Origin: Hymenobacter sp. 5317J-9
GTDB lineage: Bacteria > Bacteroidota > Bacteroidia > Cytophagales > Hymenobacteraceae
Reading direction: 5' to 3'
Length of the DNA stretch: 64,000 bases
Assembly (NCBI RefSeq): GCF_022921075.1
Contig: NZ_CP095050.1
Span: 2,728,001-2,792,000, forward strand
The notes beneath the pieces were generated by a model. The model made no database searches, had not been told where the DNA came from, and was given only the letters and a program-made list of their open reading frames with translations. Made by a program: the position numbers and the translations under genes. This document shows positions 1 to 64,000 of the stretch, in pieces. Within the stretch, counting starts at the first letter, position 1. Each line of letters starts with the position of its first letter.

Positions 1-2
1 CC

Positions 3-593
3 CTATTCAACGGTTGGCTGGATGTGCTGCTTGCTTTTTTTGAATACCGGCATCTTGGCTTTGCCCTTGGCGCGGCCTTTTTTGAAGGTGATGGTCCAGA
101 TGCTGTCGTAGTCGTCGTCGGGCCATTCCAGGGGGCCGGCGATGCCCAGCGCCTCGGCAATTCTGACAATGTTGTGGTGCTCCCACACCAGCAGCACCGT
201 GCCGCGGTGGCGCCGCAGCTCCTTCGCCAGGCCTTTCACTTCATCGGGCGCGTAGTCGCTGTTGATGGTCAGGTTGTGCTGCACGGCGTAGGGCAGCACG
301 GTTTGCATCATGCGCACGCGGGTGGTTTCCTCCTTGTCGGTGCCAATGCGCGGCACGTAGGTGAAGTTAGGCGGCTGGGGCATCAGGTTGTTCAGCACCT
401 CGGGCAGGGCCAGCGCACGCTCCAGGCCTTCGGCCGAAAGGTTGTCGCCCTCGGTGGGCTTTTCGCCGTGCCGAATGATGACAATCCGGAGCAAGGGACC
501 TTTGGGACGCGGCGGGGCTTTGGGATGCACCGGATTGAGATGATACAGCAGAAACAGCTTGGCTCTATCTAATTCGGTGAAATGGGTAATCAT
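3..593 (-). CDS. Histidine phosphatase family protein
   Basis: The 196-residue protein carries the RHG signature of the phosphoglycerate-mutase-like superfamily (IIRHGEK, about residues 39-45), where the His becomes transiently phosphorylated. A later WEHHN (about residues 137-141) is placed where the family has its second His. No signal peptide is visible, so it is probably cytoplasmic. The Lys-rich tail (KKGRAKGKAKMPVFKKSK) is unusual. The substrate cannot be read from the sequence; members act on phosphorylated sugars, nucleotides or proteins. The gene is complete: its stop lies at the very edge of the window. Nothing downstream is visible, and the gene upstream (DoxX) is divergent. Confidence 0.8.
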   Translation of the reverse strand: MITHFTELDRAKLFLLYHLNPVHPKAPPRPKGPLLRIVIIRHGEKPTEGDNLSAEGLERALALPEVLNNLMPQPPNFTYVPRIGTDKEETTRVRMMQTVLPYAVQHNLTINSDYAPDEVKGLAKELRRHRGTVLLVWEHHNIVRIAEALGIAGPLEWPDDDYDSIWTITFKKGRAKGKAKMPVFKKSKQHIQPTVE

Positions 594-922
594 AGTGTTT
601 AGGCGGAAATGGGAAACCGGGCACCAGCAACGGCGGCCTGCTGCCGCGCACGCTGCGGCATACTAGCCCAACGGTAGCAGGGTTACAACCCTGCCCGCCC
701 CCAAGCGCACCCACTGCTTACTGAAGTGACAGGAGAGGCCTGACCAGCCCAGAAACCGTCAGGCCACTGATTCCCGCATCAAATCCGCCAATCCGCCCCA
801 AATCATGATTTGGGATGGGTCATCCGATGATTTGAGCCCCAACGCCGAACACTGTGCTTCACCTTTGTCGGGTTCTCACCCGCTCCCTGGGCATGGTCCC
901 GGCGGCGCACTTCCCCCATTTT
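594..922. other. Divergent intergenic region with an 18-bp palindrome
   Basis: This 329-bp gap separates the histidine phosphatase from the DoxX gene, which point away from each other, so it should hold both promoters. It contains a small hairpin (agggttacaaccct, about 679-692) and a perfect 18-bp palindrome at 797-814. A reading frame opens from about 805, but it runs in a different frame from the DoxX gene and looks like a shadow. I see no RNA gene. Confidence 0.5.
797..814. promoter_or_regulatory. Perfect 18-bp palindrome, candidate operator
   Basis: The sequence cccaaatcatgatttggg is its own reverse complement over all 18 bases. It lies 108 bp upstream of the chosen DoxX start in a divergent promoter region. 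A related partial motif (gatgatttgag) follows about 20 bp later. The size and symmetry fit a dimeric regulator site, but no regulator is known for it. Confidence 0.3.
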
Positions 923-1762
923 ATGCGACATCTTTTCCGCCCCCTCGTCCTGCCCAATTGGTGGCAGGACGCCCTGCTCGCCTTGCCACGCATCGTGTGT
1001 GGCTACCTATTGGCCTCCAACTTTGGTGCTGCCAAATTCGGCCTGCCCTGGTCGCCGCCCGACAACAACCTGGGCTTGTTCGAAGTGGCCTTCTGGTTTC
1101 CGCAGGACGTGGCGGCCTACGGGGGCATCTTCGCCATGTTTCCCAATTTCTTTGCCTGGATGGGGGCCTTCAGCGAAGCCATCGGCGGGATGCTGCTGGT
1201 GCTGGGGCTGCTCACGCGCCCGGCCGCTTTTCTGGTGAGCTGCACCATGCTGGTGGCCATGTTCATGCAGCAGTTTCAGGAAGGGCTGTGGAACATGCTG
1301 CCGGCCATGGGCTTCCTCTGGGCGGCCCTGCCGGCGCTGGTGCTGGGTTCGGGCCGCTTCGGGCTCGATTATCTGCTCACGAAATCGGGAGGGCTGCGCC
1401 CGCGGCCCGGCTTGGTGGCGCTGGCCCTGGCGGCGTTACTGCTGCCTGGCTGCGTGCAACAGGCCCACGACAAAACCGTGGTGTACTTACTCGATGTGAG
1501 CGGCCACCCCGACGTGCAGCAGGTAGGCGTGCGGGGCCGCGACAAACCCCTGAGCTGGGACTACGACCTGCAGCTTACGCCCATCAAAAAAGACAGTCTA
1601 TACCGCGCCGTCGTCACCACCCACACCGGATACAAAGTCACGGAGGTAAAATTTACCATCAACGGCGACTATGAGCTGAAAGGAAAAGAAAATCGCCGCA
1701 TCGAGTTCGGCTCCGCTGACACCGCCGTGTATCGTGCGCGCTTCGATGTGATGGTCCCATAG
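923..1762 (+). CDS. DoxX-like membrane protein with C-terminal exported beta domain
   Basis: The first ~165 residues look like a DoxX/DoxD-type four-helix membrane protein (conserved style: PRIVCGYLLASNF, then hydrophobic helices with GAFSEAIGGMLLVLGLLTRPAA). A further hydrophobic stretch ends in a lipobox-like LLPGC (Cys about residue 177), followed by a ~100-residue beta-rich domain (VYLLDVSGHPDVQQVGVRG ... PLSWDYDLQL ... FTINGDYELKGKENRRIEF). That tail resembles the starch/glycogen-binding-like beta-sandwich found at the ends of Bacteroidota hydrolases. The start at 923 is chosen because it gives a normal DoxX N-terminus; an upstream start at 854 adds a non-homologous leader. The domain order is unusual. 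The function is unknown; DoxX proteins are linked to redox or thiosulfate biology in some bacteria. Confidence 0.65.
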   Translation: MRHLFRPLVLPNWWQDALLALPRIVCGYLLASNFGAAKFGLPWSPPDNNLGLFEVAFWFPQDVAAYGGIFAMFPNFFAWMGAFSEAIGGMLLVLGLLTRPAAFLVSCTMLVAMFMQQFQEGLWNMLPAMGFLWAALPALVLGSGRFGLDYLLTKSGGLRPRPGLVALALAALLLPGCVQQAHDKTVVYLLDVSGHPDVQQVGVRGRDKPLSWDYDLQLTPIKKDSLYRAVVTTHTGYKVTEVKFTINGDYELKGKENRRIEFGSADTAVYRARFDVMVP

Positions 1763-1833
1763 AGAAGCAAACGGCCGGGTAGTAGAACTTTTCAGGCAGT
1801 CTTTGACGGCCCGGCCGCTTCAGCCACATCATG
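1763..1833. other. Short spacer before the GC-rich duplication
   Basis: The bases between the DoxX stop and copy A of the duplication show no terminator with a T run. With the duplication they make up the 356-bp gap between the convergent DoxX and lipoprotein genes, so termination there may depend on the repeat itself. Confidence 0.3.
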
Positions 1834-2119
1834 CCCGCGCCCCCGCCGCCGCTTGCCGTGCATGGAGAGGCGGGAGAAGCTGTTGCAGAAGCTCCAAGCG
1901 CGCCCGCCCCCGTGCCCTTGGCGCCGCTTAGTGCCGCAGGGAAGCACAGGGTGTCTTACCTCAGCCGCCCCCGCGCCCCCGCCGCCTCTAGAGTGGCAGG
2001 GGAAGCAGGCGACGTTGTGGCAGAAACTCTGCCGCCCCCTGCGCCCGCCCCCAGCGCCCGCCCCCGTGCCCCCGGCGCCGCTTAGCGCCGCTGAGGAAGC
2101 TGGGAGTGTCTTGGGTTAC
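1834..2119. repeat. GC-rich tandem duplication (two degenerate copies)
   Basis: Copy A (about 1834-1960) and copy B (about 1970-2119) both begin with cccgcgcccccgccgcc, share a middle gaagc...gttg..gcagaa segment, repeat gcgcccgcccccgtgccc and ggcgccgcttag, and end with gtgtctt...ttac. Copy B carries extra C-rich sequence. The region fills the 356-bp gap between the convergent DoxX and lipoprotein genes. ORFs across it are Pro/Ala-rich and not convincing as genes. The G-rich complementary strand could fold into G-quadruplexes. Confidence 0.6.
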
Positions 2120-2961
2120 TATTCAAATTTCAAAAACTTCTTGCCATTCCATCTGAATAAAGAAGGAGAAACTTGGTATGAACCTGAGTCATAAGATTGC
2201 TGAGCTTCGGCTTTCAGCCATTTGAGGTTAGCCTTGTCTTTACTCCCAGTAACGAGCAACATATCTCGATTTGGAATTGCAACAACTATGTCTCCTTTCA
2301 CCTCAAAATTATTTTGTGACCAAATGAAGTTTAGTAAAATCAAACTTGCTTCATAGTCGCCACCGGCTGTTACCATATATCTTCCGTTATTCCCTGTTTT
2401 TTCAATATTGGGCAGCTTTCTTTCCAAGTTAGTCAGTGCTATTTCCTGCGCCGAATCCTGACTGATATTTAGCTTTTGGAAATTCTCCTGAGTAAAGTAG
2501 TGAATGCCGTGCTCCTTGTCTTCTGCAAAAACGATTAGTAATTTATCGTTGTATTGCTGATAAACAACAGTAGGTTTTATAGAGTCACTAGCTTCTACTA
2601 ATTGGCCAATATCGTTTAGGAAACTAGTGGGTTTAATCACAGGAATGATGTTATTAACATCTACGGCTTCGCTTTCTTGATATAGCTCATGAGCTGTCTG
2701 TGAGAACTTCTTTAAGACTTGTTCAATAGAATCAGGTTCTAAAATATATTCTCGATACGCGTTGTCAGGAAAATGCCTATAATCTTTTCCTTTATACTTT
2801 GCTGTAATTCCTAAATCAGGAGAAAGACTGTAGATGACTCCTGGATTGTCCTTTTTAAGAACCAATAAATATTCTTCCGCAAACTCCTTTTCTGTCAGCA
2901 TTTCTTTTTTGTGAGTGCATGCACTGAGAATTAATGAAGCAGCAAGTATCCAGTATTTCAT
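2119..2961 (-). CDS. Hypothetical lipoprotein, AT-rich
   Basis: The start at 2961 gives a clean lipoprotein signal (MKYWILAASLILSACTHKK, Cys at residue 15). An in-frame ATG five codons upstream is possible. The mature part, ~265 residues, is polar and mixed alpha/beta with no motif I recognise. Its base composition is far from its neighbours: bases 2281-2340 hold only 17 G/C of 60, whereas flanking genes are around two-thirds GC. This suggests acquisition by transfer. It lies downstream of icmF on the same strand, but a strong terminator separates them. It probably sits in the outer or inner membrane facing the periplasm. Confidence 0.7.
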   Translation of the reverse strand: MKYWILAASLILSACTHKKEMLTEKEFAEEYLLVLKKDNPGVIYSLSPDLGITAKYKGKDYRHFPDNAYREYILEPDSIEQVLKKFSQTAHELYQESEAVDVNNIIPVIKPTSFLNDIGQLVEASDSIKPTVVYQQYNDKLLIVFAEDKEHGIHYFTQENFQKLNISQDSAQEIALTNLERKLPNIEKTGNNGRYMVTAGGDYEASLILLNFIWSQNNFEVKGDIVVAIPNRDMLLVTGSKDKANLKWLKAEAQQSYDSGSYQVSPSLFRWNGKKFLKFE

Positions 2962-2979
2962 GGGTATCAAGTACAAAGA

Positions 2980-3011
2980 AAAACGGGCTGCTAGTTGTAG
3001 CAGCCCGTTTT
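2980..3011 (-). terminator. Rho-independent terminator after icmF
   Basis: A 13-bp perfect stem (aaaacgggctgct / agcagcccgtttt) with a 6-base loop is followed on the minus strand by a T-rich run. It lies just after the icmF stop and isolates icmF from the lipoprotein gene. Confidence 0.8.
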
Positions 3012-3034
3012 AATTAATCAGAAAAGCTAAAGCC

Positions 3035-6000
3035 CTACATATTCCGCCGGTACTGTCCGCCGACTTCAAACAGCGCGTTCGTAATCTGGCCGAGCGAGCA
3101 GAATTTCACCGTTTCCATCAGCTCCTCGAACAGGTTTTCGTTGCGCACGGCCACTTGTTGCAGGCGCTTGAGGCGGGTTTCGGTCTGGTCGGCGTTGCGG
3201 GCGTGCAGGATGTGGAGCATCTCGATTTGGTACTGCTTTTCCTCCTCCGTGGCCCGGATGACCTCGGCCGGCACCACCGTGGGCGAGCCCTTCGACGAGA
3301 GGAAGGTATTCACCCCGATGATGGGGTACTCGCCGGTGTGCTTCAGCATCTCGTAGTGCATGCTTTCCTCCTGGATTTTGCCGCGCTGGTACATGGTTTC
3401 CATGGCCCCGAGCACGCCGCCGCGCTCCGTGATGCGGTCGAATTCGAGCAGCACGGCCTCTTCCACCAGGTCGGTCAGCTCCTCGATGATGAAGGAGCCT
3501 TGCAGCGGATTTTCGTTCTTGGCCAGCCCCAGCTCGCGGTTGATGATGAGCTGAATGGCCATGGCCCGGCGCACCGATTCCTCGGTGGGCGTGGTGATGG
3601 CCTCGTCGTAGGCGTTGGTGTGCAGGGAGTTGCAGTTGTCGTAGATGGCGTAGAGCGCCTGCAACGTAGTGCGGATGTCGTTGAAGTCGATTTCCTGAGC
3701 GTGCAGGCTGCGGCCCGAGGTCTGGATGTGGTACTTCAGCATCTGGCTGCGGGCGTCGGCGCCGTACTTCAGCTTCATGGCCTTGGCCCAGATGCGGCGC
3801 GCCACCCGCCCAATCACGGCGTACTCGGGGTCGATGCCGTTGGAGAAGAAGAAGCTCAGGTTCGGCGCGAAGTCGTTCACGCTCATGCCCCGGCTCACGT
3901 AGTACTCCACAAACGTGAAGCCGTTGCTCAGCGTCAGGGCCAGCTGCGTAATCGGGTTGGCGCCCGCCTCGGCAATGTGGTAGCCCGAAATTGACACCGA
4001 GTAGAAATTCCGCACCGCGTGCCGGATGAAGTATTCCTGCACGTCGCCCATCAGGCGCAGCGCAAACTCGGTGCTGAAAATGCAGGTGTTCTGGGCCTGG
4101 TCTTCCTTTAGAATGTCGGCCTGCACGGTGCCGCGCACCTGCGTCAGGGTCTTGGCCTTGATGGTGGCGTACACGTCGGCGGGCAGCACGTCCTCGCCCG
4201 TCACGCCGAGCAGGAGCAGGCCCAGGCCGTCGTTGCCGGCCGGCAGTTCGCCCTGGTAGCGGGGGCGGGCCACGTTTTTGGCCTTGTAAAGCTGGTCGAT
4301 TTTGGCTTCCACCTCCGCTTCCAGCCCCTGCTCCTTAATGTAGAGCTCGCACTGCTGGTCGATGGCCGCGTTCATGAAAAACGCCGCCAGCGTGGCCGCC
4401 GGCCCGTTGATGGTCATCGACACCGACGTGCTGGGGTTGGCCAGGTTGAAGCCCGAGTACAGCTTCTTGGCATCGTCGAGGCAGCAGATGCTCACGCCCG
4501 CGTTGCCGATTTTGCCATAGATATCGGGCCGGTGGTCGGGGTCCTCGCCGTAGAGCGTCACCGAGTCAAACGCCGTGCTCAACCGCTTGGCCGGCAGGCC
4601 CATGCTCACGTAGTGGAAGCGGCGGTTGGTGCGCTCCGGCCCGCCCTCACCGGCAAACATGCGGGTGGGGTCTTCGCCCTCGCGCTTGAAGGGGAACACG
4701 CCCGCCGTGTAGGGAAACTCGCCGGGGAAATTCTCCTGCATGGCCCAGCGCAGCCGGTCGCCCCAGCCCGAGTAGCGCGGCACCGCCACCTTCGGAATGT
4801 CGTTGCCCGACAGCGACTTGGTGTGCGTCTTCACCCGGATTTCCTTGCCGCGCACCGAGTACACGTACTCCGGGTTGCGGTAGTTTTGCAGCGTATTTTC
4901 CCAGTTTTCCAGGATGGCCTGGCTGTCGGCATCGAGGCGGCGGAGCTGGGTTTGCTTGTTCTTCTCGAACTCGCCCACCATGCTGTCGCTGCTTTTTTTC
5001 TCGTCGCGGTAATGCTCTTCGAGCTTGGCAAACGCCCCGGCTACTTCCGCAATCTGGGCCTGCTCGCGCACGCGCTGGTCGTAGGCGCGGTTGGTTTCGG
5101 CAATCTCGGAGAGGTAGCGGGTGCGGTGCGGCGGGATGATGTAAATCTTCTCCGAATCCTCGGCGCTGGTTTCCAGGTGCGAGGCGAAGGTGGCCCCGGT
5201 TTTAGTTTCCAGCATCTTCAGCACCGCCCGGTACAGCCGGTTCATGCCCGGGTCGTTGAACTGCGAGGCGATGGTGCCGAACACCGGCATCTGGTCCGTG
5301 GGCGTGTCCCAGAGGCCGTGGTTGCGCTGGTACTGCTTGCGCACGTCGCGCAGGGCGTCCAATGCCCCGCGCTTGTCAAACTTGTTCAGTGCAATCACAT
5401 CGGCAAAGTCGAGCATGTCGATTTTCTCCAGTTGCGTGGCCGCGCCGTACTCGGGCGTCATCACGTACAGGCTGGCGTCGGAATGCTCAATGATTTCGGT
5501 GTCGGACTGGCCGATGCCCGACGTCTCCAGAATAATCAAATCGTAGCTGGCGGCGCGCACCACATCCACGGCGTCCTGCACGTAGCGCGACAAGGCCAAG
5601 TTGCTCTGGCGCGTAGCCAGGCTGCGCATGTACACCCGCGGCGAGTTGATGGCATTCATCCGAATCCGGTCGCCAAGCAGCGCACCGCCCGTCTTGCGCT
5701 TGCTGGGGTCGACGGAAATAATGGCAATGGTCTTGTCCGGAAAGTCCAGCAAAAACCGCCGCACCAGTTCATCCACTAAGCTGGATTTGCCCGCGCCGCC
5801 CGTGCCCGTGATGCCGAGAATGGGAGCGTTGCTCCGGTCCGACGGCGCAGCCGTCCGACCGGTCGAAGGGCGCGCCGCCTCAGCCATCTCAACGTCCTCG
5901 TTCAACGGCGACCGGTCGGACGGCTGCGCCGTCGGACCGGCTAGCGCCACCAGACCCAGCTGCGACTTCACCCGCTCAAACTCCTCGGGGAAGTTCTCTG

Positions 6001-6523
6001 CGGCCGAAATCAAACGGCCGATGCTGCGGGCGTCCTTCTCTTTCACGTGGCCCGCCTCGCCGTTCAGGTTCTCGCCCGTCGGGAAATCCGCACTCTCCAG
6101 CAAGTCGTTAATCATGCCCTGCAGGCCCATGGCGCGGCCATCATCCGGCGAGTAGATGCGGGTGATGCCGTAGCCCATCAACTCGGCAATCTCGGTGGGC
6201 AGAATCACGCCGCCGCCGCCGCCGAAGATTTTAATGTGGCCCGCGCCGCGCTCCTTCAGCAGGTCGTGCATGTACTTGAAGTACTCGTTGTGCCCGCCCT
6301 GGTAGCTGGTGATGGCAATGGCCTGCGCATCTTCCTGAATGGCGCAGTCCACAATTTCCTGCACCGAGCGGTTGTGCCCGAGGTGAATAACCTCCGCGCC
6401 GCTGCTCTGAATAATGCGGCGCATGATGTTAATGGTCGCATCGTGGCCATCAAATAAAGCGGCGGCCGTGACGATGCGAACGTGGTTCTTCGGTTTGTAG
6501 GGCGCGGTGGGAGCGGGGTGCAT
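3035..6523 (-). CDS. icmF: Fused isobutyryl-CoA mutase IcmF
   Basis: The 1162-residue protein has the IcmF domain order. An adenosylcobalamin-binding Rossmann domain (about residues 15-145, with ALFDGHDA) comes first, then a MeaB-like G-protein chaperone domain (P-loop [12 protein letters not shown] near residue 238; NKFD near 375), then a methylmalonyl-CoA-mutase-type TIM barrel (about 560-1150). IcmF interconverts isobutyryl-CoA and n-butyryl-CoA using B12 and a built-in GTPase that protects and reloads the cofactor. The short linker between the B12 and G domains (residues ~195-230) is encoded by a palindromic DNA element (5834-5940) and is Ser/Pro/Arg-rich, unlike the rest. No cobalamin riboswitch is evident in the short upstream gap. 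Substrate preference versus methylmalonyl-CoA is inferred from the architecture only. Confidence 0.92.
5834..5940. repeat. 32-bp perfect inverted repeat inside icmF
   Basis: Arms 5834-5865 and 5909-5940 are exact reverse complements over 32 bp with a 43-bp spacer. Each arm is itself a near-palindrome (ccggtccgacggc-gca-gccgtccgaccgg, one mismatch), so the element could form nested hairpins. It is read through in frame, giving repeated APSDRS/QPSDRS peptides in the linker between the B12-binding and GTPase domains. Confidence 0.9.
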
Positions 6524-6536
6524 AGTTGGGGAGTAG

Positions 6537-6555
6537 CGCGGACTTTTAGTCCGCG
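6537..6555. repeat. Short hairpin cgcggac-tttta-gtccgcg
   Basis: A 7-bp perfect stem with a 5-base loop lies 13 bp upstream of the icmF start. Its agtccgcg core recurs in the inverted repeat at 45477-45559, so it may be a short member of that repeat type. It could also affect icmF transcription or leader folding. Confidence 0.4.
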
Positions 6556-6590
6556 ACCGTAAGGATGGAAAACGTGGGCGAAGGTACGAA

Positions 6591-6623
6591 AAACGCCCCG
6601 GCGGGGTGGCCGGAGCGTGGGGC
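6591..6623 (-). terminator. Possible terminator after the 6643-7014 gene
   Basis: On the minus strand a gcccc...ggggc stem precedes gtttttcg, right after the stop of the upstream small gene. The internal pairing is imperfect, so the call is weak. Confidence 0.4.
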
Positions 6624-6642
6624 TGTACAACGGGGGCGGTAC

Positions 6643-7014
6643 TTAATCGGAGGACGGCTTGCCAAGTACTGATGGGTTCAGTACGTCTTCTAAATTTCCC
6701 TGCTGCAATAAATCAGCAATGGTCACTTCGATGCACTCACGAGTCAGCGCTTTCACAAACAAGTCCGGCGGTTTCTGATAAGTGCCCTGCAGATTCTCGC
6801 CGCTTTGGACATCCAGTGCTACAGCTGTTGCCAAAAAAGCATAGGTCCAGACATTGATTCCATAGTGGCGGCCATCGGGTAAATCGACAATGACATTGCA
6901 TGCCTCATTCTCTCTGTCCCACTCGCCGCCCGTTACAAACGAATCGGTTTCCGGGACCCATCTGCTCGAATAATCAACGTGCTCAAATTCTAGCCAAAGC
7001 TTAAAATCGTGCAT
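6643..7014 (-). CDS. Hypothetical 123-aa protein
   Basis: A small acidic protein without signal peptide or membrane segment. Recognisable blocks are [10 protein letters not shown] at the N-terminus, [21 protein letters not shown] in the middle and [22 protein letters not shown] near the end. The pattern resembles a scattered family of uncharacterised bacterial proteins that I recall as short, cytoplasmic and sometimes near toxin loci; I cannot name it. It stands alone between icmF and the GlcG-like gene, with terminator-like hairpins on both sides, so it is probably its own transcription unit. An immunity-type role is only a guess. Confidence 0.65.
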
Positions 7015-7046
7015 GGGTTCTTAACCTTAACGTCCGATGAAAGTAA

Positions 7047-7076
7047 AAACGCCCCAGCATTTCGGCCGGGGCGTTT
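7047..7076 (-). terminator. Terminator after the GlcG-like gene
   Basis: aaacgcccc and ggggcgttt form a 9-bp stem. On the minus strand it is followed by tttttactt. It lies between the GlcG stop and the next minus-strand gene. Confidence 0.7.
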
Positions 7077-7099
7077 CAGAATTAAACTACGAAAGCTTG

Positions 7100-7507
7100 T
7101 TACTGCCCCTGAATAGCGTCCACACCGGCCTGGGCCACGGCGTGGTCGTCTTCCACGGTGCTGCCCGACACGCCAATGGCGCCAATCACGCGGTTGCCGG
7201 AGTCCATAATCGGGATGCCGCCGGGGAAGCTGATGAGGCCGCCGTTGGAATGCTCAATGTTGTAGAGCGGGCCGCCGGGCTGGGCCAGCTTGCCGATTTC
7301 GCCGGTGGGCATGTCGAAGAAGCGGGCCGTTTTGGCTTTCTTAATCGAAATGTCAAGCGAGCCCAGCCAGGCGTCGTCCATGCGGGCGAAGGCGGTGAGG
7401 TTGGCGCCGGCGTCGACCACGGCGATGTTCATTTTGACCCCCATGTCGAGGGCTTTCTGGTGCGCGGCCTTTATGGCGGCCTGGGCTTGTTCGAGGGTAA
7501 TACCCAT
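7100..7507 (-). CDS. GlcG/HbpS family heme-binding-like protein
   Basis: The 135-residue product ([19 protein letters not shown]...) matches the GlcG/HbpS fold: [28 protein letters not shown], then the Gly-rich [21 protein letters not shown] block near the C-terminus. Family members bind heme or small organic ligands, and some are secreted redox sensors; no signal peptide is seen here, so it is probably cytoplasmic. The ORF is open for another 120 codons upstream, but that stretch is not family-like, and the ATG at 7507 gives the normal N-terminus. The specific ligand is unknown. Confidence 0.85.
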
Positions 7508-7614
7508 GGTAACGAATGGAATGAAGGTGGTTTGGCACGTAGAGGCGTTGTCTGCCCCTGCTTCCCAACCACCGCTGGCCCGGAATGTTACCATTAGCCG
7601 ATTTTCCCTTTTGC

Positions 7615-8469
7615 TTACTGGATGGGCACCGGCGGGCTCAGGGCCAGGCGCCAGACCACGGCACTCAGCACCGCCAGCAACACGAGTCCCCAGGCCGTGT
7701 GCGAAGGCTGAGCGCGCTTCACGGTGGAGTCGAAGGGGTCGTTGACGCAGCCCAGAATGAGCGGGAATATCAGCAGGCCCATCATCAGCAGGTGCAGGGC
7801 CTCGTGCATAGAAAAATACGGCAGCTTGGTGAGTCCAATGAACACGCCGCCGCCCATCCAGGGCCACATCAGCGTGTTGAGAACCATGCGCTTGCGGTTG
7901 GCAAACTTCATCACGGTGTGCGAGTCGTGGGCCTGCAGAAAGGCCACCGAACCCAGGTGGCCCAGGCCAAGCTGAATGAGGCCCGCCACCAGCGCCACCA
8001 CCACATCAGCGGCATTGCCCATGCGCAGCAGCCAGTCGGTGACGTACCAGGAGCCTTCCTGGCGCAGCGAATCGGCCAGCAGGGCCCCGAAAATGGCGTT
8101 GCAGGCATGAAACGCCACCCACAACAGCAGCAGCTTAAACAGCCCGGGCTGGGCGCGTTCGCGTTTCCAATACCACCAAAACGCCGCTACTCCGATAAAA
8201 AAACACACCAGCGGCCCTATGCCGTACACGCCCAGCACGGCCAGCTGCCACCACTCGCGGTCGGCTAGGGTGTAGACAATGCGGCTGGGGTCCCACAGCC
8301 CGCGGATGTGGAGCAGTCGCGACATGGCCACTTTGCTGCCCTCGTGCGCCGCCCACACCCCGTAGTAGGCCAGCACGTAGATGGCGGTGCTGTTGAGCGC
8401 GGCAATGAGGAACTTTTGCCGCGGATTTTCGGCAGAAACAGGGGGCAGCGTAGCGGTTTCCGGTTGCAT
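7615..8469 (-). CDS. Hypothetical polytopic membrane protein with HEALH motif
   Basis: This is a 284-residue integral membrane protein with about six or seven hydrophobic helices and a short soluble N-terminus. It contains HEALH (His222-His226), which formally fits the HExxH zinc-protease pattern at the edge of a helix. No second conserved metal ligand or NPDG-type motif of M50 site-2 proteases is obvious, so the match may be chance. Other blocks: [19 protein letters not shown] and [13 protein letters not shown]. It lies upstream of the GlcG-like gene on the same strand and may be co-transcribed with it. Function unknown. Confidence 0.65.
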
Positions 8470-8593
8470 AGGCGACTGGCAATAACTGTTTATTAGCAGG
8501 TAATCGACAAAACTACGGCGCTAGGGGCACTTATACTACCCGGTCGTTTGAGCCCTCCGGGGCCGCCAACTGGCTTTTGCGCCCCATGTTTCG

Positions 8594-8601
8594 TACCTTC
8601 G
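8594..8601 (+). promoter_or_regulatory. Candidate -7 promoter box of lepA
   Basis: TACCTTCG is close to the Bacteroidota -7 consensus TAnnTTTG and lies 21 bp before the lepA GTG start. A TTTG at 8576-8579 is too close (14 bp) to be a standard -33 box, so the assignment is weak. Confidence 0.3.
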
Positions 8602-8622
8602 TGCTCTGAAAAACCGCCCTCT

Positions 8623-10410
<1,788 letters not shown>

Positions 10411-10414
10411 TTTG

Positions 10415-10442
10415 AAAAAAGCGGCTTTCGGGCCGCTTTTTT
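10415..10442 (+). terminator. Terminator after lepA
   Basis: aaaaaagcggc and gccgctttttt form an 11-bp stem around a 6-base loop, ending in a T run 5 bp after the lepA stop. Confidence 0.9.
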
Positions 10443-10449
10443 GTTTTAT

Positions 10450-10550
10450 CATCTTGAGCGCAGCGAAGGACCTTATCACGGCTGCATTCTCGGGATGTTA
10501 TGTAATTGAGCGGCGCGGACGTGGTAAGGTCCTTCGCTGCGCTCAGGATG
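10450..10550. repeat. Intergenic inverted repeat (gagcgcagcgaagga type)
   Basis: Arms 10450-10479 and 10521-10550 match at 28 of 30 positions as reverse complements, separated by 41 bp. The core gagcgcagcgaagg is shared with five other intergenic repeats in this window. It fills the lepA-folD gap, and an ORF starting inside it adds a false N-terminus to FolD. Confidence 0.85.
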
Positions 10551-10561
10551 ACAAGTATCCA

Positions 10562-11473
10562 ATGACCTCAACCACCACTTCCAACCTCATCGACGGCAAG
10601 CAAACCGCCGAGGACATCAAAGCCGAAATCGCCACCGAAGTAGCTGCCCTGAAAGCGGCCGGCAAGAAGGTGCCCCACCTCGCAGCCATTCTGGTGGGCC
10701 ACGACGGCGGCTCCGAAACCTACGTGCGCAACAAAGTGCTGGCCTGCGAGCGGGTCGGGTTCGCGTCCACGCTGCTGCGCTACGAAGACGACATCACCGA
10801 GGCTGAGCTGCTGGCCAAAGTGAACGAGCTGAACCACGACCCCGAGATTGACGGCTTCATTGTGCAGCTGCCGCTGCCCAAGCACATCGACCCGGAGAAG
10901 GTCATTGAAGCCATCCGACCCGAGAAGGACGTCGACGGTTTTCACCCCATGAACATCGGCCGCATGGTGGCTGGCCTGCCGGCGCTGCTGCCCGCCACGC
11001 CCTCTGGCATCGTGGAGCTGCTGGCCCGTCAGGGCATCAAAACCAGCGGCAAGCACTGCGTGGTTATTGGCCGTTCCAACATTGTAGGTACGCCGGTTAG
11101 CATATTGCTAGCTAAGAATTTAGATACAGCCAACTGCACCGTTACTTTATGCCACTCGCGGACGCAGAACCTGGCGGAGATTTGCCGCACGGCCGACATC
11201 GTAGTGGCCGCCATTGGCCGCCCGGAGTTTGTGACCGGCGATATGGTGCGGCCCGGCGCCGTGGTTATTGACGTGGGTACTACCCGCGTGGCCGATGCCA
11301 GCAAGAAGAGCGGCTACGTGCTGAAAGGCGATGTGAACTTTGCCGAGGTGGCGCCCCTGGCGTCGGCCATCACGCCCGTGCCCGGTGGCGTCGGTCCCAT
11401 GACCATCGCCATGCTTCTGCTCAACACCTTGCGCGCCGCCAAGGGCGAAATATACCCGCGCCAGGCCGGCTGA
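10562..11473 (+). CDS. folD: Bifunctional methylenetetrahydrofolate dehydrogenase/cyclohydrolase
   Basis: FolD oxidises 5,10-methylene-THF with NADP and hydrolyses the methenyl form to 10-formyl-THF, feeding purine and formyl-Met synthesis. The active-site segment ([14 protein letters not shown], with the Tyr and Lys) and signature stretches [31 protein letters not shown] and [19 protein letters not shown] are all present. The ATG at 10562 gives 303 residues, a normal length. The extra 50 codons upstream come from the inverted repeat and are not part of the gene. Cytoplasmic; probably transcribed alone. Confidence 0.96.
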
Positions 11474-11589
11474 TTTTTTGGAATATTTGGTTATAGTGGG
11501 CCGAACCTGTACTTTTAAAGTCCGGCCTTGGAACAGTGCGTCCCATTGCCAGCGTTAAGGCTGCTTGGCATCCTGACGCCTGCATTACC

Positions 11590-12258
11590 ATGATACCCGT
11601 GACTTTACTTTCTTCTGAAATAATTGCACCTATCGGCGAGAACGCCGTGGCCACCGGCAGCGCGCTCCTGCCCGTGATGGAGCAATTCTATACCATCCAG
11701 GGCGAGGGCTACAACACCGGCCGGGCTGCCTACTTCATCCGCTTGGGCGGCTGCGACGTGGGCTGCCACTGGTGCGACGTGAAAGAGTCGTGGGATGCCA
11801 ATGCCCACCCGCGACAGTCGGTGGCGCAGCTGGTTGACGCCGTATTGGAATACCCCGGCCGCAACGTCGTCATTACCGGCGGCGAGCCCCTCATGCACGA
11901 CCTCGGCCCGCTCACGGCCGCCCTGCAGGCAGCCGGCTGCCGCACTTGGATAGAAACCTCCGGTGCGCACCCGCTGTCCGGCACCTGGGACTGGGTGTGC
12001 GTGTCGCCCAAAAAATTCAAGTCCCCGCTGCCGGAAGTGCTGGCAGCCGCCCACGAGCTGAAAGTGGTGGTGTTTAACGGCACCGATTTTGCCTGGGCCG
12101 AAGAGCACGCCGCGCTGGTGCCCGGCACCGCCCGCTTATACTTACAGCCCGAATGGAGCCGTGCCGCCCGCATGACCCCCGAGCTGGTAGAGTATGTGAA
12201 GCAACATCCGCAATGGCAGGTGTCGCTCCAAACCCATAAGTATCTTGACATTCCATAG
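11590..12258 (+). CDS. queE: 7-carboxy-7-deazaguanine synthase
   Basis: A radical SAM enzyme of queuosine/7-deazaguanine synthesis that converts 6-carboxytetrahydropterin to CDG. The cluster motif CX3CX2C is seen in GGCDVGCHWCD, preceded by FYTIQGEGYNTGRAAYFIRLGG and followed by VITGGEPLMH. The family length (~210-220 residues) fits the ATG at 11590 (222 aa); an upstream in-frame start at 11536 would add 18 residues. Its stop is 8 bp before the PorE-like gene, so the two may be co-transcribed despite unrelated roles. No queC/D genes are in the window. Confidence 0.93.
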   Translation: MIPVTLLSSEIIAPIGENAVATGSALLPVMEQFYTIQGEGYNTGRAAYFIRLGGCDVGCHWCDVKESWDANAHPRQSVAQLVDAVLEYPGRNVVITGGEPLMHDLGPLTAALQAAGCRTWIETSGAHPLSGTWDWVCVSPKKFKSPLPEVLAAAHELKVVVFNGTDFAWAEEHAALVPGTARLYLQPEWSRAARMTPELVEYVKQHPQWQVSLQTHKYLDIP

Positions 12259-12266
12259 CGTACCCT

Positions 12267-14243
12267 ATGCGTCGCAAAAAAGTGTTGGGGGCATTGCGCC
12301 TCGCAGTGATGTGGGCGTTTTGCCTGGGCTCGGCCGATGTAGCGTCGGCCCAGATTATGCCCAAGGTGCAAACGCCCACCAATACGAAGGCGCGGGCCTT
12401 ACTGGAAAAGGCGCAGCAGCAAACCAAGGAACGGGACTTTGTGAAGGCCGTGGAAACCCTTAACCAGCTCAACGAGAAGTTCCCCTCGTTTGGGGAGGCC
12501 TTTCTGCTGAAGGGCTCCTTGCTGAAAGCCATGGGCGACAACCGCAGCGCTTTTGCAGCTTACCGCAATGGTCTGGCCAAGGTGGCGCCCGATGCCTCGC
12601 ACGCTTCTGAGTACCAGCTGCTGGGCGACCTGGCCCTGAGCTACGGCGACTACCAAACCGGCCTCGACGCGTACAAGCAGCTGATGAAGGTGGCGCCCAA
12701 GACGCAGAAAAACCTCGCCAAGTCGCAGCGCCAGCTGCTCACCTGCGAGTTTGCGCTCGAAGCCATGAAGCACCCACAGGGCGAAGCACCGGTGGCGCTG
12801 CCCTCGCCGCTGAACAGCTTTAAGTTTCAGTACTTCCCGGCCCTGACGGCCGATAACCGCTTCCTGCTCTTTACGGGTCGCCCGGCGGCCAGCAGCGGCG
12901 AGGACCTGTATGTGAGCCGCCAGAACAAGGACGGCTCGATGGGGGCGCCGGTGCCCATTTCGCCGGCCATCAACTCCAGCTACAACGAAGGGGCCGGCTC
13001 GATTTCGGGTGACGGCAAAACCCTCGTGTTTGCTTCCTGCGACCGTCCCAAGGCCATTGGCAATTGCGACTTGTACATCTCGCGCCGCACCGGTAACAAC
13101 TGGAGCGCGCCCGTGAACCTGGGCACCAACGTGAACTCCACGGAGTGGGATTCGCAGCCTTCGCTTTCGGCCGACGGCCGCACCTTATACTTCACGTCGA
13201 CGCGCCGCGGCGGGCAGGGCCAGGAAGACATCTACGTGACCACGCTGCAGCCCGACGGCAACTGGAGCATGGCCCAGAACCTGGGCACGCCCGTGAACAC
13301 CGCCGGTAAGGACATGGCCCCGTTCATCCACGCCAGCGGTACGACACTTTATTATGTAACCGATGGCTTGGTGGGCATGGGCGGGCTCGACGTGTTCCGG
13401 TGCGAGAAAAGCGTGGCCGGCGCCTGGAGCGAGCCCCGCAACCTGGGCTACCCGCTCAATACGTTCGAAAACGAGGCCTCGCTGTTCATCACTTCCGACA
13501 ACCAAAAAGGCTTTTGCTCGCGCAGCCGCGCCTCGGAAGAACCTTCTGGCGGTTACCGGCTGGCGCGGGAGCGGCCCGTGGAGCTGTTCAGCTTTGCGGT
13601 GCCCGCACCGGTGAAGGCGCGCGAAACCAGCACCTACACGCAGGGCCGGGTATTCGATGCCAACACCAAAAAGCCGCTCAAGGCCGAGGTCAAGCTCTAC
13701 GACCTCGACACCGATGTGCTGACCCAGTTCGTAACCTCCGACCCGGAATACGGCGACTACACCGTGGTGCTCAACGAAGGCCACCACTACGCCATGTACG
13801 CCGCGGCCGACAAGTACCTGCTCAAAAGCCTCAGCTTCGACTATTCCAACCAGCATTCCTTCAACCCGCTCACACTGGACATCTACTTGGAGCCCGTGCG
13901 GGCCGGCCGCACCGTGGTGCTGAACAACCTGTTTTTCGACACCAATAAGTACGAGCTTAAGCCCCAGTCGCGCACCGAGCTCAACCGCCTCATCGAGTTT
14001 CTGCGCCAGTACCGCGACGTGCAAATCGAGGTTTCGGGCTACACCGACAACGTAGGCACGCCCGAGTCGAACCTGCAGCTCTCGCAGCGCCGGTCGCAGT
14101 CGGTGGTCGACTACCTGTCCGGCCACGGCATTCCGCTCACGCGCCTGCGTTCCAAAGGCTACGGCGAAGGCCATCCGCTGGCGCCGAACGATACGGAGGC
14201 GCACCGGCAGCTCAATCGGCGCATCGAATTGCACATTCTGTGA
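12267..14243 (+). CDS. PorE-like OmpA family protein (TPR, PD40 propeller, CRD, OmpA)
   Basis: The protein starts with a Sec signal ending in ASAQ. TPR-like helices (about residues 35-150) follow, then PD40/WD40-like propeller repeats (about 180-430; recurring SADGRTLYFTSTRRGG-type units). A carboxypeptidase-regulatory-like domain comes next (about 455-540; GRVFDANTKKPLKAEVKLYD), and the C-terminal OmpA domain (about 550-658; LFFDTNKYELKPQSR, YTDNVG, RRSQSV) should bind peptidoglycan. This is the order described for PorE, the type IX secretion component that tethers the machinery to peptidoglycan. The mature N-terminus has no lipobox Cys, unlike PorE lipoproteins, so it could be one of several paralogous OmpA/PD40 proteins. 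Periplasmic or outer-membrane associated. Confidence 0.85.
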   Translation: MRRKKVLGALRLAVMWAFCLGSADVASAQIMPKVQTPTNTKARALLEKAQQQTKERDFVKAVETLNQLNEKFPSFGEAFLLKGSLLKAMGDNRSAFAAYRNGLAKVAPDASHASEYQLLGDLALSYGDYQTGLDAYKQLMKVAPKTQKNLAKSQRQLLTCEFALEAMKHPQGEAPVALPSPLNSFKFQYFPALTADNRFLLFTGRPAASSGEDLYVSRQNKDGSMGAPVPISPAINSSYNEGAGSISGDGKTLVFASCDRPKAIGNCDLYISRRTGNNWSAPVNLGTNVNSTEWDSQPSLSADGRTLYFTSTRRGGQGQEDIYVTTLQPDGNWSMAQNLGTPVNTAGKDMAPFIHASGTTLYYVTDGLVGMGGLDVFRCEKSVAGAWSEPRNLGYPLNTFENEASLFITSDNQKGFCSRSRASEEPSGGYRLARERPVELFSFAVPAPVKARETSTYTQGRVFDANTKKPLKAEVKLYDLDTDVLTQFVTSDPEYGDYTVVLNEGHHYAMYAAADKYLLKSLSFDYSNQHSFNPLTLDIYLEPVRAGRTVVLNNLFFDTNKYELKPQSRTELNRLIEFLRQYRDVQIEVSGYTDNVGTPESNLQLSQRRSQSVVDYLSGHGIPLTRLRSKGYGEGHPLAPNDTEAHRQLNRRIELHIL

Positions 14244-14357
14244 GGTTCGCGCCGGGTATGGGTCGCAGTTAAAGCGTTACTCAACAGCCGCTGTTTTACT
14301 TAAAGCAAGGCTTTAAAGAAGTGAAAATTTAATAGCATTCGCGCTTAAAAAAATATG

Positions 14358-14384
14358 GCTCGCCCGATGGCGAGCTTTTTTTTT
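14358..14384 (+). terminator. Terminator after the PorE-like gene
   Basis: gctcgcc-cgat-ggcgagc forms a tight stem-loop followed by eight or more T. It lies 114 bp after the stop within a 331-bp gap whose remainder is AT-rich promoter sequence. Confidence 0.8.
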
Positions 14385-14512
14385 GCCTCACTGCGAAGTT
14401 TTTAAATTTGTTATTACATAATTATAAATCAGGCATTTATAATGATTGACAAAAATTCGACAATTAAAAAAGTGCCAAAAAAATGTTTTTCGGTGCAAGC
14501 GAAAATTCTCAT

Positions 14513-14520
14513 TACGTTTG
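14513..14520 (+). promoter_or_regulatory. Candidate -7 promoter box
   Basis: TACGTTTG is a full match to the Bacteroidota TAnnTTTG box. A T-rich stretch (gtttttcgg) about 21 bp upstream could serve as the -33 element. It lies 55 bp before the small secreted protein start, in an AT-rich region. Confidence 0.45.
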
Positions 14521-14574
14521 GTCAGGTCAATCGAGGAAGGTTGGCTGTTCACCCATTCTCCTAACCCATTTCCC

Positions 14575-14949
14575 ATGAAAAATCTTTTCCTGGCAACCTG
14601 CCTCACGGCTGGCCTGTATGGCGGCCCGGCCGCTGCCGCCGGCCCCGGCGATGGCTCGTACTCGCAGGCCATGATGACGCGGGCTACCACGCTCACCCGT
14701 GCTCTGGCCCGGCACATTCATTTCAACGAGGCCCAGTACCTCGCGGTGAAGCAGCTGCACCTGAACATGCTCACCGAACGCCGCGACCTGGAGATTCTGC
14801 TCAACGGCGCCAGCGCCGAGGAGCGCGACACGCGCCTGGCCGAAGCCCAGCAACGCTACGAGTTTGAGCTGTCCAACCTGCTGCAGCCCCAGCAGCTGGT
14901 GGCGTACCAGTCGCTGCGCAACAACTTCACCGCGCACCGCATCAAGTAA
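14575..14949 (+). CDS. Small secreted helical protein (Spy/CpxP-like layout)
   Basis: The 124-residue product has a Sec signal (MKNLFLATCLTAGLYGGPAAAA) and a mature helical part with RALARHIHFNEAQYLAVKQL, a charged middle and LLQPQQLVAYQSLRNNF at the end. The layout (signal, basic helix with L-N-E-x-Q, C-terminal L-x-P-x-Q-L) resembles Spy/CpxP-like periplasmic proteins and is shared with the gene at 34902-35306. The start at 14575 is chosen for its signal peptide; the open frame extends 43 codons further up without homology. It is probably an envelope chaperone or stress protein, but this is inference. Confidence 0.7.
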   Translation: MKNLFLATCLTAGLYGGPAAAAGPGDGSYSQAMMTRATTLTRALARHIHFNEAQYLAVKQLHLNMLTERRDLEILLNGASAEERDTRLAEAQQRYEFELSNLLQPQQLVAYQSLRNNFTAHRIK

Positions 14950-15003
14950 GCTTTTGGCTACAGCCCCGCTGCGATGGGTAGCGGGGCTGCGGCCCCGCGC
15001 CCT

Positions 15004-15198
15004 ATGAAATACTTTGAATACCGATTGCTGGACACCGTGAGCGGATTCTTCAGCGGCATCGATTACCAGGAGCTCACCAATCACCTGAACGCCCTGGGGC
15101 GGGAAGGGTGGGAGGTGGTCGCGGTAGTGGACACCATCTTTACCTCGCACCAAACCCGCGGACTGCTCGTTACCCTTAAGCGCGAAATAATGGCTTAG
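15004..15198 (+). CDS. DUF4177 domain-containing protein
   Basis: A 64-residue protein, MKYFEYRLLDTV...LNALGREGWEVVAVVD, typical of the short DUF4177 family (aromatic N-terminal strand, then LNxLGxEGWE). No signal or membrane segment. The function is unknown. The ATG at 15004 gives the standard family N-terminus. A GC hairpin (cagccccgct...agcggggctg) lies between it and the upstream gene. Confidence 0.8.
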   Translation: MKYFEYRLLDTVSGFFSGIDYQELTNHLNALGREGWEVVAVVDTIFTSHQTRGLLVTLKREIMA

Positions 15199-15226
15199 CG
15201 CAAGCCCTTTGTAGACATTCGAACGC

Positions 15227-15272
15227 AAAAAGCAGAGGCCTGAAACGAATTCGTTTCAGGCCTCTGCTTTTT
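15227..15272. terminator. 46-bp perfect palindrome, bidirectional terminator
   Basis: The sequence from aaaaagcagaggcctgaaac to its exact reverse complement is uninterrupted, with no loop (centre gaattc). With A and T runs at the ends it can terminate both the DUF4177 gene and the convergent citrate synthase gene. Confidence 0.85.
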
Positions 15273-15290
15273 AGGGGAATCCGAAAGCCG

Positions 15291-16583
15291 TTAGGCGCGG
15301 GCGTCGATGGCGACGTAATCGCGTTCCAGCTCGCCGGTGTAAATCTGACGCGGGCGGCCGATGGGCTCTTTGTTCTCGCGCATCTCTTTCCACTGGGCAA
15401 TCCAGCCAGGCAGGCGGCCCAAGGCAAACATCACCGTGAACATCTCGGTGGGGATGCCCAAGGCTTTGTAGATGATGCCCGAGTAGAAGTCCACGTTCGG
15501 GTAGAGCTTGCGCTCGATGAAGTACGAGTCGGTAAGGGCGGCTTGCTCCAATTCCTGCGCGATTTTCAGCAGCGGGCTGTCTTGCAGGCCGAGAGCTTGC
15601 AGCACTTCGTCGGCGGCCTTTTTGATGATGGTGGCGCGAGGGTCGAAGTTCTTGTACACGCGGTGACCGAAGCCCATGAGGCGGAACGAGTCGTTCTTGT
15701 CCTTGGCCTTGGCAATGAACTTGCTGGTGTCGCCGCCGTCGGCTTCAATGGCTTCCAGCATCTCAATCACCTCTTGGTTGGCGCCGCCGTGGAGCGGGCC
15801 CCACAGTGCGTTGATGCCTGCCGAAACCGAGCCGTAGAGGCTGGCGTTGGCCGAGCCTACGAGGCGCACGGTGCTGGTGGAGCAGTTTTGCTCGTGGTCG
15901 GCGTGCAGGATGAGGAGCTTGTTCAGGGCGCTTACCACCACGGGGTTGATTTCATACTTCTCGGTGGGGAAGCTGAACATCATGTAGAGAAAGTTGGCGC
16001 AATAGTCCATGTCGTTGCGCGGGTAGTTCAACGGATGGCCCATGTTGTTTTTGTAGGTCCAGGCCGCGATGGTCGGCATCTTCGCCAGCAGGCGAATGAT
16101 GTTGAGCTCCATCTCCTCGGGGCTGAGGTCGGGCGACACGCTCTGCGGATAGAAGCCGGTGAGGGCGCAGATGAGCGACGACAGGATGGCCATGGGGTGC
16201 GTGGCCGAGGGGAAACCGTCGAAAATCTTGCGCATGTCCTCGTGCACCAAGGTGTGCTTGGTGATTTGGCCGCTGAAGTTGTCCAGCTCGGCCTTGGTGG
16301 GCAGGGCGCCATAAATCAGCAGGTAGGCTACTTCGAGGAAGCTCGACTTCTCAGCCAACTGCTCGATAGGGTAGCCGCGGTAGCGCAGAATGCCTTCTTC
16401 GCCGTCGAGGAAAGTGATGGCGCTTTTGGTGGCGCCGGTGTTTTTGTAGCCCGAGTCGAGGGTTACGTAGCCAGTCTGGTCGCGCAGCTTGCCGATGTCA
16501 AACGCCTTTTCGTGTTCGGTGCCTTCGATGACGGGCAACGTAATGGACTTGCCGTCGAGGATGAGTTCAGCAGATTCTGCCAT
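15291..16583 (-). CDS. gltA: Citrate synthase
   Basis: The protein condenses acetyl-CoA and oxaloacetate in the TCA cycle. Type-II-length (430 aa) with HADHEQNCSTSTVRLVGS, WGPLHGGANQEVIEML (catalytic His) and GFGHRVYKNFDPRA (His/Arg of the oxaloacetate site). The N-terminal beta segment MAESAELILDGKSITLPVIEG is typical of hexameric bacterial enzymes. Monocistronic: convergent terminator downstream, and a 205-bp gap to mnmE upstream. Cytoplasmic. Confidence 0.97.
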   Translation of the reverse strand: MAESAELILDGKSITLPVIEGTEHEKAFDIGKLRDQTGYVTLDSGYKNTGATKSAITFLDGEEGILRYRGYPIEQLAEKSSFLEVAYLLIYGALPTKAELDNFSGQITKHTLVHEDMRKIFDGFPSATHPMAILSSLICALTGFYPQSVSPDLSPEEMELNIIRLLAKMPTIAAWTYKNNMGHPLNYPRNDMDYCANFLYMMFSFPTEKYEINPVVVSALNKLLILHADHEQNCSTSTVRLVGSANASLYGSVSAGINALWGPLHGGANQEVIEMLEAIEADGGDTSKFIAKAKDKNDSFRLMGFGHRVYKNFDPRATIIKKAADEVLQALGLQDSPLLKIAQELEQAALTDSYFIERKLYPNVDFYSGIIYKALGIPTEMFTVMFALGRLPGWIAQWKEMRENKEPIGRPRQIYTGELERDYVAIDARA

Positions 16584-16788
16584 GGGCGGGAGGAATGGGG
16601 AAATAATACGGTGCGAAACTAAGGCATACGCCGTAAGCCGGGAAATTTTGGGGCCTTACGCCGCGCCTTCACTACAACAGAAAGCCACGGAGTGTTTCTA
16701 AAATGCCCGTAAAAAAGCCCTGAGAGCCGATGGCAACGATTGCGAAGATTTCGCCCTGCCCGCAGTTAAAACGATATTAAGCCGGGCC

Positions 16789-18210
16789 TTACTTGCCGAT
16801 GCAGAACTGCGTGAAGATGCTGGTGAGCAAATCTTCGGATGAAATTTCGCCGGTAATCTCGCCCAGCGCGGCCAGGGCGTGGCGCAAATCGGCCGCCAGC
16901 AGCTCGGTGCCGCGGCCGGTATCGAGGCCAACCTGCACGGCGGCCAGGTGGTTAGCAGCAGCTTCGAGGGCGCGGGCGTGGCGCACGTTGGTCACAATGG
17001 TGGCCGAAGCCGTGTTTTCCAGCGCCGAGCCGCGTACTTGGCGCACCAGCGCCTCGTGCAGCGCCTCCAGGCCCTGGCCTTGCCCGGCCGCCAAGAACAC
17101 CAGCGGTGTTTCCGGGCCTGCCGCGTCAGGAATCCGAAACCCGGAGGCGAAGGCAGCTTGGGCACCGGGCGCAGCCAGGTCGGTTTTGTTGCCCACGGCC
17201 ATTACCGGCAGGTCGAGCCCTTGGGTAAGTTCCCTGATTTCAACCTGTACTTCCTCGGGATGCATCTGGGTCAGGTCGAACAAGTAGAGCAGCAGCGCGG
17301 CTTTGCTGACCCGTTCGCGGGTGCGGGCCACGCCAATGGCCTCCACTTCGTCGGCCGTATCGTCGCGCAGGCCGGCAGTGTCCACGAAGCGAAACCGCAG
17401 GCCATCGATGCTGACCTCGTCCTCGATGAAGTCGCGCGTGGTGCCCGGAATGGCCGACACAATGGCGCGCTCCTCGCGCAGCAAAGCGTTGAGCAGCGTT
17501 GACTTGCCAGCATTAGGCCGCCCGGCAATCACGGCGGTGATGCCGTTTTTGATGACGTTGCCCAATTCAAACGAACGCAGCAGGCCGGCCACTACGCCGC
17601 GCACTTCATTCAGCAAGTGGGCCAGGCCGGTGCGGTCGGCAAACTCCACATCTTCTTCGCCAAAATCCAGCTCCAGCTCCAGCAGCGCGGCGAACTTGAT
17701 GAGCCGGCCCCGTAGGTCACGCAGCTCCTGCGAGAAACCTCCGCGCAGTTGATTGAGGGCCACGCGGTGGCTCAGGGCCGAGTCGGCGGCGATGAGGTCG
17801 GCCACGGCTTCGGCCTGGGCCAGGTCCATGGCCCCGTTCAGGAAGGCGCGCTTGGTGAACTCGCCGGCTTCGGCCAGCCGGGCGCCGTGGCGCAGGAGCA
17901 AAGCCAGCACCTGGCGCACCACGTAGTCGGAGCCGTGGCAGCTGATTTCGACCACGTCTTCGCGGGTGAAGGAGCGGGGCGTCCGGTACAGCGCCACCAC
18001 CACTTCGTCGATGATGTCGCCGGATTCGGGGTCGCGCAGGGTGCCGTAGTGCAAGGTGTGCCCCGCGGCATTGGCCAGGTTTTTCTTAGAAAACACAGAC
18101 GCAGTGGTGGCCACGGCAGCCGGGCCCGATAGGCGCACAACGGCCAGCGCGCCCGCGCCCGGTGGCGTGGACAAAGCCACAATGGTATCGGAAAACAGAG
18201 CTTGGGCCAC
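16789..18210 (-). CDS. mnmE: tRNA modification GTPase MnmE
   Basis: MnmE with MnmG installs (carboxymethyl)aminomethyl groups at U34 of certain tRNAs. The N-terminal folate-binding domain (DTIVALSTPPGAGALAVVRLSG), helical domain, inserted G domain (GRPNAGKSTLLNALL; AIPGTTRDFIEDE; NKTD) and C-terminal FCIGK, whose Cys is the family hallmark, are all present at the usual ~470 residues. It lies 12 bp downstream of the DtxR-type gene on the same strand and may be read with it. Confidence 0.97.
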   Translation of the reverse strand: MAQALFSDTIVALSTPPGAGALAVVRLSGPAAVATTASVFSKKNLANAAGHTLHYGTLRDPESGDIIDEVVVALYRTPRSFTREDVVEISCHGSDYVVRQVLALLLRHGARLAEAGEFTKRAFLNGAMDLAQAEAVADLIAADSALSHRVALNQLRGGFSQELRDLRGRLIKFAALLELELDFGEEDVEFADRTGLAHLLNEVRGVVAGLLRSFELGNVIKNGITAVIAGRPNAGKSTLLNALLREERAIVSAIPGTTRDFIEDEVSIDGLRFRFVDTAGLRDDTADEVEAIGVARTRERVSKAALLLYLFDLTQMHPEEVQVEIRELTQGLDLPVMAVGNKTDLAAPGAQAAFASGFRIPDAAGPETPLVFLAAGQGQGLEALHEALVRQVRGSALENTASATIVTNVRHARALEAAANHLAAVQVGLDTGRGTELLAADLRHALAALGEITGEISSEDLLTSIFTQFCIGK

Positions 18211-18222
18211 GACAGGTTTCGG

Positions 18223-18885
18223 TTACGCCGTTACAAACAAATTACGGCTGACTTCGGCTGAGATAAGCGCCGTTCGTTCGCGGTTGATGCGGATTTCAAA
18301 GGAGTTATCAAACGCCACCTTATCCAACACTTCAACCAGCGCGCCGAGCTGCAGGCCCACCTTGTCGAGGTATTGCAGGAAGGGCGCGGAAGTGTTTTTA
18401 ACGGCCGCCAGGGTGCCGCGCTCGCTGGCCGAGAGGTCGGCCAGCAGCCGGTGGGCGGGGCGGCGCATGGCCCCGTCTTCGGCCGGAATGGGGTCGCCGT
18501 GCGGGTCGAGGGCGGGGTGGCCCAGGAAGGCGTCGAGGCGGCGCATGAGCAGGGGCGACTGCACGTGTTCCAGCTCTTCGGCCACTTCGTGCACCTCGTC
18601 CCAATTGAAGCCCAGCTGCTGCACCAGAAATACCTCCCACAGCCGGTGCTTGCGGATGGTGAGCAGGGCCAGGCGCTGGCCCTCGGCGGTGAGTTGCACG
18701 CCGCGGTACTTTTCGTAGTTCAGCAGGCCCTTGTCGGCCAAGCGGCGTAGCATGTCGGTCACCGAGGCGGCGCGGGTGTCCAGCGCGGCCGCAATGCGGT
18801 TGGTGCTCACGCCCGTGGTGTCGGGTTCGGCCTCGGCCAGCTTGAAAATGGCTTTGAGGTAGTTTTCTTCTGTCTGGCTTGGCAT
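18223..18885 (-). CDS. DtxR/MntR family metal-dependent transcriptional regulator
   Basis: The N-terminal winged helix (MPSQTEENYLKAIFKL ... ALDTRAASVTDMLRRLADKGLLNYEKYRGVQLT) is followed by the metal-binding dimerisation domain (RLWEVFLVQQLGFNWDEVHEVAEELEH) and a C-terminal SH3-like/FeoA-type region. Such proteins repress iron or manganese uptake genes when bound to metal. At 220 residues it is a full-length DtxR with the third domain. The start at 18885 matches the family; the longer ORF begins inside the adjacent inverted repeat. It precedes mnmE by 12 bp. Which metal it senses cannot be told. Confidence 0.88.
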   Translation of the reverse strand: MPSQTEENYLKAIFKLAEAEPDTTGVSTNRIAAALDTRAASVTDMLRRLADKGLLNYEKYRGVQLTAEGQRLALLTIRKHRLWEVFLVQQLGFNWDEVHEVAEELEHVQSPLLMRRLDAFLGHPALDPHGDPIPAEDGAMRRPAHRLLADLSASERGTLAAVKNTSAPFLQYLDKVGLQLGALVEVLDKVAFDNSFEIRINRERTALISAEVSRNLFVTA

Positions 18886-18899
18886 GCAATACAAAGAAC

Positions 18900-18987
18900 G
18901 TCCTGCTGAGCGCAGTCGAAGCATCTCCACCGCGTAAGTAATTATTTACGCTCTCGGTGGAGATGCTTCGACTGCGCTCAGCAGGAC
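18900..18987. repeat. 33-bp perfect inverted repeat (gagcgcagtcgaagcatct type)
   Basis: Arms 18900-18932 and 18955-18987 are exact reverse complements around a 22-bp AT-rich loop. The element occupies nearly all of the gap between the fabH stop and the DtxR start, on the same strand, so its transcript could act as a terminator or RNA-stability hairpin for fabH. Confidence 0.9.
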
Positions 18988-18994
18988 AGGCTTC

Positions 18995-20005
18995 CTACCA
19001 TTTAATCAGCGCCGAGGCCCAGGTGAAGCCGCTGCCGAAAGCGGCGAGACACACCAGGTCGCCGCGCTTGATTTTGCCTTCCTGCACGGCTTCGCTCAGG
19101 GCGAGGGGCACGGAAGCGGCGGTGGTGTTGCCGTAGCGCTGGATGTTGCTGAACACCTTGTCGTCGGTCAGGCCCATTTTCTGCTGCACGTACTGCGTGA
19201 TGCGCAGGTTGGCCTGGTGCGGAATCAGCATGTCCACGTCCTGCGGCTGGTAGCCGTTCTGGTCCAGCGCTTCCTTGATGACCTGCGGGAAGCGCACCAC
19301 GGCGTGCTTGAACACGTTCTGGCCGTTCATGAACGGGTAGAGGTCCTGCTCGTTTTCCATCATCCGCTGGTTGCGGTTGTCGCGGTTCGAGCTGGGCTCT
19401 TTCACGATGAGCTCCTCGGCAAACTCGCCCTGCGAGTGCAGATGCGTGCTCAGAATGCCCTGGCCTTCCTCGGTGCTGGGCCGCAGCACCACGGCGCCGG
19501 CGCCATCACCAAAAATAACGGCCACGCCGCGCCCGTTGGGCGACTTATCGAGGCCGGAGGAGTGGATTTCGGAGCCCACCACCAGCACCGTGTCGTACAT
19601 GCCGGTACGAATGAACTGGTCGGCCACCGAAAGGGCGTACACGAAGCCCGAGCACTGGTTGCGCACGTCGAGCGCGGGGCAGTTGTTGGTGATGCCGAGC
19701 TCGCGTTGCAGCAGCACGCCCGAGCCGGGGAAGAAATAATCGGGCGAGAGCGTGGCAAATACTATCATCTGCACGTCATTGGCTTCCACGCCGGCCATTT
19801 CCAGGGCTTTGCGCGAGGCGTTGGCGGCCATGTTGGCGGTGGTGTCGGTGCCTTCTTCAAACCAGCGACGCTCCTGAATGCCGGTCCGTTCCTGAATCCA
19901 AGCGTCGGAGGTGTTCATCATGGGCTCCAGCTCGGCGTTTTTCACGACGCGGCTCGGAACGTAGTGGCCGACTCCGGCGATGTAAGAATGACGTAGCGTT
20001 GCCAT
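18995..20005 (-). CDS. fabH: Beta-ketoacyl-ACP synthase III
   Basis: KAS III starts fatty acid synthesis by condensing acyl-CoA with malonyl-ACP. The catalytic Cys lies in RNQCSGFVYAL (about residue 118), His in LIPHQANLRI and Asn in YGNTTAASVPLAL. Length (336 aa) is normal. Sequence begins MATLRHSYIAGVGHYVPSRVV. Bacteroidota often have several FabH copies, and some feed secondary or branched-chain pathways; no accompanying fatty-acid genes are present here, so its exact role is open. Cytoplasmic. Confidence 0.92.
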   Translation of the reverse strand: MATLRHSYIAGVGHYVPSRVVKNAELEPMMNTSDAWIQERTGIQERRWFEEGTDTTANMAANASRKALEMAGVEANDVQMIVFATLSPDYFFPGSGVLLQRELGITNNCPALDVRNQCSGFVYALSVADQFIRTGMYDTVLVVGSEIHSSGLDKSPNGRGVAVIFGDGAGAVVLRPSTEEGQGILSTHLHSQGEFAEELIVKEPSSNRDNRNQRMMENEQDLYPFMNGQNVFKHAVVRFPQVIKEALDQNGYQPQDVDMLIPHQANLRITQYVQQKMGLTDDKVFSNIQRYGNTTAASVPLALSEAVQEGKIKRGDLVCLAAFGSGFTWASALIKW

Positions 20006-20114
20006 AAACAGGGTAAGTAGGGGTGGGAATACTGCGGAGAAGCGCGAAAGAGAGAAGAACCTGACTAATAACCAAGCCGCTCAGTTGACGCAAAATGGGC
20101 GCAAAGGTGGCAGG

Positions 20115-21302
20115 TTAAACGAGAGAATCCAGCAAAAGCCACAATTTTTTGCCTTCGCCGGCCCATAGCGCCTCCGCCGGAATGCCGTCTGGGTAGAAAT
20201 TGGTCGCTTTCAGCCGAGCCACCAGCGCCGCCGCATCCACGGGGTGAGAGAAGTCGAGCGGCAGCCCCGCCCCGTGCTTTTGCAGCAACTCCAGCCACAG
20301 CGGATTGGGCGCTGAGAGCACCGGCAGGCCGTGGGCCAGGTACTCAAACAGCTTGGTGGGGCGGCACCGTTCGGTGCTGGTGTGGGGGCGGTACGGCAGC
20401 AGGCCAAGGTGACTACGACCGATTTCGGCTACGATGTCGGCGTGGGGCACGGGCTCCGGGCCGCCCACTAGGCTGAGCCAGTCCGCATTCGCGGCCACCT
20501 TTTCCTGAAGCCGTTGCAGCAGCAGGGGCTGCTGGCAAAAGCCGATAATGGTGAGCTGCACCCCGCCCGGCCAGGCGGGGCGCAACGCCTCGGCCAGCGC
20601 AATGGCTTCCCACACGCCATTGAGTTCGGAAATGGTGCCCGAATACAGCAGCCGCAGGGGCTGGGTGGGAGGCGGCAGGGAAACGGGCTGAGTCGGCAAC
20701 GCTTCTTCGGCAGTGGGCTGGTATTTATTTTCGAGCACCACCACCCGGCCGGCCGGCAGTGCGGCCAGGAAGGGCAGCTCATCGGCGTAGCTGGCTTCGG
20801 CCAAGAGTACGCCGGCCGCCCGGCTGGCGGCCCAGCCTTCGACCCGGCGCAAGCCAGCCGCCAGCACGCGCTTGGCAAGGCCGCGGTACACGTGTTGGGT
20901 GGAAACGTTGAGCGCGTAGTTTTCGCGGATGTCGTAGAGGAATTTCCGGCCCGAGCCCAAGCGCTGCCACAGCAGCGTGAGCGGCAGCAGCTCCGGCGCG
21001 TGCACAATGACCAGGTCCGGCTTCAGCACCCGCAGCAGGCGCCAATAGCGGCCCTGCGCCCGCAGCCGGGTCATGCTGAGGCGTGAGCCCCAGAATATAC
21101 CGTGCGCCACCAGGCGGGGAAAGTAGTTTTGCACCCAGTAAGGCTCCAAGCCATCGAAGCTGCTGCGGCCGGCTACGAATACCTGGGAGGTGGGCCGCTC
21201 CAATAGCGTGTGCGCAAACTTGCCTAGCATGCGGGTGTCGTCTACCGGCTTTAGCACTGAGGCCAGCAGCACCACGAAGGAAGACGGAAAAGAGGCAGAC
21301 AC
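20115..21302 (-). CDS. Glycosyltransferase (GT4-like)
   Basis: A two-domain GT-B glycosyltransferase of 395 residues. The N-terminal half has PDLVIVHAPELLPLTLLW and FLYDIRENYALNV. The C-terminal half has LRLLYSGTISELNGV, LTIIGFCQQ and the nucleotide-sugar binding stretch RPTKLFEYLAHGLPVLS, typical of GT4. No membrane helix is clear. Donor and acceptor are unknown; likely substrates are polysaccharide or lipid-linked glycans. It stands alone, without an exopolysaccharide cluster around it. Confidence 0.85.
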   Translation of the reverse strand: MSASFPSSFVVLLASVLKPVDDTRMLGKFAHTLLERPTSQVFVAGRSSFDGLEPYWVQNYFPRLVAHGIFWGSRLSMTRLRAQGRYWRLLRVLKPDLVIVHAPELLPLTLLWQRLGSGRKFLYDIRENYALNVSTQHVYRGLAKRVLAAGLRRVEGWAASRAAGVLLAEASYADELPFLAALPAGRVVVLENKYQPTAEEALPTQPVSLPPPTQPLRLLYSGTISELNGVWEAIALAEALRPAWPGGVQLTIIGFCQQPLLLQRLQEKVAANADWLSLVGGPEPVPHADIVAEIGRSHLGLLPYRPHTSTERCRPTKLFEYLAHGLPVLSAPNPLWLELLQKHGAGLPLDFSHPVDAAALVARLKATNFYPDGIPAEALWAGEGKKLWLLLDSLV

Positions 21303-21401
21303 GGCTCAAAGATGCTGGATTTGCCAGGAGCATACAAACGGCCGTGCGTAGCGCTAAAGCCAAGGAAGCTTGTTTTCAGAGCCGGTCTATTCATTAGAGT
21401 C

Positions 21402-22310
21402 TTATTTTAGTACCACCGTGCGCTGGTCGGCCACGAGCACCGTGAACACGCCCAGGCCGCCCTGCACCGTGCTGCGAATACGGGCCGGCTGCGCGAAGGG
21501 GTTGCCGTTGGCCGAAACGGCCCCACGCACGCTCTGCTGGAAGTTGTAGTAGTCGGCGTCCATGTGAAAGAGGGTGGCCGTCATGGTGTCGCCGGGCGTG
21601 AAGCGGTAGGTGGTGGGGGCGGTATAGGTCTGGCCGTCGAACAGCTGGTCCGTCACCAGGTAGTCGCCCTCCGAGTCGTTGAGGTCACGCTGGTTGGTGA
21701 GCAGCAGGCGGTAATAGTCGGCGGAGCCAGCCGGGTCGGTCCACCGGGTGATGAAGTTGGTGCGCCGTTCGGGACCAGTTACGCCGTTGGAGGCGTAGCG
21801 CACAGTGTCAATCGGCACGAAGCTGGGCACGCCGGCGGTGCCCGTCACGTGGTGCCCGCGCGTGTCACTGACATCGAGCCCGAAGCGCTGCCCCGGCTGC
21901 GCGGCCAACGGCGCCGTGCCGATGTGCGTGAAAATCTTGCGCGTCACCGGGTCGATGCCCGGCGCGAACCGCAGCGGCACCGACTGCCCGCCCGGCAGCG
22001 TGAGCCGCACCACCACATCGACCGGCAGCTGGATGGTGATGCCGTTGATGCCCAGCCCCAGCGTGGGCACGGCGGCGGTGGGCAGCGTGATGGTAGGCTG
22101 TCCGGTGCCATCGGCCTTCGAGGGCAGGTAGGTGCCCGACTCCACCACCGTGAGGTGGGGCACCTCGCCGGCCTTCAAATAGCACTCCACCACCAACTCG
22201 GGCGTGTAGGCGGGCAGCACCACGTCCACCTCGTTTTCGAGGTTGCAGCCGGTGGCCAGCAGCAGGGAGCCGCCGAGAGTGAATTTATTGAGTATTTGCT
22301 TGATTGACAT
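21402..22310 (-). CDS. DUF4249 domain-containing lipoprotein
   Basis: The start at 22310 gives a lipoprotein signal (MSIKQILNKFTLGGSLLLATGC, Cys at residue 22). The mature part (LENEVDVVLPAYTPELVVECYL) has the usual DUF4249 opening. DUF4249 genes sit directly beside SusC-like TonB receptors in Bacteroidota and are thought to be surface partners of them. The receptor lies immediately upstream on the same strand, separated by an inverted repeat. The longest frame begins MLRCALHDV, which is encoded by the repeat and is not real. Confidence 0.85.
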   Translation of the reverse strand: MSIKQILNKFTLGGSLLLATGCNLENEVDVVLPAYTPELVVECYLKAGEVPHLTVVESGTYLPSKADGTGQPTITLPTAAVPTLGLGINGITIQLPVDVVVRLTLPGGQSVPLRFAPGIDPVTRKIFTHIGTAPLAAQPGQRFGLDVSDTRGHHVTGTAGVPSFVPIDTVRYASNGVTGPERRTNFITRWTDPAGSADYYRLLLTNQRDLNDSEGDYLVTDQLFDGQTYTAPTTYRFTPGDTMTATLFHMDADYYNFQQSVRGAVSANGNPFAQPARIRSTVQGGLGVFTVLVADQRTVVLK

Positions 22311-22331
22311 AATGATACTTGAGGACGATTT

Positions 22332-22429
22332 CAAAACGTCATGCAGAGCGCAGCGAAGCATCTTTACCGCAGCAGTAATTATTTACTTCCGAGGTAAAGA
22401 TGCTTCGCTGCGCTCTGCATGACGTTTTG
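22332..22429. repeat. 37-bp perfect inverted repeat between receptor and DUF4249 genes
   Basis: Arms 22332-22368 and 22393-22429 are exact reverse complements (caaaacgtcatgcagagcgc...), loop 24 bp. It belongs to the same family as the repeats at 18900, 30010, 39930 and 61487. Sitting in the middle of a two-gene unit, the RNA hairpin may lower downstream expression or protect the upstream mRNA end. Confidence 0.9.
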
Positions 22430-22444
22430 GGAGAGTCCATCACG

Positions 22445-24820
22445 CTAGAATTTAAAATTGTAAGTGACCGATGGGATGATGGGAAACAGCGACACCTGCT
22501 GCGCCGTGAAGCCGTCGATGAGGTCGGTGTTGGGGTTGCGCGAGATTTCGAAGTACACGAAGTAGGCGTTGCGCCGGTCGTATGCGTTGTAGATGCTGAA
22601 AGTGAGGTCGCGTTCGGTGCCGAAGCGTACGGGGCGCAGCTTCCACACCACGCCCAGGTCGAGGCGGTGGTAGGGGATGAGGCGGTAGGTGTTGCGGTCG
22701 GGGTACACGGGCACGGCCAGAATCTCGCCGCCCGGCACGTTTTGCAGCGGGAAGCGGCCGGCTGGCAGCGTGGTGGGCGCGCTGCTGGTGTACACGAAGC
22801 TGGCCGTGAGGCTCAGGCGGGTGTTGAGCTGGTGCAGCACCACCACGTTCAGGTTGTGGCGGCGGTCGTAGCTGGGGTAGTAGTCGCGCCCGTCGTTGAT
22901 GCCCGTGGTGCCGCGCTGGGGCGGGAAGCGCCGCCAGCTCCAGGCCAGAGTGTAGCCTATCCAGCCGGTGGTTTTGCCTTTTTGCTTTTCCAGGTACAGC
23001 TCGTTGCCGTAGCTCCAGCCCTTGCCGAACAGAAATTCCTGGTCGAGGTTGGGGTTGGCGAAAATCTGGGCGCCGTCGCGGAAATCAACCTGGTTTTGCG
23101 CCCACTTGTAGTACACCTCATCGGTCAGCAAAAACTTGCCGCCGAACAGCAGCCAGCTCACGCCCGTGCTCACCTGCTGCGAGCGCTGCGGCTTCACGCT
23201 CAGCCGCGAGGGGTACCAGATGTCCGTCGGCAGCGAGGCGCCCGTGTTGCTGGCCAGGTGGGCGTACTGGTACATCAGGGCGTAGTTGGCTTTCAGCGAA
23301 AGCTTGCTGTTGAAGGCGTAGCGCGCCGCCAGCCGCGGCTCCAGCCCGCCATACAGCTGCCCCGCGTCGCTGCTGAAGCCGCTCAGGCGCAGTCCCACCT
23401 CGGCCTGCAGCTTGTCGCTCACCTTCCAGTTGTCGCTGGCGTAGAGGCCGCCCTCCAGCGCGGGGTAGCTGATGTCGTCATCCACGTTGAGCGAGTTGTC
23501 GGCCGTTTCGACCTGCAGCCGGCCTACCCCGAAGGTGTGGTGCGTGAAGCTGGCTCCGAAGCGCAGCTTGTGTGCGGGATTCAGGTCGTAGTCGAAATTG
23601 ACCCGGGCGTTGTAGTCCCGAATGGTTGAGGTCAGTCCAAACGAAGCCACGTCGACCTGGCTGCCCAGTGAGTAGCGGTAACTCGTCAGGCCCACCTGGG
23701 TGTTGGCCGTGAGGCGGGGCGAAAACGTGTGCTGCCAGCGCAGCGTGCCCAGCGTATTGCCCCATGAAAAATTGGCCTGCAGGTTGCCAAACGAGTTGAA
23801 GCCGAACACGTCGCGCCCCAGGTAGCCGGTGGCAAACACTTGGTCCTTCTCGCCCAGCGTGTAGTTGGCTTTGGCGTTGAAGTCCTGAAAATAATAGTCG
23901 GGAATGGGCCGGTAGCCCTCCGTGCCGGCATTGGCCCGGTTGATGGCGCGCGTGAACACGTCGAAGTAAGTGCGCCGCGCGCTCACGATGAACGAGCCCT
24001 TGGCCGGCTGGCCGTCTTCGCGTTTGCCCAGCGGACCTTCCAGACTCAGGCGCGAGGCAATGAGCCCGATGCCGCCGGTCACGGTGAACTTCTCGCGGCT
24101 GCCCTCGCGCAGCCGAACGTCAATCACCGACGAGAGCCGCCCGCCAAACTGCGCCGGAAAGCCCGACTTGTACAAATCCACGCTCTGCACCGCGTCGGAG
24201 TTGAACACCGAAAACAGCCCGAACAAGTGGTTGGGATTATAGATAAGGGCGTTGTCGAGCAGTACCAGGTTTTGGTCCGAGGAGCCGCCGCGCACGAACA
24301 GGCCGCTGCTGCCCTCGCCGCCGCTCTGCACGCCGGGCTTAAGCTGTAGGGTTTTCAGAATGTCCACCTCGCCAAACAACGCCGGCAGCAGCTTGGCCTC
24401 GCGGATGCTGAGGTGCTCCACGCCCATCTGCGTGGTCACGAGCTTTTCCTCCAGCGTTTGCTGGCCCTGCACCACCACCTCGGTCAGCTCATTGGCGTTG
24501 GGCGTCAGCGTCAGGTCGCGCTGCTGGTTGCGGGCTAGGTTCACCCGAAACGTCTGGGGCAGATAGCCCACGAATGATACCAGCACCTCCTGCGGCCCCG
24601 CCGGCACATCGAGGCGGTAGCGGCCGTTTTCGTCGGTGGCCGTGCCCAGGCCCAGGGTCGGCACGGCCACGGTAGCGCCCGGCAGGGCCGACCCGTCGGT
24701 ACCGCGCACCAGCCCGCTGAGCACGTGCCGCGCCTGCGCCCAGCCCAGCTGCGGCGCCAGCAACCCCAGCAAGAGTATGATGGCCGCGGCCCGGTAGCTG
24801 GTGCGAATCCTTGTTGGCAT
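22445..24820 (-). CDS. TonB-dependent receptor with N-terminal carboxypeptidase-like domain
   Basis: This 791-residue outer-membrane receptor has a signal peptide and a carboxypeptidase-regulatory-like domain (about residues 32-110; LSGLVRGTDGSALPGATVAV ... ENGRYRLDVPAG). A plug domain (about 125-240; VDILKTLQLKPGVQS, GLFVRGGSSDQNLVLLDN, GRLSSVIDVRLREG) and a 22-strand-type barrel follow. It imports an unknown ligand powered by TonB. With the adjacent DUF4249 lipoprotein it forms a typical Bacteroidota pair. No sigma/anti-sigma genes are adjacent. The plug wording is like receptors annotated for large organic ligands, but specificity cannot be predicted. Confidence 0.93.
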   Translation of the reverse strand: MPTRIRTSYRAAAIILLLGLLAPQLGWAQARHVLSGLVRGTDGSALPGATVAVPTLGLGTATDENGRYRLDVPAGPQEVLVSFVGYLPQTFRVNLARNQQRDLTLTPNANELTEVVVQGQQTLEEKLVTTQMGVEHLSIREAKLLPALFGEVDILKTLQLKPGVQSGGEGSSGLFVRGGSSDQNLVLLDNALIYNPNHLFGLFSVFNSDAVQSVDLYKSGFPAQFGGRLSSVIDVRLREGSREKFTVTGGIGLIASRLSLEGPLGKREDGQPAKGSFIVSARRTYFDVFTRAINRANAGTEGYRPIPDYYFQDFNAKANYTLGEKDQVFATGYLGRDVFGFNSFGNLQANFSWGNTLGTLRWQHTFSPRLTANTQVGLTSYRYSLGSQVDVASFGLTSTIRDYNARVNFDYDLNPAHKLRFGASFTHHTFGVGRLQVETADNSLNVDDDISYPALEGGLYASDNWKVSDKLQAEVGLRLSGFSSDAGQLYGGLEPRLAARYAFNSKLSLKANYALMYQYAHLASNTGASLPTDIWYPSRLSVKPQRSQQVSTGVSWLLFGGKFLLTDEVYYKWAQNQVDFRDGAQIFANPNLDQEFLFGKGWSYGNELYLEKQKGKTTGWIGYTLAWSWRRFPPQRGTTGINDGRDYYPSYDRRHNLNVVVLHQLNTRLSLTASFVYTSSAPTTLPAGRFPLQNVPGGEILAVPVYPDRNTYRLIPYHRLDLGVVWKLRPVRFGTERDLTFSIYNAYDRRNAYFVYFEISRNPNTDLIDGFTAQQVSLFPIIPSVTYNFKF

Positions 24821-25202
24821 ATGCTTCTTTGGCCTGCTGGTTTTCGTGGCTGATGAACGGTCGCTGGCCCTGGTGCGTCCGCCACTTCACTGTCTTTACC
24901 GCCCACGGCGGCGACAATGCTTCGCTTCTTCATGCGTTCTTCATGTTGATAAACGCGCAGCCTCCTTGAAAGTTAACTGGTAGGGCAGAACGACGCACAA
25001 GCGAGGCATGGCCCCGCTTGTGCGTTGCATGAAACTGGCGGCTCATCCCGGCCCCGGGGTGCGCTCAATCCTCACCTCTAGGCCGAATACTTCATTGCCG
25101 CGCACCCGCCATAGTCCCGGTGTCCGCTGGTAGCCCGCTGGAATGCTAATTTTGCAGCTTCTCAAGCGGCCAACGTATCACCCGGCCCATCCATTTCGTC
25201 AA
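24821..25202. other. Divergent intergenic region (receptor / dapD)
   Basis: A 382-bp gap with promoters for both flanking genes. It contains an 11-bp perfect stem-loop (acgcacaagcg ... cgcttgtgcgt, 24993-25025) and a TAnnTTTG box for dapD. A 60-codon open frame at 24801 overlaps the receptor start and lacks any protein-like feature. No RNA gene recognised. Confidence 0.5.
25147..25154 (+). promoter_or_regulatory. Candidate -7 promoter box of dapD
   Basis: TAATTTTG fits the Bacteroidota TAnnTTTG consensus fully and lies 48 bp before the dapD ATG. A clear TTTG at the -33 distance is missing. Confidence 0.4.
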
Positions 25203-26027
<825 letters not shown>

Positions 26028-26046
26028 GCCCCATTGCCCATACCAG

Positions 26047-26088
26047 CCACAAAAAAGACCCGCGGATGTCCGCGGGTCTTTTTTGTGG
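26047..26088 (+). terminator. Terminator after dapD
   Basis: A near-perfect palindrome, ccacaaaaaagacccgcgga through its complement tccgcgggtcttttttgtgg, with a 2-base centre and T run; 19 bp after the dapD stop. Confidence 0.9.
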
Positions 26089-26214
26089 CCAAGAAAGATG
26101 AGTTGCTATATTCCGGGATTTAACTGAGATATTGCGTGAGTACAAGCTGTGAGGCGTCAGGTCATCACAGCGTTGCACTGTACAAGCGCACGCTCTCATC
26201 TACTTTTTTCTGCC

Positions 26215-27984
26215 ATGGCCGACCAAGACTTTCCCGAAGACCCCACGCTAGCATCGTCCTTCGACCCGCACAATCTAGATAAATCAGTCATTGCCCTGCC
26301 GCTGCTGCTCAAGCTCGCCGCCGACGACAACGCCAGGACTTGGTACCGCGAATTACGCGCCCTCGTGGGCGAGGAGCCAGATAAGTGGGAGGCCTTCCTA
26401 AAAAAAGCAGTACGCTTTAATGAGGTGTTCGACACGGTTGATGAAAGAGACCTTCACTTTTCATTTCCGTGGCGATTTCTGCCAAAAAGTGTTTATGCCT
26501 TTTGGATTTCTCTCAACAGGCAGGCGCGGCACGATTGGCTGCTCTGGTTCAGGGCCCTGCTGAATTCGCCCACAAAAACGTGGGAGAGCGAGACGTTTGC
26601 CGTCATCATCGACTTAAACCTGCAACACCCCGAAGGCCGCAAAGGCGCCCGGGACTGGGTGGTGAAGGCTCTCAATGACTTGGTGCCAAACCTGGGCACA
26701 GAGGCCGATGAAAACGCGAAAAACCAATACGTGCAGCAGTATCTGTTTGTGCGCTTGAAAGGCGATGACATCCGCCGCCTGGTGCGCCAGGATGCGCACA
26801 ATGCGGCCCTCCTGGCGGTGCCGGCCGGCGTGAGCGCGCGCGCCATCTACCGCATCTGGCCCGATTTCCCCATCAACGCGCTGGTGAATAAGTCCATCTC
26901 GACGGTGAAGGCCGACGCCGCCCAGGTGTCGTACGCCGCCTCGGGGCAGGGCATTGTGTGGGCCGTGCTCGATTCCGGCATCAACGAGCACGAGCATTTC
27001 ACGAAGCACGAAAACCTGAAGCTGCTGGCCCCGCTCGAACACCGCGACTTCACCAACTCGCCCACCAGTACCGGCCCGCTCTCCGACGGCCTCGGGCACG
27101 GCACGCACGTGGCAGGCATCATTGCCGGCGAAATGAGCGCGCCCACCGCCGACCCGCCCGAGTACCTGCGGGCGTTTTCGCGCGAGCGTGACGGCATGGG
27201 CGACGTCGACTACGTGCAGCAGAAAATACCCCACATCAGCGGCATTGCGCCCAAGTGCAAGCTCATGAGCCTGAAGGTGATGGACGACAAGGGCCAGGGC
27301 GAAGCCAGCAACCTCATCGCCGCCATTGCCCTGATTCAGGAGCTGAACGGCCACGGCCGCAACCTGCTCATTCAGGGCGTCAACATGAGCGTGGGCTACC
27401 CGTTTGAGCCCGAGTGGTTTGCCTGCGGCCAAAGCCCGCTGTGCGTGGAGGTGAACCGCCTGGTGCGCTCGGGCGTGGTGGTGGTGGTGGCCGCCGGCAA
27501 CACCGGCTACGGCGTGGCCCAAAGCAAATTCAACGGCCAGATATCAGCCGGCATGTCGCTCACCATCAACGACCCGGGCAATGCCGACCTGGCCATCACG
27601 GTGGGGGCCACGCACCGCGACATGCCCCACGTTTACGGCGTGTCCTACTTCTCCTCGAAAGGCCCCACCGGCGACGGCCGCCTCAAGCCCGACCTTGTGG
27701 CACCCGGCGAAAAAATCATCTCCTGCGCGGCGGGTACCAAAAAGCAGGAAATGGAGAGCAAAGTCAAGCAGGATTGCCATTACCTCGAGCAAAGCGGCAC
27801 CAGCATGGCGGCCCCGCACGTGTCGGGAGCGGTGGCGGCTTTCCTCTCCATCCGCCGCGAATTCATTGGCTATCCCGAAAAAGTAAAGGGCTTATTCCTG
27901 GAGTCGGCCACCGACCTCAAGCGCGAGCGGTATTTCCAGGGCGCCGGCCTCGTCGACCTCATGCGGGCCATCCAGTCCGTGTAA
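26215..27984 (+). CDS. S8 (subtilisin-like) serine protease with novel N-terminal region
   Basis: The C-terminal ~340 residues are a subtilase with intact catalytic residues: Asp253 (VWAVLDSGINEH), His295 (GHGTHVAGIIAG), oxyanion Asn429 (AAGNTGYG) and Ser530 (SGTSMAAPHVSGA). The first ~240 residues form a separate helical region (LPLLLKLAADDNARTWYREL...) with no prosegment or signal peptide that I recognise, so the protease is probably cytoplasmic. ATG at 26215 chosen; upstream frame is unlikely. The downstream alpha/beta hydrolase begins 40 bp after the stop and looks co-transcribed. Cytoplasmic subtilases coupled to other hydrolases occur in conflict or regulated-death systems, which is a hypothesis here. 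Confidence 0.9.
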   Translation: MADQDFPEDPTLASSFDPHNLDKSVIALPLLLKLAADDNARTWYRELRALVGEEPDKWEAFLKKAVRFNEVFDTVDERDLHFSFPWRFLPKSVYAFWISLNRQARHDWLLWFRALLNSPTKTWESETFAVIIDLNLQHPEGRKGARDWVVKALNDLVPNLGTEADENAKNQYVQQYLFVRLKGDDIRRLVRQDAHNAALLAVPAGVSARAIYRIWPDFPINALVNKSISTVKADAAQVSYAASGQGIVWAVLDSGINEHEHFTKHENLKLLAPLEHRDFTNSPTSTGPLSDGLGHGTHVAGIIAGEMSAPTADPPEYLRAFSRERDGMGDVDYVQQKIPHISGIAPKCKLMSLKVMDDKGQGEASNLIAAIALIQELNGHGRNLLIQGVNMSVGYPFEPEWFACGQSPLCVEVNRLVRSGVVVVVAAGNTGYGVAQSKFNGQISAGMSLTINDPGNADLAITVGATHRDMPHVYGVSYFSSKGPTGDGRLKPDLVAPGEKIISCAAGTKKQEMESKVKQDCHYLEQSGTSMAAPHVSGAVAAFLSIRREFIGYPEKVKGLFLESATDLKRERYFQGAGLVDLMRAIQSV

Positions 27985-28024
27985 CCGCCTGTTTTTACGC
28001 TTTTCTCTCACCTTTTCTCTGTTG

Positions 28025-29314
28025 ATGATGACTACGCTGCACGAGTTTCCGTTCTTTCCCATCAATTTCAATAAGAAGGGCGAGGTCGTCGCTCCGACTG
28101 AAGTGGCCGAATTGCTTGCCCATTTATCGGCCACGCCCGTGACCGATTTGCTGGTGCTCTCGCACGGCTGGAACAACGACACGGACGAGGCCCATGCCCT
28201 ATACGACGGCCTGCTGGGGTTTTTGCGGCGTTTTGCGCCAGTGGGCCGCACGTTTGCCGTGCTGGGCGTGCAGTGGCCATCTAAAAAGTTTGCCGACAGC
28301 GACCTGATTCCGGGAGGGGCCGCCAGCGGGGCGTCGCAGGTGGCCGATGCGGAGCTGCTCGCCCAGCTTGAGCTGCTCCGCGGGGCTTTCGATGCCAACG
28401 GGGCAGACGCTGCGTTAGACGAAGCCAAAAGCCTGGTCCCTTTGCTGGAAGACAAGCAAACGGCCCGCACGCGCTTTGCCGACCTGCTGAAAAGTGTGCT
28501 GGCCGGCGTTGAAACGGCCACCACCCAGGACATCGACGGATTAGAGCACGTGCAGGGTGCGCCCAGCAGCTCGCTCGTGGAAAAGCTGGGCCAACCCGAC
28601 CTCTTAACAACTGCACCGGCCGCGGCCGAAGGCACCCCCGCGCTGGGGCACGTGGCGGGCCTGGGCGACATTTTCAGCGACATAAAAGCCGGCGCGCGCA
28701 ATTTGCTCAACTTCACCACCTACTATCAGATGAAAGAGCGGGCAGGCCTGGTAGGCAGCACCGGGTTGCGCGGGGTGCTCGCCAGCATCAAGCAGGTTCA
28801 CCCGGCGCTGAAGCTGCATTTGGTGGGCCACAGTTTTGGCGGGCGGCTGGTGACGGCCGCCATCAGCGGGCAAGACCAGTTTGAGGCGGCTTCACTGAGC
28901 CTGCTCCAGGCGGCATTTTCGCACTACGGCTTTTCGGACAGCTACGACGACAGCCACAAGCCCGGCTTCTTCCGGCCGTTGCTTACCTCACGGCGCGTTA
29001 CCGGCCCCGTGCTGGCCACCCACACTGCCGCCGACTTTGCCGTGGGCCGCATGTACCCGCTGGCCTCGCGTCTGGCCGGCCAAGTGGCGGCCGACCTGGG
29101 CGGCCCCACGGACACGTACGGCGGCATCGGCCGCAACGGCGCCCAGAAAACCCCCGAGGCCACCACCGGCACGCTGTTGCGCGTTCCCGGCACCTACGCC
29201 TTTGCGCCAGGCCGTATCCACAACCTCAATGCCGATGGCATCATTGGCAACCATTCCGACATAAGCCGGGAGGAGGTTGCCGCCGCCATCATGCAGGCGG
29301 TTGCCACCACTTGA
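28025..29314 (+). CDS. Alpha/beta hydrolase-like protein, partner of the S8 protease
   Basis: The 429-residue product begins MMTTLHEFPFFPINFNKKG. Near residue 45 it has DLLVLSHGWNNDTDEA, an oxyanion-type strand-turn, and near 265-273 LVGHSFGGRLV, whose Ser270 is a nucleophile-elbow Ser. The C-terminal His could be in NHSDIS near the end. A long Ala/Asp/Glu-rich helical insertion (about residues 110-210) interrupts the fold. No signal peptide. Lipase, esterase or peptidase activity cannot be separated by eye. The gene follows the S8 protease by 40 bp on the same strand and ends at a bidirectional terminator, so the two make a closed operon. Confidence 0.8.
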   Translation: MMTTLHEFPFFPINFNKKGEVVAPTEVAELLAHLSATPVTDLLVLSHGWNNDTDEAHALYDGLLGFLRRFAPVGRTFAVLGVQWPSKKFADSDLIPGGAASGASQVADAELLAQLELLRGAFDANGADAALDEAKSLVPLLEDKQTARTRFADLLKSVLAGVETATTQDIDGLEHVQGAPSSSLVEKLGQPDLLTTAPAAAEGTPALGHVAGLGDIFSDIKAGARNLLNFTTYYQMKERAGLVGSTGLRGVLASIKQVHPALKLHLVGHSFGGRLVTAAISGQDQFEAASLSLLQAAFSHYGFSDSYDDSHKPGFFRPLLTSRRVTGPVLATHTAADFAVGRMYPLASRLAGQVAADLGGPTDTYGGIGRNGAQKTPEATTGTLLRVPGTYAFAPGRIHNLNADGIIGNHSDISREEVAAAIMQAVATT

Positions 29315-29329
29315 GTTCGTATGAATCTC

Positions 29330-29375
29330 CACACAAAAACGAGGTGCCACGCAAGCGGCACCTCGTTTTTGTGTG
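29330..29375. terminator. Bidirectional terminator between hydrolase and msrA
   Basis: cacacaaaaacgaggtgcc and its complement ggcacctcgtttttgtgtg form a 19-bp perfect stem with an 8-base loop between convergent genes. Confidence 0.9.
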
Positions 29376-29391
29376 GGCAAAAAGGATTGAA

Positions 29392-29928
29392 TTACACCCC
29401 CGCCTTCAGCTTGTCGCCAAACAGTGCCTTCACCTTGTCCACTTTGGGGCGGGCCACAAACTGGCAGTAGGGCTCGTGGCCGTGCAGGTTGAAGTAGTTC
29501 TGGTGGTAGTCCTCGGCCGGGTAGAAGGCCGGGGCGGGCAGAATCTCCGTCACCACGGGGTTGGGGAAGGCCTGGTTGTCGTTGAGCTTTTTCTTATACT
29601 CCTCGGCCAGCTGCTTCTGCTCGTCGTTGTGGTAGTAGATGCCCGAGCGATACTGCGTGCCCACGTCGTTGCCCTGACGGTTGAGGGTGGTGGGGTCGTG
29701 GGTTTTCCAGAAAATCTCGAGCAGCTCCTTATAGCTGATAACGGCCGGGTCGAAAGTGATGTCAATGACTTCGTTGTGCCCCGTGAGGCCGCTGCACACT
29801 TCCTTGTAAGTAGGGTTGGCAATGCGGCCGCCGGTATAGCCCGAAACCACTTTTTCAACCCCTTTCAGGTTCTGAAAAACGGCCTCGACGCACCAGAAGC
29901 AGCCGGCGCCAAATGTTGCATGTTGCAT
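29392..29928 (-). CDS. msrA: Peptide-methionine (S)-S-oxide reductase
   Basis: MsrA repairs oxidised methionine (S-sulfoxide). The catalytic GCFWCVEA is at residues 8-15, followed by VVSGYTGG, NPTYKEVCSGLTGHNEVI, WKTHDPTTLNRQGNDVGTQYRS and the C-terminal HQNYF. It is compact (178 aa) with no signal peptide, so cytoplasmic. No MsrB is fused. The start ATG is preceded by a gap containing an inverted repeat. Confidence 0.96.
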   Translation of the reverse strand: MQHATFGAGCFWCVEAVFQNLKGVEKVVSGYTGGRIANPTYKEVCSGLTGHNEVIDITFDPAVISYKELLEIFWKTHDPTTLNRQGNDVGTQYRSGIYYHNDEQKQLAEEYKKKLNDNQAFPNPVVTEILPAPAFYPAEDYHQNYFNLHGHEPYCQFVARPKVDKVKALFGDKLKAGV

Positions 29929-30009
29929 GGATAGGATGTTGATTCGTTGTGTTTAGTAACAACGCGGTAGACGCGGCAGAGGTTTATTCCTTACAAGAGC
30001 GGTAATGAA

Positions 30010-30102
30010 AGAACGTCATGCTGAGCGCCGTCGAGGCATCTCTACCGCAATATGATTACTGCTGCGGTAGAGATGCTTCGACGGCGCTCAGCATGACGTT
30101 CT
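30010..30102. repeat. 40-bp inverted repeat upstream of msrA
   Basis: Arms 30010-30049 and 30063-30102 match at 39 of 40 positions as reverse complements around a 13-bp loop. Same family as the repeats at 18900, 22332 and 61487 (gtcatgctgagcgc...gaagcatctctacc). Confidence 0.9.
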
Positions 30103-30123
30103 GAGACTGCCTACAAGCTGGCC

Positions 30124-31011
30124 TTACTTCCGGAACCGCTCGGCTACCACTAGCTCCTTCGAGCCGGCCGTGTGCTGGTAAAAGCCTTCGCCCGACTTCA
30201 CGCCCAGCCGGCCGGCCATCACCATGTTCACCAGCAGGGGGCAGGGGGCGTATTTGGGGTTACCCAAGCCTTCGTGCAACACCCGCAGAATGGCCAGGCA
30301 CACGTCCAGGCCAATAAAATCAGCCAGCTGCAGCGGGCCCATGGGGTGGGCCATGCCCAGCTTCATCACCGTGTCGATTTCCTCCACGCCGGCCACGCCC
30401 TCAAACAGCGTGATGATGGCCTCGTTTATCATCGGCATCAGAATGCGGTTGGCCACGAAACCGGGGTAGTCATTCACTTCGGTGGGGGTTTTGCCCAACT
30501 GGCGCGACAGGTCCATCACTTTCTGCGTCACGGCGTCGGAGGTGGCGTAGCCGCGAATCACCTCCACCAGCTTCATCACCGGCACGGGGTTCATGAAGTG
30601 CATGCCAATCACCTGCTGCGGCCGCTTGGTGACGGCCGCAATTTTAGTAATGGAAATCGACGACGTATTGGAGGCCAGAATGGCTTTGGCGGGCGCATGC
30701 TGGTCGAGGTCGCGGAAGATTTGCAGCTTGAGGTCCACGTTTTCGGTGGCGGCTTCTACCACCAACTCGGCGGTGGCCACGCCCTCGGCCAGCGAGGTGA
30801 AGGTGCGCAGGCGACCCAGGGTGGCGGTTTTGTCGTCTTCGCTCAGCGTGGCCTTGGCCACCTGGCGGTCGAGGTTTTTGGTGATGGTGCCCAGGGCCCG
30901 GTCGAGTGCCGGCTGGCTGATGTCGATGAGCGAAACAGCAAAGCCGTGCTGCGCAAAAACGTGGGCAATGCCATTGCCCATGGTGCCGGAGCCAATAACG
31001 GCGACGTTCAT
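30124..31011 (-). CDS. 3-hydroxybutyryl-CoA dehydrogenase
   Basis: The NAD(P)-binding Rossmann motif is at the N-terminus (VAVIGSGTMGNGIAHVFAQHG). SNTSSISITKIA, HFMNPVPVMKLVEVIRG (catalytic His) and NDYPGFVANRILMPMINEA follow, all typical of the L-3-hydroxyacyl-CoA dehydrogenase family of ~290 aa. It oxidises or reduces 3-hydroxybutyryl/acetoacetyl-CoA in fatty-acid or butyrate metabolism, which could connect to the butyryl/isobutyryl-CoA mutase encoded at 3-6.5 kb. No thiolase or crotonase is adjacent. Confidence 0.94.
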   Translation of the reverse strand: MNVAVIGSGTMGNGIAHVFAQHGFAVSLIDISQPALDRALGTITKNLDRQVAKATLSEDDKTATLGRLRTFTSLAEGVATAELVVEAATENVDLKLQIFRDLDQHAPAKAILASNTSSISITKIAAVTKRPQQVIGMHFMNPVPVMKLVEVIRGYATSDAVTQKVMDLSRQLGKTPTEVNDYPGFVANRILMPMINEAIITLFEGVAGVEEIDTVMKLGMAHPMGPLQLADFIGLDVCLAILRVLHEGLGNPKYAPCPLLVNMVMAGRLGVKSGEGFYQHTAGSKELVVAERFRK

Positions 31012-31209
31012 ATAGAAGCGGAAAAAGAGTGGGTGGGAGTGCTGAAACCGGGCAAATGCCCGATGGTTGCAAAGCTACGCTGCCATTAGCATCTGCCATT
31101 TTTGTTTGCATCCAGCTAAATATTTTTTCAATTATTATATCCTTTTCAAAACACCCCCGTACAAGGCCACATAGTTGTTTCTTTCACCTCCTTCACACAC
31201 TCTCTAGCC

Positions 31210-31368
31210 ATGGGCAACCTCCTGTATATCATCGCCGTCATCCTCATCATCATTTGGGCCGTTAGCTACTTCGGTGGCTTCTACACGGGCGGCATCATCC
31301 ACACCCTGTTGGTCATTGCCATCATCGCAGTGCTCCTGCGCGTTATCAGCGGCCGAAGCGCCGTCTAA
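31210..31368 (+). CDS. lmo0937 family membrane protein
   Basis: A 52-residue, very hydrophobic protein with two transmembrane helices (GNLLYIIAVILIIIWAVSYF and IHTLLVIAIIAVLLRVI) separated by GGFYTGG. This is the standard lmo0937-family layout, a widespread small membrane protein of unknown function, often stress induced. The gene has an AT-rich upstream region and ends 25 bp before a bidirectional terminator. Confidence 0.85.
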   Translation: MGNLLYIIAVILIIIWAVSYFGGFYTGGIIHTLLVIAIIAVLLRVISGRSAV

Positions 31369-31392
31369 CGCACCCCGCCTGGGTTAACTTTA

Positions 31393-31440
31393 AAAACACA
31401 AAAAAGCCGTGCTGGCAACAGCACGGCTTTTTTGTGTTTT
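31393..31440. terminator. Bidirectional terminator
   Basis: aaaacacaaaaaagccgtgc and gcacggcttttttgtgtttt form a 20-bp perfect stem with an 8-base loop between the convergent lmo0937 and outer-membrane genes. Confidence 0.92.
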
Positions 31441-31458
31441 ACAGCAAGCAAACGGCCT

Positions 31459-32253
31459 TTATTTGCCGATGTTGAACAACAGGCTAAAGCGCACTACCAA
31501 CCCGGGGTAGAGCGAGTAAATGCTGCTGTCGAAATTGTAGAGGCCCACAATGTCGAACGCGGCCTTATCGCTGAATTGGGTGCGGTAGCCGACGCCGGCC
31601 AGGGGCGTGCTCACGGTTTTGTTAATCTTCGATAGGTAGCCGAAACCGTCCTCGCCCAGCAGTTGGGCGTTGGTCACTTCGTATTCGGCGTGCAAAAAGA
31701 ACTCCCGGTACACGATGAATTGGGCAAAGGCCTTCACGCCCAGGCTGCTGGTCGAAATGCTGGACGCCCCCGCCGCGGTAATGGCGTAGCCGTCGGGCAC
31801 GGAGTAGCTGCTGTAGGCGTAGGAAATGCCCGGGCCCACTGCCAGGCGGTTGGTGAGGCGGAAGCCCAGCGCCGGGGCCGCGCTGATGTTGAACTGCGAC
31901 AGCTGGTTGTAAGACGAAAAGCCCAGCCCGAAGTTGGTGTAGATGAACTTGCGCGTCGGGGGCTCGTCTTCGGCGCCGCCGGCTTTGGTGGCCTTGCGGT
32001 TGGGGAAGTCAAGCCCCGAAGGCGCGTCGGGAGAGGGTTGCGGCGCGGGGTACGTGCCGGCGGGCTCCTGAACCGGGGCCGGAGCGGGCTCGGTAGTGGG
32101 CGCCGGCACCGGCTCCACGGGACGTGGCTGCGTGGCGGGTGGGCCGGGCGGCGCCGAGTTCAGCACGGGCTTTTCCTGCGCCTGGGCGCGGTGGGCGGGC
32201 AGCAGGCCGGCAACCCCGGCAAGCAGCAGCAACGGAAGCAGATGGCGTTTCAT
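31459..32253 (-). CDS. Outer-membrane beta-barrel protein with Pro-rich N-terminal linker
   Basis: A Sec signal (MKRHLLPLLLLAGVAGLLPA...AQAQ) is followed by a Pro/Ala/Glu-rich stretch of ~60 residues (PRPVEPVPAPTTEPAPAP). An eight-strand-type barrel comes next (KFIYTNFGLGFSSYNQLSQF, ALGFRLTNRLAVGPGISYAY, ... ending LVVRFSLLFNIGK). The Pro-rich linker could span the periplasm or peptidoglycan. The start at 32253 is chosen for its signal peptide; the upstream frame runs into a repeat. Function unknown; probably structural or porin-like. Confidence 0.75.
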   Translation of the reverse strand: MKRHLLPLLLLAGVAGLLPAHRAQAQEKPVLNSAPPGPPATQPRPVEPVPAPTTEPAPAPVQEPAGTYPAPQPSPDAPSGLDFPNRKATKAGGAEDEPPTRKFIYTNFGLGFSSYNQLSQFNISAAPALGFRLTNRLAVGPGISYAYSSYSVPDGYAITAAGASSISTSSLGVKAFAQFIVYREFFLHAEYEVTNAQLLGEDGFGYLSKINKTVSTPLAGVGYRTQFSDKAAFDIVGLYNFDSSIYSLYPGLVVRFSLLFNIGK

Positions 32254-32263
32254 GGAAAAAAAA

Positions 32264-32333
32264 TGAGGAATGTGAAATGAAGAACGAGGAATTTTAGCCT
32301 GGGAATTCTGCATTCCGCATTCTTCATTCCTCA
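32264..32333. repeat. Imperfect inverted repeat (tgaggaatg...cattcctca)
   Basis: Arms 32264-32293 and 32304-32333 match at about 22 of 30 positions as reverse complements, built from gaa/att-type words. It fills the gap between the ABC-F stop and the outer-membrane protein start and belongs to a different family from the gagcgcag repeats. Confidence 0.6.
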
Positions 32334-32350
32334 GTAGGCAACGCAGCGCG

Positions 32351-33982
32351 TTAGGCCAACTGGTACATCTTCTGACGCTGCGCTTTCAGCGTTTCGTCGG
32401 CCAGGTATTCTTCGTAGTTCATGCGGCGGTCGATGATGCCGTCCGGCGTCAACTCAATGATGCGGTTGGCCACGGTATCGATGAACTGCAAGTCGTGCGA
32501 GGCGAAGATGAGCGAGCCGGTGAATTCTTTCAGGCCGTTATTTAGCGCCTGAATGCTTTCCAAATCCAAATGGTTCGTCGGGTCGTCGAGCACCAGCACG
32601 TTGCCGCTTTCTAGCATCATTTTGCTAAGCATGCAGCGCACTTTCTCGCCACCGCTCAGCACGTTGGGCTTCTTTTGGCTCTCCTCGCCCGAAAACAGCA
32701 TGCGGCCCAGCCAGCCGCGCACGAAGCTCTCGTCCTTCTCCACCGAGTACTGGCGCAGCCAGTCCACGAGGTTCATGTTGTCGGCCTGAAAGAAAGCGCT
32801 GTTTTCCTTAGGGAAGTAGCTGGGCGTAATGGTGGTTCCCCACTTGTAGTCGCCCTTGTCGGCCTTGGTTTCGCCAAAAATGATGTCGAACAGCAGGGAG
32901 GCGGCGCGGTCGTCGCGGCCCACAATGGCCACCTTGTCGCCCTTGTCGAGCGTAAACGACACGTTTTTGAGCACCGGAATGCCATCCACCGATTTGCTCA
33001 CGCCCTCCACGCTCAGGAGTTGGTTGCCGGCTTCGCGCTCGGGCTTGAAGGCGATGTAGGGATAGCGGCGCGAGGAGGGTTTAATTTCCTCCAACGTCAG
33101 CTTTTGCAGCAGCTTCTGGCGGCTGGTGGCTTGCTTCGACTTGGAGGCGTTGGCCGAGAAGCGGCGCACAAACTCTTCGAGTTCCTTGCGCTTGTCTTCG
33201 GTTTTCTTGTTCACGTCCTGGCGCTGGCGCAGGGCCAGTTGGCTGCTCTCGTACCAGAACGAGTAGTTGCCGGGGTACATCGTGATTTTCGAGAAATCGA
33301 GGTCGGCCATGTAATTACACACGGCATCGAGGAAGTGGCGGTCGTGGCTCACCACAATCACCGTGTTCTCGAAGTTGTCGAGGAAGTTTTCGAGCCAGAG
33401 CACGCTCTCGGCGTCGAGGTTGTTGGTCGGTTCGTCGAGCAGCAGCACGTCGGGGTTGCCAAACAGGGCCTGAGCCAGCAGCACGCGCACTTTTTCGCTG
33501 GCGCCGAGGTCCGACATCAGGCTGTAGTGCTTGTCTTCGGTGATGCCCAGGCCGGAGAGCAGCTCGGCGGCCTGGTAGTCGGCGTCCCAGCCGTTCATGT
33601 CAGCAAACTCGCCTTCGAGCACGCCCAGGCGCTCGCCGTCGGCGTCGGTGGCGGTGCCGGCATCGTACTTGGCGTAGAGGGCATCTTTCTCCTTCATCAC
33701 CTCGGCCAAGCGCTGGTGGCCCTGAATCACGGTTTGCAGCACCACCTGGTCGTCGTAGGCGAACTGGTTCTGCTTCAGCACGGCCAAGCGCTGGCCGGCG
33801 GGCATCTCCACCGAGCCGGTGTTGGGCTCAATCTCGCCCGAAAGGATTTTCAGAAACGTCGACTTGCCCGCGCCGTTGGCCCCGATGAGGCCGTACACGT
33901 TGCCCGGCAAAAACTTGACGGTGACATCTTCAAACAGCACGCGCTTCCCGTAGCGCAGGCTCACATTGGTGGTGGAAATCAT
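32351..33982 (-). CDS. ABC-F family ATPase (YbiT-like)
   Basis: A soluble tandem ABC ATPase of the ABC-F class, which acts on ribosomes, not in transport. NBD1 has an intact Walker A (GANGAGKSTFLKIL, about residues 34-47) and Walker B (VLLLDEPTNNLD), but its signature is degenerate (SDLGASEKVRVLLAQAL). NBD2 has a normal signature (LSGGEKVRCML) and Walker B variant (VLVLDDPTNHLD), but its Walker A reads GRDDRAASLLF (about residue 350) and lacks the Lys. The linker between the domains is charged and helical. YbiT-like proteins in this phylum often have altered NBD2 P-loops, so the loss may be ancestral. 543 aa, full length. Confidence 0.9.
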   Translation of the reverse strand: MISTTNVSLRYGKRVLFEDVTVKFLPGNVYGLIGANGAGKSTFLKILSGEIEPNTGSVEMPAGQRLAVLKQNQFAYDDQVVLQTVIQGHQRLAEVMKEKDALYAKYDAGTATDADGERLGVLEGEFADMNGWDADYQAAELLSGLGITEDKHYSLMSDLGASEKVRVLLAQALFGNPDVLLLDEPTNNLDAESVLWLENFLDNFENTVIVVSHDRHFLDAVCNYMADLDFSKITMYPGNYSFWYESSQLALRQRQDVNKKTEDKRKELEEFVRRFSANASKSKQATSRQKLLQKLTLEEIKPSSRRYPYIAFKPEREAGNQLLSVEGVSKSVDGIPVLKNVSFTLDKGDKVAIVGRDDRAASLLFDIIFGETKADKGDYKWGTTITPSYFPKENSAFFQADNMNLVDWLRQYSVEKDESFVRGWLGRMLFSGEESQKKPNVLSGGEKVRCMLSKMMLESGNVLVLDDPTNHLDLESIQALNNGLKEFTGSLIFASHDLQFIDTVANRIIELTPDGIIDRRMNYEEYLADETLKAQRQKMYQLA

Positions 33983-34252
33983 TCAATCAGAAAATAGTAG
34001 CTCACAAAATGGGCGGCGCAACGCGCAGCAGGCCCCAAAATTACGCAACAGGACGCGGGCCCGAATCCAGGGCCCGCAAGTAGTTGGCGGCCTCCGCGAA
34101 AATAACTCCCCAACCCTGCAAATAGTGCCCGCGCAACGTGCTGGCTGCCGAGTGCGTGCAACGGCGAAAACCTCTTGGGCACCATGATAGTATAAATTAC
34201 CAGCGAACCGGCGCAACCGGCTTTTTCTCACCCTTAAACGTTCCAACCGGCC
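33983..34252. other. Divergent intergenic region (ABC-F / DUF4199-like)
   Basis: A 270-bp gap that should contain promoters for both genes. I see no repeat pair, RNA gene or clear TAnnTTTG box. Open frames across it have no protein-like features. Confidence 0.4.
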
Positions 34253-34723
34253 ATGGCTGACAACCAACTGACTTCCGAATCTAATGGCCTGCGCATGGGC
34301 ATCCTCACGGCTGTGGTGCTGGTGGCCTACACCGGCATCGCGGCGCTGGCAGGCTTCCTCGACAACATTGAGGCAGGCACCCTCGACATTCTCATTCTGG
34401 CCGCCGGCGTGGTGCTGGCCATCAAGCGCCTCAAACGAAGCTGCGGCAACCGGCTTTCTTACTTCTCGGGCTTTAGCACGGGCATCATCACGGCCCTGGT
34501 CGCTTCGGTCATGCTGGGCGCCTTTTTCTGGCTGTTGGGCGGCATCAGCCAAGGCGCTGTTGAGCGCATTCAGGCCCGCGACTTGTTTGGCGCCGACCTG
34601 GGCGTGCTCATCGGCGGCCTCGGTATTATTCTGCTAGGCACCATGACGGGCGTTATCACGTCGCTGGTGGCCATGCAGTATTACAAGAGCCCTGACCATC
34701 AGCCAATAGCGAGTCTGGATTAA
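34253..34723 (+). CDS. DUF4199-like membrane protein
   Basis: A 156-residue protein with four predicted transmembrane helices (MGILTAVVLVAYTGIAALAGF; LDILILAAGVVLAIKRL; FSTGIITALVASVMLGAFFWLL; VLIGGLGIILLGTMTGVITSLVAM). The hairpin after helix 2 (KRLKRSCGNRLSYFSGFSTGI) resembles the L(K/R)-x-G-xx-SY...GF-x-G-x segment of DUF4199 proteins. Function unknown. It stands alone, with a terminator downstream. Confidence 0.7.
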   Translation: MADNQLTSESNGLRMGILTAVVLVAYTGIAALAGFLDNIEAGTLDILILAAGVVLAIKRLKRSCGNRLSYFSGFSTGIITALVASVMLGAFFWLLGGISQGAVERIQARDLFGADLGVLIGGLGIILLGTMTGVITSLVAMQYYKSPDHQPIASLD

Positions 34724-34750
34724 GGCTTGTACTTTTCAAATAGCATGTTG

Positions 34751-34778
34751 AAAGAGCCTCTTATGAGGTTCTTTTTTT
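34751..34778 (+). terminator. Terminator after the DUF4199-like gene
   Basis: aaagagcctc-ttat-gaggttcttt is a ten-pair stem (one G-T) with a T run, 27 bp after the stop. Confidence 0.8.
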
Positions 34779-34843
34779 GGTATAATTCTAATACGGCAAA
34801 ATATGCCTTATAATAAAAGTTAGATAAAACAGAAACTAAACAT

Positions 34844-34851
34844 TATCTTTC
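34844..34851 (+). promoter_or_regulatory. Candidate -7 promoter box
   Basis: TATCTTTC differs from TAnnTTTG only at the last base and lies in an AT-rich stretch 50 bp before the next start codon. Confidence 0.25.
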
Positions 34852-34901
34852 GGACGTTGTCGAAAAAGCCTACCCTTTTTCAGGTCAAAAGATTGTTTGT
34901 T

Positions 34902-35306
34902 ATGTCTAAGTTCTTCCTATTTGGTCTTGCTTTTTTGCTTGCCTGCTCGTCGTTTACGGCTCATGCGCAAATGGCTGACCGTTTGAGTGAGCACCCGTCA
35001 TTTGGCAAGGCTGCAACCAAGGATGCTGAAGCCATTACCCGTGAGATGGCCAACCGCCTGCGTCTCAACGAGGGGCAGGTGCTGCGCCTGCTGCCCATCA
35101 ATCGCACCAAGCTCGTGGGCCTCAACAGCATCAACCGCGAGTATAAGAACGACGAAGCCACCCGTGCCGCCAAAGCGGCCGAGCTCGAAGCCCAATACGA
35201 GCAGGAGTGCAGTCGCATTCTCACGCCTTCGCAGCTGAGCCAGCTGCAGCAAAGCAACGGCCAGCCCGCCCAGGCGCCCGCCACTTCGGGCAACGGCTTA
35301 GGATAA
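34902..35306 (+). CDS. Small secreted helical protein, Spy/CpxP-like layout
   Basis: Sec signal MSKFFLFGLAFLLACSSFTAHA, then a helical mature part with EMANRLRLNEGQVLRLLPIN, a charged middle segment and ILTPSQLSQLQQ near the end. The organisation is the same as in the protein at 14575-14949: a helix with L-N-E-x-Q and a terminal L-x-P-x-Q-L. The Cys at residue 15 lies in the signal but not in a good lipobox. The start at 34902 is chosen for its signal; the upstream frame is not homologous. A periplasmic stress or chaperone role is inferred only. Confidence 0.7.
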   Translation: MSKFFLFGLAFLLACSSFTAHAQMADRLSEHPSFGKAATKDAEAITREMANRLRLNEGQVLRLLPINRTKLVGLNSINREYKNDEATRAAKAAELEAQYEQECSRILTPSQLSQLQQSNGQPAQAPATSGNGLG

Positions 35307-35318
35307 ATAGCCCATCCA

Positions 35319-35378
35319 GCATTCACACATAGAAAAGGCCCTCAGTTTGCGCTGCGGGCCTTTTTTATGTGTGAATGC
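35319..35378. terminator. Bidirectional terminator
   Basis: A long palindrome (gcattcacacat...aaaaggccc / gggccttttttatgtgtgaatgc) spans the gap between two convergent genes and touches the stop codon of the minus-strand lipoprotein. Confidence 0.88.
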
Positions 35379-35800
35379 TAAGGCTCGGAAGGCGAGAGCG
35401 GGTCGGCGAGGACTTCGGTGACCGTGCCCAGCGGGCCAAACCGCAGGCTGATGCACGGGGCCCCGGAGCGGGCGTGTCGGCCTTCGCATTGCGTGCCGGG
35501 CTCCAGGTAGTAGTAATACACCTTTTCGGTGCCGGCGCGCAGTTCCTCCTCGTCGGGCTGGCCCAGTAGGGCGGTCACGTCGTTGGCGCGGGCTTCGTAG
35601 AGCTGCTCTTTTTGGCGCAGCAGCACCGGCACCGCGGCGCGGCGCTGGTCGCGGCAGGCGTACGGGTCGGCGCGCCAGGCGGCGCTGTCGAAGCCGGGCA
35701 GCTCCGGCAAGGCATGGCCGCAGCCGCTGAGCCACAGGGTGCCCGCACTCAACAAAATTGCACCGCGTCGATAGGCTGTCGGCCACATAAAATTTAACAT
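35378..35800 (-). CDS. Hypothetical lipoprotein with BamE-like C-terminal part
   Basis: The 140-residue protein has a lipoprotein signal (LLSAGTLWLSGC, Cys at residue 27). The mature region has a helix (DPYACRDQRRAAVPVLLRQK), then NDVTALLGQPDEEELRAGTEKVYYYYLEPG, which resembles the helix-turn-strand of SmpA/OmlA (BamE) proteins (LLGxPD...YYY). The following CEGRHARSGAPCISLRFGPLG contains a Cys pair that could form a disulfide. An alternative start is the ATG four codons in. Likely periplasmic, membrane-anchored; not clearly BamE itself. Confidence 0.7.
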   Translation of the reverse strand: MLNFMWPTAYRRGAILLSAGTLWLSGCGHALPELPGFDSAAWRADPYACRDQRRAAVPVLLRQKEQLYEARANDVTALLGQPDEEELRAGTEKVYYYYLEPGTQCEGRHARSGAPCISLRFGPLGTVTEVLADPLSPSEP

Positions 35801-35926
35801 TAGCAGGAAAAGCGTTGCAAATGTGGCGCTAAGTTCGGAAAATAGCCTAAGTCAAGCACTAAATTTGGCACGAAAGTGTAGTGAGCTTTCGGTTAAGTAA
35901 TTGAACAATCATTAGGTTTAGTGTCG

Positions 35927-36712
35927 ATGCGTTTTCGTGTAGCCATTTTTGGTTTGGTAGCGGGGGTACTGCTGCCGGCTTTTGGAGGGGAAGCGCAAAC
36001 GGTGCCGACTACGGCCTTGGCCAAACTTCCCGCGCCGGCGCAACGCGCCTACTATCAGACGGCTTTTGAGCAGCAGGCGGCGCAGCTTTACGCCAAACTG
36101 GGCCTGAGCAGCACGGGCCTGCCGCTCACGGTTTTTCGCGAAGGGCTGGTGGGCTACTACAACCTGCGGCCCGCGGGCAAACGCGCCAGCGCCCCGCCCG
36201 TGCTCACGCTCATCGATTTCAGCCGTTCCAGCCAGCAAAAGCGCCTGTGGGTCATCGACGTGGAAAAGGCCAAGGTGCTGTTTCATACGCTGGTGGCGCA
36301 TGGCAAAGCCAGCGGCGCCGATGTGCCCCTGGCGTTTTCGGACCGCAACGGCTCCGAGATGAGCAGCCTCGGCTTCTACCGCACGGCGCCCACCACCTAC
36401 ACGGGCAAGCACGGGCTGTCGCTGAAAATCAAAGGCCTGGACCCCGGCTTCAACACCAACGCCGAAAGCCGGGCGGTGGTGGTGCACGGCGCCGAGTACG
36501 TGTGCGAAGACTTTGTGAAGGCCCACGGCCGCCTGGGCCGCAGCCAGGGCTGCCCGGCCCTGCCCGTGGCCGAAACGGCCGCCATCGTGAAAACCATCAA
36601 GGGGGGCAGTGTGCTGTATCTGCATGGCCCGGCCCGGGCCGGCTACCGCTCGCGCTGGCTCAACCTCGATACGGCCGTGGCGGCGTTTGCGGGTATTCAT
36701 AAGGTGGGCTGA
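35927..36712 (+). CDS. Murein L,D-transpeptidase catalytic domain protein
   Basis: A signal peptide (MRFRVAIFGLVAGVLLPAFGGEA) is followed by a YkuD-superfamily-like catalytic domain of the 'murein L,D-transpeptidase catalytic domain family' type. LTLIDFSRSSQQKRLWVID, then RAVVVHGAEYV and the active-site segment GRLGRSQGCPALPV, with Cys209 as nucleophile. It should form or cleave peptidoglycan cross-links, or trim tripeptides, in the periplasm. A GTG two codons upstream (35921) is an alternative start. Next on the same strand is an M48 protease after 124 bp. Confidence 0.85.
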   Translation: MRFRVAIFGLVAGVLLPAFGGEAQTVPTTALAKLPAPAQRAYYQTAFEQQAAQLYAKLGLSSTGLPLTVFREGLVGYYNLRPAGKRASAPPVLTLIDFSRSSQQKRLWVIDVEKAKVLFHTLVAHGKASGADVPLAFSDRNGSEMSSLGFYRTAPTTYTGKHGLSLKIKGLDPGFNTNAESRAVVVHGAEYVCEDFVKAHGRLGRSQGCPALPVAETAAIVKTIKGGSVLYLHGPARAGYRSRWLNLDTAVAAFAGIHKVG

Positions 36713-36836
36713 GGCCCTTGGCCGCTGCGGCAGAATAACCAGAACGGAAAGGGTGCGTTAAAAGCGCATCGGGCCGGGCCCGATGCCGGCTGCCTGTGGC
36801 CGGACTCCTCTTTTACCCACCCTTTTCTTTACTTCC

Positions 36837-37649
36837 ATGCGACTCAATTTCCGCTTCATCATTGCCATCATCGTGGCGGCGGTCTCTCTTTTTGGCTACT
36901 ACTTCAACACGTCGAAAAACGAGGTGACCGGCGAAACCCAGCACGTGAACATGAGCGCCGAGCAGGAAATAGCCCTGGGCCTGCAAGCCGCGCCCGAAAT
37001 GGCCGCCCAATACGGCGGCGAAAGCCCCGACGCCCGCGCCACGGCCGCCGTGCAGCAAGTGGGCCAGAAAATCATTGCCAGCACCAAAGCCGGGCAGACG
37101 CCCTACAAGTTTCAGTTTCACTTGCTGGCCGATGACCAGACCATTAATGCGTTTGCGCTGCCCGGCGGGCAGGTGTTCATCACGCAGGGCCTGCTGAAAA
37201 ACCTGACCTCGGAAGCGCAGCTGGCCGGCGTGCTGGCCCACGAAATCGGCCATGTGGTGGGGCGCCACTCGGCCGCCCAGGTGGCCAAGTCGAACCTGAC
37301 CCAGGGCCTGGCCGGCGCGGCCACCATTGCCTCGTATGACCCCAACAGCCCCGGCAGCTCGGTGGCCAAGGCCGCCGTGGCCGCCGCCATTGCCAAGGTC
37401 ATCAGCCTGCGCTTCGGGCGCAACGACGAGTTGGAGGCCGACAAGCTGGCCGTGGACTTTACGCCCCAGGCCGGCTACGACCCCCGCGCCATGATTCAGG
37501 TGATGAAGATGCTGGAGCAGCAGGGCGGCCGCAGCTCCACGCCGGAATTTCTGAGCACGCACCCCGACCCGGGCAACCGCATCGGGGAGCTGCAAAAGGA
37601 AATCGCGGCGGAGTTTCCGCAAGGCGTGCCGGCGGGGCTGAAGGAGTAG
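36837..37649 (+). CDS. M48 family metalloprotease
   Basis: One N-terminal membrane anchor (FRFIIAIIVAAVSLFGYYF) is followed by an M48 peptidase domain. The zinc motif is HEIGH (residues 135-139) in LAHEIGHVVGRHSAAQ, with the third ligand Glu in NDELEADKLAVDF, and STHPDPGNRI near the end. The layout fits LoiP/BepA-like periplasmic proteases that process misassembled outer-membrane proteins, but without TPRs. The start at 36837 is chosen for the anchor. The stop is directly followed by an inverted repeat, which may have changed the C-terminus. Confidence 0.88.
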   Translation: MRLNFRFIIAIIVAAVSLFGYYFNTSKNEVTGETQHVNMSAEQEIALGLQAAPEMAAQYGGESPDARATAAVQQVGQKIIASTKAGQTPYKFQFHLLADDQTINAFALPGGQVFITQGLLKNLTSEAQLAGVLAHEIGHVVGRHSAAQVAKSNLTQGLAGAATIASYDPNSPGSSVAKAAVAAAIAKVISLRFGRNDELEADKLAVDFTPQAGYDPRAMIQVMKMLEQQGGRSSTPEFLSTHPDPGNRIGELQKEIAAEFPQGVPAGLKE

Positions 37650-37650
37650 T

Positions 37651-37865
37651 CTGAACCACGGATTCGTGCGGATTTTTCGGATTCCGCGGATTTTGTGGAC
37701 GGCACGTATGCCGGCAACCAGACGGTGCCCAACAATAACAATCAATCCAACAACAAATAGATAAAAAGGCCGCTCATTGAGCGGCCTTTTTGTTGCAGGC
37801 TATGCCGGGATAATCGTCTGCAAAAGCCGCGGAATTCGAAAAATCCGCACAAATGCGTGGTTCAG
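37651..37865. repeat. Long-armed inverted repeat (ctgaaccacg...cgtggttcag)
   Basis: Arms 37651-37695 and 37821-37865 (45 bp each) are reverse complements with about five mismatches. The left arm starts one base after the M48 stop, and the right arm overlaps the stop of the convergent Lon-N gene. The 125-bp interior has an Asn-rich open end (NNNNQSNNK) and a terminator at 37763-37792. Confidence 0.8.
37763..37792. terminator. Terminator inside the inverted repeat
   Basis: aaaaaggccgctc-attg-a-gcggccttttt-like hairpin (aaaaaggccgct ... agcggccttttt), 12-bp stem; usable in both directions. Confidence 0.8.
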
Positions 37866-38497
37866 AAATTGGGCGGCGTCAGGTTCTTGAAATGGCCATT
37901 CAGGCGCACCCGCTCTTTTAGGCGCTCGGTTTCGAGCACGATGGGCAGGATGGTGTCGAGGTGCTCGCGCACCATTTCCTGGCGCTCCAGCTCGCTGGTG
38001 GTGGCCAGCAGCTGGTATTCCTGCTCGGTGCTGAAGCCGATGTGGTGGGCCACGTCGAAGATGCTGTAGTCGGGGGCAAGCTCCAGCAGCAGTTTGCGCA
38101 AGCCCAATGCTTCGTAGAGCTGGCGCACCTGCACCGTGATGATTTCGCGCAGCACGGGGTCGGCCTCGTGGTCCTGCACCACGTCTTCGACCAAGCCGCC
38201 GGCGTAGAGCTTGCCCGGCGCCTGACGGTAAAATTTGTTGATGCGAAACACCCCTTCAGCCTTGGTCCGGATGTCGAGCTCGCCGCTGGAATAGGTTTGC
38301 TCCACGCTCACGAGGCGCATTTCGGTTCCAAGCTCGCTGAGCGAATTGTCGAGGTAGGGCGGAATGCCGAAGGTGGTGTTTTGCTCGATGCACTCGCGCA
38401 CCAGCTGGCGGTAGCGGGGCTCGAAGATGTGCAGGTTGAGTTTCTCACCCGGAAAAACCACCAGATTGAGCGGGAAAAGCGGCAGCAGGCGGGCCAT
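37862..38497 (-). CDS. Lon-protease N-terminal (substrate-binding) domain protein
   Basis: From 38497 the 211-residue protein begins MARLLPLFPLNLVVFPGEKLNLHIFEPRYRQLV, the classic start of the Lon substrate-binding domain, without ATPase or protease parts. Stand-alone LON proteins are widespread and of uncertain function; a role in protein quality control is inferred. The longer frame from 38611 adds 38 residues with no homology. It runs divergently from mtgA. Confidence 0.88.
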   Translation of the reverse strand: MARLLPLFPLNLVVFPGEKLNLHIFEPRYRQLVRECIEQNTTFGIPPYLDNSLSELGTEMRLVSVEQTYSSGELDIRTKAEGVFRINKFYRQAPGKLYAGGLVEDVVQDHEADPVLREIITVQVRQLYEALGLRKLLLELAPDYSIFDVAHHIGFSTEQEYQLLATTSELERQEMVREHLDTILPIVLETERLKERVRLNGHFKNLTPPNF

Positions 38498-38634
38498 GAG
38501 CGAAGGACGGGTAAGAAGGAAGGTGAGCAGTAGCGTAACAGCCAATGCCCGGTATTGGGTTTGGCCCGTCGGCCAAAGCAGGGCGCGGATTGCCCGAAAG
38601 GTAGGCGGCAAAGCCGAAACCGCGATTGGGAAGC

Positions 38635-38642
38635 TACTTTTG
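38635..38642 (+). promoter_or_regulatory. Candidate -7 promoter box of mtgA, near-leaderless
   Basis: TACTTTTG matches TAnnTTTG fully and lies only 5 bp before the mtgA ATG. If used, the transcript would have almost no leader. No clear -33 TTTG is seen. Confidence 0.35.
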
Positions 38643-38647
38643 CGCCG

Positions 38648-39412
38648 ATGTCGTCCGAAGCGTTGATTCCCGATTTGTCGTTGTTGTTGAAGAAAGCCGG
38701 GCGCCTGCTGCTACAGGTGGTGGCCGCGTTGTTTCTGGCCTCGGTGGCCTGGGTGCTGATGTACCGCTGGGTGGCCCCGCCCGCCACCTGGCTCATGCTG
38801 GACCGCCGGGCGCACGCGCCGGTGGGGCTGGGTTACTACGGCATTCAGCCCGAGCCGCGCCACATCAACTACCAGTTTCGCACCCTTGATGAGGTGGCGC
38901 CGGCCGTGCCGCTGGCCCTGGTGGCGGCCGAGGACCAGCGCTTTCTCCTTCACCACGGCTTCGACTTTGATGCGCTGACCAAGGCCGCGAAGCGCAATTG
39001 GAACGGCGACGGCACCCACATCGTGGGCGGCAGCACCATCTCGCAGCAGGTGGCCAAAAACGTGTTTTTGTGGCACGGGCGCAGCTACGTACGCAAAGCC
39101 GCCGAAGCCTATTTCACGGTGCTGATTGAGTTTTTGTGGAACAAGCGGCGCATCATGGAGATGTATCTGAGCGTGGCCGAGATGGGCGACTGCACCTTTG
39201 GGGTGGAGGCGGCCAGCCAGCGCTACTTTGGCAAGCCGGCCAGCCGCGTGACTACGGCCGAAGCCGCCCTGCTGGCCGGCGTGCTGCCCAATCCCCTGCG
39301 CTTTCGGGCTTCCAACCCCGGCCCGGTGGCGCGGGCCAAGCAGCAGCGCGTGATGCGAAATATGCGCCGCCTGGGCGGCGTCACCTACGTCAATACCCTG
39401 CTCAACAAATAG
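38648..39412 (+). CDS. mtgA: Monofunctional biosynthetic peptidoglycan transglycosylase
   Basis: A GT51 enzyme that polymerises lipid II into glycan strands. One N-terminal transmembrane helix (LLQVVAALFLASVAWVLMYRW) is followed by the catalytic motifs: AAEDQRFLLHHGFDFDAL (Glu95), GGSTISQQVAKNVFLW, and NKRRIMEMYLSVAEMGDCTFGVEAAS with the second catalytic Glu. No transpeptidase domain, length 254 aa as usual for MtgA. The next gene starts 2 bp after the stop. Confidence 0.95.
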   Translation: MSSEALIPDLSLLLKKAGRLLLQVVAALFLASVAWVLMYRWVAPPATWLMLDRRAHAPVGLGYYGIQPEPRHINYQFRTLDEVAPAVPLALVAAEDQRFLLHHGFDFDALTKAAKRNWNGDGTHIVGGSTISQQVAKNVFLWHGRSYVRKAAEAYFTVLIEFLWNKRRIMEMYLSVAEMGDCTFGVEAASQRYFGKPASRVTTAEAALLAGVLPNPLRFRASNPGPVARAKQQRVMRNMRRLGGVTYVNTLLNK

Positions 39413-39414
39413 CC

Positions 39415-39900
39415 ATGACGCCGATGTTGCCTGCTTTGAAATGGCTGCGCCTGACCGGCGCGGCCCTCGCCCTGAGTGGCTGCGCAACTACGGCGCCCGC
39501 GGCCCTTATGCCGCAGCGCAGCGTGGAAGCCCAGCAGGCCATTCGGGAAGTGCTCACCACCCAGGCCGCGGCCTGGAACCGCGGGGACATTCCGGGCTTT
39601 ATGCAGGGCTACTGGAAGTCGGACTCGCTGGTGTTCATCGGCCGCAAGGGGCCCACGTATGGCTGGCAGCCCACGCTGGACAACTACGTGAAAAATTACC
39701 CCAATGCCGCGGCCATGGGCCAGCTCGATTTTAGCGGGCTGCGCATTACGCTGCTGGCGCCCACGGCGGCGCAGGTGGTGGGGCAGTGGCACCTGGCCCG
39801 GCCGGTGGCCGGCGACGTGGGCGGGTACTTCCTGCTGGTGCTGCGGCAGGTGGACGGGCAGTGGAAGGTGGTGGCCGACCATACGAATAGCGCGCAGTAG
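39415..39900 (+). CDS. DUF4440/NTF2-like lipoprotein
   Basis: The lipoprotein signal ends in LALSGC (Cys about residue 22). The mature part has an NTF2/SnoaL-like fold: AIREVLTTQAAAWNRGDIPGFMQGYW, LVFIGRKG.TYGWQPTLDNYVKNY, and a final VVLRQVDGQWKVVADHTN-like strand. Such DUF4440 proteins are of varied or unknown function. It is almost certainly co-transcribed and translationally coupled with mtgA (2-bp gap), but the sequence does not show whether the roles are linked. Confidence 0.85.
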   Translation: MTPMLPALKWLRLTGAALALSGCATTAPAALMPQRSVEAQQAIREVLTTQAAAWNRGDIPGFMQGYWKSDSLVFIGRKGPTYGWQPTLDNYVKNYPNAAAMGQLDFSGLRITLLAPTAAQVVGQWHLARPVAGDVGGYFLLVLRQVDGQWKVVADHTNSAQ

Positions 39901-39929
39901 GGGCGGGGGCGTGGGCCGTAGTCGAAAAA

Positions 39930-40033
39930 GACCGTCAAGCTGAGCGCAGTCGACGCATCTCGCGGGTGGTATTAAACCCTATCGATTGGGCTACTGCCGC
40001 ACGCGAGATGCTTCGCTGCGCTCTGCATGACGG
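39930..40033. repeat. Chimeric inverted repeat (gagcgcag type)
   Basis: Left arm 39930-39964 (tgagcgcagtcgacgcatct) and right arm 40002-40033 (agatgcttcgctgcgctctg) belong to the same family but to two sequence variants, so pairing has several mismatches. The loop is 37 bp. The mix suggests recombination between copies. Confidence 0.75.
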
Positions 40034-40062
40034 CCTTACATGCTCGCTTGCCGAATTGGCGC

Positions 40063-40770
40063 TTAGGCGGGCTTGACGGGGGCGGCGCTGGTGGCGGAGC
40101 CGGGGCGGTCGATGGTTTGGCGGGCGGCTACTACGCGGTTGTAGAAGTCGGGGGCGCGGCGCTCGTACTTGCGGAGCTGGCGCATGAGGCGGTCCTGGAG
40201 CAGAGTGCCCAGCTCGGCGAACTCGGTGCGGAGGCTGGCGCGGGCGGTTTTGCCGTCGATGATGGCGGTGCGGGGCTGGGTTTTGAGGTCGTTGAAGGCG
40301 GCGAGGGCGTCTTGCAACTCCTGGGTGCGGGCGGGGGTGAGGTCGTAGTCGGCTTTGAGGGTGGCTTTGTGGGCGGCGTCCTGGGTGGCCTGGTAGAGGG
40401 CGGTGGCGGCGTCGGTGAGGCGGGAGCCGCGCAGCTTCTCGAAGTCGCTCTGGCTGTAGTCGGCGAGGGCTTGCAGGCTGGGGTTGCGCTGCTCGGTGGC
40501 GTAGCTGAAGACGTCGCCGGCGATTTCGGCGGCTACCTGGGCCAGGTGGGTGCGGGCCTGCTCTTTGCTGCTGGGCTGGCCGGCGGTGCTAATGGCGGCG
40601 CTACGCTGCACCTGCTGACGCAGGGGCGCGAGGTCGGCAATGATGGTTTGCAGGCGGGCCACCACGGCTTGCAGGGCCTTTTCGGAGGCGTAGGGGGTGG
40701 CATCGTGGGTGAGGGCGGCCACGAGGGTTTCGGCGGCGGTGAGGCGGTTGTCTTGTTTGGCGGTGAGCAT
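40063..40770 (-). CDS. Hypothetical helical protein
   Basis: A 235-residue, almost all-helical, Ala/Gln/Thr-rich cytoplasmic-looking protein (MLTAKQDNRLTAAETLVAAL ... RLQTIIADLAPLRQQVQ ... SDFEKLRGSRLTDAATALYQATQDA ... LMRQLRKYERRAPDFYNRV). I do not recognise a family. The ATG at 40770 is chosen. The frame stays open upstream through the 21-bp tandem repeat as seven-residue Pro/Ala/Arg repeats, so a longer form of up to 343 residues cannot be excluded. Confidence 0.65.
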   Translation of the reverse strand: MLTAKQDNRLTAAETLVAALTHDATPYASEKALQAVVARLQTIIADLAPLRQQVQRSAAISTAGQPSSKEQARTHLAQVAAEIAGDVFSYATEQRNPSLQALADYSQSDFEKLRGSRLTDAATALYQATQDAAHKATLKADYDLTPARTQELQDALAAFNDLKTQPRTAIIDGKTARASLRTEFAELGTLLQDRLMRQLRKYERRAPDFYNRVVAARQTIDRPGSATSAAPVKPA

Positions 40771-40810
40771 GGCGGGTAGGAAATAAGGTGAGACTTGGAC
40801 GCGAAGCTTT

Positions 40811-40999
40811 GAGGCGGCAGCCCGGGACCCTGCGGCCGGGGCGCGGGGCGTTGCGGCGGGGGCGCGGCACCTTGCGGCGCAGGCGCGGGCCGTTGGGGCG
40901 GGAGCGAAAGAGGCTGGGGCGGGGGCGCGGGCCGGTGTGGCGGGGGCGCGGGCGGGTGAGGCGAGGTAGAAGCTGGGTGAGGCGGAAAGGTGGACGCTA
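40811..40999. repeat. 21-bp GC-rich tandem repeat, about nine units
   Basis: Units begin every 21 bp from 40811 (for example 40832 gcggccggggcgcggggcgtt, 40853 gcggcgggggcgcggcacct, 40916 ggggcgggggcgcgggccgg), with the last two units more divergent. As 21 is a multiple of three, both strands stay open as heptapeptide repeats. It lies in the 341-bp gap upstream of the helical protein and downstream of the restriction-modification gene. The G-rich strand has many GGGG runs. Confidence 0.85.
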
Positions 41000-41040
41000 G
41001 TTAAATAAAGGTATTGGAATAGTGAAGTGACAGGTAATAA

Positions 41041-41068
41041 AAAAAAGCCCCGCCGTGGGGCGGGGCTT
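41041..41068 (-). terminator. Terminator after the restriction-modification gene
   Basis: aagccccgccccacggcggggctt on the minus strand forms a 10-bp stem with a 4-base loop followed by eight T. It lies about 45 bp after the stop. Confidence 0.88.
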
Positions 41069-41111
41069 AGATTGGGACGCAGGATGTGGAGCAATTAGTT
41101 ATCCCTACCGG

Positions 41112-44100
41112 TTAGGCGTCGGGAGCCGGGTGGGCGGCGTCCCACTCGCGCATGAGGCGTTCGGTGCCTTGCAGGGCGGCGAGCAGGCGCTGGTAGTGGC
41201 GGCCTTCCTCGAAGGTGAGGGTGCGGCCCTGGCGGTCTTTTAGCCATTTCTGGGCGGGCTGGTAGCCGCCGATGGGCAGAGCCCACACGTCGGGGGCCAC
41301 GGGCTCGACGTAGAGGCTGGCGTTGAGGTAGACGCGCTGAGTGGCGGCGTCGTAGCGGGGCTTCTCGACCAGGGTGGGGCCATCACCGCCGAAGCGGGTG
41401 GGGAGGGGCGCCGGCAGGGCCGCCGGGCGCAGCAGGTGCAGCTCGCGCAGCTGATGGCCGAAGGCAACGACGGCGCGAAACTCCCCGGCCGAGGCGGGCA
41501 GGGGCACACGGGGGAAGTCGATGCGCAGCAGCTCGTGGTAGCGGCGGCGGTAGGCGGGCTGGTGCAGGATGCCGTAGACGTAGTCGAGCACGTCTTCGGG
41601 GGCGAAGGTGTCGGGGGTGGCTTCGGTTTCGGGCACGAAGCGCAGGCCGGTGGCCGTGGCCAGCCGCGCCACGGCCTCGAGCTTGAGGTTGGGGCGGCGC
41701 TGGGCGGGGGCGTAGAGGTCGGCGCTGTCGGGGTAGAGGTAGAGGGGGAAGACAGTGTTGTATTCTCTCGTTTGCAATGAAATGGCATTGCCATCTATTG
41801 CCGTTTCAGTTACCATAATGTGCTGAAACGAGGGCATTGAAAGTTGGCGCGTAGTTATCAGGCCAAGATTTTCATTGTTGAAATGACGCATCGTTTCATA
41901 GCGAGGATATGCGACAAGCCCTTTTGATTGGTTGTCAAGAATGGTCCATCTATGGTCAAAAGGCCGGTATAAAACTCTTGTTGGATTGAAGTCGATGGAT
42001 GTGTTTTTACAATGTTGGGCTGCCCATTCAATCTTCCAATCTCTACCATCCGCTGGCAACTGATATTTTTCTCTTACTTCTTCAGTGCCCAAACTTGCGA
42101 AATCATCTATCACAAGTTTCAAAGCATCTTTTGATTCTCTAATTGTAGTGCCGTCACGTTTAGTCTGAATTCCACTTGAGTTAGCGTTGAATATTTCACC
42201 CAATCCAATGAAGCCACTATAATCTTGGGTAAACTCATTGTCATTAGGTGTAAAAAAATAATTCGGTTCGATAGGATTGAGTGTGTTCCAGGCAGTTTTT
42301 GAGAGACTAATCTTTTCTAGCTCCTCATATTTAACAGTCCGTTTCCCATATGAATCAAGATGCTTTACAGTAGCTAAATCCTTTGAACCTGCTGGCGATT
42401 TTGACAGGATGAAGATGGAAACGCCCTGCTGAATGTCGAACACATTTTCATCCTTGCTGCCATCGGGCGCAGTGTCCTTTCTCTTTACATCGCCGTGCAG
42501 GTTGTAGATGTAGATATAATCAAACGTTTCGAGCAGGTGCTTCCGCATATTGCGGTGCGTCAGCCCATCTAGGAAAGAGTTATTTGTGATGAAGCCGATA
42601 ACACCCTGCCCGTTCTTCTCAATAAAATGTTCGGCGTAGCGGATGAATTTGATGTAGTCGTCATCCAGATTGATTTTCCGCTCGTTCAGGCCGCGCTTGT
42701 AGTCCTGAATCAGGTTTAGAATCCATTCGCCCTTGTTGGTGCTGCTGCTGCTGTACGGCGGGTTGCCCAGCACGACCATGACGGGGGCGTCGCGCTTGAT
42801 GGTGTTGGCGAGGTTGGATTCGTCGGAGAGCCAGGAGGCGAACAGGGTGTGGGTGTCGGGGTGCGACTCTTCGAGGGCGTTGGTGAGGTACACGCTCAGG
42901 CGGGGCGGGGTGGGCTGCTGGCTTTTGTAGCCGAGCTGCCCGAGCAGCAGGCCGAGCTTGAGGTGGCACATGGCGTAGGAGGCCATCATAATCTCGAAGC
43001 CGTGCAGGCGCGGAATGAGGTGCTGCTCGACGTACTGGTTCCAGAAACCCGCGCCGCCGCCCAGGCTGGCGTGAATATGGCGCACCACTTCGGCCAGGAA
43101 GGTGCCGGTGCCGGTGGCGGGGTCGAGCACCTGCACGCGGGCCACTTCCTTTTTGGCCTTCACCGATTTGCCGGTGGCCTTGCCGTACTTAATTTCGGGC
43201 ACCAGGATGTCGACGGTGGTTTTGGCGGTGTCGGCCAGGCCCTCGGCGAGGCCGAAGTCGCGGCGCAGCACCTCATCCACGGCCCGCACGATGAAGCGCA
43301 CCACGGGCTGTGGGGTGTAGTACACGCCCCGGCTCTTTTTGAGGGCTGGGTTGTAGCGGCCGAGGAAGGTTTCGTAGAAATACAGAAACGGGTCGGTCAT
43401 CTGGGTGCTCTGGCCGAAGCCCTGGAGCAAGGCGGCCACGTCGGCGGCCCGGAAGAGCTCGGCCAGGGCATCGACAATCCAGACCACGCGCTCGTCGAGG
43501 TCGGTGCCGGCCACGTAGCTGAAGAGCTTGCGCAGGAAGGGGTTGGAGGCGGGCACCAGCGTGAGGGCTTCCTGGCGCGAGAAGGTGTCGGGGGTGGCGT
43601 CGTGCAGGCGGGCGGCAAAGAGGCCGTAAGCAATGGTCTGGGCGTAGATGTCGGCGAACTGCGCTTCGGTCAGGTCGTGGATGAGCATCTGCTTGAAAGC
43701 CTCGTACTGGCTTTCGAGCGAACCGGCGGTGGCGGTGGTGAGGCCCGAGGGGCTCACCGTCACTTCGGGGTGGGTGAGGGCCTGCAGCAGCACGTATTGG
43801 AGCAGGCGGGCCTTGTCGGCCATGAGCTGGGCAAGGGTTTCGGCCGAGCTGATGCGCTGGCCCTTGGCGGCCGTGAACACCTGCAGCATTTCGGCAAAGG
43901 CGGCGTAGTCCTGCGGGCGGGCCTTCACGGGTTGGCCCTTGGTATAGTCGCCGATGCGGACTTCCATCACCTTTTCGCCGCGCTGCCAGAGCTGCCAATG
44001 CAGGTAGTCGGTGATGAGCAGGTTGTCGAGCGAGCGGCGGTAGCGGCCAAACTGCTCCTGGTGCCTAGAGTCGTCGATGTTTTCGGGTAGGTCTTTAGCT

Positions 44101-44297
44101 TCAATGTAGCCGATGGCCACGCCGTCGCGCTGCACCAGAAAATCGGGGGCGCCGCAGGCCTGGCGGCGCGGCTCGTTGGTGACGGCCAACTCGGGGTAGC
44201 GGCGCTTGAACAGGGCTTCGACGGCGGCGCGGTAGCTGTGCTCGGTGGCTTTGCCAGTGGCCTCGGTAGCGGCAATGGAAAGGAGGTATTCTTTCAT
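41112..44297 (-). CDS. Single-polypeptide restriction-modification enzyme (type ISP/IIG-like)
   Basis: This 1061-residue protein fuses nuclease, methyltransferase and specificity parts. The N-terminus has a PD-(D/E)xK-type signature (APDFLVQRDGVAIGYIEAK, residues 50-68). A helical segment follows, then the N6-adenine methyltransferase: motif I DPATGTGTFLAEV near residues 393-405 and motif IV GNPPYSSSS near 508. The C-terminal part resembles the type ISP specificity domain (LDYVYGILHQPAYRRRY). No helicase P-loop or DEAD-type box is visible, so it is shorter than LlaBIII-type enzymes and may act like IIG/IIL enzymes. Residues ~523-850 come from DNA that is clearly AT-rich compared with both ends. 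No separate methylase or HsdS is nearby. It is cytoplasmic. Confidence 0.88.
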   Translation of the reverse strand: MKEYLLSIAATEATGKATEHSYRAAVEALFKRRYPELAVTNEPRRQACGAPDFLVQRDGVAIGYIEAKDLPENIDDSRHQEQFGRYRRSLDNLLITDYLHWQLWQRGEKVMEVRIGDYTKGQPVKARPQDYAAFAEMLQVFTAAKGQRISSAETLAQLMADKARLLQYVLLQALTHPEVTVSPSGLTTATAGSLESQYEAFKQMLIHDLTEAQFADIYAQTIAYGLFAARLHDATPDTFSRQEALTLVPASNPFLRKLFSYVAGTDLDERVVWIVDALAELFRAADVAALLQGFGQSTQMTDPFLYFYETFLGRYNPALKKSRGVYYTPQPVVRFIVRAVDEVLRRDFGLAEGLADTAKTTVDILVPEIKYGKATGKSVKAKKEVARVQVLDPATGTGTFLAEVVRHIHASLGGGAGFWNQYVEQHLIPRLHGFEIMMASYAMCHLKLGLLLGQLGYKSQQPTPPRLSVYLTNALEESHPDTHTLFASWLSDESNLANTIKRDAPVMVVLGNPPYSSSSTNKGEWILNLIQDYKRGLNERKINLDDDYIKFIRYAEHFIEKNGQGVIGFITNNSFLDGLTHRNMRKHLLETFDYIYIYNLHGDVKRKDTAPDGSKDENVFDIQQGVSIFILSKSPAGSKDLATVKHLDSYGKRTVKYEELEKISLSKTAWNTLNPIEPNYFFTPNDNEFTQDYSGFIGLGEIFNANSSGIQTKRDGTTIRESKDALKLVIDDFASLGTEEVREKYQLPADGRDWKIEWAAQHCKNTSIDFNPTRVLYRPFDHRWTILDNQSKGLVAYPRYETMRHFNNENLGLITTRQLSMPSFQHIMVTETAIDGNAISLQTREYNTVFPLYLYPDSADLYAPAQRRPNLKLEAVARLATATGLRFVPETEATPDTFAPEDVLDYVYGILHQPAYRRRYHELLRIDFPRVPLPASAGEFRAVVAFGHQLRELHLLRPAALPAPLPTRFGGDGPTLVEKPRYDAATQRVYLNASLYVEPVAPDVWALPIGGYQPAQKWLKDRQGRTLTFEEGRHYQRLLAALQGTERLMREWDAAHPAPDA

Positions 44298-44348
44298 GTA
44301 GTGTGTTTTAAGACCGGCAATATAGGTCTCTAAACTCCCTCAATGAGG

Positions 44349-45452
44349 CTACAACACCAGCCCTAGCACCGCCGCGTGGGCCGCGGCCGTGGCATAGTCG
44401 GCCGCCAGCAGCATGGGCACATCCTCACGGCCCAATTCCTCAATAATCGGCCCGACGAGGGCGGCGCGTTCCGGCACCTGCACGTCGCGGATGTAGATGG
44501 CGCGAATGCGGCCGGGGTGGCGGCGCACTACTTCACGGTAGATGCGTGCGTCTTCCTGGCCGCTGTCGCCGCAGAGCACGAAGGGCAGGGCGGGGTAAGT
44601 GGTGAGGATGTCGTCGATTTCGTGCAGCTTGTGGGCAAAGTGGATGGCGGCCGAGCCCGTGACGCCAGCCGGCACGGGGGCCTTGGGGCGGGCTATGCTG
44701 AGGTCGCGCAGCAGGAGCGGGCCGGCGGGGATTTCGTGCAGCTTCAGGAACTCGGCCAGCAGGTCGTAGAGGTTCCAGGGGCTGCTGCTCACGTAGAAGA
44801 AAGGGTTGTCGGGGCGGTTGCTACGGCCGAGCTGCAGCCGGCGGTAGAACTCGGCCACGCCTTCGAAAGGCTGTTTGGATTGGGCGTTGCTGAAAAGCAC
44901 GCGCCCCAACATCTTCACGATGTTGGTGGCACTGGTCTCGAACACGGTGTCGTCGAGGTCGGAAATCACGCCGAACTCGGCGCCGGGCGGCGGCACCAGC
45001 ACATGGGCGTTGGTGGCAATGGCCTTGGTGGGCAGCTTTAGAAAGGCCGGCAGCCGGGCCACGCGCACCGGCACGGGGTACCAGAGGAAATCATCGGGGG
45101 CGGGCAGGGCCTGCGGCTCGATGACGAGGGTGAAGTAGCCTTCGTCATCGGTGCTCACGAGGTGCTGGCTGCCGTCGGGCAGCTCGGCCACGAGGTCAGC
45201 CGCGGCCACTTCGCGGCTGTTGAAGCGGCGCACCATGCTGCGGAAATTGCGCCAGGGCGAGTCGGTGGCGGTGGCGGCGGTCAGGCCGGGGTCGGCCAGC
45301 AGGCGGCCTTTGATGTAGAACTTGGCAGCGGTGCCGTAGCTGCGGTAGGCGTCGATTTGCAGGGGGCGCAGCCAGCCGCGCCGCGCCGAAAAACGGGTGT
45401 AGAGGTGGTCGGTCCACTCCGAGAGGTTGGACAGGGCATTGGGCAGCTTCAT
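44349..45452 (-). CDS. App1-family phosphatidate phosphatase-like protein
   Basis: The 367-residue protein has the App1/DUF2183 HAD-like catalytic domain in its C-terminal half: ISDLDDTVFETSATNIV (DxDxT), FFYVSSSPWNLYDLLAEFL and LPFVLCGDSGQEDARIY. An N-terminal beta domain contains EGYFTLVIEP. In yeast App1 is a Mg-dependent phosphatidate phosphatase; bacterial homologues are mostly uncharacterised. No signal peptide. Separated by an inverted repeat from the divergent topoisomerase gene. Confidence 0.88.
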   Translation of the reverse strand: MKLPNALSNLSEWTDHLYTRFSARRGWLRPLQIDAYRSYGTAAKFYIKGRLLADPGLTAATATDSPWRNFRSMVRRFNSREVAAADLVAELPDGSQHLVSTDDEGYFTLVIEPQALPAPDDFLWYPVPVRVARLPAFLKLPTKAIATNAHVLVPPPGAEFGVISDLDDTVFETSATNIVKMLGRVLFSNAQSKQPFEGVAEFYRRLQLGRSNRPDNPFFYVSSSPWNLYDLLAEFLKLHEIPAGPLLLRDLSIARPKAPVPAGVTGSAAIHFAHKLHEIDDILTTYPALPFVLCGDSGQEDARIYREVVRRHPGRIRAIYIRDVQVPERAALVGPIIEELGREDVPMLLAADYATAAAHAAVLGLVL

Positions 45453-45476
45453 GGGGCAAACCTACGGATGAGCGGC

Positions 45477-45559
45477 TGTAGCGTGGACGCTGTGAGTCCG
45501 CGCAGACCGAAATGGTAAGAACGTTCGCCCAAGCGCGGACTCGCAGCGTCCACGCTACA
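45477..45559. repeat. 27-bp inverted repeat (tagcgtggacgctg...) between App1 and topoisomerase genes
   Basis: Arms 45477-45503 and 45533-45559 pair with one mismatch; weaker pairing (cggctgt/acagccg) extends outward after a 4-base offset. The agtccgcg core also appears in the hairpin at 6537-6555. It lies in a divergent promoter gap. Confidence 0.85.
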
Positions 45560-45624
45560 AACAGCCGCGCCGGACACTTTTGCGTAGAAGCTGAACCTTG
45601 AATTCCCGTTCTCTTCTCCGCTTT

Positions 45625-46746
45625 ATGTCCACCGCCACTGCTGCCAATCCCAAAACCCGTAAAAAAACCCTGCTGCCGCAAGACGAGGCGCACATTGTGT
45701 ACAAAGACCCCGCCCGGCAGGCCGAGATGGCCGGTTTGCGCTATGCCACCGACCAAGGCAAGGGCATCAGCCGCAAGCCGACGCGGGCCGGGCATTTCGC
45801 TTACTACGATGCCAAGGGCGAGAAAATAACCGACGAAAAAACGCTAACCCGCATCAATGGCTTCGTAATTCCACCGGCCTGGACCGACGTGTGGATATCA
45901 CCCTCGGCCAACACCCACCTGCAGGTGACGGGCCACGACAACCTGGGCCGCAAGCAGTACCGCTACCACGCGGCCTGGGACGCCATGCGCAGCCTCACCA
46001 AGTTTTCGCGCCTGCGCACCTTCGGCGAAAAGTTGGGCCCGCTGCGCGAGCAGCTCCGCAAAGACCTGAAGCGTCCCGACCTCGACCGCGAGAAAGTGGT
46101 GGCCCTCGTGCTCACGCTCATGGACCAGTCGTTTATCCGCGTCGGCAATAAGGAATACGCCAAGAAAAACGGCAAAACCAAGCCCAGCTACGGCCTGAGC
46201 ACGTTGCAGGACAAGCACGTGGCCATCGACGGCGCCGACGTGCGGTTCAACTTTGTGGGCAAAAAGGGAGTGGCGCACGACGTGACCCTGCACGACGCCC
46301 GCCTGGCCCGCCTGGTGCGCAAGTGCAAGGAGATTCCCGGCCAGCACCTGTTTCAGTACTATTCGGCCGATGGGCAGCGGCACGCGCTGGAATCGGGCGA
46401 CGTGAACGAGTACCTGCAACGCCACACCGGGCTGGCGCTTTCCGCCAAGGACTTCCGCACCTGGGGCGGCACCGTGAAAATGGTGGAATGCCTCGAAGCC
46501 GTGCTGCGCGAAGAACCCGAACTGGCCCCCGAAAAGGTGATAAAAAAGGCCGTGAAGGAAGTGGCCACCGGCCTCGGCAATACGCCCACGGTGTGCTCCA
46601 AATACTACATTCACCCGCAGGTGGTGGAGCTGTTCAAGTCGGGCCAGCTCATTGAATACCTGCGCAAGCACGACGCCGACCCCATGGCCGGCGACCTGTT
46701 CTCGCCCACCGAGCGGCTGGTGCTGAAAATGCTGGACCAGGCCTAA
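45625..46746 (+). CDS. DNA topoisomerase IB
   Basis: A eukaryote/poxvirus-like type IB topoisomerase that relaxes supercoils through a 3'-phosphotyrosine. Recognisable are DEAHIVYKDPARQAEMAGLRYATDQGKGISRKPT (N-domain), FIRVGNKEYAKKNGKTKPSYGLSTL, KYRxR-like KQYRYHAAW, FRTWGGT and the Tyr segment VCSKYYIHPQV near residue 334. Length 373 aa. ATG at 45625; a TTG at 45598 would add nine residues. Bacterial members are common in Bacteroidota chromosomes. Confidence 0.93.
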   Translation: MSTATAANPKTRKKTLLPQDEAHIVYKDPARQAEMAGLRYATDQGKGISRKPTRAGHFAYYDAKGEKITDEKTLTRINGFVIPPAWTDVWISPSANTHLQVTGHDNLGRKQYRYHAAWDAMRSLTKFSRLRTFGEKLGPLREQLRKDLKRPDLDREKVVALVLTLMDQSFIRVGNKEYAKKNGKTKPSYGLSTLQDKHVAIDGADVRFNFVGKKGVAHDVTLHDARLARLVRKCKEIPGQHLFQYYSADGQRHALESGDVNEYLQRHTGLALSAKDFRTWGGTVKMVECLEAVLREEPELAPEKVIKKAVKEVATGLGNTPTVCSKYYIHPQVVELFKSGQLIEYLRKHDADPMAGDLFSPTERLVLKMLDQA

Positions 46747-46757
46747 TTGGTGGCCGG

Positions 46758-48311
46758 CTATTCCTCGGCGGGCTGGTCGTAAGCGTGCTTGGCCGGGGCG
46801 CTGCCCTGGGCAAAGCGCAGGCCGCGGGCACCTTTCGCGGCGCGCAGCTCGTCGGTGCCCGGGCCGCCGTATAGGCGGATTTTGGGTAGGGAAGTGAACG
46901 AAGAGCCGTGTTCCTCCACCACAAAAACGTCGTCGCCGCCCAATCCTTCGAGCTGAATCTGCTTCGTTTCGGCGCGCAGAAAAGTGCGCTGGTAGAGCCG
47001 GCTAGCTGCCTGGCCCTGCGTGCCGGCTTCATATACTGCTACCATGGTTGAGTCGGCGTAGCGATGAATTTCGAACCGCTCGGCCTGGGCCGTGCCGCCA
47101 ATGGTGGGGCGGCGCGCCAGCCGCAGGTACCAGCGGTCGGCCAGGGCGGGGAGCTGGGCGCGTCGGCTTTGAAGGGCAGCCGTGATGCGCGGGCCTTCCA
47201 AAGCATAGGCCGAGGCGGGTAGGCGGCGTAGGGCGCGGGCGACCAGTGTATCGGGCAGGCGCTGTTGCAGAGCCAGGGCAGCGGCCCGAAACTGGGCCCG
47301 CGAAAGCTGATTCAGACCCCGCTCGTCGAGGTATTCCCCGTTGGAAAGCAGGTTTTCCTCGTTGGGAAATCGGGCCGAAAACGTGGTCCAGTGGCGCACG
47401 GCTACGTGCCCGATAAGCCAGCCCAGCACGCCATCGTCGAGGCGGTAAAACACCATGTCGCGGTCCTTGGGCAGGGGCGCAATCTGCGTGCTGCCGCCGG
47501 CCGAAGTGGCCAGCCAGTTCCATTGCCCGGGGTGCCGGTCCCAGTCGCCCAGCCAGGCATCGAGCAATCGCGCCCGCAGCAGCGCCGGCTGGTCGAGGCG
47601 CTGAGCCGGGTTCGTAAACACTTTTTCAAAAGCCTCCTTGCTGCCCAGAATATCGACTTTTTTGCTCTCTGCCACGGGCGAGGAATTTTTTTCTTCCAAA
47701 TAAGCCAGCTGGCCACGGAAGAGCCGCAGCGAGTCGCCCTGAAACGAAGGGTCGTCGGGCCGCACATAAAACAGGCGCGGGGAGGTGTGCGGCACGCCCG
47801 CCGCCGCGGCCAGGGGCGGCACCGTGAGGGCGGCATAAGGATTGGTCGAAGACACGTTGTCGCGCAGCACGTTCACCAGAAAAGTCTTGCGCAGCAGCTT
47901 GGGGGTGGCCCGGCTGGGGTCTTTGTCCACCGTGCGCAGCACATAGGCGCGGCCATCGGGGGCCAGCAGGTTGAGGCTGGTGCTGTTGAAGCCCCCGCCC
48001 ACCTTGCCCGGCCGAAGGCGGTTTTGGGCAAGCTGCAGCACGGGCACCGTGACGGGCGCCGCCCAGGTGGCCCGGTGGTGGCGGCCCACCAGAGCGCCGT
48101 AGAGGCGGCCGTGGCGGGCGTATTGGCGGCCCGCCGTGACGCCCCGCACACTGTCGGCGGTGGCGGGCAGGGGCTGCGTCCGCACGGCATCGGGGCGGGC
48201 GTCGGGCTGAAAGAAGTTCTGGCGGGCGCAGCCGCCAAGCAGGCCGCTCAGCGTTCCAAAAACCAACAGGACTACGGGTAAGCGGGGCAATATCAAGGGT
48301 AAGATTGGCAA
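46758..48311 (-). CDS. Secreted lipoprotein of a triplicated uncharacterised family, copy 1
   Basis: A lipoprotein signal (LSGLLGGC) is followed by RQNFFQPDARPDAVR and a region with WAAPVTVPVLQLAQNRL. Next come VLRTVDKDPSRATPKLLRKT, the conserved VPPLAAAAGVPHTSPRLFYVRPDD, LEEK, then LLDAWLGDWDRHPGQWNW (about residue 256), PLPKDRDMVFYRLDDGVLGW and a C-terminal GGDDVFVVE/LYGGPGTD beta part. 517 aa. Copies 2 and 3 follow the same order. The Lys in VDK, the GDWDRH and the LDDG resemble the Lys / DRH / D motif order of HipA- or Fam20-type kinases, but Asn is missing after DRH. Periplasm- or surface-facing. Function unknown. Confidence 0.8.
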   Translation of the reverse strand: MPILPLILPRLPVVLLVFGTLSGLLGGCARQNFFQPDARPDAVRTQPLPATADSVRGVTAGRQYARHGRLYGALVGRHHRATWAAPVTVPVLQLAQNRLRPGKVGGGFNSTSLNLLAPDGRAYVLRTVDKDPSRATPKLLRKTFLVNVLRDNVSSTNPYAALTVPPLAAAAGVPHTSPRLFYVRPDDPSFQGDSLRLFRGQLAYLEEKNSSPVAESKKVDILGSKEAFEKVFTNPAQRLDQPALLRARLLDAWLGDWDRHPGQWNWLATSAGGSTQIAPLPKDRDMVFYRLDDGVLGWLIGHVAVRHWTTFSARFPNEENLLSNGEYLDERGLNQLSRAQFRAAALALQQRLPDTLVARALRRLPASAYALEGPRITAALQSRRAQLPALADRWYLRLARRPTIGGTAQAERFEIHRYADSTMVAVYEAGTQGQAASRLYQRTFLRAETKQIQLEGLGGDDVFVVEEHGSSFTSLPKIRLYGGPGTDELRAAKGARGLRFAQGSAPAKHAYDQPAEE

Positions 48312-48372
48312 GACGGTCGAGCCTTGAACGAAGGCCTCCCGTAAATGGCTGGTGGGAAAGTGGCCCGCGCGG

Positions 48373-49986
48373 CTAGTCGTCGTTCAGGCGCTCGTAGGCG
48401 CGGTAGCTTTTGCGGGGCAGGCTGGGGCGGCGGCCATTGGCGGCCGTCATGTCGGAATCTTCATCGAACAGGTGCAGGCGCCGGGCGCTGCCGCTCAGCA
48501 GCAGGCGGTCGTGCCCGGCGCCGCCGTAGAGGCGCAGCGGCATGGGCCGGGCCGTGCTCACCGTCGAAACTTCAAACACATCGTCGCCGCCCAGCGCGTC
48601 GAGGCTCAGCTCGTGGGTTTCGCAGGCGTAGTACGTGCGCTGGAAACGCAGGGAATCGCCCGCGTTGTGGCGGGCCAGGGCGGCCGAAAACACGCGCACG
48701 GTGGTTGAGTCCGGGAAGCGCTGCACCACAAACCGCTCGGCCTGGGCCGTGCCGCCCAGCGTGGGCGCGTGGGCCAGGGTGAGGTAAAAAGCATCGGCGG
48801 CGGCGGGCAGGGCGGTGCGGCGGGCCTTTAGGTAGGACGTCAGCCGCGGGCCTTCGAGGGCAAACACGGCCGGCGGCAACCGGTGCATAGCCCGCTCAAG
48901 GAGTGTATCGGGCAGGCGGCGCTGCAAATCGGTGGCCATGCGCCGGAAATCGGCTCGGGTGAGGGCATAAAGGCCCCGCTCGTCAATGAACCGGGACTGC
49001 TTCACCAACCCCGGCACGTAGCCGTAGCTGGCCTTAAAGGTGTGGAACTGCGGCGCGATGAACCGGCGCGCGGCCAGCCACGGCACCAGGCCGTCATCAA
49101 ACCGAAAGTACACCTGGTCGCGGTCTTTGGGTATGGGCTTGTAGCGCACCCGGCCGCCGCGCACCCGGTATGCGGCCCATTCCCATTGGCCTTCGTGCCG
49201 GTCCCAGTCGCCAATCAGCAGGTCGAGGAGGCGTGCCCGCAGAAAGGCGGGCTGGTCGATGGTGTGCGAAGGGTGCTCATACACTTTTTTCAGCATCGAT
49301 TCGCCGCCCAGAAAGTCGGTGGCGCCGGCTAGGTCGGGCGTGCGCGAGGCCAGCACTTCGTACTTCTCTTCCAACAGGGCCAGCTTGCCCCGGAAACGCT
49401 CCGAGCCTTCGCCCAGGCCGGTTTCGTCGGGCCGCACGTACACCAGGCGGGGGCGGGCGTGGGGCACCCCGGCGGCGGCGGCCAGCGGCGGCACCGTGAG
49501 GGCGGCATAGGGATTGGCAGCCGAGGTGGCGTCGCGCACAGCGTTTAGCAAAAACGTGTTGCGCAGCACCTTGGGCAAGGTTTTGCTGGGCTCTTTTTCG
49601 AGGGCGCGCAGGGCAAATTCTCGTTTTTGCGGGCCTTCCAGCGTCATGCTGATGCTTTGGTAGCCGCCGCCCATCTTGCTGGGCCGCAGGCCGCCGGGCA
49701 CGGCCGTGGCCAGGTCAAGCACCGGCGCCGTGACGGGGGCAGCCCACACGTCGCGGTAGTGGCGGCCCCAAAACCAATAGTAAGTGGGCCAGTGCTGGCT
49801 GTAGTGCCGACCCGCGGCGGCCTGCACCGAGTCGGCGCCCGGGGGCAGGGGGGCCGTGCTGCCCGCGCCCACGCGGGCGTCGGGCTGGAAGTAGTCGCGC
49901 CGGGCGCAGCCGGCTTCGCCCAAGCCCAGTAGGGCCAGCAGGCAGGCGGCGGCAGTAGGGAAGGGGCGCAAGAAAGAAAAAGGCAT
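48373..49986 (-). CDS. Secreted lipoprotein of a triplicated uncharacterised family, copy 2
   Basis: 537 residues, lipoprotein signal (LLGLGEAGC), then RRDYFQPDAR, as in copy 1. The body has ALRALEKEPSKTLPKVLRNT, VPPLAAAAGVPHARPRLVYVRPDE, DLLIGDWDRHEGQWEW (about residue 261), IPKDRDQVYFRFDDGLVPW, ERGLYALTRADFRRMATDLQRRLPDTL and a C-terminal DALGGDDVFEV/LYGGAGHD section. Similarity to copy 1 is continuous over the whole length, showing duplication. It lies 61 bp upstream of copy 1 on the same strand, so they may be one operon. Copy 3 is divergent. The motif set is intact. No known enzymatic assignment. Confidence 0.8.
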   Translation of the reverse strand: MPFSFLRPFPTAAACLLALLGLGEAGCARRDYFQPDARVGAGSTAPLPPGADSVQAAAGRHYSQHWPTYYWFWGRHYRDVWAAPVTAPVLDLATAVPGGLRPSKMGGGYQSISMTLEGPQKREFALRALEKEPSKTLPKVLRNTFLLNAVRDATSAANPYAALTVPPLAAAAGVPHARPRLVYVRPDETGLGEGSERFRGKLALLEEKYEVLASRTPDLAGATDFLGGESMLKKVYEHPSHTIDQPAFLRARLLDLLIGDWDRHEGQWEWAAYRVRGGRVRYKPIPKDRDQVYFRFDDGLVPWLAARRFIAPQFHTFKASYGYVPGLVKQSRFIDERGLYALTRADFRRMATDLQRRLPDTLLERAMHRLPPAVFALEGPRLTSYLKARRTALPAAADAFYLTLAHAPTLGGTAQAERFVVQRFPDSTTVRVFSAALARHNAGDSLRFQRTYYACETHELSLDALGGDDVFEVSTVSTARPMPLRLYGGAGHDRLLLSGSARRLHLFDEDSDMTAANGRRPSLPRKSYRAYERLNDD

Positions 49987-50145
49987 CCAGGAAAAAAGGC
50001 AGGAAGTATGCGCCTTTAACGCAACCGCGCGGCAAAAGTCGGCCCGTGGTGGTCAGGAGCACAACCGTAGCGCCGGGGTTTGCAGTATACACGGGCTCAC
50101 ATTTGCTCATTCGACCCGCCCAGCGGCGCAGCGGCCCTGAAAAAA

Positions 50146-51779
50146 ATGCCACGTTTGTTTCGGATGTCTCGCGAAGGGCTGCTACGGGTATGGGGCACGG
50201 CGGCGGGCGCCGCCGCGGCCGTGGGCCTGGGGCTGGCCGGCTGCTCGCACACGGCGCCGCCCGGCAGCGCCCTAGCTCAGTGGGCGCCCGATTCTGCCAC
50301 CGTGAAGCTGGCCGCGGGCCCGCAGTATGCCCGCGGGCCGGTGTGGCGGTTTTTCTGGGGAGCGCACTACCGCAGCCTGTGGGCCACGCCCGTCACGGTG
50401 CCCGTTATTCGGCTGGCGCGGGCCGAGCTCGACAGCCTGACGCCCATGCGGGCCGGCGGTAGCTACCAGAGCCGCACCCTGCGCCTGCGCACCGCCGCCG
50501 GGCACCAGCTGGTGCTGCGCTCCGTGGACAAGGACATGAGCAGGGCCCTGCCCGCCGGCTGGATGCGCAACTGGCTCAGCGGCCTCATGCGCGACCAAAC
50601 CAGTGTGTCGCAGCCCTACGGCGCCTACGTGGCCGCGCCCCTGGCCGAAGCCGCCGGCGTGTACCACGCCAACCCGCGCCTGGTGTACGTGGCCAATGAC
50701 CCCGCTCTGGGCAAGTTTCAGCCCGGCTACGCCAACGCCCTGTACCTGCTGGAAGAGCGGGCCGAGGGCGACCAGGAGCACCAGGCCAGCTTCGGCGGCT
50801 CGCGAGCCATCTTCAACTCGCGCCGCATGCTGGCGGCCCTGCGCCACAGTCCCAGCTACCAGCCCGATGCCCGCGCCTACCTGCGCGCCCGCCTGCTCGA
50901 CATCTGGCTCGGCGACTGGAGCCGGCGCGAGGACCAGTGGCGTTGGGCCAGCTTTCTGGAAGGGGGCGGGGTGGTGTTCCGGCCCATTCCGCGCGACCGG
51001 GACCAAGCTTTTTTTCGGTTCGATGACGGGGTGCTGACGCGGCTGCTGTCGTGGTTTTTGCCCAAGTTTCAGAGTTTTCACGCCACCATCAAGCCTGGTA
51101 GCGTGGAGGGCCTCACCCGCACCGCCCGCGCCCTCGACCGTACCCTGCTGAGCACGCTGACCGCCGAGGACTTTCGGCAGGAAGCCGATTCGCTGCAGCG
51201 GCGCCTTAGCGATGGCGCCATTGCGCGGGCCCTCACGGCCGGCCCCGGGAAACGCAGGCGGTGATTGCCGAGCAGTTGGGACCGGCGCTGCGGGCGCGCC
51301 GGGCGCAGCTGCCGGCCGTGGCCCGCCGCTACTTTGAGCTGCTGGCCGAAGAAGCCTGGGTGCCGGGCACCGACCGCGCCGAGCGGTTTGAGCTGACCGG
51401 CGCCGGACCGGGCCAGCTGCGGCTGCGCGTGCTGGCCATGCGCCAAGCGCGGCCCGACAGCCTGATTTCGGAGCGGGTATACACGCAGCAGGATACCAAA
51501 AAGCTGAGCCTGTACGGCCTAGCCGGCAACGACATCTTCACCATTGACGCTACGGCCGCGCCCGGCATGGCCGTGGCCCTCTATCCTGGCGAAGGTCAGG
51601 ACCAGGTACTGCTGCCAACTGCTGCAAAGGCAGAAGCCGCCAAGCCGCTCGTGCTGTGGTACGGCCAACCGGGCAGCGCCGCCCCCCACCTACCGGGCCT
51701 GACCGAGGAAAAGGACCCCGAGCCCTGGCTCAGCGCCACGGCCGCCGGGTGGCTGCGCCGCTACAATCTACAGGACTAA
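50146..51779 (+). pseudogene. Third family copy, frameshifted near 51250
   Basis: The first frame (50146-51264) starts with a lipoprotein signal (VGLGLAGC) and matches the other copies through LVLRSVDKDMSRALP and GVYHANPRLVYVANDP to SDGAIARALTAGPGKRRR. The rest of the family (AEQLGPALRARRAQLPAVARRYFELL ... LAGNDIFTID) continues in another frame from 51261 to 51779. The break sits in a C/G run (ggccggccccggg). Together the two frames give about 545 residues. The motif is also degenerate (GDWSRRED where copies 1 and 2 have GDWDRH). The GTG of the second frame overlaps the TGA of the first, so two coupled proteins or a sequencing error remain possible. Confidence 0.7.
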
Positions 51780-52492
51780 ACACGGCTGAAAAGCCCGGCC
51801 ATGGGGTCGGCCCCGTCCAGCGTGCCCACGCTGCTCAGCACCCGGAAACGGGCAAACAGCTCCTCGCCATACCATCGTTCGCGCCGCGTGAGCTGGATGA
51901 CTTCGCGGTGCCGGGCGTCGCGGTAGGCGTATTCCTGCATGGCCCGGGCCGATTCCCAAACACTGAACGTGGCCTGCCGCACCACCGGCAGCTCGCCCAA
52001 GCCAATGGCGGCCCGCACGCCCACCGCGCCGGCCAGCGCGGCACTGGTGGGCTCCACAAACTGCCAGAACCGCCGCGCCTTGGCCCAGCGGATGCTGGCG
52101 CGCGTGAGCACGGCCACCGGCGCCTCGGGCTGAGCCGGGAGCATATCGGTCTCGTAGTCGAAGGGGCGTTGGCCGTCCCACAATCCCTGTGCTTTCAGAG
52201 GAGACAATTGCAGGGTCCATAGTTCGGCGCTGCGCTGCCGGTAAGCGGCCCAGAGCGGATGCTGCGCGAAAAAGGCTTCGGCCGCCGCGGCATCGTCCCA
52301 CACGGCCATAAAGCCGTAACGGTCCAGGTTGGGCCAGAAGCCGAAGCCGTTGCGGGCGCCGCTGCCCAGCAGCTTAAAAAAGCGCAGGCCCGCCACCTTG
52401 GCCAGCAGCCGCGGTGAGGTGCCCATTTGGGCCAGGCCCCAGCGCCGGCGGCCGGGCTGAAGCGTGAAAACGGTGAGCGTAGTAAGCGGCAT
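51776..52492 (-). CDS. Spheroidene monooxygenase (CrtA)-like protein
   Basis: A 238-residue protein beginning MPLTTLTVFTLQPGRRRWGLAQMG, with FFKLLGSGARNGFGFWPNLDRYGFMAVWDDAAAAEAF, typical of CrtA-like proteins. In phototrophs CrtA oxidises spheroidene; in Hymenobacter-like bacteria homologues are common, and these are often orange or red carotenoid producers. Other residues (FQxFVEPT-like RFWQFVEPTS, SVWESARAMQEYAYRD) recall the ferredoxin-like monooxygenase fold. No other carotenoid genes are nearby. The start at 52492 is preferred to an upstream ATG at 52552. Confidence 0.8.
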   Translation of the reverse strand: MPLTTLTVFTLQPGRRRWGLAQMGTSPRLLAKVAGLRFFKLLGSGARNGFGFWPNLDRYGFMAVWDDAAAAEAFFAQHPLWAAYRQRSAELWTLQLSPLKAQGLWDGQRPFDYETDMLPAQPEAPVAVLTRASIRWAKARRFWQFVEPTSAALAGAVGVRAAIGLGELPVVRQATFSVWESARAMQEYAYRDARHREVIQLTRRERWYGEELFARFRVLSSVGTLDGADPMAGLFSRV

Positions 52493-52550
52493 GCAACGAG
52501 TAAAGCCAAGTAAACGCCGCGCGGCAACGGCCCCGTGGCGCTGAGACAAC

Positions 52551-52583
52551 AAAAAAAGGCCGGAATTGCTTCCGGCCTTTCTT
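52551..52583 (-). terminator. Terminator after the PNPOx-like gene
   Basis: aaaggccggaagcaattccggccttt on the minus strand followed by four further T; a 10-bp stem between the PNPOx-like stop and the CrtA-like start. Confidence 0.85.
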
Positions 52584-52606
52584 ACAACAATGAGCTTGTG
52601 GCCTGA

Positions 52607-53116
52607 CTACACCCGCACCTGGGCGTGCTGGTTCACGTCGTCGTCTTTGCTGGGCTCGCCGGTCACCACGGCGCGCACGTAGGCGTAGGCCTGCACCAGC
52701 AGGCTGCTGGGCGAGTCCCAGTACTCGCCCTTGTCGATGGTCACTTTCAGGATGGTGATGCTGGGGTCGTCTTTGCCTTTGGGAAACCAGCCGCGCATGG
52801 GCTCGCTCCACAGCTCGTCAATTTTGGCCTGGTCGCGGTAGGCGTTGGCGCGGCCCGAAACGGAGGCGTACACGTTGCTGCTCGGGTCAGAATAGCTCAC
52901 GTTCACCTGGCTGTCTTTTTTCACTTCAAACACCTTGGCCGAATTGCCATCGGTGAGGAAATACAACGCCTGGTCTTGGCCGGGCTTGATGGTGGCCATG
53001 GGGCGGCTGTGCAGGCTGCCGTGCTCGTCGGTGGTGGTGAGCATGGCCATGCGCACTTCCTTGATTTTATCGAACAGCTGGGTCAGGTCGTGGGTTACGG
53101 GCGACTTATCGGACAT
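52607..53116 (-). CDS. Pyridoxamine 5'-phosphate oxidase family protein (GSP26-like)
   Basis: A 169-residue split-barrel flavoprotein-type protein: IKEVRMAMLTTTDEHGSLHSRPMATI, FLTDGNSAKVFEVKKDSQVNVSYSDP, YASVSGRANAYRD and WFPKGKDDPSITILKVTIDKGEYWDSP. This is the general stress protein 26 branch, which likely binds FMN or a related cofactor and may not be a real PNP oxidase. No signal. ATG at 53116; the longer upstream frame is a shadow of the divergent ACP phosphodiesterase. Confidence 0.88.
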   Translation of the reverse strand: MSDKSPVTHDLTQLFDKIKEVRMAMLTTTDEHGSLHSRPMATIKPGQDQALYFLTDGNSAKVFEVKKDSQVNVSYSDPSSNVYASVSGRANAYRDQAKIDELWSEPMRGWFPKGKDDPSITILKVTIDKGEYWDSPSSLLVQAYAYVRAVVTGEPSKDDDVNQHAQVRV

Positions 53117-53242
53117 GGGAAGGGGAGTGGAAATGGTGAAAGAACCGGCCGGCGGGTTTGGGCCAGCGGCCGATGGGCTTACGGCAGCCGGGCGGGCGGG
53201 GTTGAACAAAAGCCCGGTTGTGCCCTTACCTTCCGGCCCGCA

Positions 53243-53845
53243 ATGAACTTTCTGGCCCACCTGTTTCTCTCCGGCCCGCCAGCGGCCCCCGACTACGCCG
53301 ACCTGCTGGTGGGCAACTTCATCGCCGATTCCGTGCCCGGCCGCCAGCTCGAACACTATCCCGCCGCCGTGCAGGCTGGCATCCGCCTGCACCGGGCCAT
53401 CGACACCTTCACCGACCAGCACGCCGTGGTGCGCCGCAGCACCCAACGCCTGCGCGAGGCCGGCCACGGCAAATACGCCGGCGTCATTTCCGACGTGTTT
53501 CTGGACCATTTCCTGGCCCGTGGCTTTGAGGACTTTTCGGCCGAAGCCCTGCCCGACTTTGCCCAGCGGGTGTACGCCCTGCTCACGGCCCGCCAGGCCG
53601 AGATGCCGCCCCGCGTGCAGCACTTCCTGCCCTACATGACCGAGCACAACTCGCTGCTGGGTTACACGCAGGTGGAGGGCATCCGCCGCGCCCTTGGCGG
53701 CCTGAGCCGCCGGGCCAGCGCCGGCTCGGGCATGGAAACGGCCGCCGCGGAGCTGGAGCGGAACTACACGGCGTATGAGGAGGACTTCAGGGAGTTCTTC
53801 CCGCAGCTCCAGCAGCGGGTAGCGGCGTTTATCGGCACGGTGTAG
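53243..53845 (+). CDS. Acyl carrier protein phosphodiesterase
   Basis: AcpH-like protein (200 aa): MNFLAHLFLSGP...DLLVGNFIADSVPGRQLEHYP, GIRLHRAIDTFTDQHAVVRRS, KYAGVISDVFLDHFLA. The His/Asp set (H-LHRAIDxFTDxHxxV; DxxxDHFLA) fits the HD-like metal-dependent fold that removes 4'-phosphopantetheine from ACP. The start at 53243 matches the family; the longer frame from 52625 is antisense to another gene. Divergent from the PNPOx-like gene. Confidence 0.9.
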   Translation: MNFLAHLFLSGPPAAPDYADLLVGNFIADSVPGRQLEHYPAAVQAGIRLHRAIDTFTDQHAVVRRSTQRLREAGHGKYAGVISDVFLDHFLARGFEDFSAEALPDFAQRVYALLTARQAEMPPRVQHFLPYMTEHNSLLGYTQVEGIRRALGGLSRRASAGSGMETAAAELERNYTAYEEDFREFFPQLQQRVAAFIGTV

Positions 53846-53940
53846 AGTCGCGACACTTCGCGTCTTTGGGTCCGCGCCGTTTGATTCAATTGTTCAGGCA
53901 TTTTCGTGCAATGCCGAGACGCGAAGTGTCGCGTCTTTAC
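53842..53940. repeat. Inverted repeat (cgcgacacttcgcgtct)
   Basis: Arms 53842-53865 and 53917-53940 share a perfect 17-bp core and two outer mismatches, loop 51 bp. The left arm starts within the last codons of the ACP phosphodiesterase gene. It is distinct in sequence from the gagcgcag repeats. Confidence 0.85.
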
Positions 53941-53946
53941 AACCGC

Positions 53947-53982
53947 AAAAAGCCCCGGCACTGTGCAGTGCCGGGGCTTTTT
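53947..53982. terminator. Bidirectional terminator
   Basis: aaaaagccccggcactg and cagtgccggggcttttt form a 17-bp perfect stem around a 2-base centre between the convergent acpH-like and slyD-like genes. Confidence 0.9.
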
Positions 53983-54029
53983 CGTTTCAGGGCTGGTCGT
54001 TGCGGTCGCAATTACCGCCGGGGGCTTGC

Positions 54030-54545
54030 CTAGTGCTGGTGGCCGCCTTCGCCGTGCACGTGGCCGTGGGCCAGCTCTTCGGCGGTGGCGTCGCGCACGT
54101 CCTGCACCTTGCCGGCGAAGTGCATCACCATGCCGGCCAGGGGGTGGTTGAAGTCCATTTTCACGCCCGTGTCGCCGATGCTCACCACTTTGGCCTGCAT
54201 GTGGTTGCCTTCGTTATCGGCCATGGGCAGGAAGTTGCCGGGCTGCAGCATTTCCTCGTCCAGTTTGCCGTCGATGAGGAACACCTCCTTGGGGATTTCC
54301 ACCAGGGCCTGCTCGTCGTAGTCGCCGTAGGCCTGGTCGGGGGTGAGGCTGAACTGAAATTCGTCGCCGGCGTTTTTGCCATCGAGCTGCGACTCAAATT
54401 CCTCGGGCAGGCCGCTGTGGCCGAAAAGGAATACCATGGGCGAGTCGGCCTCGGCCGATTCCACCAATACTTTTTCCTGGTTTTCGTCGGTCACGCTGAG
54501 GTCGTAGGTGATGGTGACGACTTTGTTGTCGCTGATTGCGGCCAT
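54030..54545 (-). CDS. SlyD-like FKBP-type peptidyl-prolyl isomerase
   Basis: The protein (171 aa) has the FKBP core split by an IF insert as in SlyD: MAAISDNKVVTITYDLSVTDENQEKVLVESA, MVFLFGHSGLPEEFESQLDGKNAGDEFQFSLTPDQAYGDYDEQALVEIPKEVF, then VKMDFNHPLAGMVMHFAGKV. The C-terminal HGHVHGEGGHQH is a short His-rich tail that may bind Ni or Zn. It is a cytoplasmic folding helper with possible metal delivery. Confidence 0.93.
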   Translation of the reverse strand: MAAISDNKVVTITYDLSVTDENQEKVLVESAEADSPMVFLFGHSGLPEEFESQLDGKNAGDEFQFSLTPDQAYGDYDEQALVEIPKEVFLIDGKLDEEMLQPGNFLPMADNEGNHMQAKVVSIGDTGVKMDFNHPLAGMVMHFAGKVQDVRDATAEELAHGHVHGEGGHQH

Positions 54546-54779
54546 AGAAGTGCGGGCCGGGCATGCCGGCCGGGGAGTGGGTGGTAAGATAAATTTACGG
54601 GCAAGATAAGTACGCAAAAACGGGCGGCGCAGCCAACGCGCGGCCGGGATGTTGCAGCTGACCGGACTAAGCGGGCCGTAACCTCGTCCTGCTGGCTGCG
54701 TTAAGTCGGCAAGTAGCGGCGGCTGTGCCCTGAGCGTCACCCCGTACTTTTTCCTCCTTTCCTATTCTTTTCTGAGTGT

Positions 54780-55922
54780 ATGCGCAACCTGATTCCGGTG
54801 CTGCTGAGCGGCGCCCTGCTGGCCAGCTGCCAGTCCAATGACCCCAAAACCGAACGCGAGGCCGTGAACAAAGAGGCCGTGGTGAAATCCGAGGCGGACA
54901 GCGCGGCGGGTTCCGCGGCTGCAGTGCCCAGCATTGGCAGCCCCAAGCTGCTCTTCACCCTCGACGACGCCCACAACACCCCCGACGGCTTGGCGCTGGC
55001 GCCCAACGGCCACCTCATTTTGTCGGTGCCCAACCTGGCCGACAACAGCCAGCCTGCCTCGCTAATGGAGATTGTGAACGACTCGCTGCGGCCCTTTGCC
55101 ACCAACCTGCCCGTGGAGCCCACCACCAAAAAAGCCGCGCCCATGGACCTGGCCTTCGGGCCCGATGGCAACCTGTACTACGCCGAAAACCAGTACGAAA
55201 ACAGCAAGGATTTCAAATCGCGCCTGATGAAGGTGCAGATTCAACACGGCAAGCCCGGCGCCATCACCACCGTGGTCGACAATTTTGCCCTGGCCAATGC
55301 CGTGGTGTGGAAGGGCAACACGATTTACGTGACCGACAGCCAATGGGACATGCCCGAAAACGACAAGGGCAGCGCCGTGCTGCGCTTCACCCTGGCCGAG
55401 CTGAATAAGGGCGTGGTGCACCTGAAGCCCAAAACCAAGGACCCGCACGTGCTGGCCACCTTCAGCACCAACGTGAATGAAACCGGCGTGGACAACGGCG
55501 CCGACGGTCTGGACTACGACAGCAAAGGCAATTTCTACACCGGTTCCTTCGGCGACGGGCGCCTCTACAAAATGACGCTGGCCGCCGACGGCAGCCTCGC
55601 CAAGCAGGAAATCCTGACGCTGAAAGGCAAGCAGATTCCCTGCGTCGACGGCCTCATCATCGACCGGACGACGGATAAAATGTACCTCTGCAACTCGCGC
55701 GAAAACGCCATCGAAGTAGTGGACCTGCGCAACGGCAACGCCGTGACCACGCTGGCCCAAAACGGCGACACCGACGGCAGCGGCGGCCTCCTCGACCAGC
55801 CCGCCGAAGTACTGCTCAAAGGCAAGCGCCTCTACATTTCCGACTTCGACAAGCCGGAAAAGAAATTCGTGAACTCGAAATCAGACGCCCCGCACACCAT
55901 GTCGGTGATTGATTTGCCGTAG
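54780..55922 (+). CDS. SMP-30/gluconolactonase-like beta-propeller lipoprotein
   Basis: Lipoprotein signal MRNLIPVLLSGALLASC (Cys17), then a low-complexity Lys/Glu/Ala stretch of ~45 residues and a six-bladed-propeller-like region. Repeated blocks include PDGLALAPNGHLILSVPN, PMDLAFGPDGNLYYAEN, NGADGLDYDSKGNFYTGSFGDGRLYKMTL and CVDGLIIDRTTDKMYLCNSRENAIEVVD. The family includes lactonases and binding proteins; catalytic metal ligands cannot be confirmed by eye. Periplasmic or surface, membrane-anchored, 380 aa. Confidence 0.85.
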   Translation: MRNLIPVLLSGALLASCQSNDPKTEREAVNKEAVVKSEADSAAGSAAAVPSIGSPKLLFTLDDAHNTPDGLALAPNGHLILSVPNLADNSQPASLMEIVNDSLRPFATNLPVEPTTKKAAPMDLAFGPDGNLYYAENQYENSKDFKSRLMKVQIQHGKPGAITTVVDNFALANAVVWKGNTIYVTDSQWDMPENDKGSAVLRFTLAELNKGVVHLKPKTKDPHVLATFSTNVNETGVDNGADGLDYDSKGNFYTGSFGDGRLYKMTLAADGSLAKQEILTLKGKQIPCVDGLIIDRTTDKMYLCNSRENAIEVVDLRNGNAVTTLAQNGDTDGSGGLLDQPAEVLLKGKRLYISDFDKPEKKFVNSKSDAPHTMSVIDLP

Positions 55923-55951
55923 GCGGTATGGCGTCCTGCGAGTGTCAGCGC

Positions 55952-56962
55952 TTATTTGCAGAACTTAGCCAACCATTCGTCTGCATCTCTGGAACCCAGC
56001 GCTTTCACGTGCTGCCAATCGGTACAGGCATTTTGCAGTTGGCTGCTTTCCTTGTAACAAATGGCCCGGTGGTAATAAGCCTCAATATCATACGGATTGA
56101 GCTGCACGCAGGCAGATAAATACACGATGGCCGCCGCGTATTCTCCCTGCTTTTGCAGCTTGACGCCCATGTTGTATTTGCTGTCATAATCCATCATTGA
56201 GGCAAAAGTGAAATACCGAAACCTGAATTCTTTTTCCACGGCCACCGCTTGGCCATCCAGAACGGCCGGCTGCCACAACCCGTCGGTTTTTTGAACGGCT
56301 TTTACAAACTGCCGGTCAAACACCGGGTTTCGGCCCTTGTGAATTTGGATGGTATCGAGCTTGCCTGAAGGCAGCACCACAAAGCTGGCCACGAAAAAGC
56401 CGTTGTCCTTCGACGTTTCCTGAAACACCGGCATGTTGGTGCGCAGGAATTCGTCGAATGATGAATTCGCCAAAAGCTCCGGCTTTATTTTTTCGCTTTC
56501 CTTATAAACGAGCCTGCCTCGCCGGTAAATAGCCGTTTCCCGCTCAGCAGGCAAGTTATTTTGGTATAGCTGCTCCCGCATAAACGTATATCGGATGGCT
56601 GGTTCTTCAAAGCCAACTCTGGCTTCTTCGAGCAAGACCAGCCGTACGCTGTCGATGGCTTCGATGACGTAGGTGTTGATGCCGAAGAGCAGGGATTTGC
56701 CCTTAACCGCATAGGTCATGGCAAACCCCTTGTCCCTAAAATCGGCACTTTTAAAGCCCTTGCCCTTTTTGTAAAAGCTGAAGCGTAGATAGGCCTGTTT
56801 AGAGCGCAGCGTAATTGGCAACTCGGCGCCCGATTTTGCCTCTAAATGCGTTTTTACCCACGCCCCAAGTAGTAGTTGCTGAGTGGTTTGGCCTCGGGTG
56901 GTAGTGCCACTTACAAAAGCAAGAAGTAGAATAAAGCAGGCGTAGTAAATAGAATTTCTCAT
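55952..56962 (-). CDS. TonB C-terminal-domain protein with TPR
   Basis: A signal peptide (MRNSIYYACFILLLAFVSG) precedes a beta-rich N-terminal domain (~30-150). A TonB C-terminal-like section (FFVASFVVLPSGKLDTIQIHKG ... FDRQFVKAVQKTDGLWQPAVLDGQAVAVEKEFRFRYF, about 185-260) and C-terminal TPR motifs (YNMGVKLQKQGEYAAAIVYLSACVQLNPYDIEAYYHRAICYKES) follow. It lacks the N-terminal transmembrane anchor of true energy transducers, so it is probably a periplasmic protein with borrowed TonB fold. It is less GC-rich than its neighbours. Function unknown. Confidence 0.8.
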   Translation of the reverse strand: MRNSIYYACFILLLAFVSGTTTRGQTTQQLLLGAWVKTHLEAKSGAELPITLRSKQAYLRFSFYKKGKGFKSADFRDKGFAMTYAVKGKSLLFGINTYVIEAIDSVRLVLLEEARVGFEEPAIRYTFMREQLYQNNLPAERETAIYRRGRLVYKESEKIKPELLANSSFDEFLRTNMPVFQETSKDNGFFVASFVVLPSGKLDTIQIHKGRNPVFDRQFVKAVQKTDGLWQPAVLDGQAVAVEKEFRFRYFTFASMMDYDSKYNMGVKLQKQGEYAAAIVYLSACVQLNPYDIEAYYHRAICYKESSQLQNACTDWQHVKALGSRDADEWLAKFCK

Positions 56963-57105
56963 GCACAGTGCCGTTTTCGAATTCTGCGGCAGAGCAAATT
57001 AGTTAGGCAGGGCTTATAGAAGTCAGAAATAAAAGAACTTTCGACGCCTTTTGTCAGCCCGGTCCGCCGCAGAAGCATTCTTGCCGGACTGAGCTGATGG
57101 AAGGA

Positions 57106-59133
57106 TTAGTCCTGCAACTCCCAGGCCGTGCGATAGCCGCCAATCTGCTCCACGTACTCAATCAGCGCCTTGAAAAAAGGGTGGGCGCTGAGCGTCGAAG
57201 AGTCGCCGACGAGCAGGAGTTTTTTGCGTGCCCGCGTCATGCCCACGTTCATGCGGCGGATGTCGGAGAGGAAGCCGATTTCGCCGTGATTGTTGCTGCG
57301 GGTGAGGGTGATGGCGATGATGTCGCGCTCCTGGCCCTGAAACGAATCCACGGTGCCCACGCTGAGCTGGCGGTGCTGCATGAAGCCGCTGAGCTCGTCG
57401 TTTTCCTCGATGGCGTCCTTCAAGTAGTTGATTTGGGCGCGGTAGGGGGCAATGACGCCAATGCTAAGCGGGTCTTCCTCATGGTCGGCGGGGTCGTAGG
57501 GCTCCAGCAGCTGGGCGAGGCGCTTGAGGAGCAAGTCAGCTTCTTCGGGGTTGGCGGTGGAGCGGCTTTCGGGGATGGTGATTTCCTGGAAGCCGAAGCC
57601 GGCCGTGTCGAGGAACTCCACGGGCAGGTCGGGGGCGAAGCGCAGGTCGTAGGCGTCGAGGCCGGCGTGGGCCACGCTTTCGTAGGCTTCGAGGCGGCCG
57701 TCGTAGAACTGGTCGGAGCTGAACTGCATGATTTGCTCGTGCATGCGGTACTGCACCGTGAGCATGCGGGCCGTGGTGGGCTGGCGCTTAATGGCTTTCT
57801 CGAACAGCGTTTCGCGCAAGGCGCCGGCCTTTTCGCTCTTCACGGTGGGCGGCAGCTGATGATGGTCACCGGCCAGAATCACGCGGTTGCCCTTCGAAAT
57901 CGGAATCCAGCAGCCCGGCTCCAGGGCCTGGGCGGCCTCGTCGATGAACACCGTTTCGTAGGTGAGATGGCGGATGTTGCGGTTGCTGGCGCCCACCAGC
58001 GTACACGTTATCACCTGCACCGATTCGAGCAAGTCCTCGGTGATGTAGCGCTCCAAATCGTCGGCCTGCTGAAACAGCATGCGCGCTTCCTCCTTGAGCT
58101 GGCGGCGGTGCTGCTGCTCCTCGTAGCCGAAGTTGCGCACGTATTTGCTGGCGGTTTCGCGGTACTGGTCGGCCGTCTGGCGCATCGAGCGCATCTCGTT
58201 GTAGCTCTTGTGGTTCATCACCTGGGCATCGAGGGTATGCTCCAGCAGCAGGTCCGACACCCGCGAGGGGTTGCCCATGCGAATGACGTTCACGCCGCGC
58301 TCGGCCAGCTTTTCGGTGAGCAAATCGACGGCCGTGTTGCTCGGCGCGCACACCAGCACGCGCCGCTCGCGCCGGATGGTTTCCAGAATGGCCTGCACCA
58401 GGGTGGTGGTTTTGCCGGTGCCGGGCGGGCCGTGGATGATGGCCACGTCCTTGGCCGCTAGCACGTGGCGCACGGCGGACAGCTGGGAGTCGTTCAGCGG
58501 GCTGGGATAAAACAGGTCGGCGGTTTTCTCCTCGCGGAAACGCGCTTCTTTGGCGCCCAGCAGGATGTCGCGCAGCTCAGCCAGGCGGTCGCCATAGGCG
58601 CCCATCACCTTGCCCAGGGCATAGTCCATCTCGCGGTAGCTCACCTCGTCGAAGGTGAGGTCGATGCCCATTTTATGGCCTTCGGTCACCCAATCGGGCA
58701 GGTCTTCCTTGGTAGTGGCGAGCAGCAGTTTGTTGCGCCGCACGCTAGTAATCACGCCACTCAGGGTGGGCCGGTCGGTGGCCGAGCGGCCGGGCACGTT
58801 GCCAAACAGCGAGGCATTTTTGCCCACCTGAAACAGGTGCAGGCCCTGCTGGCCGGCGGGCCGTTCCAGCTCCAGCACGACTTTGCCGCCGAAGCCAATT
58901 TCTTCCTGCGAAATGGTGACCGGGTACCAGGTGAGGCCGCGCTGCTGCCGCTCGGCAATGCTGGCCTTGGCATTTTTGATTTTGAATTGCTCCAGGTCTT
59001 CCAGCTGCTCCAGCTTCATGAGGGCTTGCACCTGGCGCAGCTCTTTTTCGATGGCGTAGGGGTCGACGGGGGCGAAAGTGGGGATGGTATCGGACAAAAG
59101 AATGCGGGTTGGGTTCGTTGCTAATGACAACAA
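57106..59133 (-). CDS. SF1 helicase (IGHMBP2/UPF1-like family)
   Basis: The 675-residue protein has an N-terminal beta-barrel-type region (GLTWYPVTISQEEIGFGGKVVLELERP) and an SF1B core. Walker A is GPPGTGKTTTLVQAIL near residue 234, followed by VLVCAPSNTAVDLLTEKL, FIDEAAQALEPGCWIP (Walker B DEAA), GDHHQLPPTVKS, QYRMHEQIMQFSS and C-terminal DSFQGQERDIIAITLTRSN and VGMTRARKKLLLVGD. It is expected to unwind DNA or RNA 5'-to-3'. Cytoplasmic. Bacterial homologues have no firmly established role. Confidence 0.93.
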   Translation of the reverse strand: MLSLATNPTRILLSDTIPTFAPVDPYAIEKELRQVQALMKLEQLEDLEQFKIKNAKASIAERQQRGLTWYPVTISQEEIGFGGKVVLELERPAGQQGLHLFQVGKNASLFGNVPGRSATDRPTLSGVITSVRRNKLLLATTKEDLPDWVTEGHKMGIDLTFDEVSYREMDYALGKVMGAYGDRLAELRDILLGAKEARFREEKTADLFYPSPLNDSQLSAVRHVLAAKDVAIIHGPPGTGKTTTLVQAILETIRRERRVLVCAPSNTAVDLLTEKLAERGVNVIRMGNPSRVSDLLLEHTLDAQVMNHKSYNEMRSMRQTADQYRETASKYVRNFGYEEQQHRRQLKEEARMLFQQADDLERYITEDLLESVQVITCTLVGASNRNIRHLTYETVFIDEAAQALEPGCWIPISKGNRVILAGDHHQLPPTVKSEKAGALRETLFEKAIKRQPTTARMLTVQYRMHEQIMQFSSDQFYDGRLEAYESVAHAGLDAYDLRFAPDLPVEFLDTAGFGFQEITIPESRSTANPEEADLLLKRLAQLLEPYDPADHEEDPLSIGVIAPYRAQINYLKDAIEENDELSGFMQHRQLSVGTVDSFQGQERDIIAITLTRSNNHGEIGFLSDIRRMNVGMTRARKKLLLVGDSSTLSAHPFFKALIEYVEQIGGYRTAWELQD

Positions 59134-59155
59134 CGAAACGGCAAGAAATGGTCGG

Positions 59156-59410
59156 TTAATGGTGGCCCTTTGGAAACCAGATTCCTCTTACGGCGCAATT
59201 ACCCATATTGGGCAATACATGGTTGGCGTCGAGGGTACGAATGTCGACGTAGCTGATGCTTTTGGACAGTTGCCACTGGTTCGAAGCCGGTACTGCATCG
59301 TGCAAAATGGCCAATGCATCTTCGTGGGTCCAGGCAGTTATGCCGAAACGTCGAGGAAAACTCGGTTGCGTTGGCGTCGCAAATTCAATCCAAAATCGAA
59401 ATGGTCTCAT
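59156..59410 (-). CDS. Small hypothetical protein (84 aa)
   Basis: A conserved-looking 84-residue protein: MRPFRFWIEFATPTQPS..., GITAWTHEDALAILHDAV, YVDIRTLDANHVLPNMGN and CAVRGIWFPKGH. The ending (D-x-x-TLDxxHVxPNMG...RGIWFP) recurs in uncharacterised short proteins I remember from several phyla, so it is likely a real gene. N-terminal FRFWIEFA resembles FKLWLEFE of the 6643-7014 gene. The gene lies just upstream of the helicase on the same strand (22 bp). Function unknown. Confidence 0.7.
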   Translation of the reverse strand: MRPFRFWIEFATPTQPSFPRRFGITAWTHEDALAILHDAVPASNQWQLSKSISYVDIRTLDANHVLPNMGNCAVRGIWFPKGHH

Positions 59411-59438
59411 CAGGTTCTAAACCATGCTTCACGTGCCG

Positions 59439-59627
59439 TCAGCAGAAAGCAAAGGTCGTTGGCGTTAGGTAAACTGCATTAATCGAAACAACCTCCCGCA
59501 ATAATGCTGGGTTAGCCGGCCATTGTTTGGTCGCAGGCAAGCAAGTGAGGCAGTCGTTATAACTGTCAACCAGTCGCAAATCGGCTACTGTATGGTTTCC
59601 TGCGTAGGAACAAGGCATACACCTCAA
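59439..59627 (-). CDS. Possible 62-aa Cys-rich protein
   Basis: An ORF upstream of the 84-aa gene on the same strand: MRCMPCSYAGNHTVADLRL ... CLTCLPATKQWPANPALLREVV, with four Cys in two CxxC pairs (RCMPC, CLTC) and a final Cys. The paired CxxC motifs could suggest a zinc ribbon, but I recognise no family, and it may be a fragment or chance ORF. Codon use is not clearly that of the flanking genes. Confidence 0.25.
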   Translation of the reverse strand: MRCMPCSYAGNHTVADLRLVDSYNDCLTCLPATKQWPANPALLREVVSINAVYLTPTTFAFC

Positions 59628-59698
59628 CTTAAATCGGTAGCCAACGGGTGGCGCAGGAGTGTGCCTGTTGGCTTCGCGATTGCCTTTTGCTGCTGTTT

Positions 59699-61231
59699 AT
59701 GAATGAGATAATTGAAATTCGCCACCTGCTCAAATCCGACTACGAAGCCCTGAAAGCCGCCATGCTGCTGGCCTACCCGCGCATGCAGAGCTACTGGCCG
59801 CGCAAACAGGTCGAGTTGCTCGTCGATTTGTTTCCGGAAGGCCAGTTTGTGCTGACGGTGAACGACGAGATTGTGGCCGCCGCACTGGCCCTGATTGTGA
59901 AGCACGACCAATTTGCCGCGGCGCACACGTACCAGGATGTGACGGGCAACTACACCTTTCGCACCCACAGCGCCACCGGCGACACCCTCTACGGCATCGA
60001 AGTATTCGTGGTGCCGGCCATGCGGGGCCGCCGGCTGGCCCGCCGCCTCTACGATGCCCGCAAGGAGCTCTGCGAGCGGCTCAACCTGCGCGCCGTTGCC
60101 TTCGGGGCGCGCATTCCGGGCTACCACGCCTACATGGATTCCCTCACCCCCAAGCAGTACGTGCAGAAGGTGAAAGACCGCGAAATCGTGGATGCCTCGC
60201 TGAATTTTCAGCTGGCCAACGACTTCCATCCGGTGCGGGTGCTGAAGGGCTACCTGCCCGGCGACGCCGCCTCGGGCGACTACGCCCTGCTGATGGAGTG
60301 GGACAACATGCTCTATGACACCAGCCCCGTGCCGGCCGTGGCCCAGAAAACCCAGGTGCGCCTGGGCCTGGTGCAGTGGCAGATGCGCCTCTACGAGGGC
60401 TTTGATGACATGTTCCAACAAGTGGAATACTTCGTGGATGCGCTGGCGGCCTACCGCGCTGACTTCGCCCTGTTTCCCGAGCTTTTCCACGGCCCGCTGA
60501 TGGCCGAGGCCAACGAGCTGTCCGAAATCGACGCCATTCGCAAGCTGAGCCAGTTTTCGGACGAAATCCTGGCCCGCTTCACGCAGCTGGCCGTGAAGTA
60601 CCACATCAACATCATCACCGGCTCGATGCCCGTGCTGGAAGCCGATGGCACCCTGCAGAACGTGGGCTACCTCTGCCGCCGCAACGGCTCGACGGAGCGC
60701 TACGAGAAAATCCACGTCACGCCCAACGAGGCCAAGTACTGGGCCCTGCGCGGCGGCACCCGCCTGCAAACCTTCGATACCGACTGCGGGCCCATCGGCG
60801 TGCTGATTTGCTACGACGCCGAATTTCCGGAGCTGGCGCGCCTGCTGGCCGACCAGGGCATGAACATCCTGTTCATACCCTTCCTCACCGACACGCAGAC
60901 GGCTTACTCACGGGTGCGGCACTGCGCGCAGGCCCGCGCCATCGAAAACGAGTGCTACGTGGCCATGGCCGGCTCGGTGGGCAACCTGCCCCGCGTCAAA
61001 AACATGGACATTCAGTACGCGCAGTCGGCCGTGCTCACGCCCTGCGACTTCGCCTTCCCCAACACTGGCGTGAAGAGCGAAGCCACCCCAAACACCGAAA
61101 TGATTCTGGTAACGGACGTCGACCTGAGCATTCTCGATAAGCTGCGCCACAGCGGCAGCGTGCAGAACCTGCGCAACCGCCGCCACGACGTGTATTCCCT
61201 AAGTGCCGCTGAGCTCATGCCCAAGCACTAA
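59699..61231 (+). CDS. GNAT acetyltransferase / carbon-nitrogen hydrolase fusion
   Basis: The 510-residue protein joins two enzymes. The N-terminal GNAT domain (~1-190) has VFVVPAMRGRRLARRLYDARKEL, the acetyl-CoA pyrophosphate loop. The C-terminal nitrilase-superfamily domain (~215-500) has its triad Glu261 (LFPELF), Lys337 (YEKIH) and Cys371 (VLICYDAEFPE). Such fusions are found widely but the substrate is unknown; they may act on amides formed or consumed by the acetyltransferase part. No signal peptide; cytoplasmic. ATG at 59699; the upstream frame is not homologous. Confidence 0.92.
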   Translation: MNEIIEIRHLLKSDYEALKAAMLLAYPRMQSYWPRKQVELLVDLFPEGQFVLTVNDEIVAAALALIVKHDQFAAAHTYQDVTGNYTFRTHSATGDTLYGIEVFVVPAMRGRRLARRLYDARKELCERLNLRAVAFGARIPGYHAYMDSLTPKQYVQKVKDREIVDASLNFQLANDFHPVRVLKGYLPGDAASGDYALLMEWDNMLYDTSPVPAVAQKTQVRLGLVQWQMRLYEGFDDMFQQVEYFVDALAAYRADFALFPELFHGPLMAEANELSEIDAIRKLSQFSDEILARFTQLAVKYHINIITGSMPVLEADGTLQNVGYLCRRNGSTERYEKIHVTPNEAKYWALRGGTRLQTFDTDCGPIGVLICYDAEFPELARLLADQGMNILFIPFLTDTQTAYSRVRHCAQARAIENECYVAMAGSVGNLPRVKNMDIQYAQSAVLTPCDFAFPNTGVKSEATPNTEMILVTDVDLSILDKLRHSGSVQNLRNRRHDVYSLSAAELMPKH

Positions 61232-61258
61232 AAAGTTTCCGCTTGCCTGAACCTATCG

Positions 61259-61414
61259 TTAGGTTCCGCTGCTGAGCCATTCGGCCAGCCATAGGCCGCC
61301 CGCCACCAGGGCCACGCCCACGGCGACCACCACAACCGTCGCCACGCCGATGGCCACCACCCACACCAGGCCCGGCACCTTCTCCATCCTGTCACCGGCT
61401 TCAAAGAAACGCAT
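61259..61414 (-). CDS. Small single-pass membrane protein (51 aa)
   Basis: An ORF too short for most gene callers: MRFFEAGDRMEKVPGLVWVV, then a long hydrophobic helix (AIGVATVVVVAVGVALVAGG) and LWLAEWLSSGT. A charged start, one helix and a normal ATG make a real small membrane protein plausible. It is convergent with the nitrilase fusion (stop 28 bp away). No family recognised. Confidence 0.5.
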   Translation of the reverse strand: MRFFEAGDRMEKVPGLVWVVAIGVATVVVVAVGVALVAGGLWLAEWLSSGT

Positions 61415-61486
61415 GGGGCAAAGCTACCCCAACCCGCCGCCTGAAAAGGGTGAACGAGAAATTTTGACCGTTTGGATATCTAAACA

Positions 61487-61582
61487 AACGTCATGCTGAG
61501 CGCAGTCGAAGCATCTCTACCGTGAGACTAAAATTATTTTCTTGCGCGGTAGAGATGCTTCGACTGCGCTCAGCATGACGTT
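61487..61582. repeat. 36-bp perfect inverted repeat (gagcgcagtcgaagcatct type)
   Basis: Arms 61487-61522 and 61547-61582 are exact reverse complements (aacgtcatgctgagcgcagt...), loop 24 bp, AT-rich. Same family and variant as 18900 and 30010. A lone half copy (gtcatgctgagcgcagccga, 62794-62820) lies upstream of the VWA gene. Confidence 0.92.
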
Positions 61583-61654
61583 ATAGAGCCATTTTTAGTA
61601 AAACCCAAACGAGTTTTAAGACGCAGGCTACGGGACGGCCTCTGCGCGGGTGCT

Positions 61655-62767
61655 TTAAGCCACCTCCAGCTTCTGTCCCTGAATGGCTTTGGCCATGAGC
61701 TCCGGAAACTTGGCCGGCGTGCAGGCGAAACTGGGGATGCCCAGGGCGCCCATTTTCTCGGCCGCGCCGCGGTCAAAGCTGGGGGCGCCGTCGTCGCTCA
61801 GGGCCAGCAGCACCACCACCGTTACGCCGGCTGCTTTGAAAGCGGCGGCGCGCTTTATCATCTCGGCCTCGCCGGCGCCCTCATACAAGTCGCTGATTAG
61901 GATGAGAATGGTGTCGGTGGGGCGGGTGATGAGCTGCTCGCAGTAGCGCAGCGCCTGGGGCGTGTCGTTGCCGCCGCCCAGCTGCACGCCAAACAGGATG
62001 TCCACCGGGTCGTGGAGGTTTTGGGTGAGGTCCACCACGGCCGTATCGTACACCACCATGTGAGTTTTCACGGCCTTCAGCGACGCCAGCACTGCCCCAA
62101 ATATGCCCGCGTACACCACCGACGTAGCCATCGAGCCGCTTTGGTCCACGCAGAGCACGATTTCCTTCAGCGCCTGCCCGCGCCGCCCAAAACCCACCAG
62201 CCGCTCCGTAATGATGGTTTTGTGGGCGGCCTGGTAGTGTTTCAAGTTGGCCTTGATGGTGGCGCCCCAGTCGATTTCGTGGTAGCGCGGGCGTGGGTTG
62301 CGCACGGCCCGGCTCAGGGCGCCCTGCACGGCCTGGCGAAGCGGGTTGCTGAGCTTCTTTTCCAGCTCGCGCACCACGTTGGTGATGACCTCGCGGGCCG
62401 TGGCTTTGGCCTTCTGCGGCATTACTCGGCTCAAAGACATGAGGGTGGCCACCAAATGCACGTCGGCCTGCACCGTGCGCATGATTTCCGGCTCCAGCAG
62501 CAGCTGGTTGAGGCCCAGGCGCGTCATGGCGTCCTGCTGCATCACGGCTACCACTTCGGTGGGAAAGTACTCCCGAATGTCGCCCAGCCAGCGGCTCACG
62601 CGCGGCGCCGAGGCACCCATGCCGACCCTGCGGTTATCCTTGTCTCCGTCGTAGAGGGCGGTGAGCACGTCGTCCATGCGGCCGTAGTCGGGCGGCATCG
62701 GCACGGCGTTTTCGGCGTCGGCGGCGCTGCCGAGCACGAGTTTCCAGCGGGTAGGAGTGGTGGGCAT
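61655..62767 (-). CDS. VWA domain-containing protein (MoxR/DUF5682-associated)
   Basis: A 370-residue protein with a helical N-terminal half (~1-195) and a C-terminal von Willebrand A domain. The metal-ion site MIDAS is DQSGSM near residue 205 (LCVDQSGSMATSV), with GGNDTPQAL and LISDLYEGAG as further metal-site segments. This type accompanies a MoxR-type AAA ATPase, a DUF5682 protein and a SWIM zinc-finger protein in many bacteria. DUF5682 is directly upstream here on the same strand; the ATPase should lie beyond the window. Role unknown; ATPase-VWA pairs often remodel protein complexes. Confidence 0.87.
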   Translation of the reverse strand: MPTTPTRWKLVLGSAADAENAVPMPPDYGRMDDVLTALYDGDKDNRRVGMGASAPRVSRWLGDIREYFPTEVVAVMQQDAMTRLGLNQLLLEPEIMRTVQADVHLVATLMSLSRVMPQKAKATAREVITNVVRELEKKLSNPLRQAVQGALSRAVRNPRPRYHEIDWGATIKANLKHYQAAHKTIITERLVGFGRRGQALKEIVLCVDQSGSMATSVVYAGIFGAVLASLKAVKTHMVVYDTAVVDLTQNLHDPVDILFGVQLGGGNDTPQALRYCEQLITRPTDTILILISDLYEGAGEAEMIKRAAAFKAAGVTVVVLLALSDDGAPSFDRGAAEKMGALGIPSFACTPAKFPELMAKAIQGQKLEVA

Positions 62768-62793
62768 TAGCGTAGATAAATGAATTGTAGAGT

Positions 62794-62820
62794 GTCATGC
62801 TGAGCGCAGCCGAAGCATGA
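62794..62820. repeat. Half copy of the gagcgcag repeat
   Basis: gtcatgctgagcgcagccga plus gcatga matches one arm of the 61487-61582 element, with no second arm nearby. It lies between the DUF5682 stop and the VWA start. Confidence 0.7.
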
Positions 62821-62851
62821 CCGTTCGGGAACCCTATTCAACGTAAAAAAA

Positions 62852-64000
62852 TCAACTCCCCAGCAGTTCCCGCAGCCCCGGCAGCACGCGCGTCCCGCGC
62901 TCCCAGTCAAAAGCAATTTCCATCGCTGCGGCGGGCGTGGCGGCGTCCATGTTCGCGATTTCCAGAATCTTGCGCCGCTCGGGCAGCGAAAAGTCGGTGA
63001 AGGCGCGACGTAGCAGGGGCACGATTTCGCGGAAGGTTTCTTCGTTCAGCTCACCCAGCCAGCCATCAAGTAAGTCAAACAATTCGCGGTGGTAGATGAG
63101 CAGCAGGCCCGAGCCGCGCAGGAAGCCTTCAGTCCAGGCCGTGGCGTAGCTGGTGGGCTGGGCGGGGGCCAGGGCCAGGCCGAGGGCGGTAGCCGTGGCA
63201 CTGGCATCGGCTTGCTGGGCATCGAAGAGCAGGCGGGCTGCCGTGCCGGCCAGCAGGCCATTGGTGGCGGCGTTGCGCTGCGCAGCGGCCAAGGCGGCGT
63301 ACCAGTCGGCCTCGTGCGTGTCGTTTTGCAGCAATCGAATGGCTTGGTGGGTGGCTTCGATGCGTCCCAAAAGGAGTTTGGCGGCATCGTAATCAATGCC
63401 CGCGCAGGCGGCAGGAAGACCGATGCAGAGGCGCGGTACTAGCTGCTGCACTACCTGGGCCACCTGCTGGGTGTCAGTGCGGCGCACGTTGCCGTAGCGC
63501 AACACCTGGGCCAGCGGGGGCAGGGCGGCCAGCAGGTGGGTCACGTCGCGGGTGTCGGCCCCGATGGTTTCGAGCCGGGCCACCAGCGCCGGAATAGCTG
63601 GGCCCAGGTCGGCGCGCAGGGCGTCTTCCAGCAGCTTGCTCACGGCTTCGAGGCTGGTGGCTTCGGCGGCGCGGACGGTGGCGCGAGCGGCGGCGGCGGC
63701 GAGCACGGTATTGCCCCAGCGGCCGGCCTCAATCACAGCCAGGGCCATTTCGGGCTCCCATTCCAGCGTCCACATTTCGTGGAAGGTGCCGCTTTTGCCG
63801 GCCACTTCCTCCGGCTCGCCCCAGTTGATGTCGAGCAGGCGTAGGCGGTGCAGCAGGTGGCTGCGGTCGAGCTGGGCGGGCTGGCGCAGGTCGAGGTCGA
63901 GCGGCTTGGCAATGGCTTCGGGCTTGAGGCGCAGGGTTTTTTGCTGCTGGGCCAGGTCCTGCTGCAAGGGCGTGGCGGGCAAACCGGCGGGCACCTCGCC
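62852..64000 (-). CDS. DUF5682 family protein, C-terminal part (runs off window)
   Basis: The visible ~380 residues are helical, Ala/Leu-rich and without signal. Recognisable are LLHRLRLLDINWGEPEEVAGKSGTFHEMWTLEWEPEMALAVIEAGRWGNTV and RRAFTDFSLPERRKILEIAN, typical of the C-terminal region of DUF5682 proteins found with MoxR ATPases and VWA proteins. The reading frame is open to the end of the window, so the N-terminus is not seen. The VWA gene follows by 84 bp on the same strand, probably in one operon. Biochemical role unknown. Confidence 0.82.
   Translation of the reverse strand, partial: GEVPAGLPATPLQQDLAQQQKTLRLKPEAIAKPLDLDLRQPAQLDRSHLLHRLRLLDINWGEPEEVAGKSGTFHEMWTLEWEPEMALAVIEAGRWGNTVLAAAAARATVRAAEATSLEAVSKLLEDALRADLGPAIPALVARLETIGADTRDVTHLLAALPPLAQVLRYGNVRRTDTQQVAQVVQQLVPRLCIGLPAACAGIDYDAAKLLLGRIEATHQAIRLLQNDTHEADWYAALAAAQRNAATNGLLAGTAARLLFDAQQADASATATALGLALAPAQPTSYATAWTEGFLRGSGLLLIYHRELFDLLDGWLGELNEETFREIVPLLRRAFTDFSLPERRKILEIANMDAATPAAAMEIAFDWERGTRVLPGLRELLGS

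Follow-up and report, generated by a model that had tools for sequence, protein, structure and literature searches.

Three paralogous genes of Hymenobacter sp. 5317J-9, found in a 64,000-nucleotide stretch of contig NZ_CP095050.1 (the window), encode exported proteins, probably outer-membrane lipoproteins, with a domain whose predicted fold is that of the atypical kinases CotH, type II phosphatidylinositol 4-kinase (PI4KII) and HipA. We consider it probable that these are exported kinase-like lipoproteins of this type, with copies 1 and 2 acting as kinases and copy 3 as a non-catalytic regulator. The kinase-like character proposed in the initial annotation is supported by the predicted fold and by residue conservation; activity itself is a prediction. 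Few bacterial kinases are found outside the cytoplasm, and the titles and abstract openings listed by our literature searches describe no outer-membrane kinase lipoprotein.

Organization of the locus

Pairwise alignments confirmed the paralogy of the three copies. Copy 1 aligns with copy 2 over 500 residues at 49% identity (E 4e-152), and copy 2 matches the N-terminal piece of copy 3 with 41% identity over 325 residues (E 2e-75) and its C-terminal piece with 38% identity over 124 residues (E 4e-16). The genes had been described as a tandem set with one full-length architecture. Copies 1 and 2 are indeed in tandem on the minus strand, but copy 3 is divergent on the plus strand, and thus the three genes do not form one tandem array (Table 1). 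Likewise, the listed motifs are present, but copy 3 is frameshifted in the window, the frame switching near 51245 and the remainder continuing in another frame up to 51779. Copy 3 orthologues elsewhere are mostly single open frames, with G005, G012 and L063 among the broken or short ones. FQPDAR is confined to copies 1 and 2, as first noted; GDWDRH holds for copies 1 and 2 but reads GDWSRR in copy 3, where (P)KDRD is also changed, to PRDRD.

A lipobox had been ascribed to every copy. Copies 1 and 3 carry GLLGGC and GLAGC, but in copy 2 the motif reads GEAGC, with a Glu that is unusual there; AASGC and AVAGC stand at this position in two close relatives. A crude lipobox pattern matched 54 of 62 proteins that retain DRH (DRH proteins) and 25 of 43 that, like copy 3, have Ser in place of its Asp (Ser-type proteins). 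Among the proteins missed, some have a plausible lipobox that the pattern left out. Three Ser-type proteins (L064, L067 and L106) have no Cys at the lipobox position, and therefore some family members are not lipoproteins.

Table 1. Features of the three gene copies (positions in the window; residue numbers refer to copy 2)
Feature	Position	Strand	Basis
Copy 1 (P0001, 517 aa): lipobox GLLGGC, then kinase-like domain (GDWDRH, PKDRD) and C-terminal beta part	46758..48311	-	
Copy 2 (P0002, 537 aa): lipoprotein-like signal, kinase-like domain ~86-402, C-terminal beta part ~409-510	48373..49986	-	model
Copy 2, residues 86-402: region matching CotH / PI4KII / CtkA kinases	48781..49731	-	
Copy 2, C-terminal beta part (GGDDVF ... 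LYGGAGHD)	48457..48762	-	
Copy 2, K131 codon: Lys directly past strand 123-128, invariant	49594..49596	-	model and conservation
Copy 2, E206 codon: invariant, strand 202-208, hinge-like	49369..49371	-	model and conservation
Copy 2, D262 codon: loop following helix 245-257, Asp within GDWDRH	49201..49203	-	
Copy 2, D288-R289-D290 codons: past strand 279-286, metal-Asp position	49117..49125	-	model and conservation
Copy 3, N-terminal piece (P0003, 372 aa): predicted pseudokinase; lipobox GLAGC, GDWSRR in the kinase-like domain	50146..51264	+	
Copy 3, Ser codon replacing D262 (GDWSRR)	50920..50922	+	
Copy 3, C-terminal piece (P0004), other frame; frame change near 51245	51240..51779	+	

Predicted fold and sequence profiles

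The AlphaFold2 model of copy 2, built from a 74-row alignment, has a pLDDT of 91.4 and a pTM of 0.91, and its elements follow the order of a kinase: D262 follows helix 245-257, strand 268-275 is immediately preceded by Q267, and D288 comes directly after strand 279-286. When the model was compared by VIA-align with 991 chains, CotH (5jd9) was the top match (Z 14.8, 256 residues aligned, rmsd 4.2 Å), although tied with PI4KII (Z 14.6), and CtkA (13.5) and HipA (10.5-11.1) were also matched; the HipA, HipT and CtkA kinases together span Z 10.4-13.5. All 50 matches listed are kinases of the CotH/PI4KII/HipA group, judged by title, and the absence of Fam20 among these 50 carries no weight against Fam20. 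Thus, the fold predicted for copy 2 is shared with CotH, PI4KII, CtkA and HipA kinases and is not an unrelated one. Foldseek gave HipT, HipA, PI4KII and Rio2 as top matches and DrFam20C1 at row 20, with E-values of 1.8e-3 and above, none reaching E 0.001; a few of the 50 Foldseek matches listed were ribosomal entries.

Sequence profiles gave far less. A Pfam scan of P0001-P0004 at E up to 1 returned no match to a kinase model, CotH, HipA_C or Fam20C, and for 74 family members neither a kinase model nor CotH was among the 25 families listed; the matches listed for these members are scattered, the best (E 0.0016) belonging to one member. Pfam, NCBIfam and PADLOC scans found no Pfam or NCBIfam model for the domain, and CotH (PF08757) and HipA_C (PF07804) have no match in the Hymenobacter genome itself. 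Searched against the PDB, P0002 matched only two CobE chains by phmmer (E 0.03), the family profile A2 had CtkA as its best match (E 0.4), and L004 gave nothing at E 0.01 by sequence. With home-made alignments of CotH (26 of 30 loci; the four dropped were an empty locus, one in a wrong frame and two short slices) and HipA_C (29 of 30), hhalign gave E-values of 0.017 and 0.06, respectively, for the first family alignment and 0.021 and 0.18 for the wider family. In controls with shuffled columns of the target alignment, 1 of 60 shuffles scored as high for CotH and 4 of 60 for HipA_C; reversal gave 12.6 versus the real 24.0 for CotH and equalled the real score for HipA_C (16.4 versus 16.6). These alignments were used solely for naming equivalent residues. 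The evidence for kinship with kinases is strong in the predicted fold and weak in sequence comparison.

A rival explanation is that the proteins have no kinase fold and that the predicted model resembles kinases by chance, as the Foldseek E-values (1.8e-3 upward) and the lack of a significant kinase match by sequence profiles might suggest. We regard this as very improbable, given a Z of 14.8 over 256 residues, 50 listed matches that are all of one fold class, and an order of conserved residues that fits kinases.

Conservation of the putative active site

Of the 296 Bacteroidota genomes sampled, 113 contain the family, which was assembled from 237 ORF matches in L001-L144. Setting aside 13 own-genome repeats and 6 partial ORFs left 218, which with the three window copies made 221 rows, 215 of them distinct. 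K131, E206, D260, D288, R289 and D290 are unchanged in all 215, and R127, within strand 123-128, is also invariant. At the position of D262, Asp is found in 149 of 215, including copies 1 and 2, while copy 3 is one of 65 proteins with Ser. The initial annotation had named the Lys, the DRH and the late Asp as the residues to be conserved: the Lys and late Asp are, throughout, but DRH is retained only in the 149, which span all three architectures. Two groups have lost DRH: one comprises the Ser-type paralogues, copy 3 among them (65 of 215), and the other is one class of Hymenobacter fused proteins (21 of 21 examined). The loop Asn was correctly described as replaced, with Gln in 212 of 215 and Asn in 3.

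Compared with the protein-kinase-like (PKL) fold superfamily, the family shares the two-lobed kinase fold, by both the AlphaFold2 model and VIA-align, and the catalytic and metal Asp (D262 in 149 of 215, D288 in all), copy 3 being without the catalytic Asp; it departs at the catalytic-loop Asn, since D+5 is Q267 in copy 2. In weak alignments, hhalign places D262 on the catalytic Asp of both CotH and HipA_C. Because the invariant Asp of GDWD is D260 and not D262, naming D262 as catalytic rests on spacing and on these weak profile alignments. CotH itself retains equivalents of PKA D166, N171 and D184, and its D228Q and D251A mutants are inactive, as excerpts of two papers describe (PMC7821199, PMC12189002).

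We conclude that copies 1 and 2 retain the residues that phosphoryl transfer would call for. The nucleotide would be contacted by E206 and by K131 or R127, D262 would be the catalytic Asp and D288/D290 would be metal ligands, and the two proteins would most likely phosphorylate a substrate in the envelope. A point against this reading is that the periplasm is not expected to contain free ATP, which leaves the phosphate donor unexplained.

Two other readings bear on the same residues. Although it is possible that the kinase fold serves a different chemistry, in which both DRH and Ser-type forms bind a nucleotide and transfer AMP or another group (compare SelO and SidJ), we think this unlikely. 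It would account for the presence of the motif's invariant Asp, D260, in Ser-type copies too and for K131, E206, D288, R289 and D290 in all 215 proteins, and pseudokinases with different chemistry are known, according to excerpts of one paper (PMC7948968); however, D262, D+5 as Q267 and the next strand at 268 match the spacing of a kinase catalytic loop, and the profile alignments also support D262. Less likely still is a dead kinase fold whose role, in all copies, is to provide the envelope with a structural or binding module. The replaced loop Asn, the lack of a known periplasmic donor and the loss of DRH in two groups (65 of 215; 21 of 21 of one fused class) are consistent with such a module, but DRH persists in 149 of 215 proteins and in all three architectures, and the Lys, Glu and DRD persist in all.

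A predicted kinase/pseudokinase pair

In a tree of 72 of the 215 distinct homologues, the 22 Ser-type rows fall on one side of a single branch (96/90). In this sister clade, to which copy 3 belongs, the putative catalytic Asp is replaced by Ser and the His mostly by Arg, with the rest of the site retained. Low dN/dS was found in both groups: 0.075-0.26 in 9 of 10 Ser-type pairs, one pair being saturated, and 0.083-0.288 in 10 DRH pairs. Among 46 loci with a stand-alone DRH protein, gathered with a DRH-led query, 40 have a Ser-type partner (38 divergent, 2 on the same strand) and 6 do not. For copy 3 and its orthologues, predicted pseudokinase is the better name, and the stand-alone DRH and Ser-type proteins, neighbors in the genome, form a predicted kinase/pseudokinase pair. 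Copy 3 would most likely be a non-catalytic partner that regulates a DRH copy, as Fam20A does for Fam20C.

Fused relatives and gene neighborhood

In many Bacteroidota, longer proteins carry the kinase-like domain between an N-terminal purple acid phosphatase (PAP) domain and a 16-strand BamA/TamA-like barrel; no chain with these three parts is described in the titles and abstract openings that our literature searches listed. The segment after their kinase domain aligns with the C-terminal beta part of copy 2. Structure comparison identified the PAP fold (Z 28.7) and the BamA/TamA barrel (Z about 25), and sequence profiles matched TRAP (6.5e-8) and BamA (2.7e-5). PF01103 was found in L004, and 16 strands were counted beyond residue 840 of the fused-protein model, as in an Omp85 barrel. 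POTRA was absent from the Pfam matches of L003 and L004, and none was noticed in the fused-protein model. The metal motifs of purple acid phosphatases are GDxG, GDxxY, GNH, xH and GHxH; this set is intact in 65 of 100 three-domain ORFs and altered in 35.

An HD-PycTM gene lies near the fused gene in 15 of 19 genomes, the polyphosphate kinase gene PPK1 lies within 15 kb in 5 of 19 (0.27 expected) and at 17 of 35 named loci, and SixA-like genes are nearby in some lineages. The union of PAP, kinase-like and Omp85 parts in one chain, near HD-PycTM and, in some lineages, PPK1 and SixA-like genes, suggests a module that both adds phosphate in the envelope and removes it. For the stand-alone locus, neighbors were clustered and ten representatives scanned, so that names come from one representative per cluster; those of topoisomerase IB and APP1_cat were also checked on the window genes. 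Topoisomerase IB occurs in 33 of 45 loci, a gene for APP1_cat, a phosphatidate phosphatase, in 29 of 45, including the window, and an M48 peptidase in 22 of 45. We considered the stand-alone locus as a functional unit with any of these three; they are syntenic but unlike in function, and we give this no weight.

The neighborhood also bears on the substrate, which could be an envelope lipid, an LPS sugar or a phosphate polymer instead of a protein. We regard a lipid, glycan or polyphosphate kinase as a serious possibility, though not the expectation. PI4KII ties with CotH in structure comparison, PPK1 and APP1_cat occur at the frequencies given above, and the xylose kinase Fam20B has the Fam20 domain, according to excerpts of PMC7948968. 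However, the link to these genes is one of neighborhood, PPK1 is absent within 15 kb in 14 of 19 genomes, and a topoisomerase IB gene separates APP1_cat from the kinase-like genes, so that APP1_cat need not be functionally linked. This alternative concerns the substrate and overlaps with the kinase/regulator reading that we favor.

Comparison with known systems

CotH is nearest in predicted structure, and its catalytic Asp coincides with D262 in hhalign, but the window proteins and the rest of their genome have no match to the CotH model, and the present family has Gln for the loop Asn and is exported as lipoproteins or fused to a barrel. PI4KII has a lipid substrate, a membrane insert and the motif DRGNDNW, which resembles DRHEDQW of the family; its identity to copy 2 in the structure alignment is only 10-13%. 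The HipA, HipT and CtkA kinases are similar in fold, and D262 aligns weakly with the catalytic Asp of the Bacteroidota HipA_C set, but the proteins here are exported and lack a HipA_C match. Omp85 proteins with an N-terminal enzyme include PlpD and other patatin-Omp85 proteins; the fused relatives also place an enzyme domain before a 16-strand barrel, but here it is a purple acid phosphatase followed by a kinase-like domain. Fam20C and Fam20A, an exported kinase and its paralogous pseudokinase, resemble the predicted pair, although the pairing here is read from gene neighborhood and the lost residue is the catalytic-loop Asp, in contrast to the metal-binding Glu lost in Fam20A (excerpts of PMC7948968).

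Discussion

Taken together, we tentatively suggest that these proteins could belong to an outer-membrane phosphorylation system of Bacteroidota's own. In such a system, which as a whole is speculative, an exported CotH/PI4K-like domain, often joined to an opposing PAP domain and a POTRA-less Omp85 barrel, might be tied to polyphosphate metabolism (PPK1, SixA) and to an HD-PycTM protein. Hymenobacteraceae might in addition have the kinase domain as a lipoprotein with a dedicated pseudokinase, a possible bacterial analogue of Fam20C/Fam20A, and the donor may be an exported nucleotide or one derived from polyphosphate. If the kinases are active, envelope phosphorylation in Bacteroidota would become testable and the question of its phosphate donor would be raised, and the family would be a further example in which an exported kinase has a paralogous pseudokinase as its partner.

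Kinase-like lipoproteins in the window and their immediate neighbours

The positions given to the three lipoproteins in the initial annotation were borne out by the open reading frames that we located (see table), as was their paralogy, with identities far beyond chance between copies 1 and 2 (49%, E 4e-152) and between copies 2 and 3 (41%, E 2e-75). The proposed tandem arrangement held for copies 1 and 2, which lie head to tail with copy 2 upstream and a gap of 61 bases, but not for copy 3, which is divergent and starts 159 bases past copy 2. A frame change splits copy 3; the piece beyond it is read in a different frame and matches copy 2 over its C-terminal part. In related genomes most orthologues are uninterrupted. 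The interruption may be a recent pseudogene or a sequencing error, and copy 3 may be broken in this strain. The C-terminal GGDDVF / LYGGAGHD part resembles a short beta-roll, and it aligns with a stretch that follows the kinase domain in the fused proteins described below. At 45 loci with stand-alone genes, topoisomerase IB was near in 33, APP1_cat in 29 and an M48 peptidase in 22.

Coordinates of the copies, their neighbours and related loci
Feature	Coordinates	Strand	Remark
APP1_cat phosphatidate-phosphatase-like gene	window 44349-45452		beside copies
Topoisomerase IB gene	window 45598-46746		beside copies
Copy 1	window 46758-48311	-	DRH type
Copy 2	window 48373-49986	-	DRH type
C-terminal GGDDVF / LYGGAGHD part	window 48457-48762		
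Copy 3	window 50146 onwards	+	Ser-type
Frame change in copy 3	near window 51245 (51240-51264)		
Fused gene L003 / L205	G000:C1 about 2.38 Mb		own genome
HD-PycTM gene	L084:3588-4799		near fused gene
HD-PycTM and PPK1 pair	G043:C1 about 2.195-2.199 Mb		about 2-3 kb apart

Predicted fold and active site

The kinase-like fold proposed in the initial annotation was supported by structure prediction. Foldseek comparison of the AlphaFold2 model of copy 2 (74-row alignment; pLDDT 91.4, pTM 0.91) with the PDB gave nothing at E 0.001 or better; its top rows were HipT, HipA, PI4KII and Rio2 (E 1.8e-3 to 1.0e-2), and its best 50 were mostly kinases with a few ribosomal entries. VIA-align against 991 chains ranked CotH first (Z 14.8, 256 residues, 4.2 Å), followed by PI4KII (Z 14.6), CtkA (Z 13.5) and, lower, PI3K/PIKK and HipA (Z 10.4-11.8), and the best 50 rows were by title all kinases of these groups. 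Most rows aligned residues about 86-405, hardly covering the C-terminal beta part. Judged from the predicted model, CotH and PI4KII are tied as the nearest structures. The fold itself is already known, and new families of it are still being found, as a Legionella kinase survey added four, placed near the FAM20/CotH group (PMC9758233).

Conservation was examined in 215 distinct homologues, collected for their similarity to the copies in the window. R127, K131, D152, E206, D260, D288, R289 and D290 (copy 2 numbering) were kept in all 215, so that the Lys and late Asp singled out by the first reading are invariant. Its DRH motif stood only in part: position 262, the presumed catalytic residue, is Asp in 149 homologues but Ser in 65 (Gly in 1), and position 264 is His in 152 and Arg in 63. 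The loop Asn is replaced as had been described, position 267 being Gln in 212 and Asn in 3. D262 and Q267 are as far apart as D166 and N171, the catalytic Asp and the Asn of PKA. By predicted secondary structure, R127 lies within strand 123-128 and K131 directly after it, D152 is part of helix 145-156 and E206 of a hinge-like strand, and the loop following helix 245-257 holds D262, with Q267 directly before strand 268-275 and D288 directly after strand 279-286; in this model K131 or R127 may contact the nucleotide. Hhalign placed D262 on the catalytic Asp of both the CotH and HipA_C sets with weak scores, that for HipA_C being no better than a reversed alignment. CotH has equivalents of PKA D166, N171 and D184, and its D228Q and D251A variants are inactive (PMC7821199, PMC12189002).

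A Ser-type clade paired with DRH proteins

Ser at position 262 occurs in copy 3 and 64 others (63 SRR, 2 SRH). In a maximum-likelihood tree of 72 rows, the 22 Ser-type rows form one side of a branch (96/90) and 20 of the 22 stand-alone DRH rows a separate group (99/96), the remainder being fused proteins and the other two stand-alone DRH rows. Among Ser-type rows the earliest branch is that of the two Pontibacter SRH proteins, which suggests, depending on the root, that Asp was lost before His. Copies 1 and 2 fall in two sister groups of nine Hymenobacter-type rows (100/99), and they therefore diverged from each other after the separation from Rufibacter and Pontibacter.

A Ser-type partner accompanied the stand-alone DRH protein at 40 of 46 loci (38 divergent, 2 on the same strand); one of the six loci without it, L086, may be a split longer gene. 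Over ten species pairs dN/dS was 0.083-0.288 for DRH proteins and, in the 9 pairs with a value, 0.075-0.26 for Ser-type proteins, some synonymous distances approaching saturation; these low ratios argue that Ser-type proteins are kept by selection though the presumed catalytic Asp is gone. The nearest precedent for the pair is the exported pseudokinase Fam20A, which activates Fam20C, its paralogue (PMC7948968). By this analogy, we infer that the Ser-type protein may regulate the neighbouring DRH protein.

Fused relatives and their neighbours

With a profile built from 23 members, matches were found in 113 of 296 Bacteroidota genomes (62 of 139 genera), and a scan of named genomes gave at least 582 relatives, the best 80 of which were by title all Bacteroidota except one Rhodothermales MAG; the closest named records among the matches listed were Hymenobacter. 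Among the Pfam and NCBIfam families listed, no model for the domain was found. Open-frame lengths indicate stand-alone forms (about 430 and about 500-600 aa), forms with a barrel (about 860-960 aa) and forms joining a metallophosphatase domain, the kinase-like domain and a barrel (about 1200-1400 aa). The 5.4 Mb own genome holds two more relatives, L003 and L004, within proteins of 1241 and 1326 aa; Pfam matched Metallophos and Omp85 in L004 and Metallophos only, under cut-off, in L003.

The model of one fused protein (L089, 1194 aa; pLDDT 84.2, pTM 0.69) has three parts whose relative positions are uncertain: the first (residues 15-344) matches purple acid phosphatases (Z 28.7 over 267 residues, 3.1 Å), the last (residues 842-1194) matches BamA/TamA/Sam50 barrels (Z up to 25.3; 16 strands), and the middle was identified by sequence as the kinase-like domain of the copies. 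No POTRA domain was noticed in this model. A sequence profile of 31 fused proteins likewise matched TRAP (6.5e-8) and BamA-type barrels (7.6e-8, 2.7e-5). The 111 distinct long ORFs, which include a few entries of the same gene at different lengths, comprised 100 with three domains, 10 without the phosphatase (DRH kept in all 10) and one stand-alone copy extended by a long frame upstream. Among the 100, both motif sets were intact in 65, the phosphatase motifs were altered with DRH kept in 14, and both were altered in 21; none had lost the kinase motif with the phosphatase intact. All 21 doubly altered ORFs examined belong to a single Hymenobacter class: L003 of the own genome and those retrieved, as members of that class, from 20 genomes (L225-L244). 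L003 lies near PPK1.

Fused genes often have as a neighbour a chromosomal gene for an HD-domain protein that carries a PycTM (Pycsar-effector-type) membrane domain (e.g. L084, L206). At 35 named fused-gene loci, which are the best query matches, many closely related and four (L086, L101, L102, L108) with shorter genes, HD-PycTM was near in 26, PPK1 in 17, a SixA-like histidine phosphatase in 16 and an SdiA-regulated/phytase-like gene in 15, names resting on one scanned representative per gene group. By tblastn, over 20 stretches drawn from 19 genomes, with the own genome contributing two, the respective counts were 15, 3, 4 and 11. With copies per genome counted, uniform placement would put HD-PycTM ≤10 kb from a fused gene in 0.18 of the 19 genomes and PPK1 ≤15 kb from one in 0.27; the numbers observed were 15 and 5, respectively (for PPK1, P 9e-6, a rough value because distance limits were set after coordinates were seen and genomes were treated as independent). 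The two PPK1 genes of the own genome are separated from the two fused kinase domains by about 3 kb and 10 kb. In genome G043, HD-PycTM and PPK1 are close neighbours with the kinase-barrel gene elsewhere, so these two may be linked on their own.

Proposed role

A literature search, which took in only a minority of subscription papers and no bioRxiv preprints, listed neither the family, nor lipoprotein export with a conserved DRH/Ser-type pair, nor a phosphatase-kinase-barrel chain. The words "phosphatase" and "kinase" are both absent from three Omp85 papers (PMC4104836, PMC12045153, PMC4494059), and these and "CotH" from a fourth (PMC12611786).

We propose as most likely that copy 2 and its duplicate, copy 1, are exported, probably sit as lipoproteins at the outer membrane, and would transfer phosphate onto an envelope substrate, with the copy 3 clade as a putative non-catalytic partner. 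ATP is not expected at such an envelope site. The fused phosphatase domain, together with the PPK1, SixA-like and APP1_cat neighbours, suggests a phosphate-handling envelope module.
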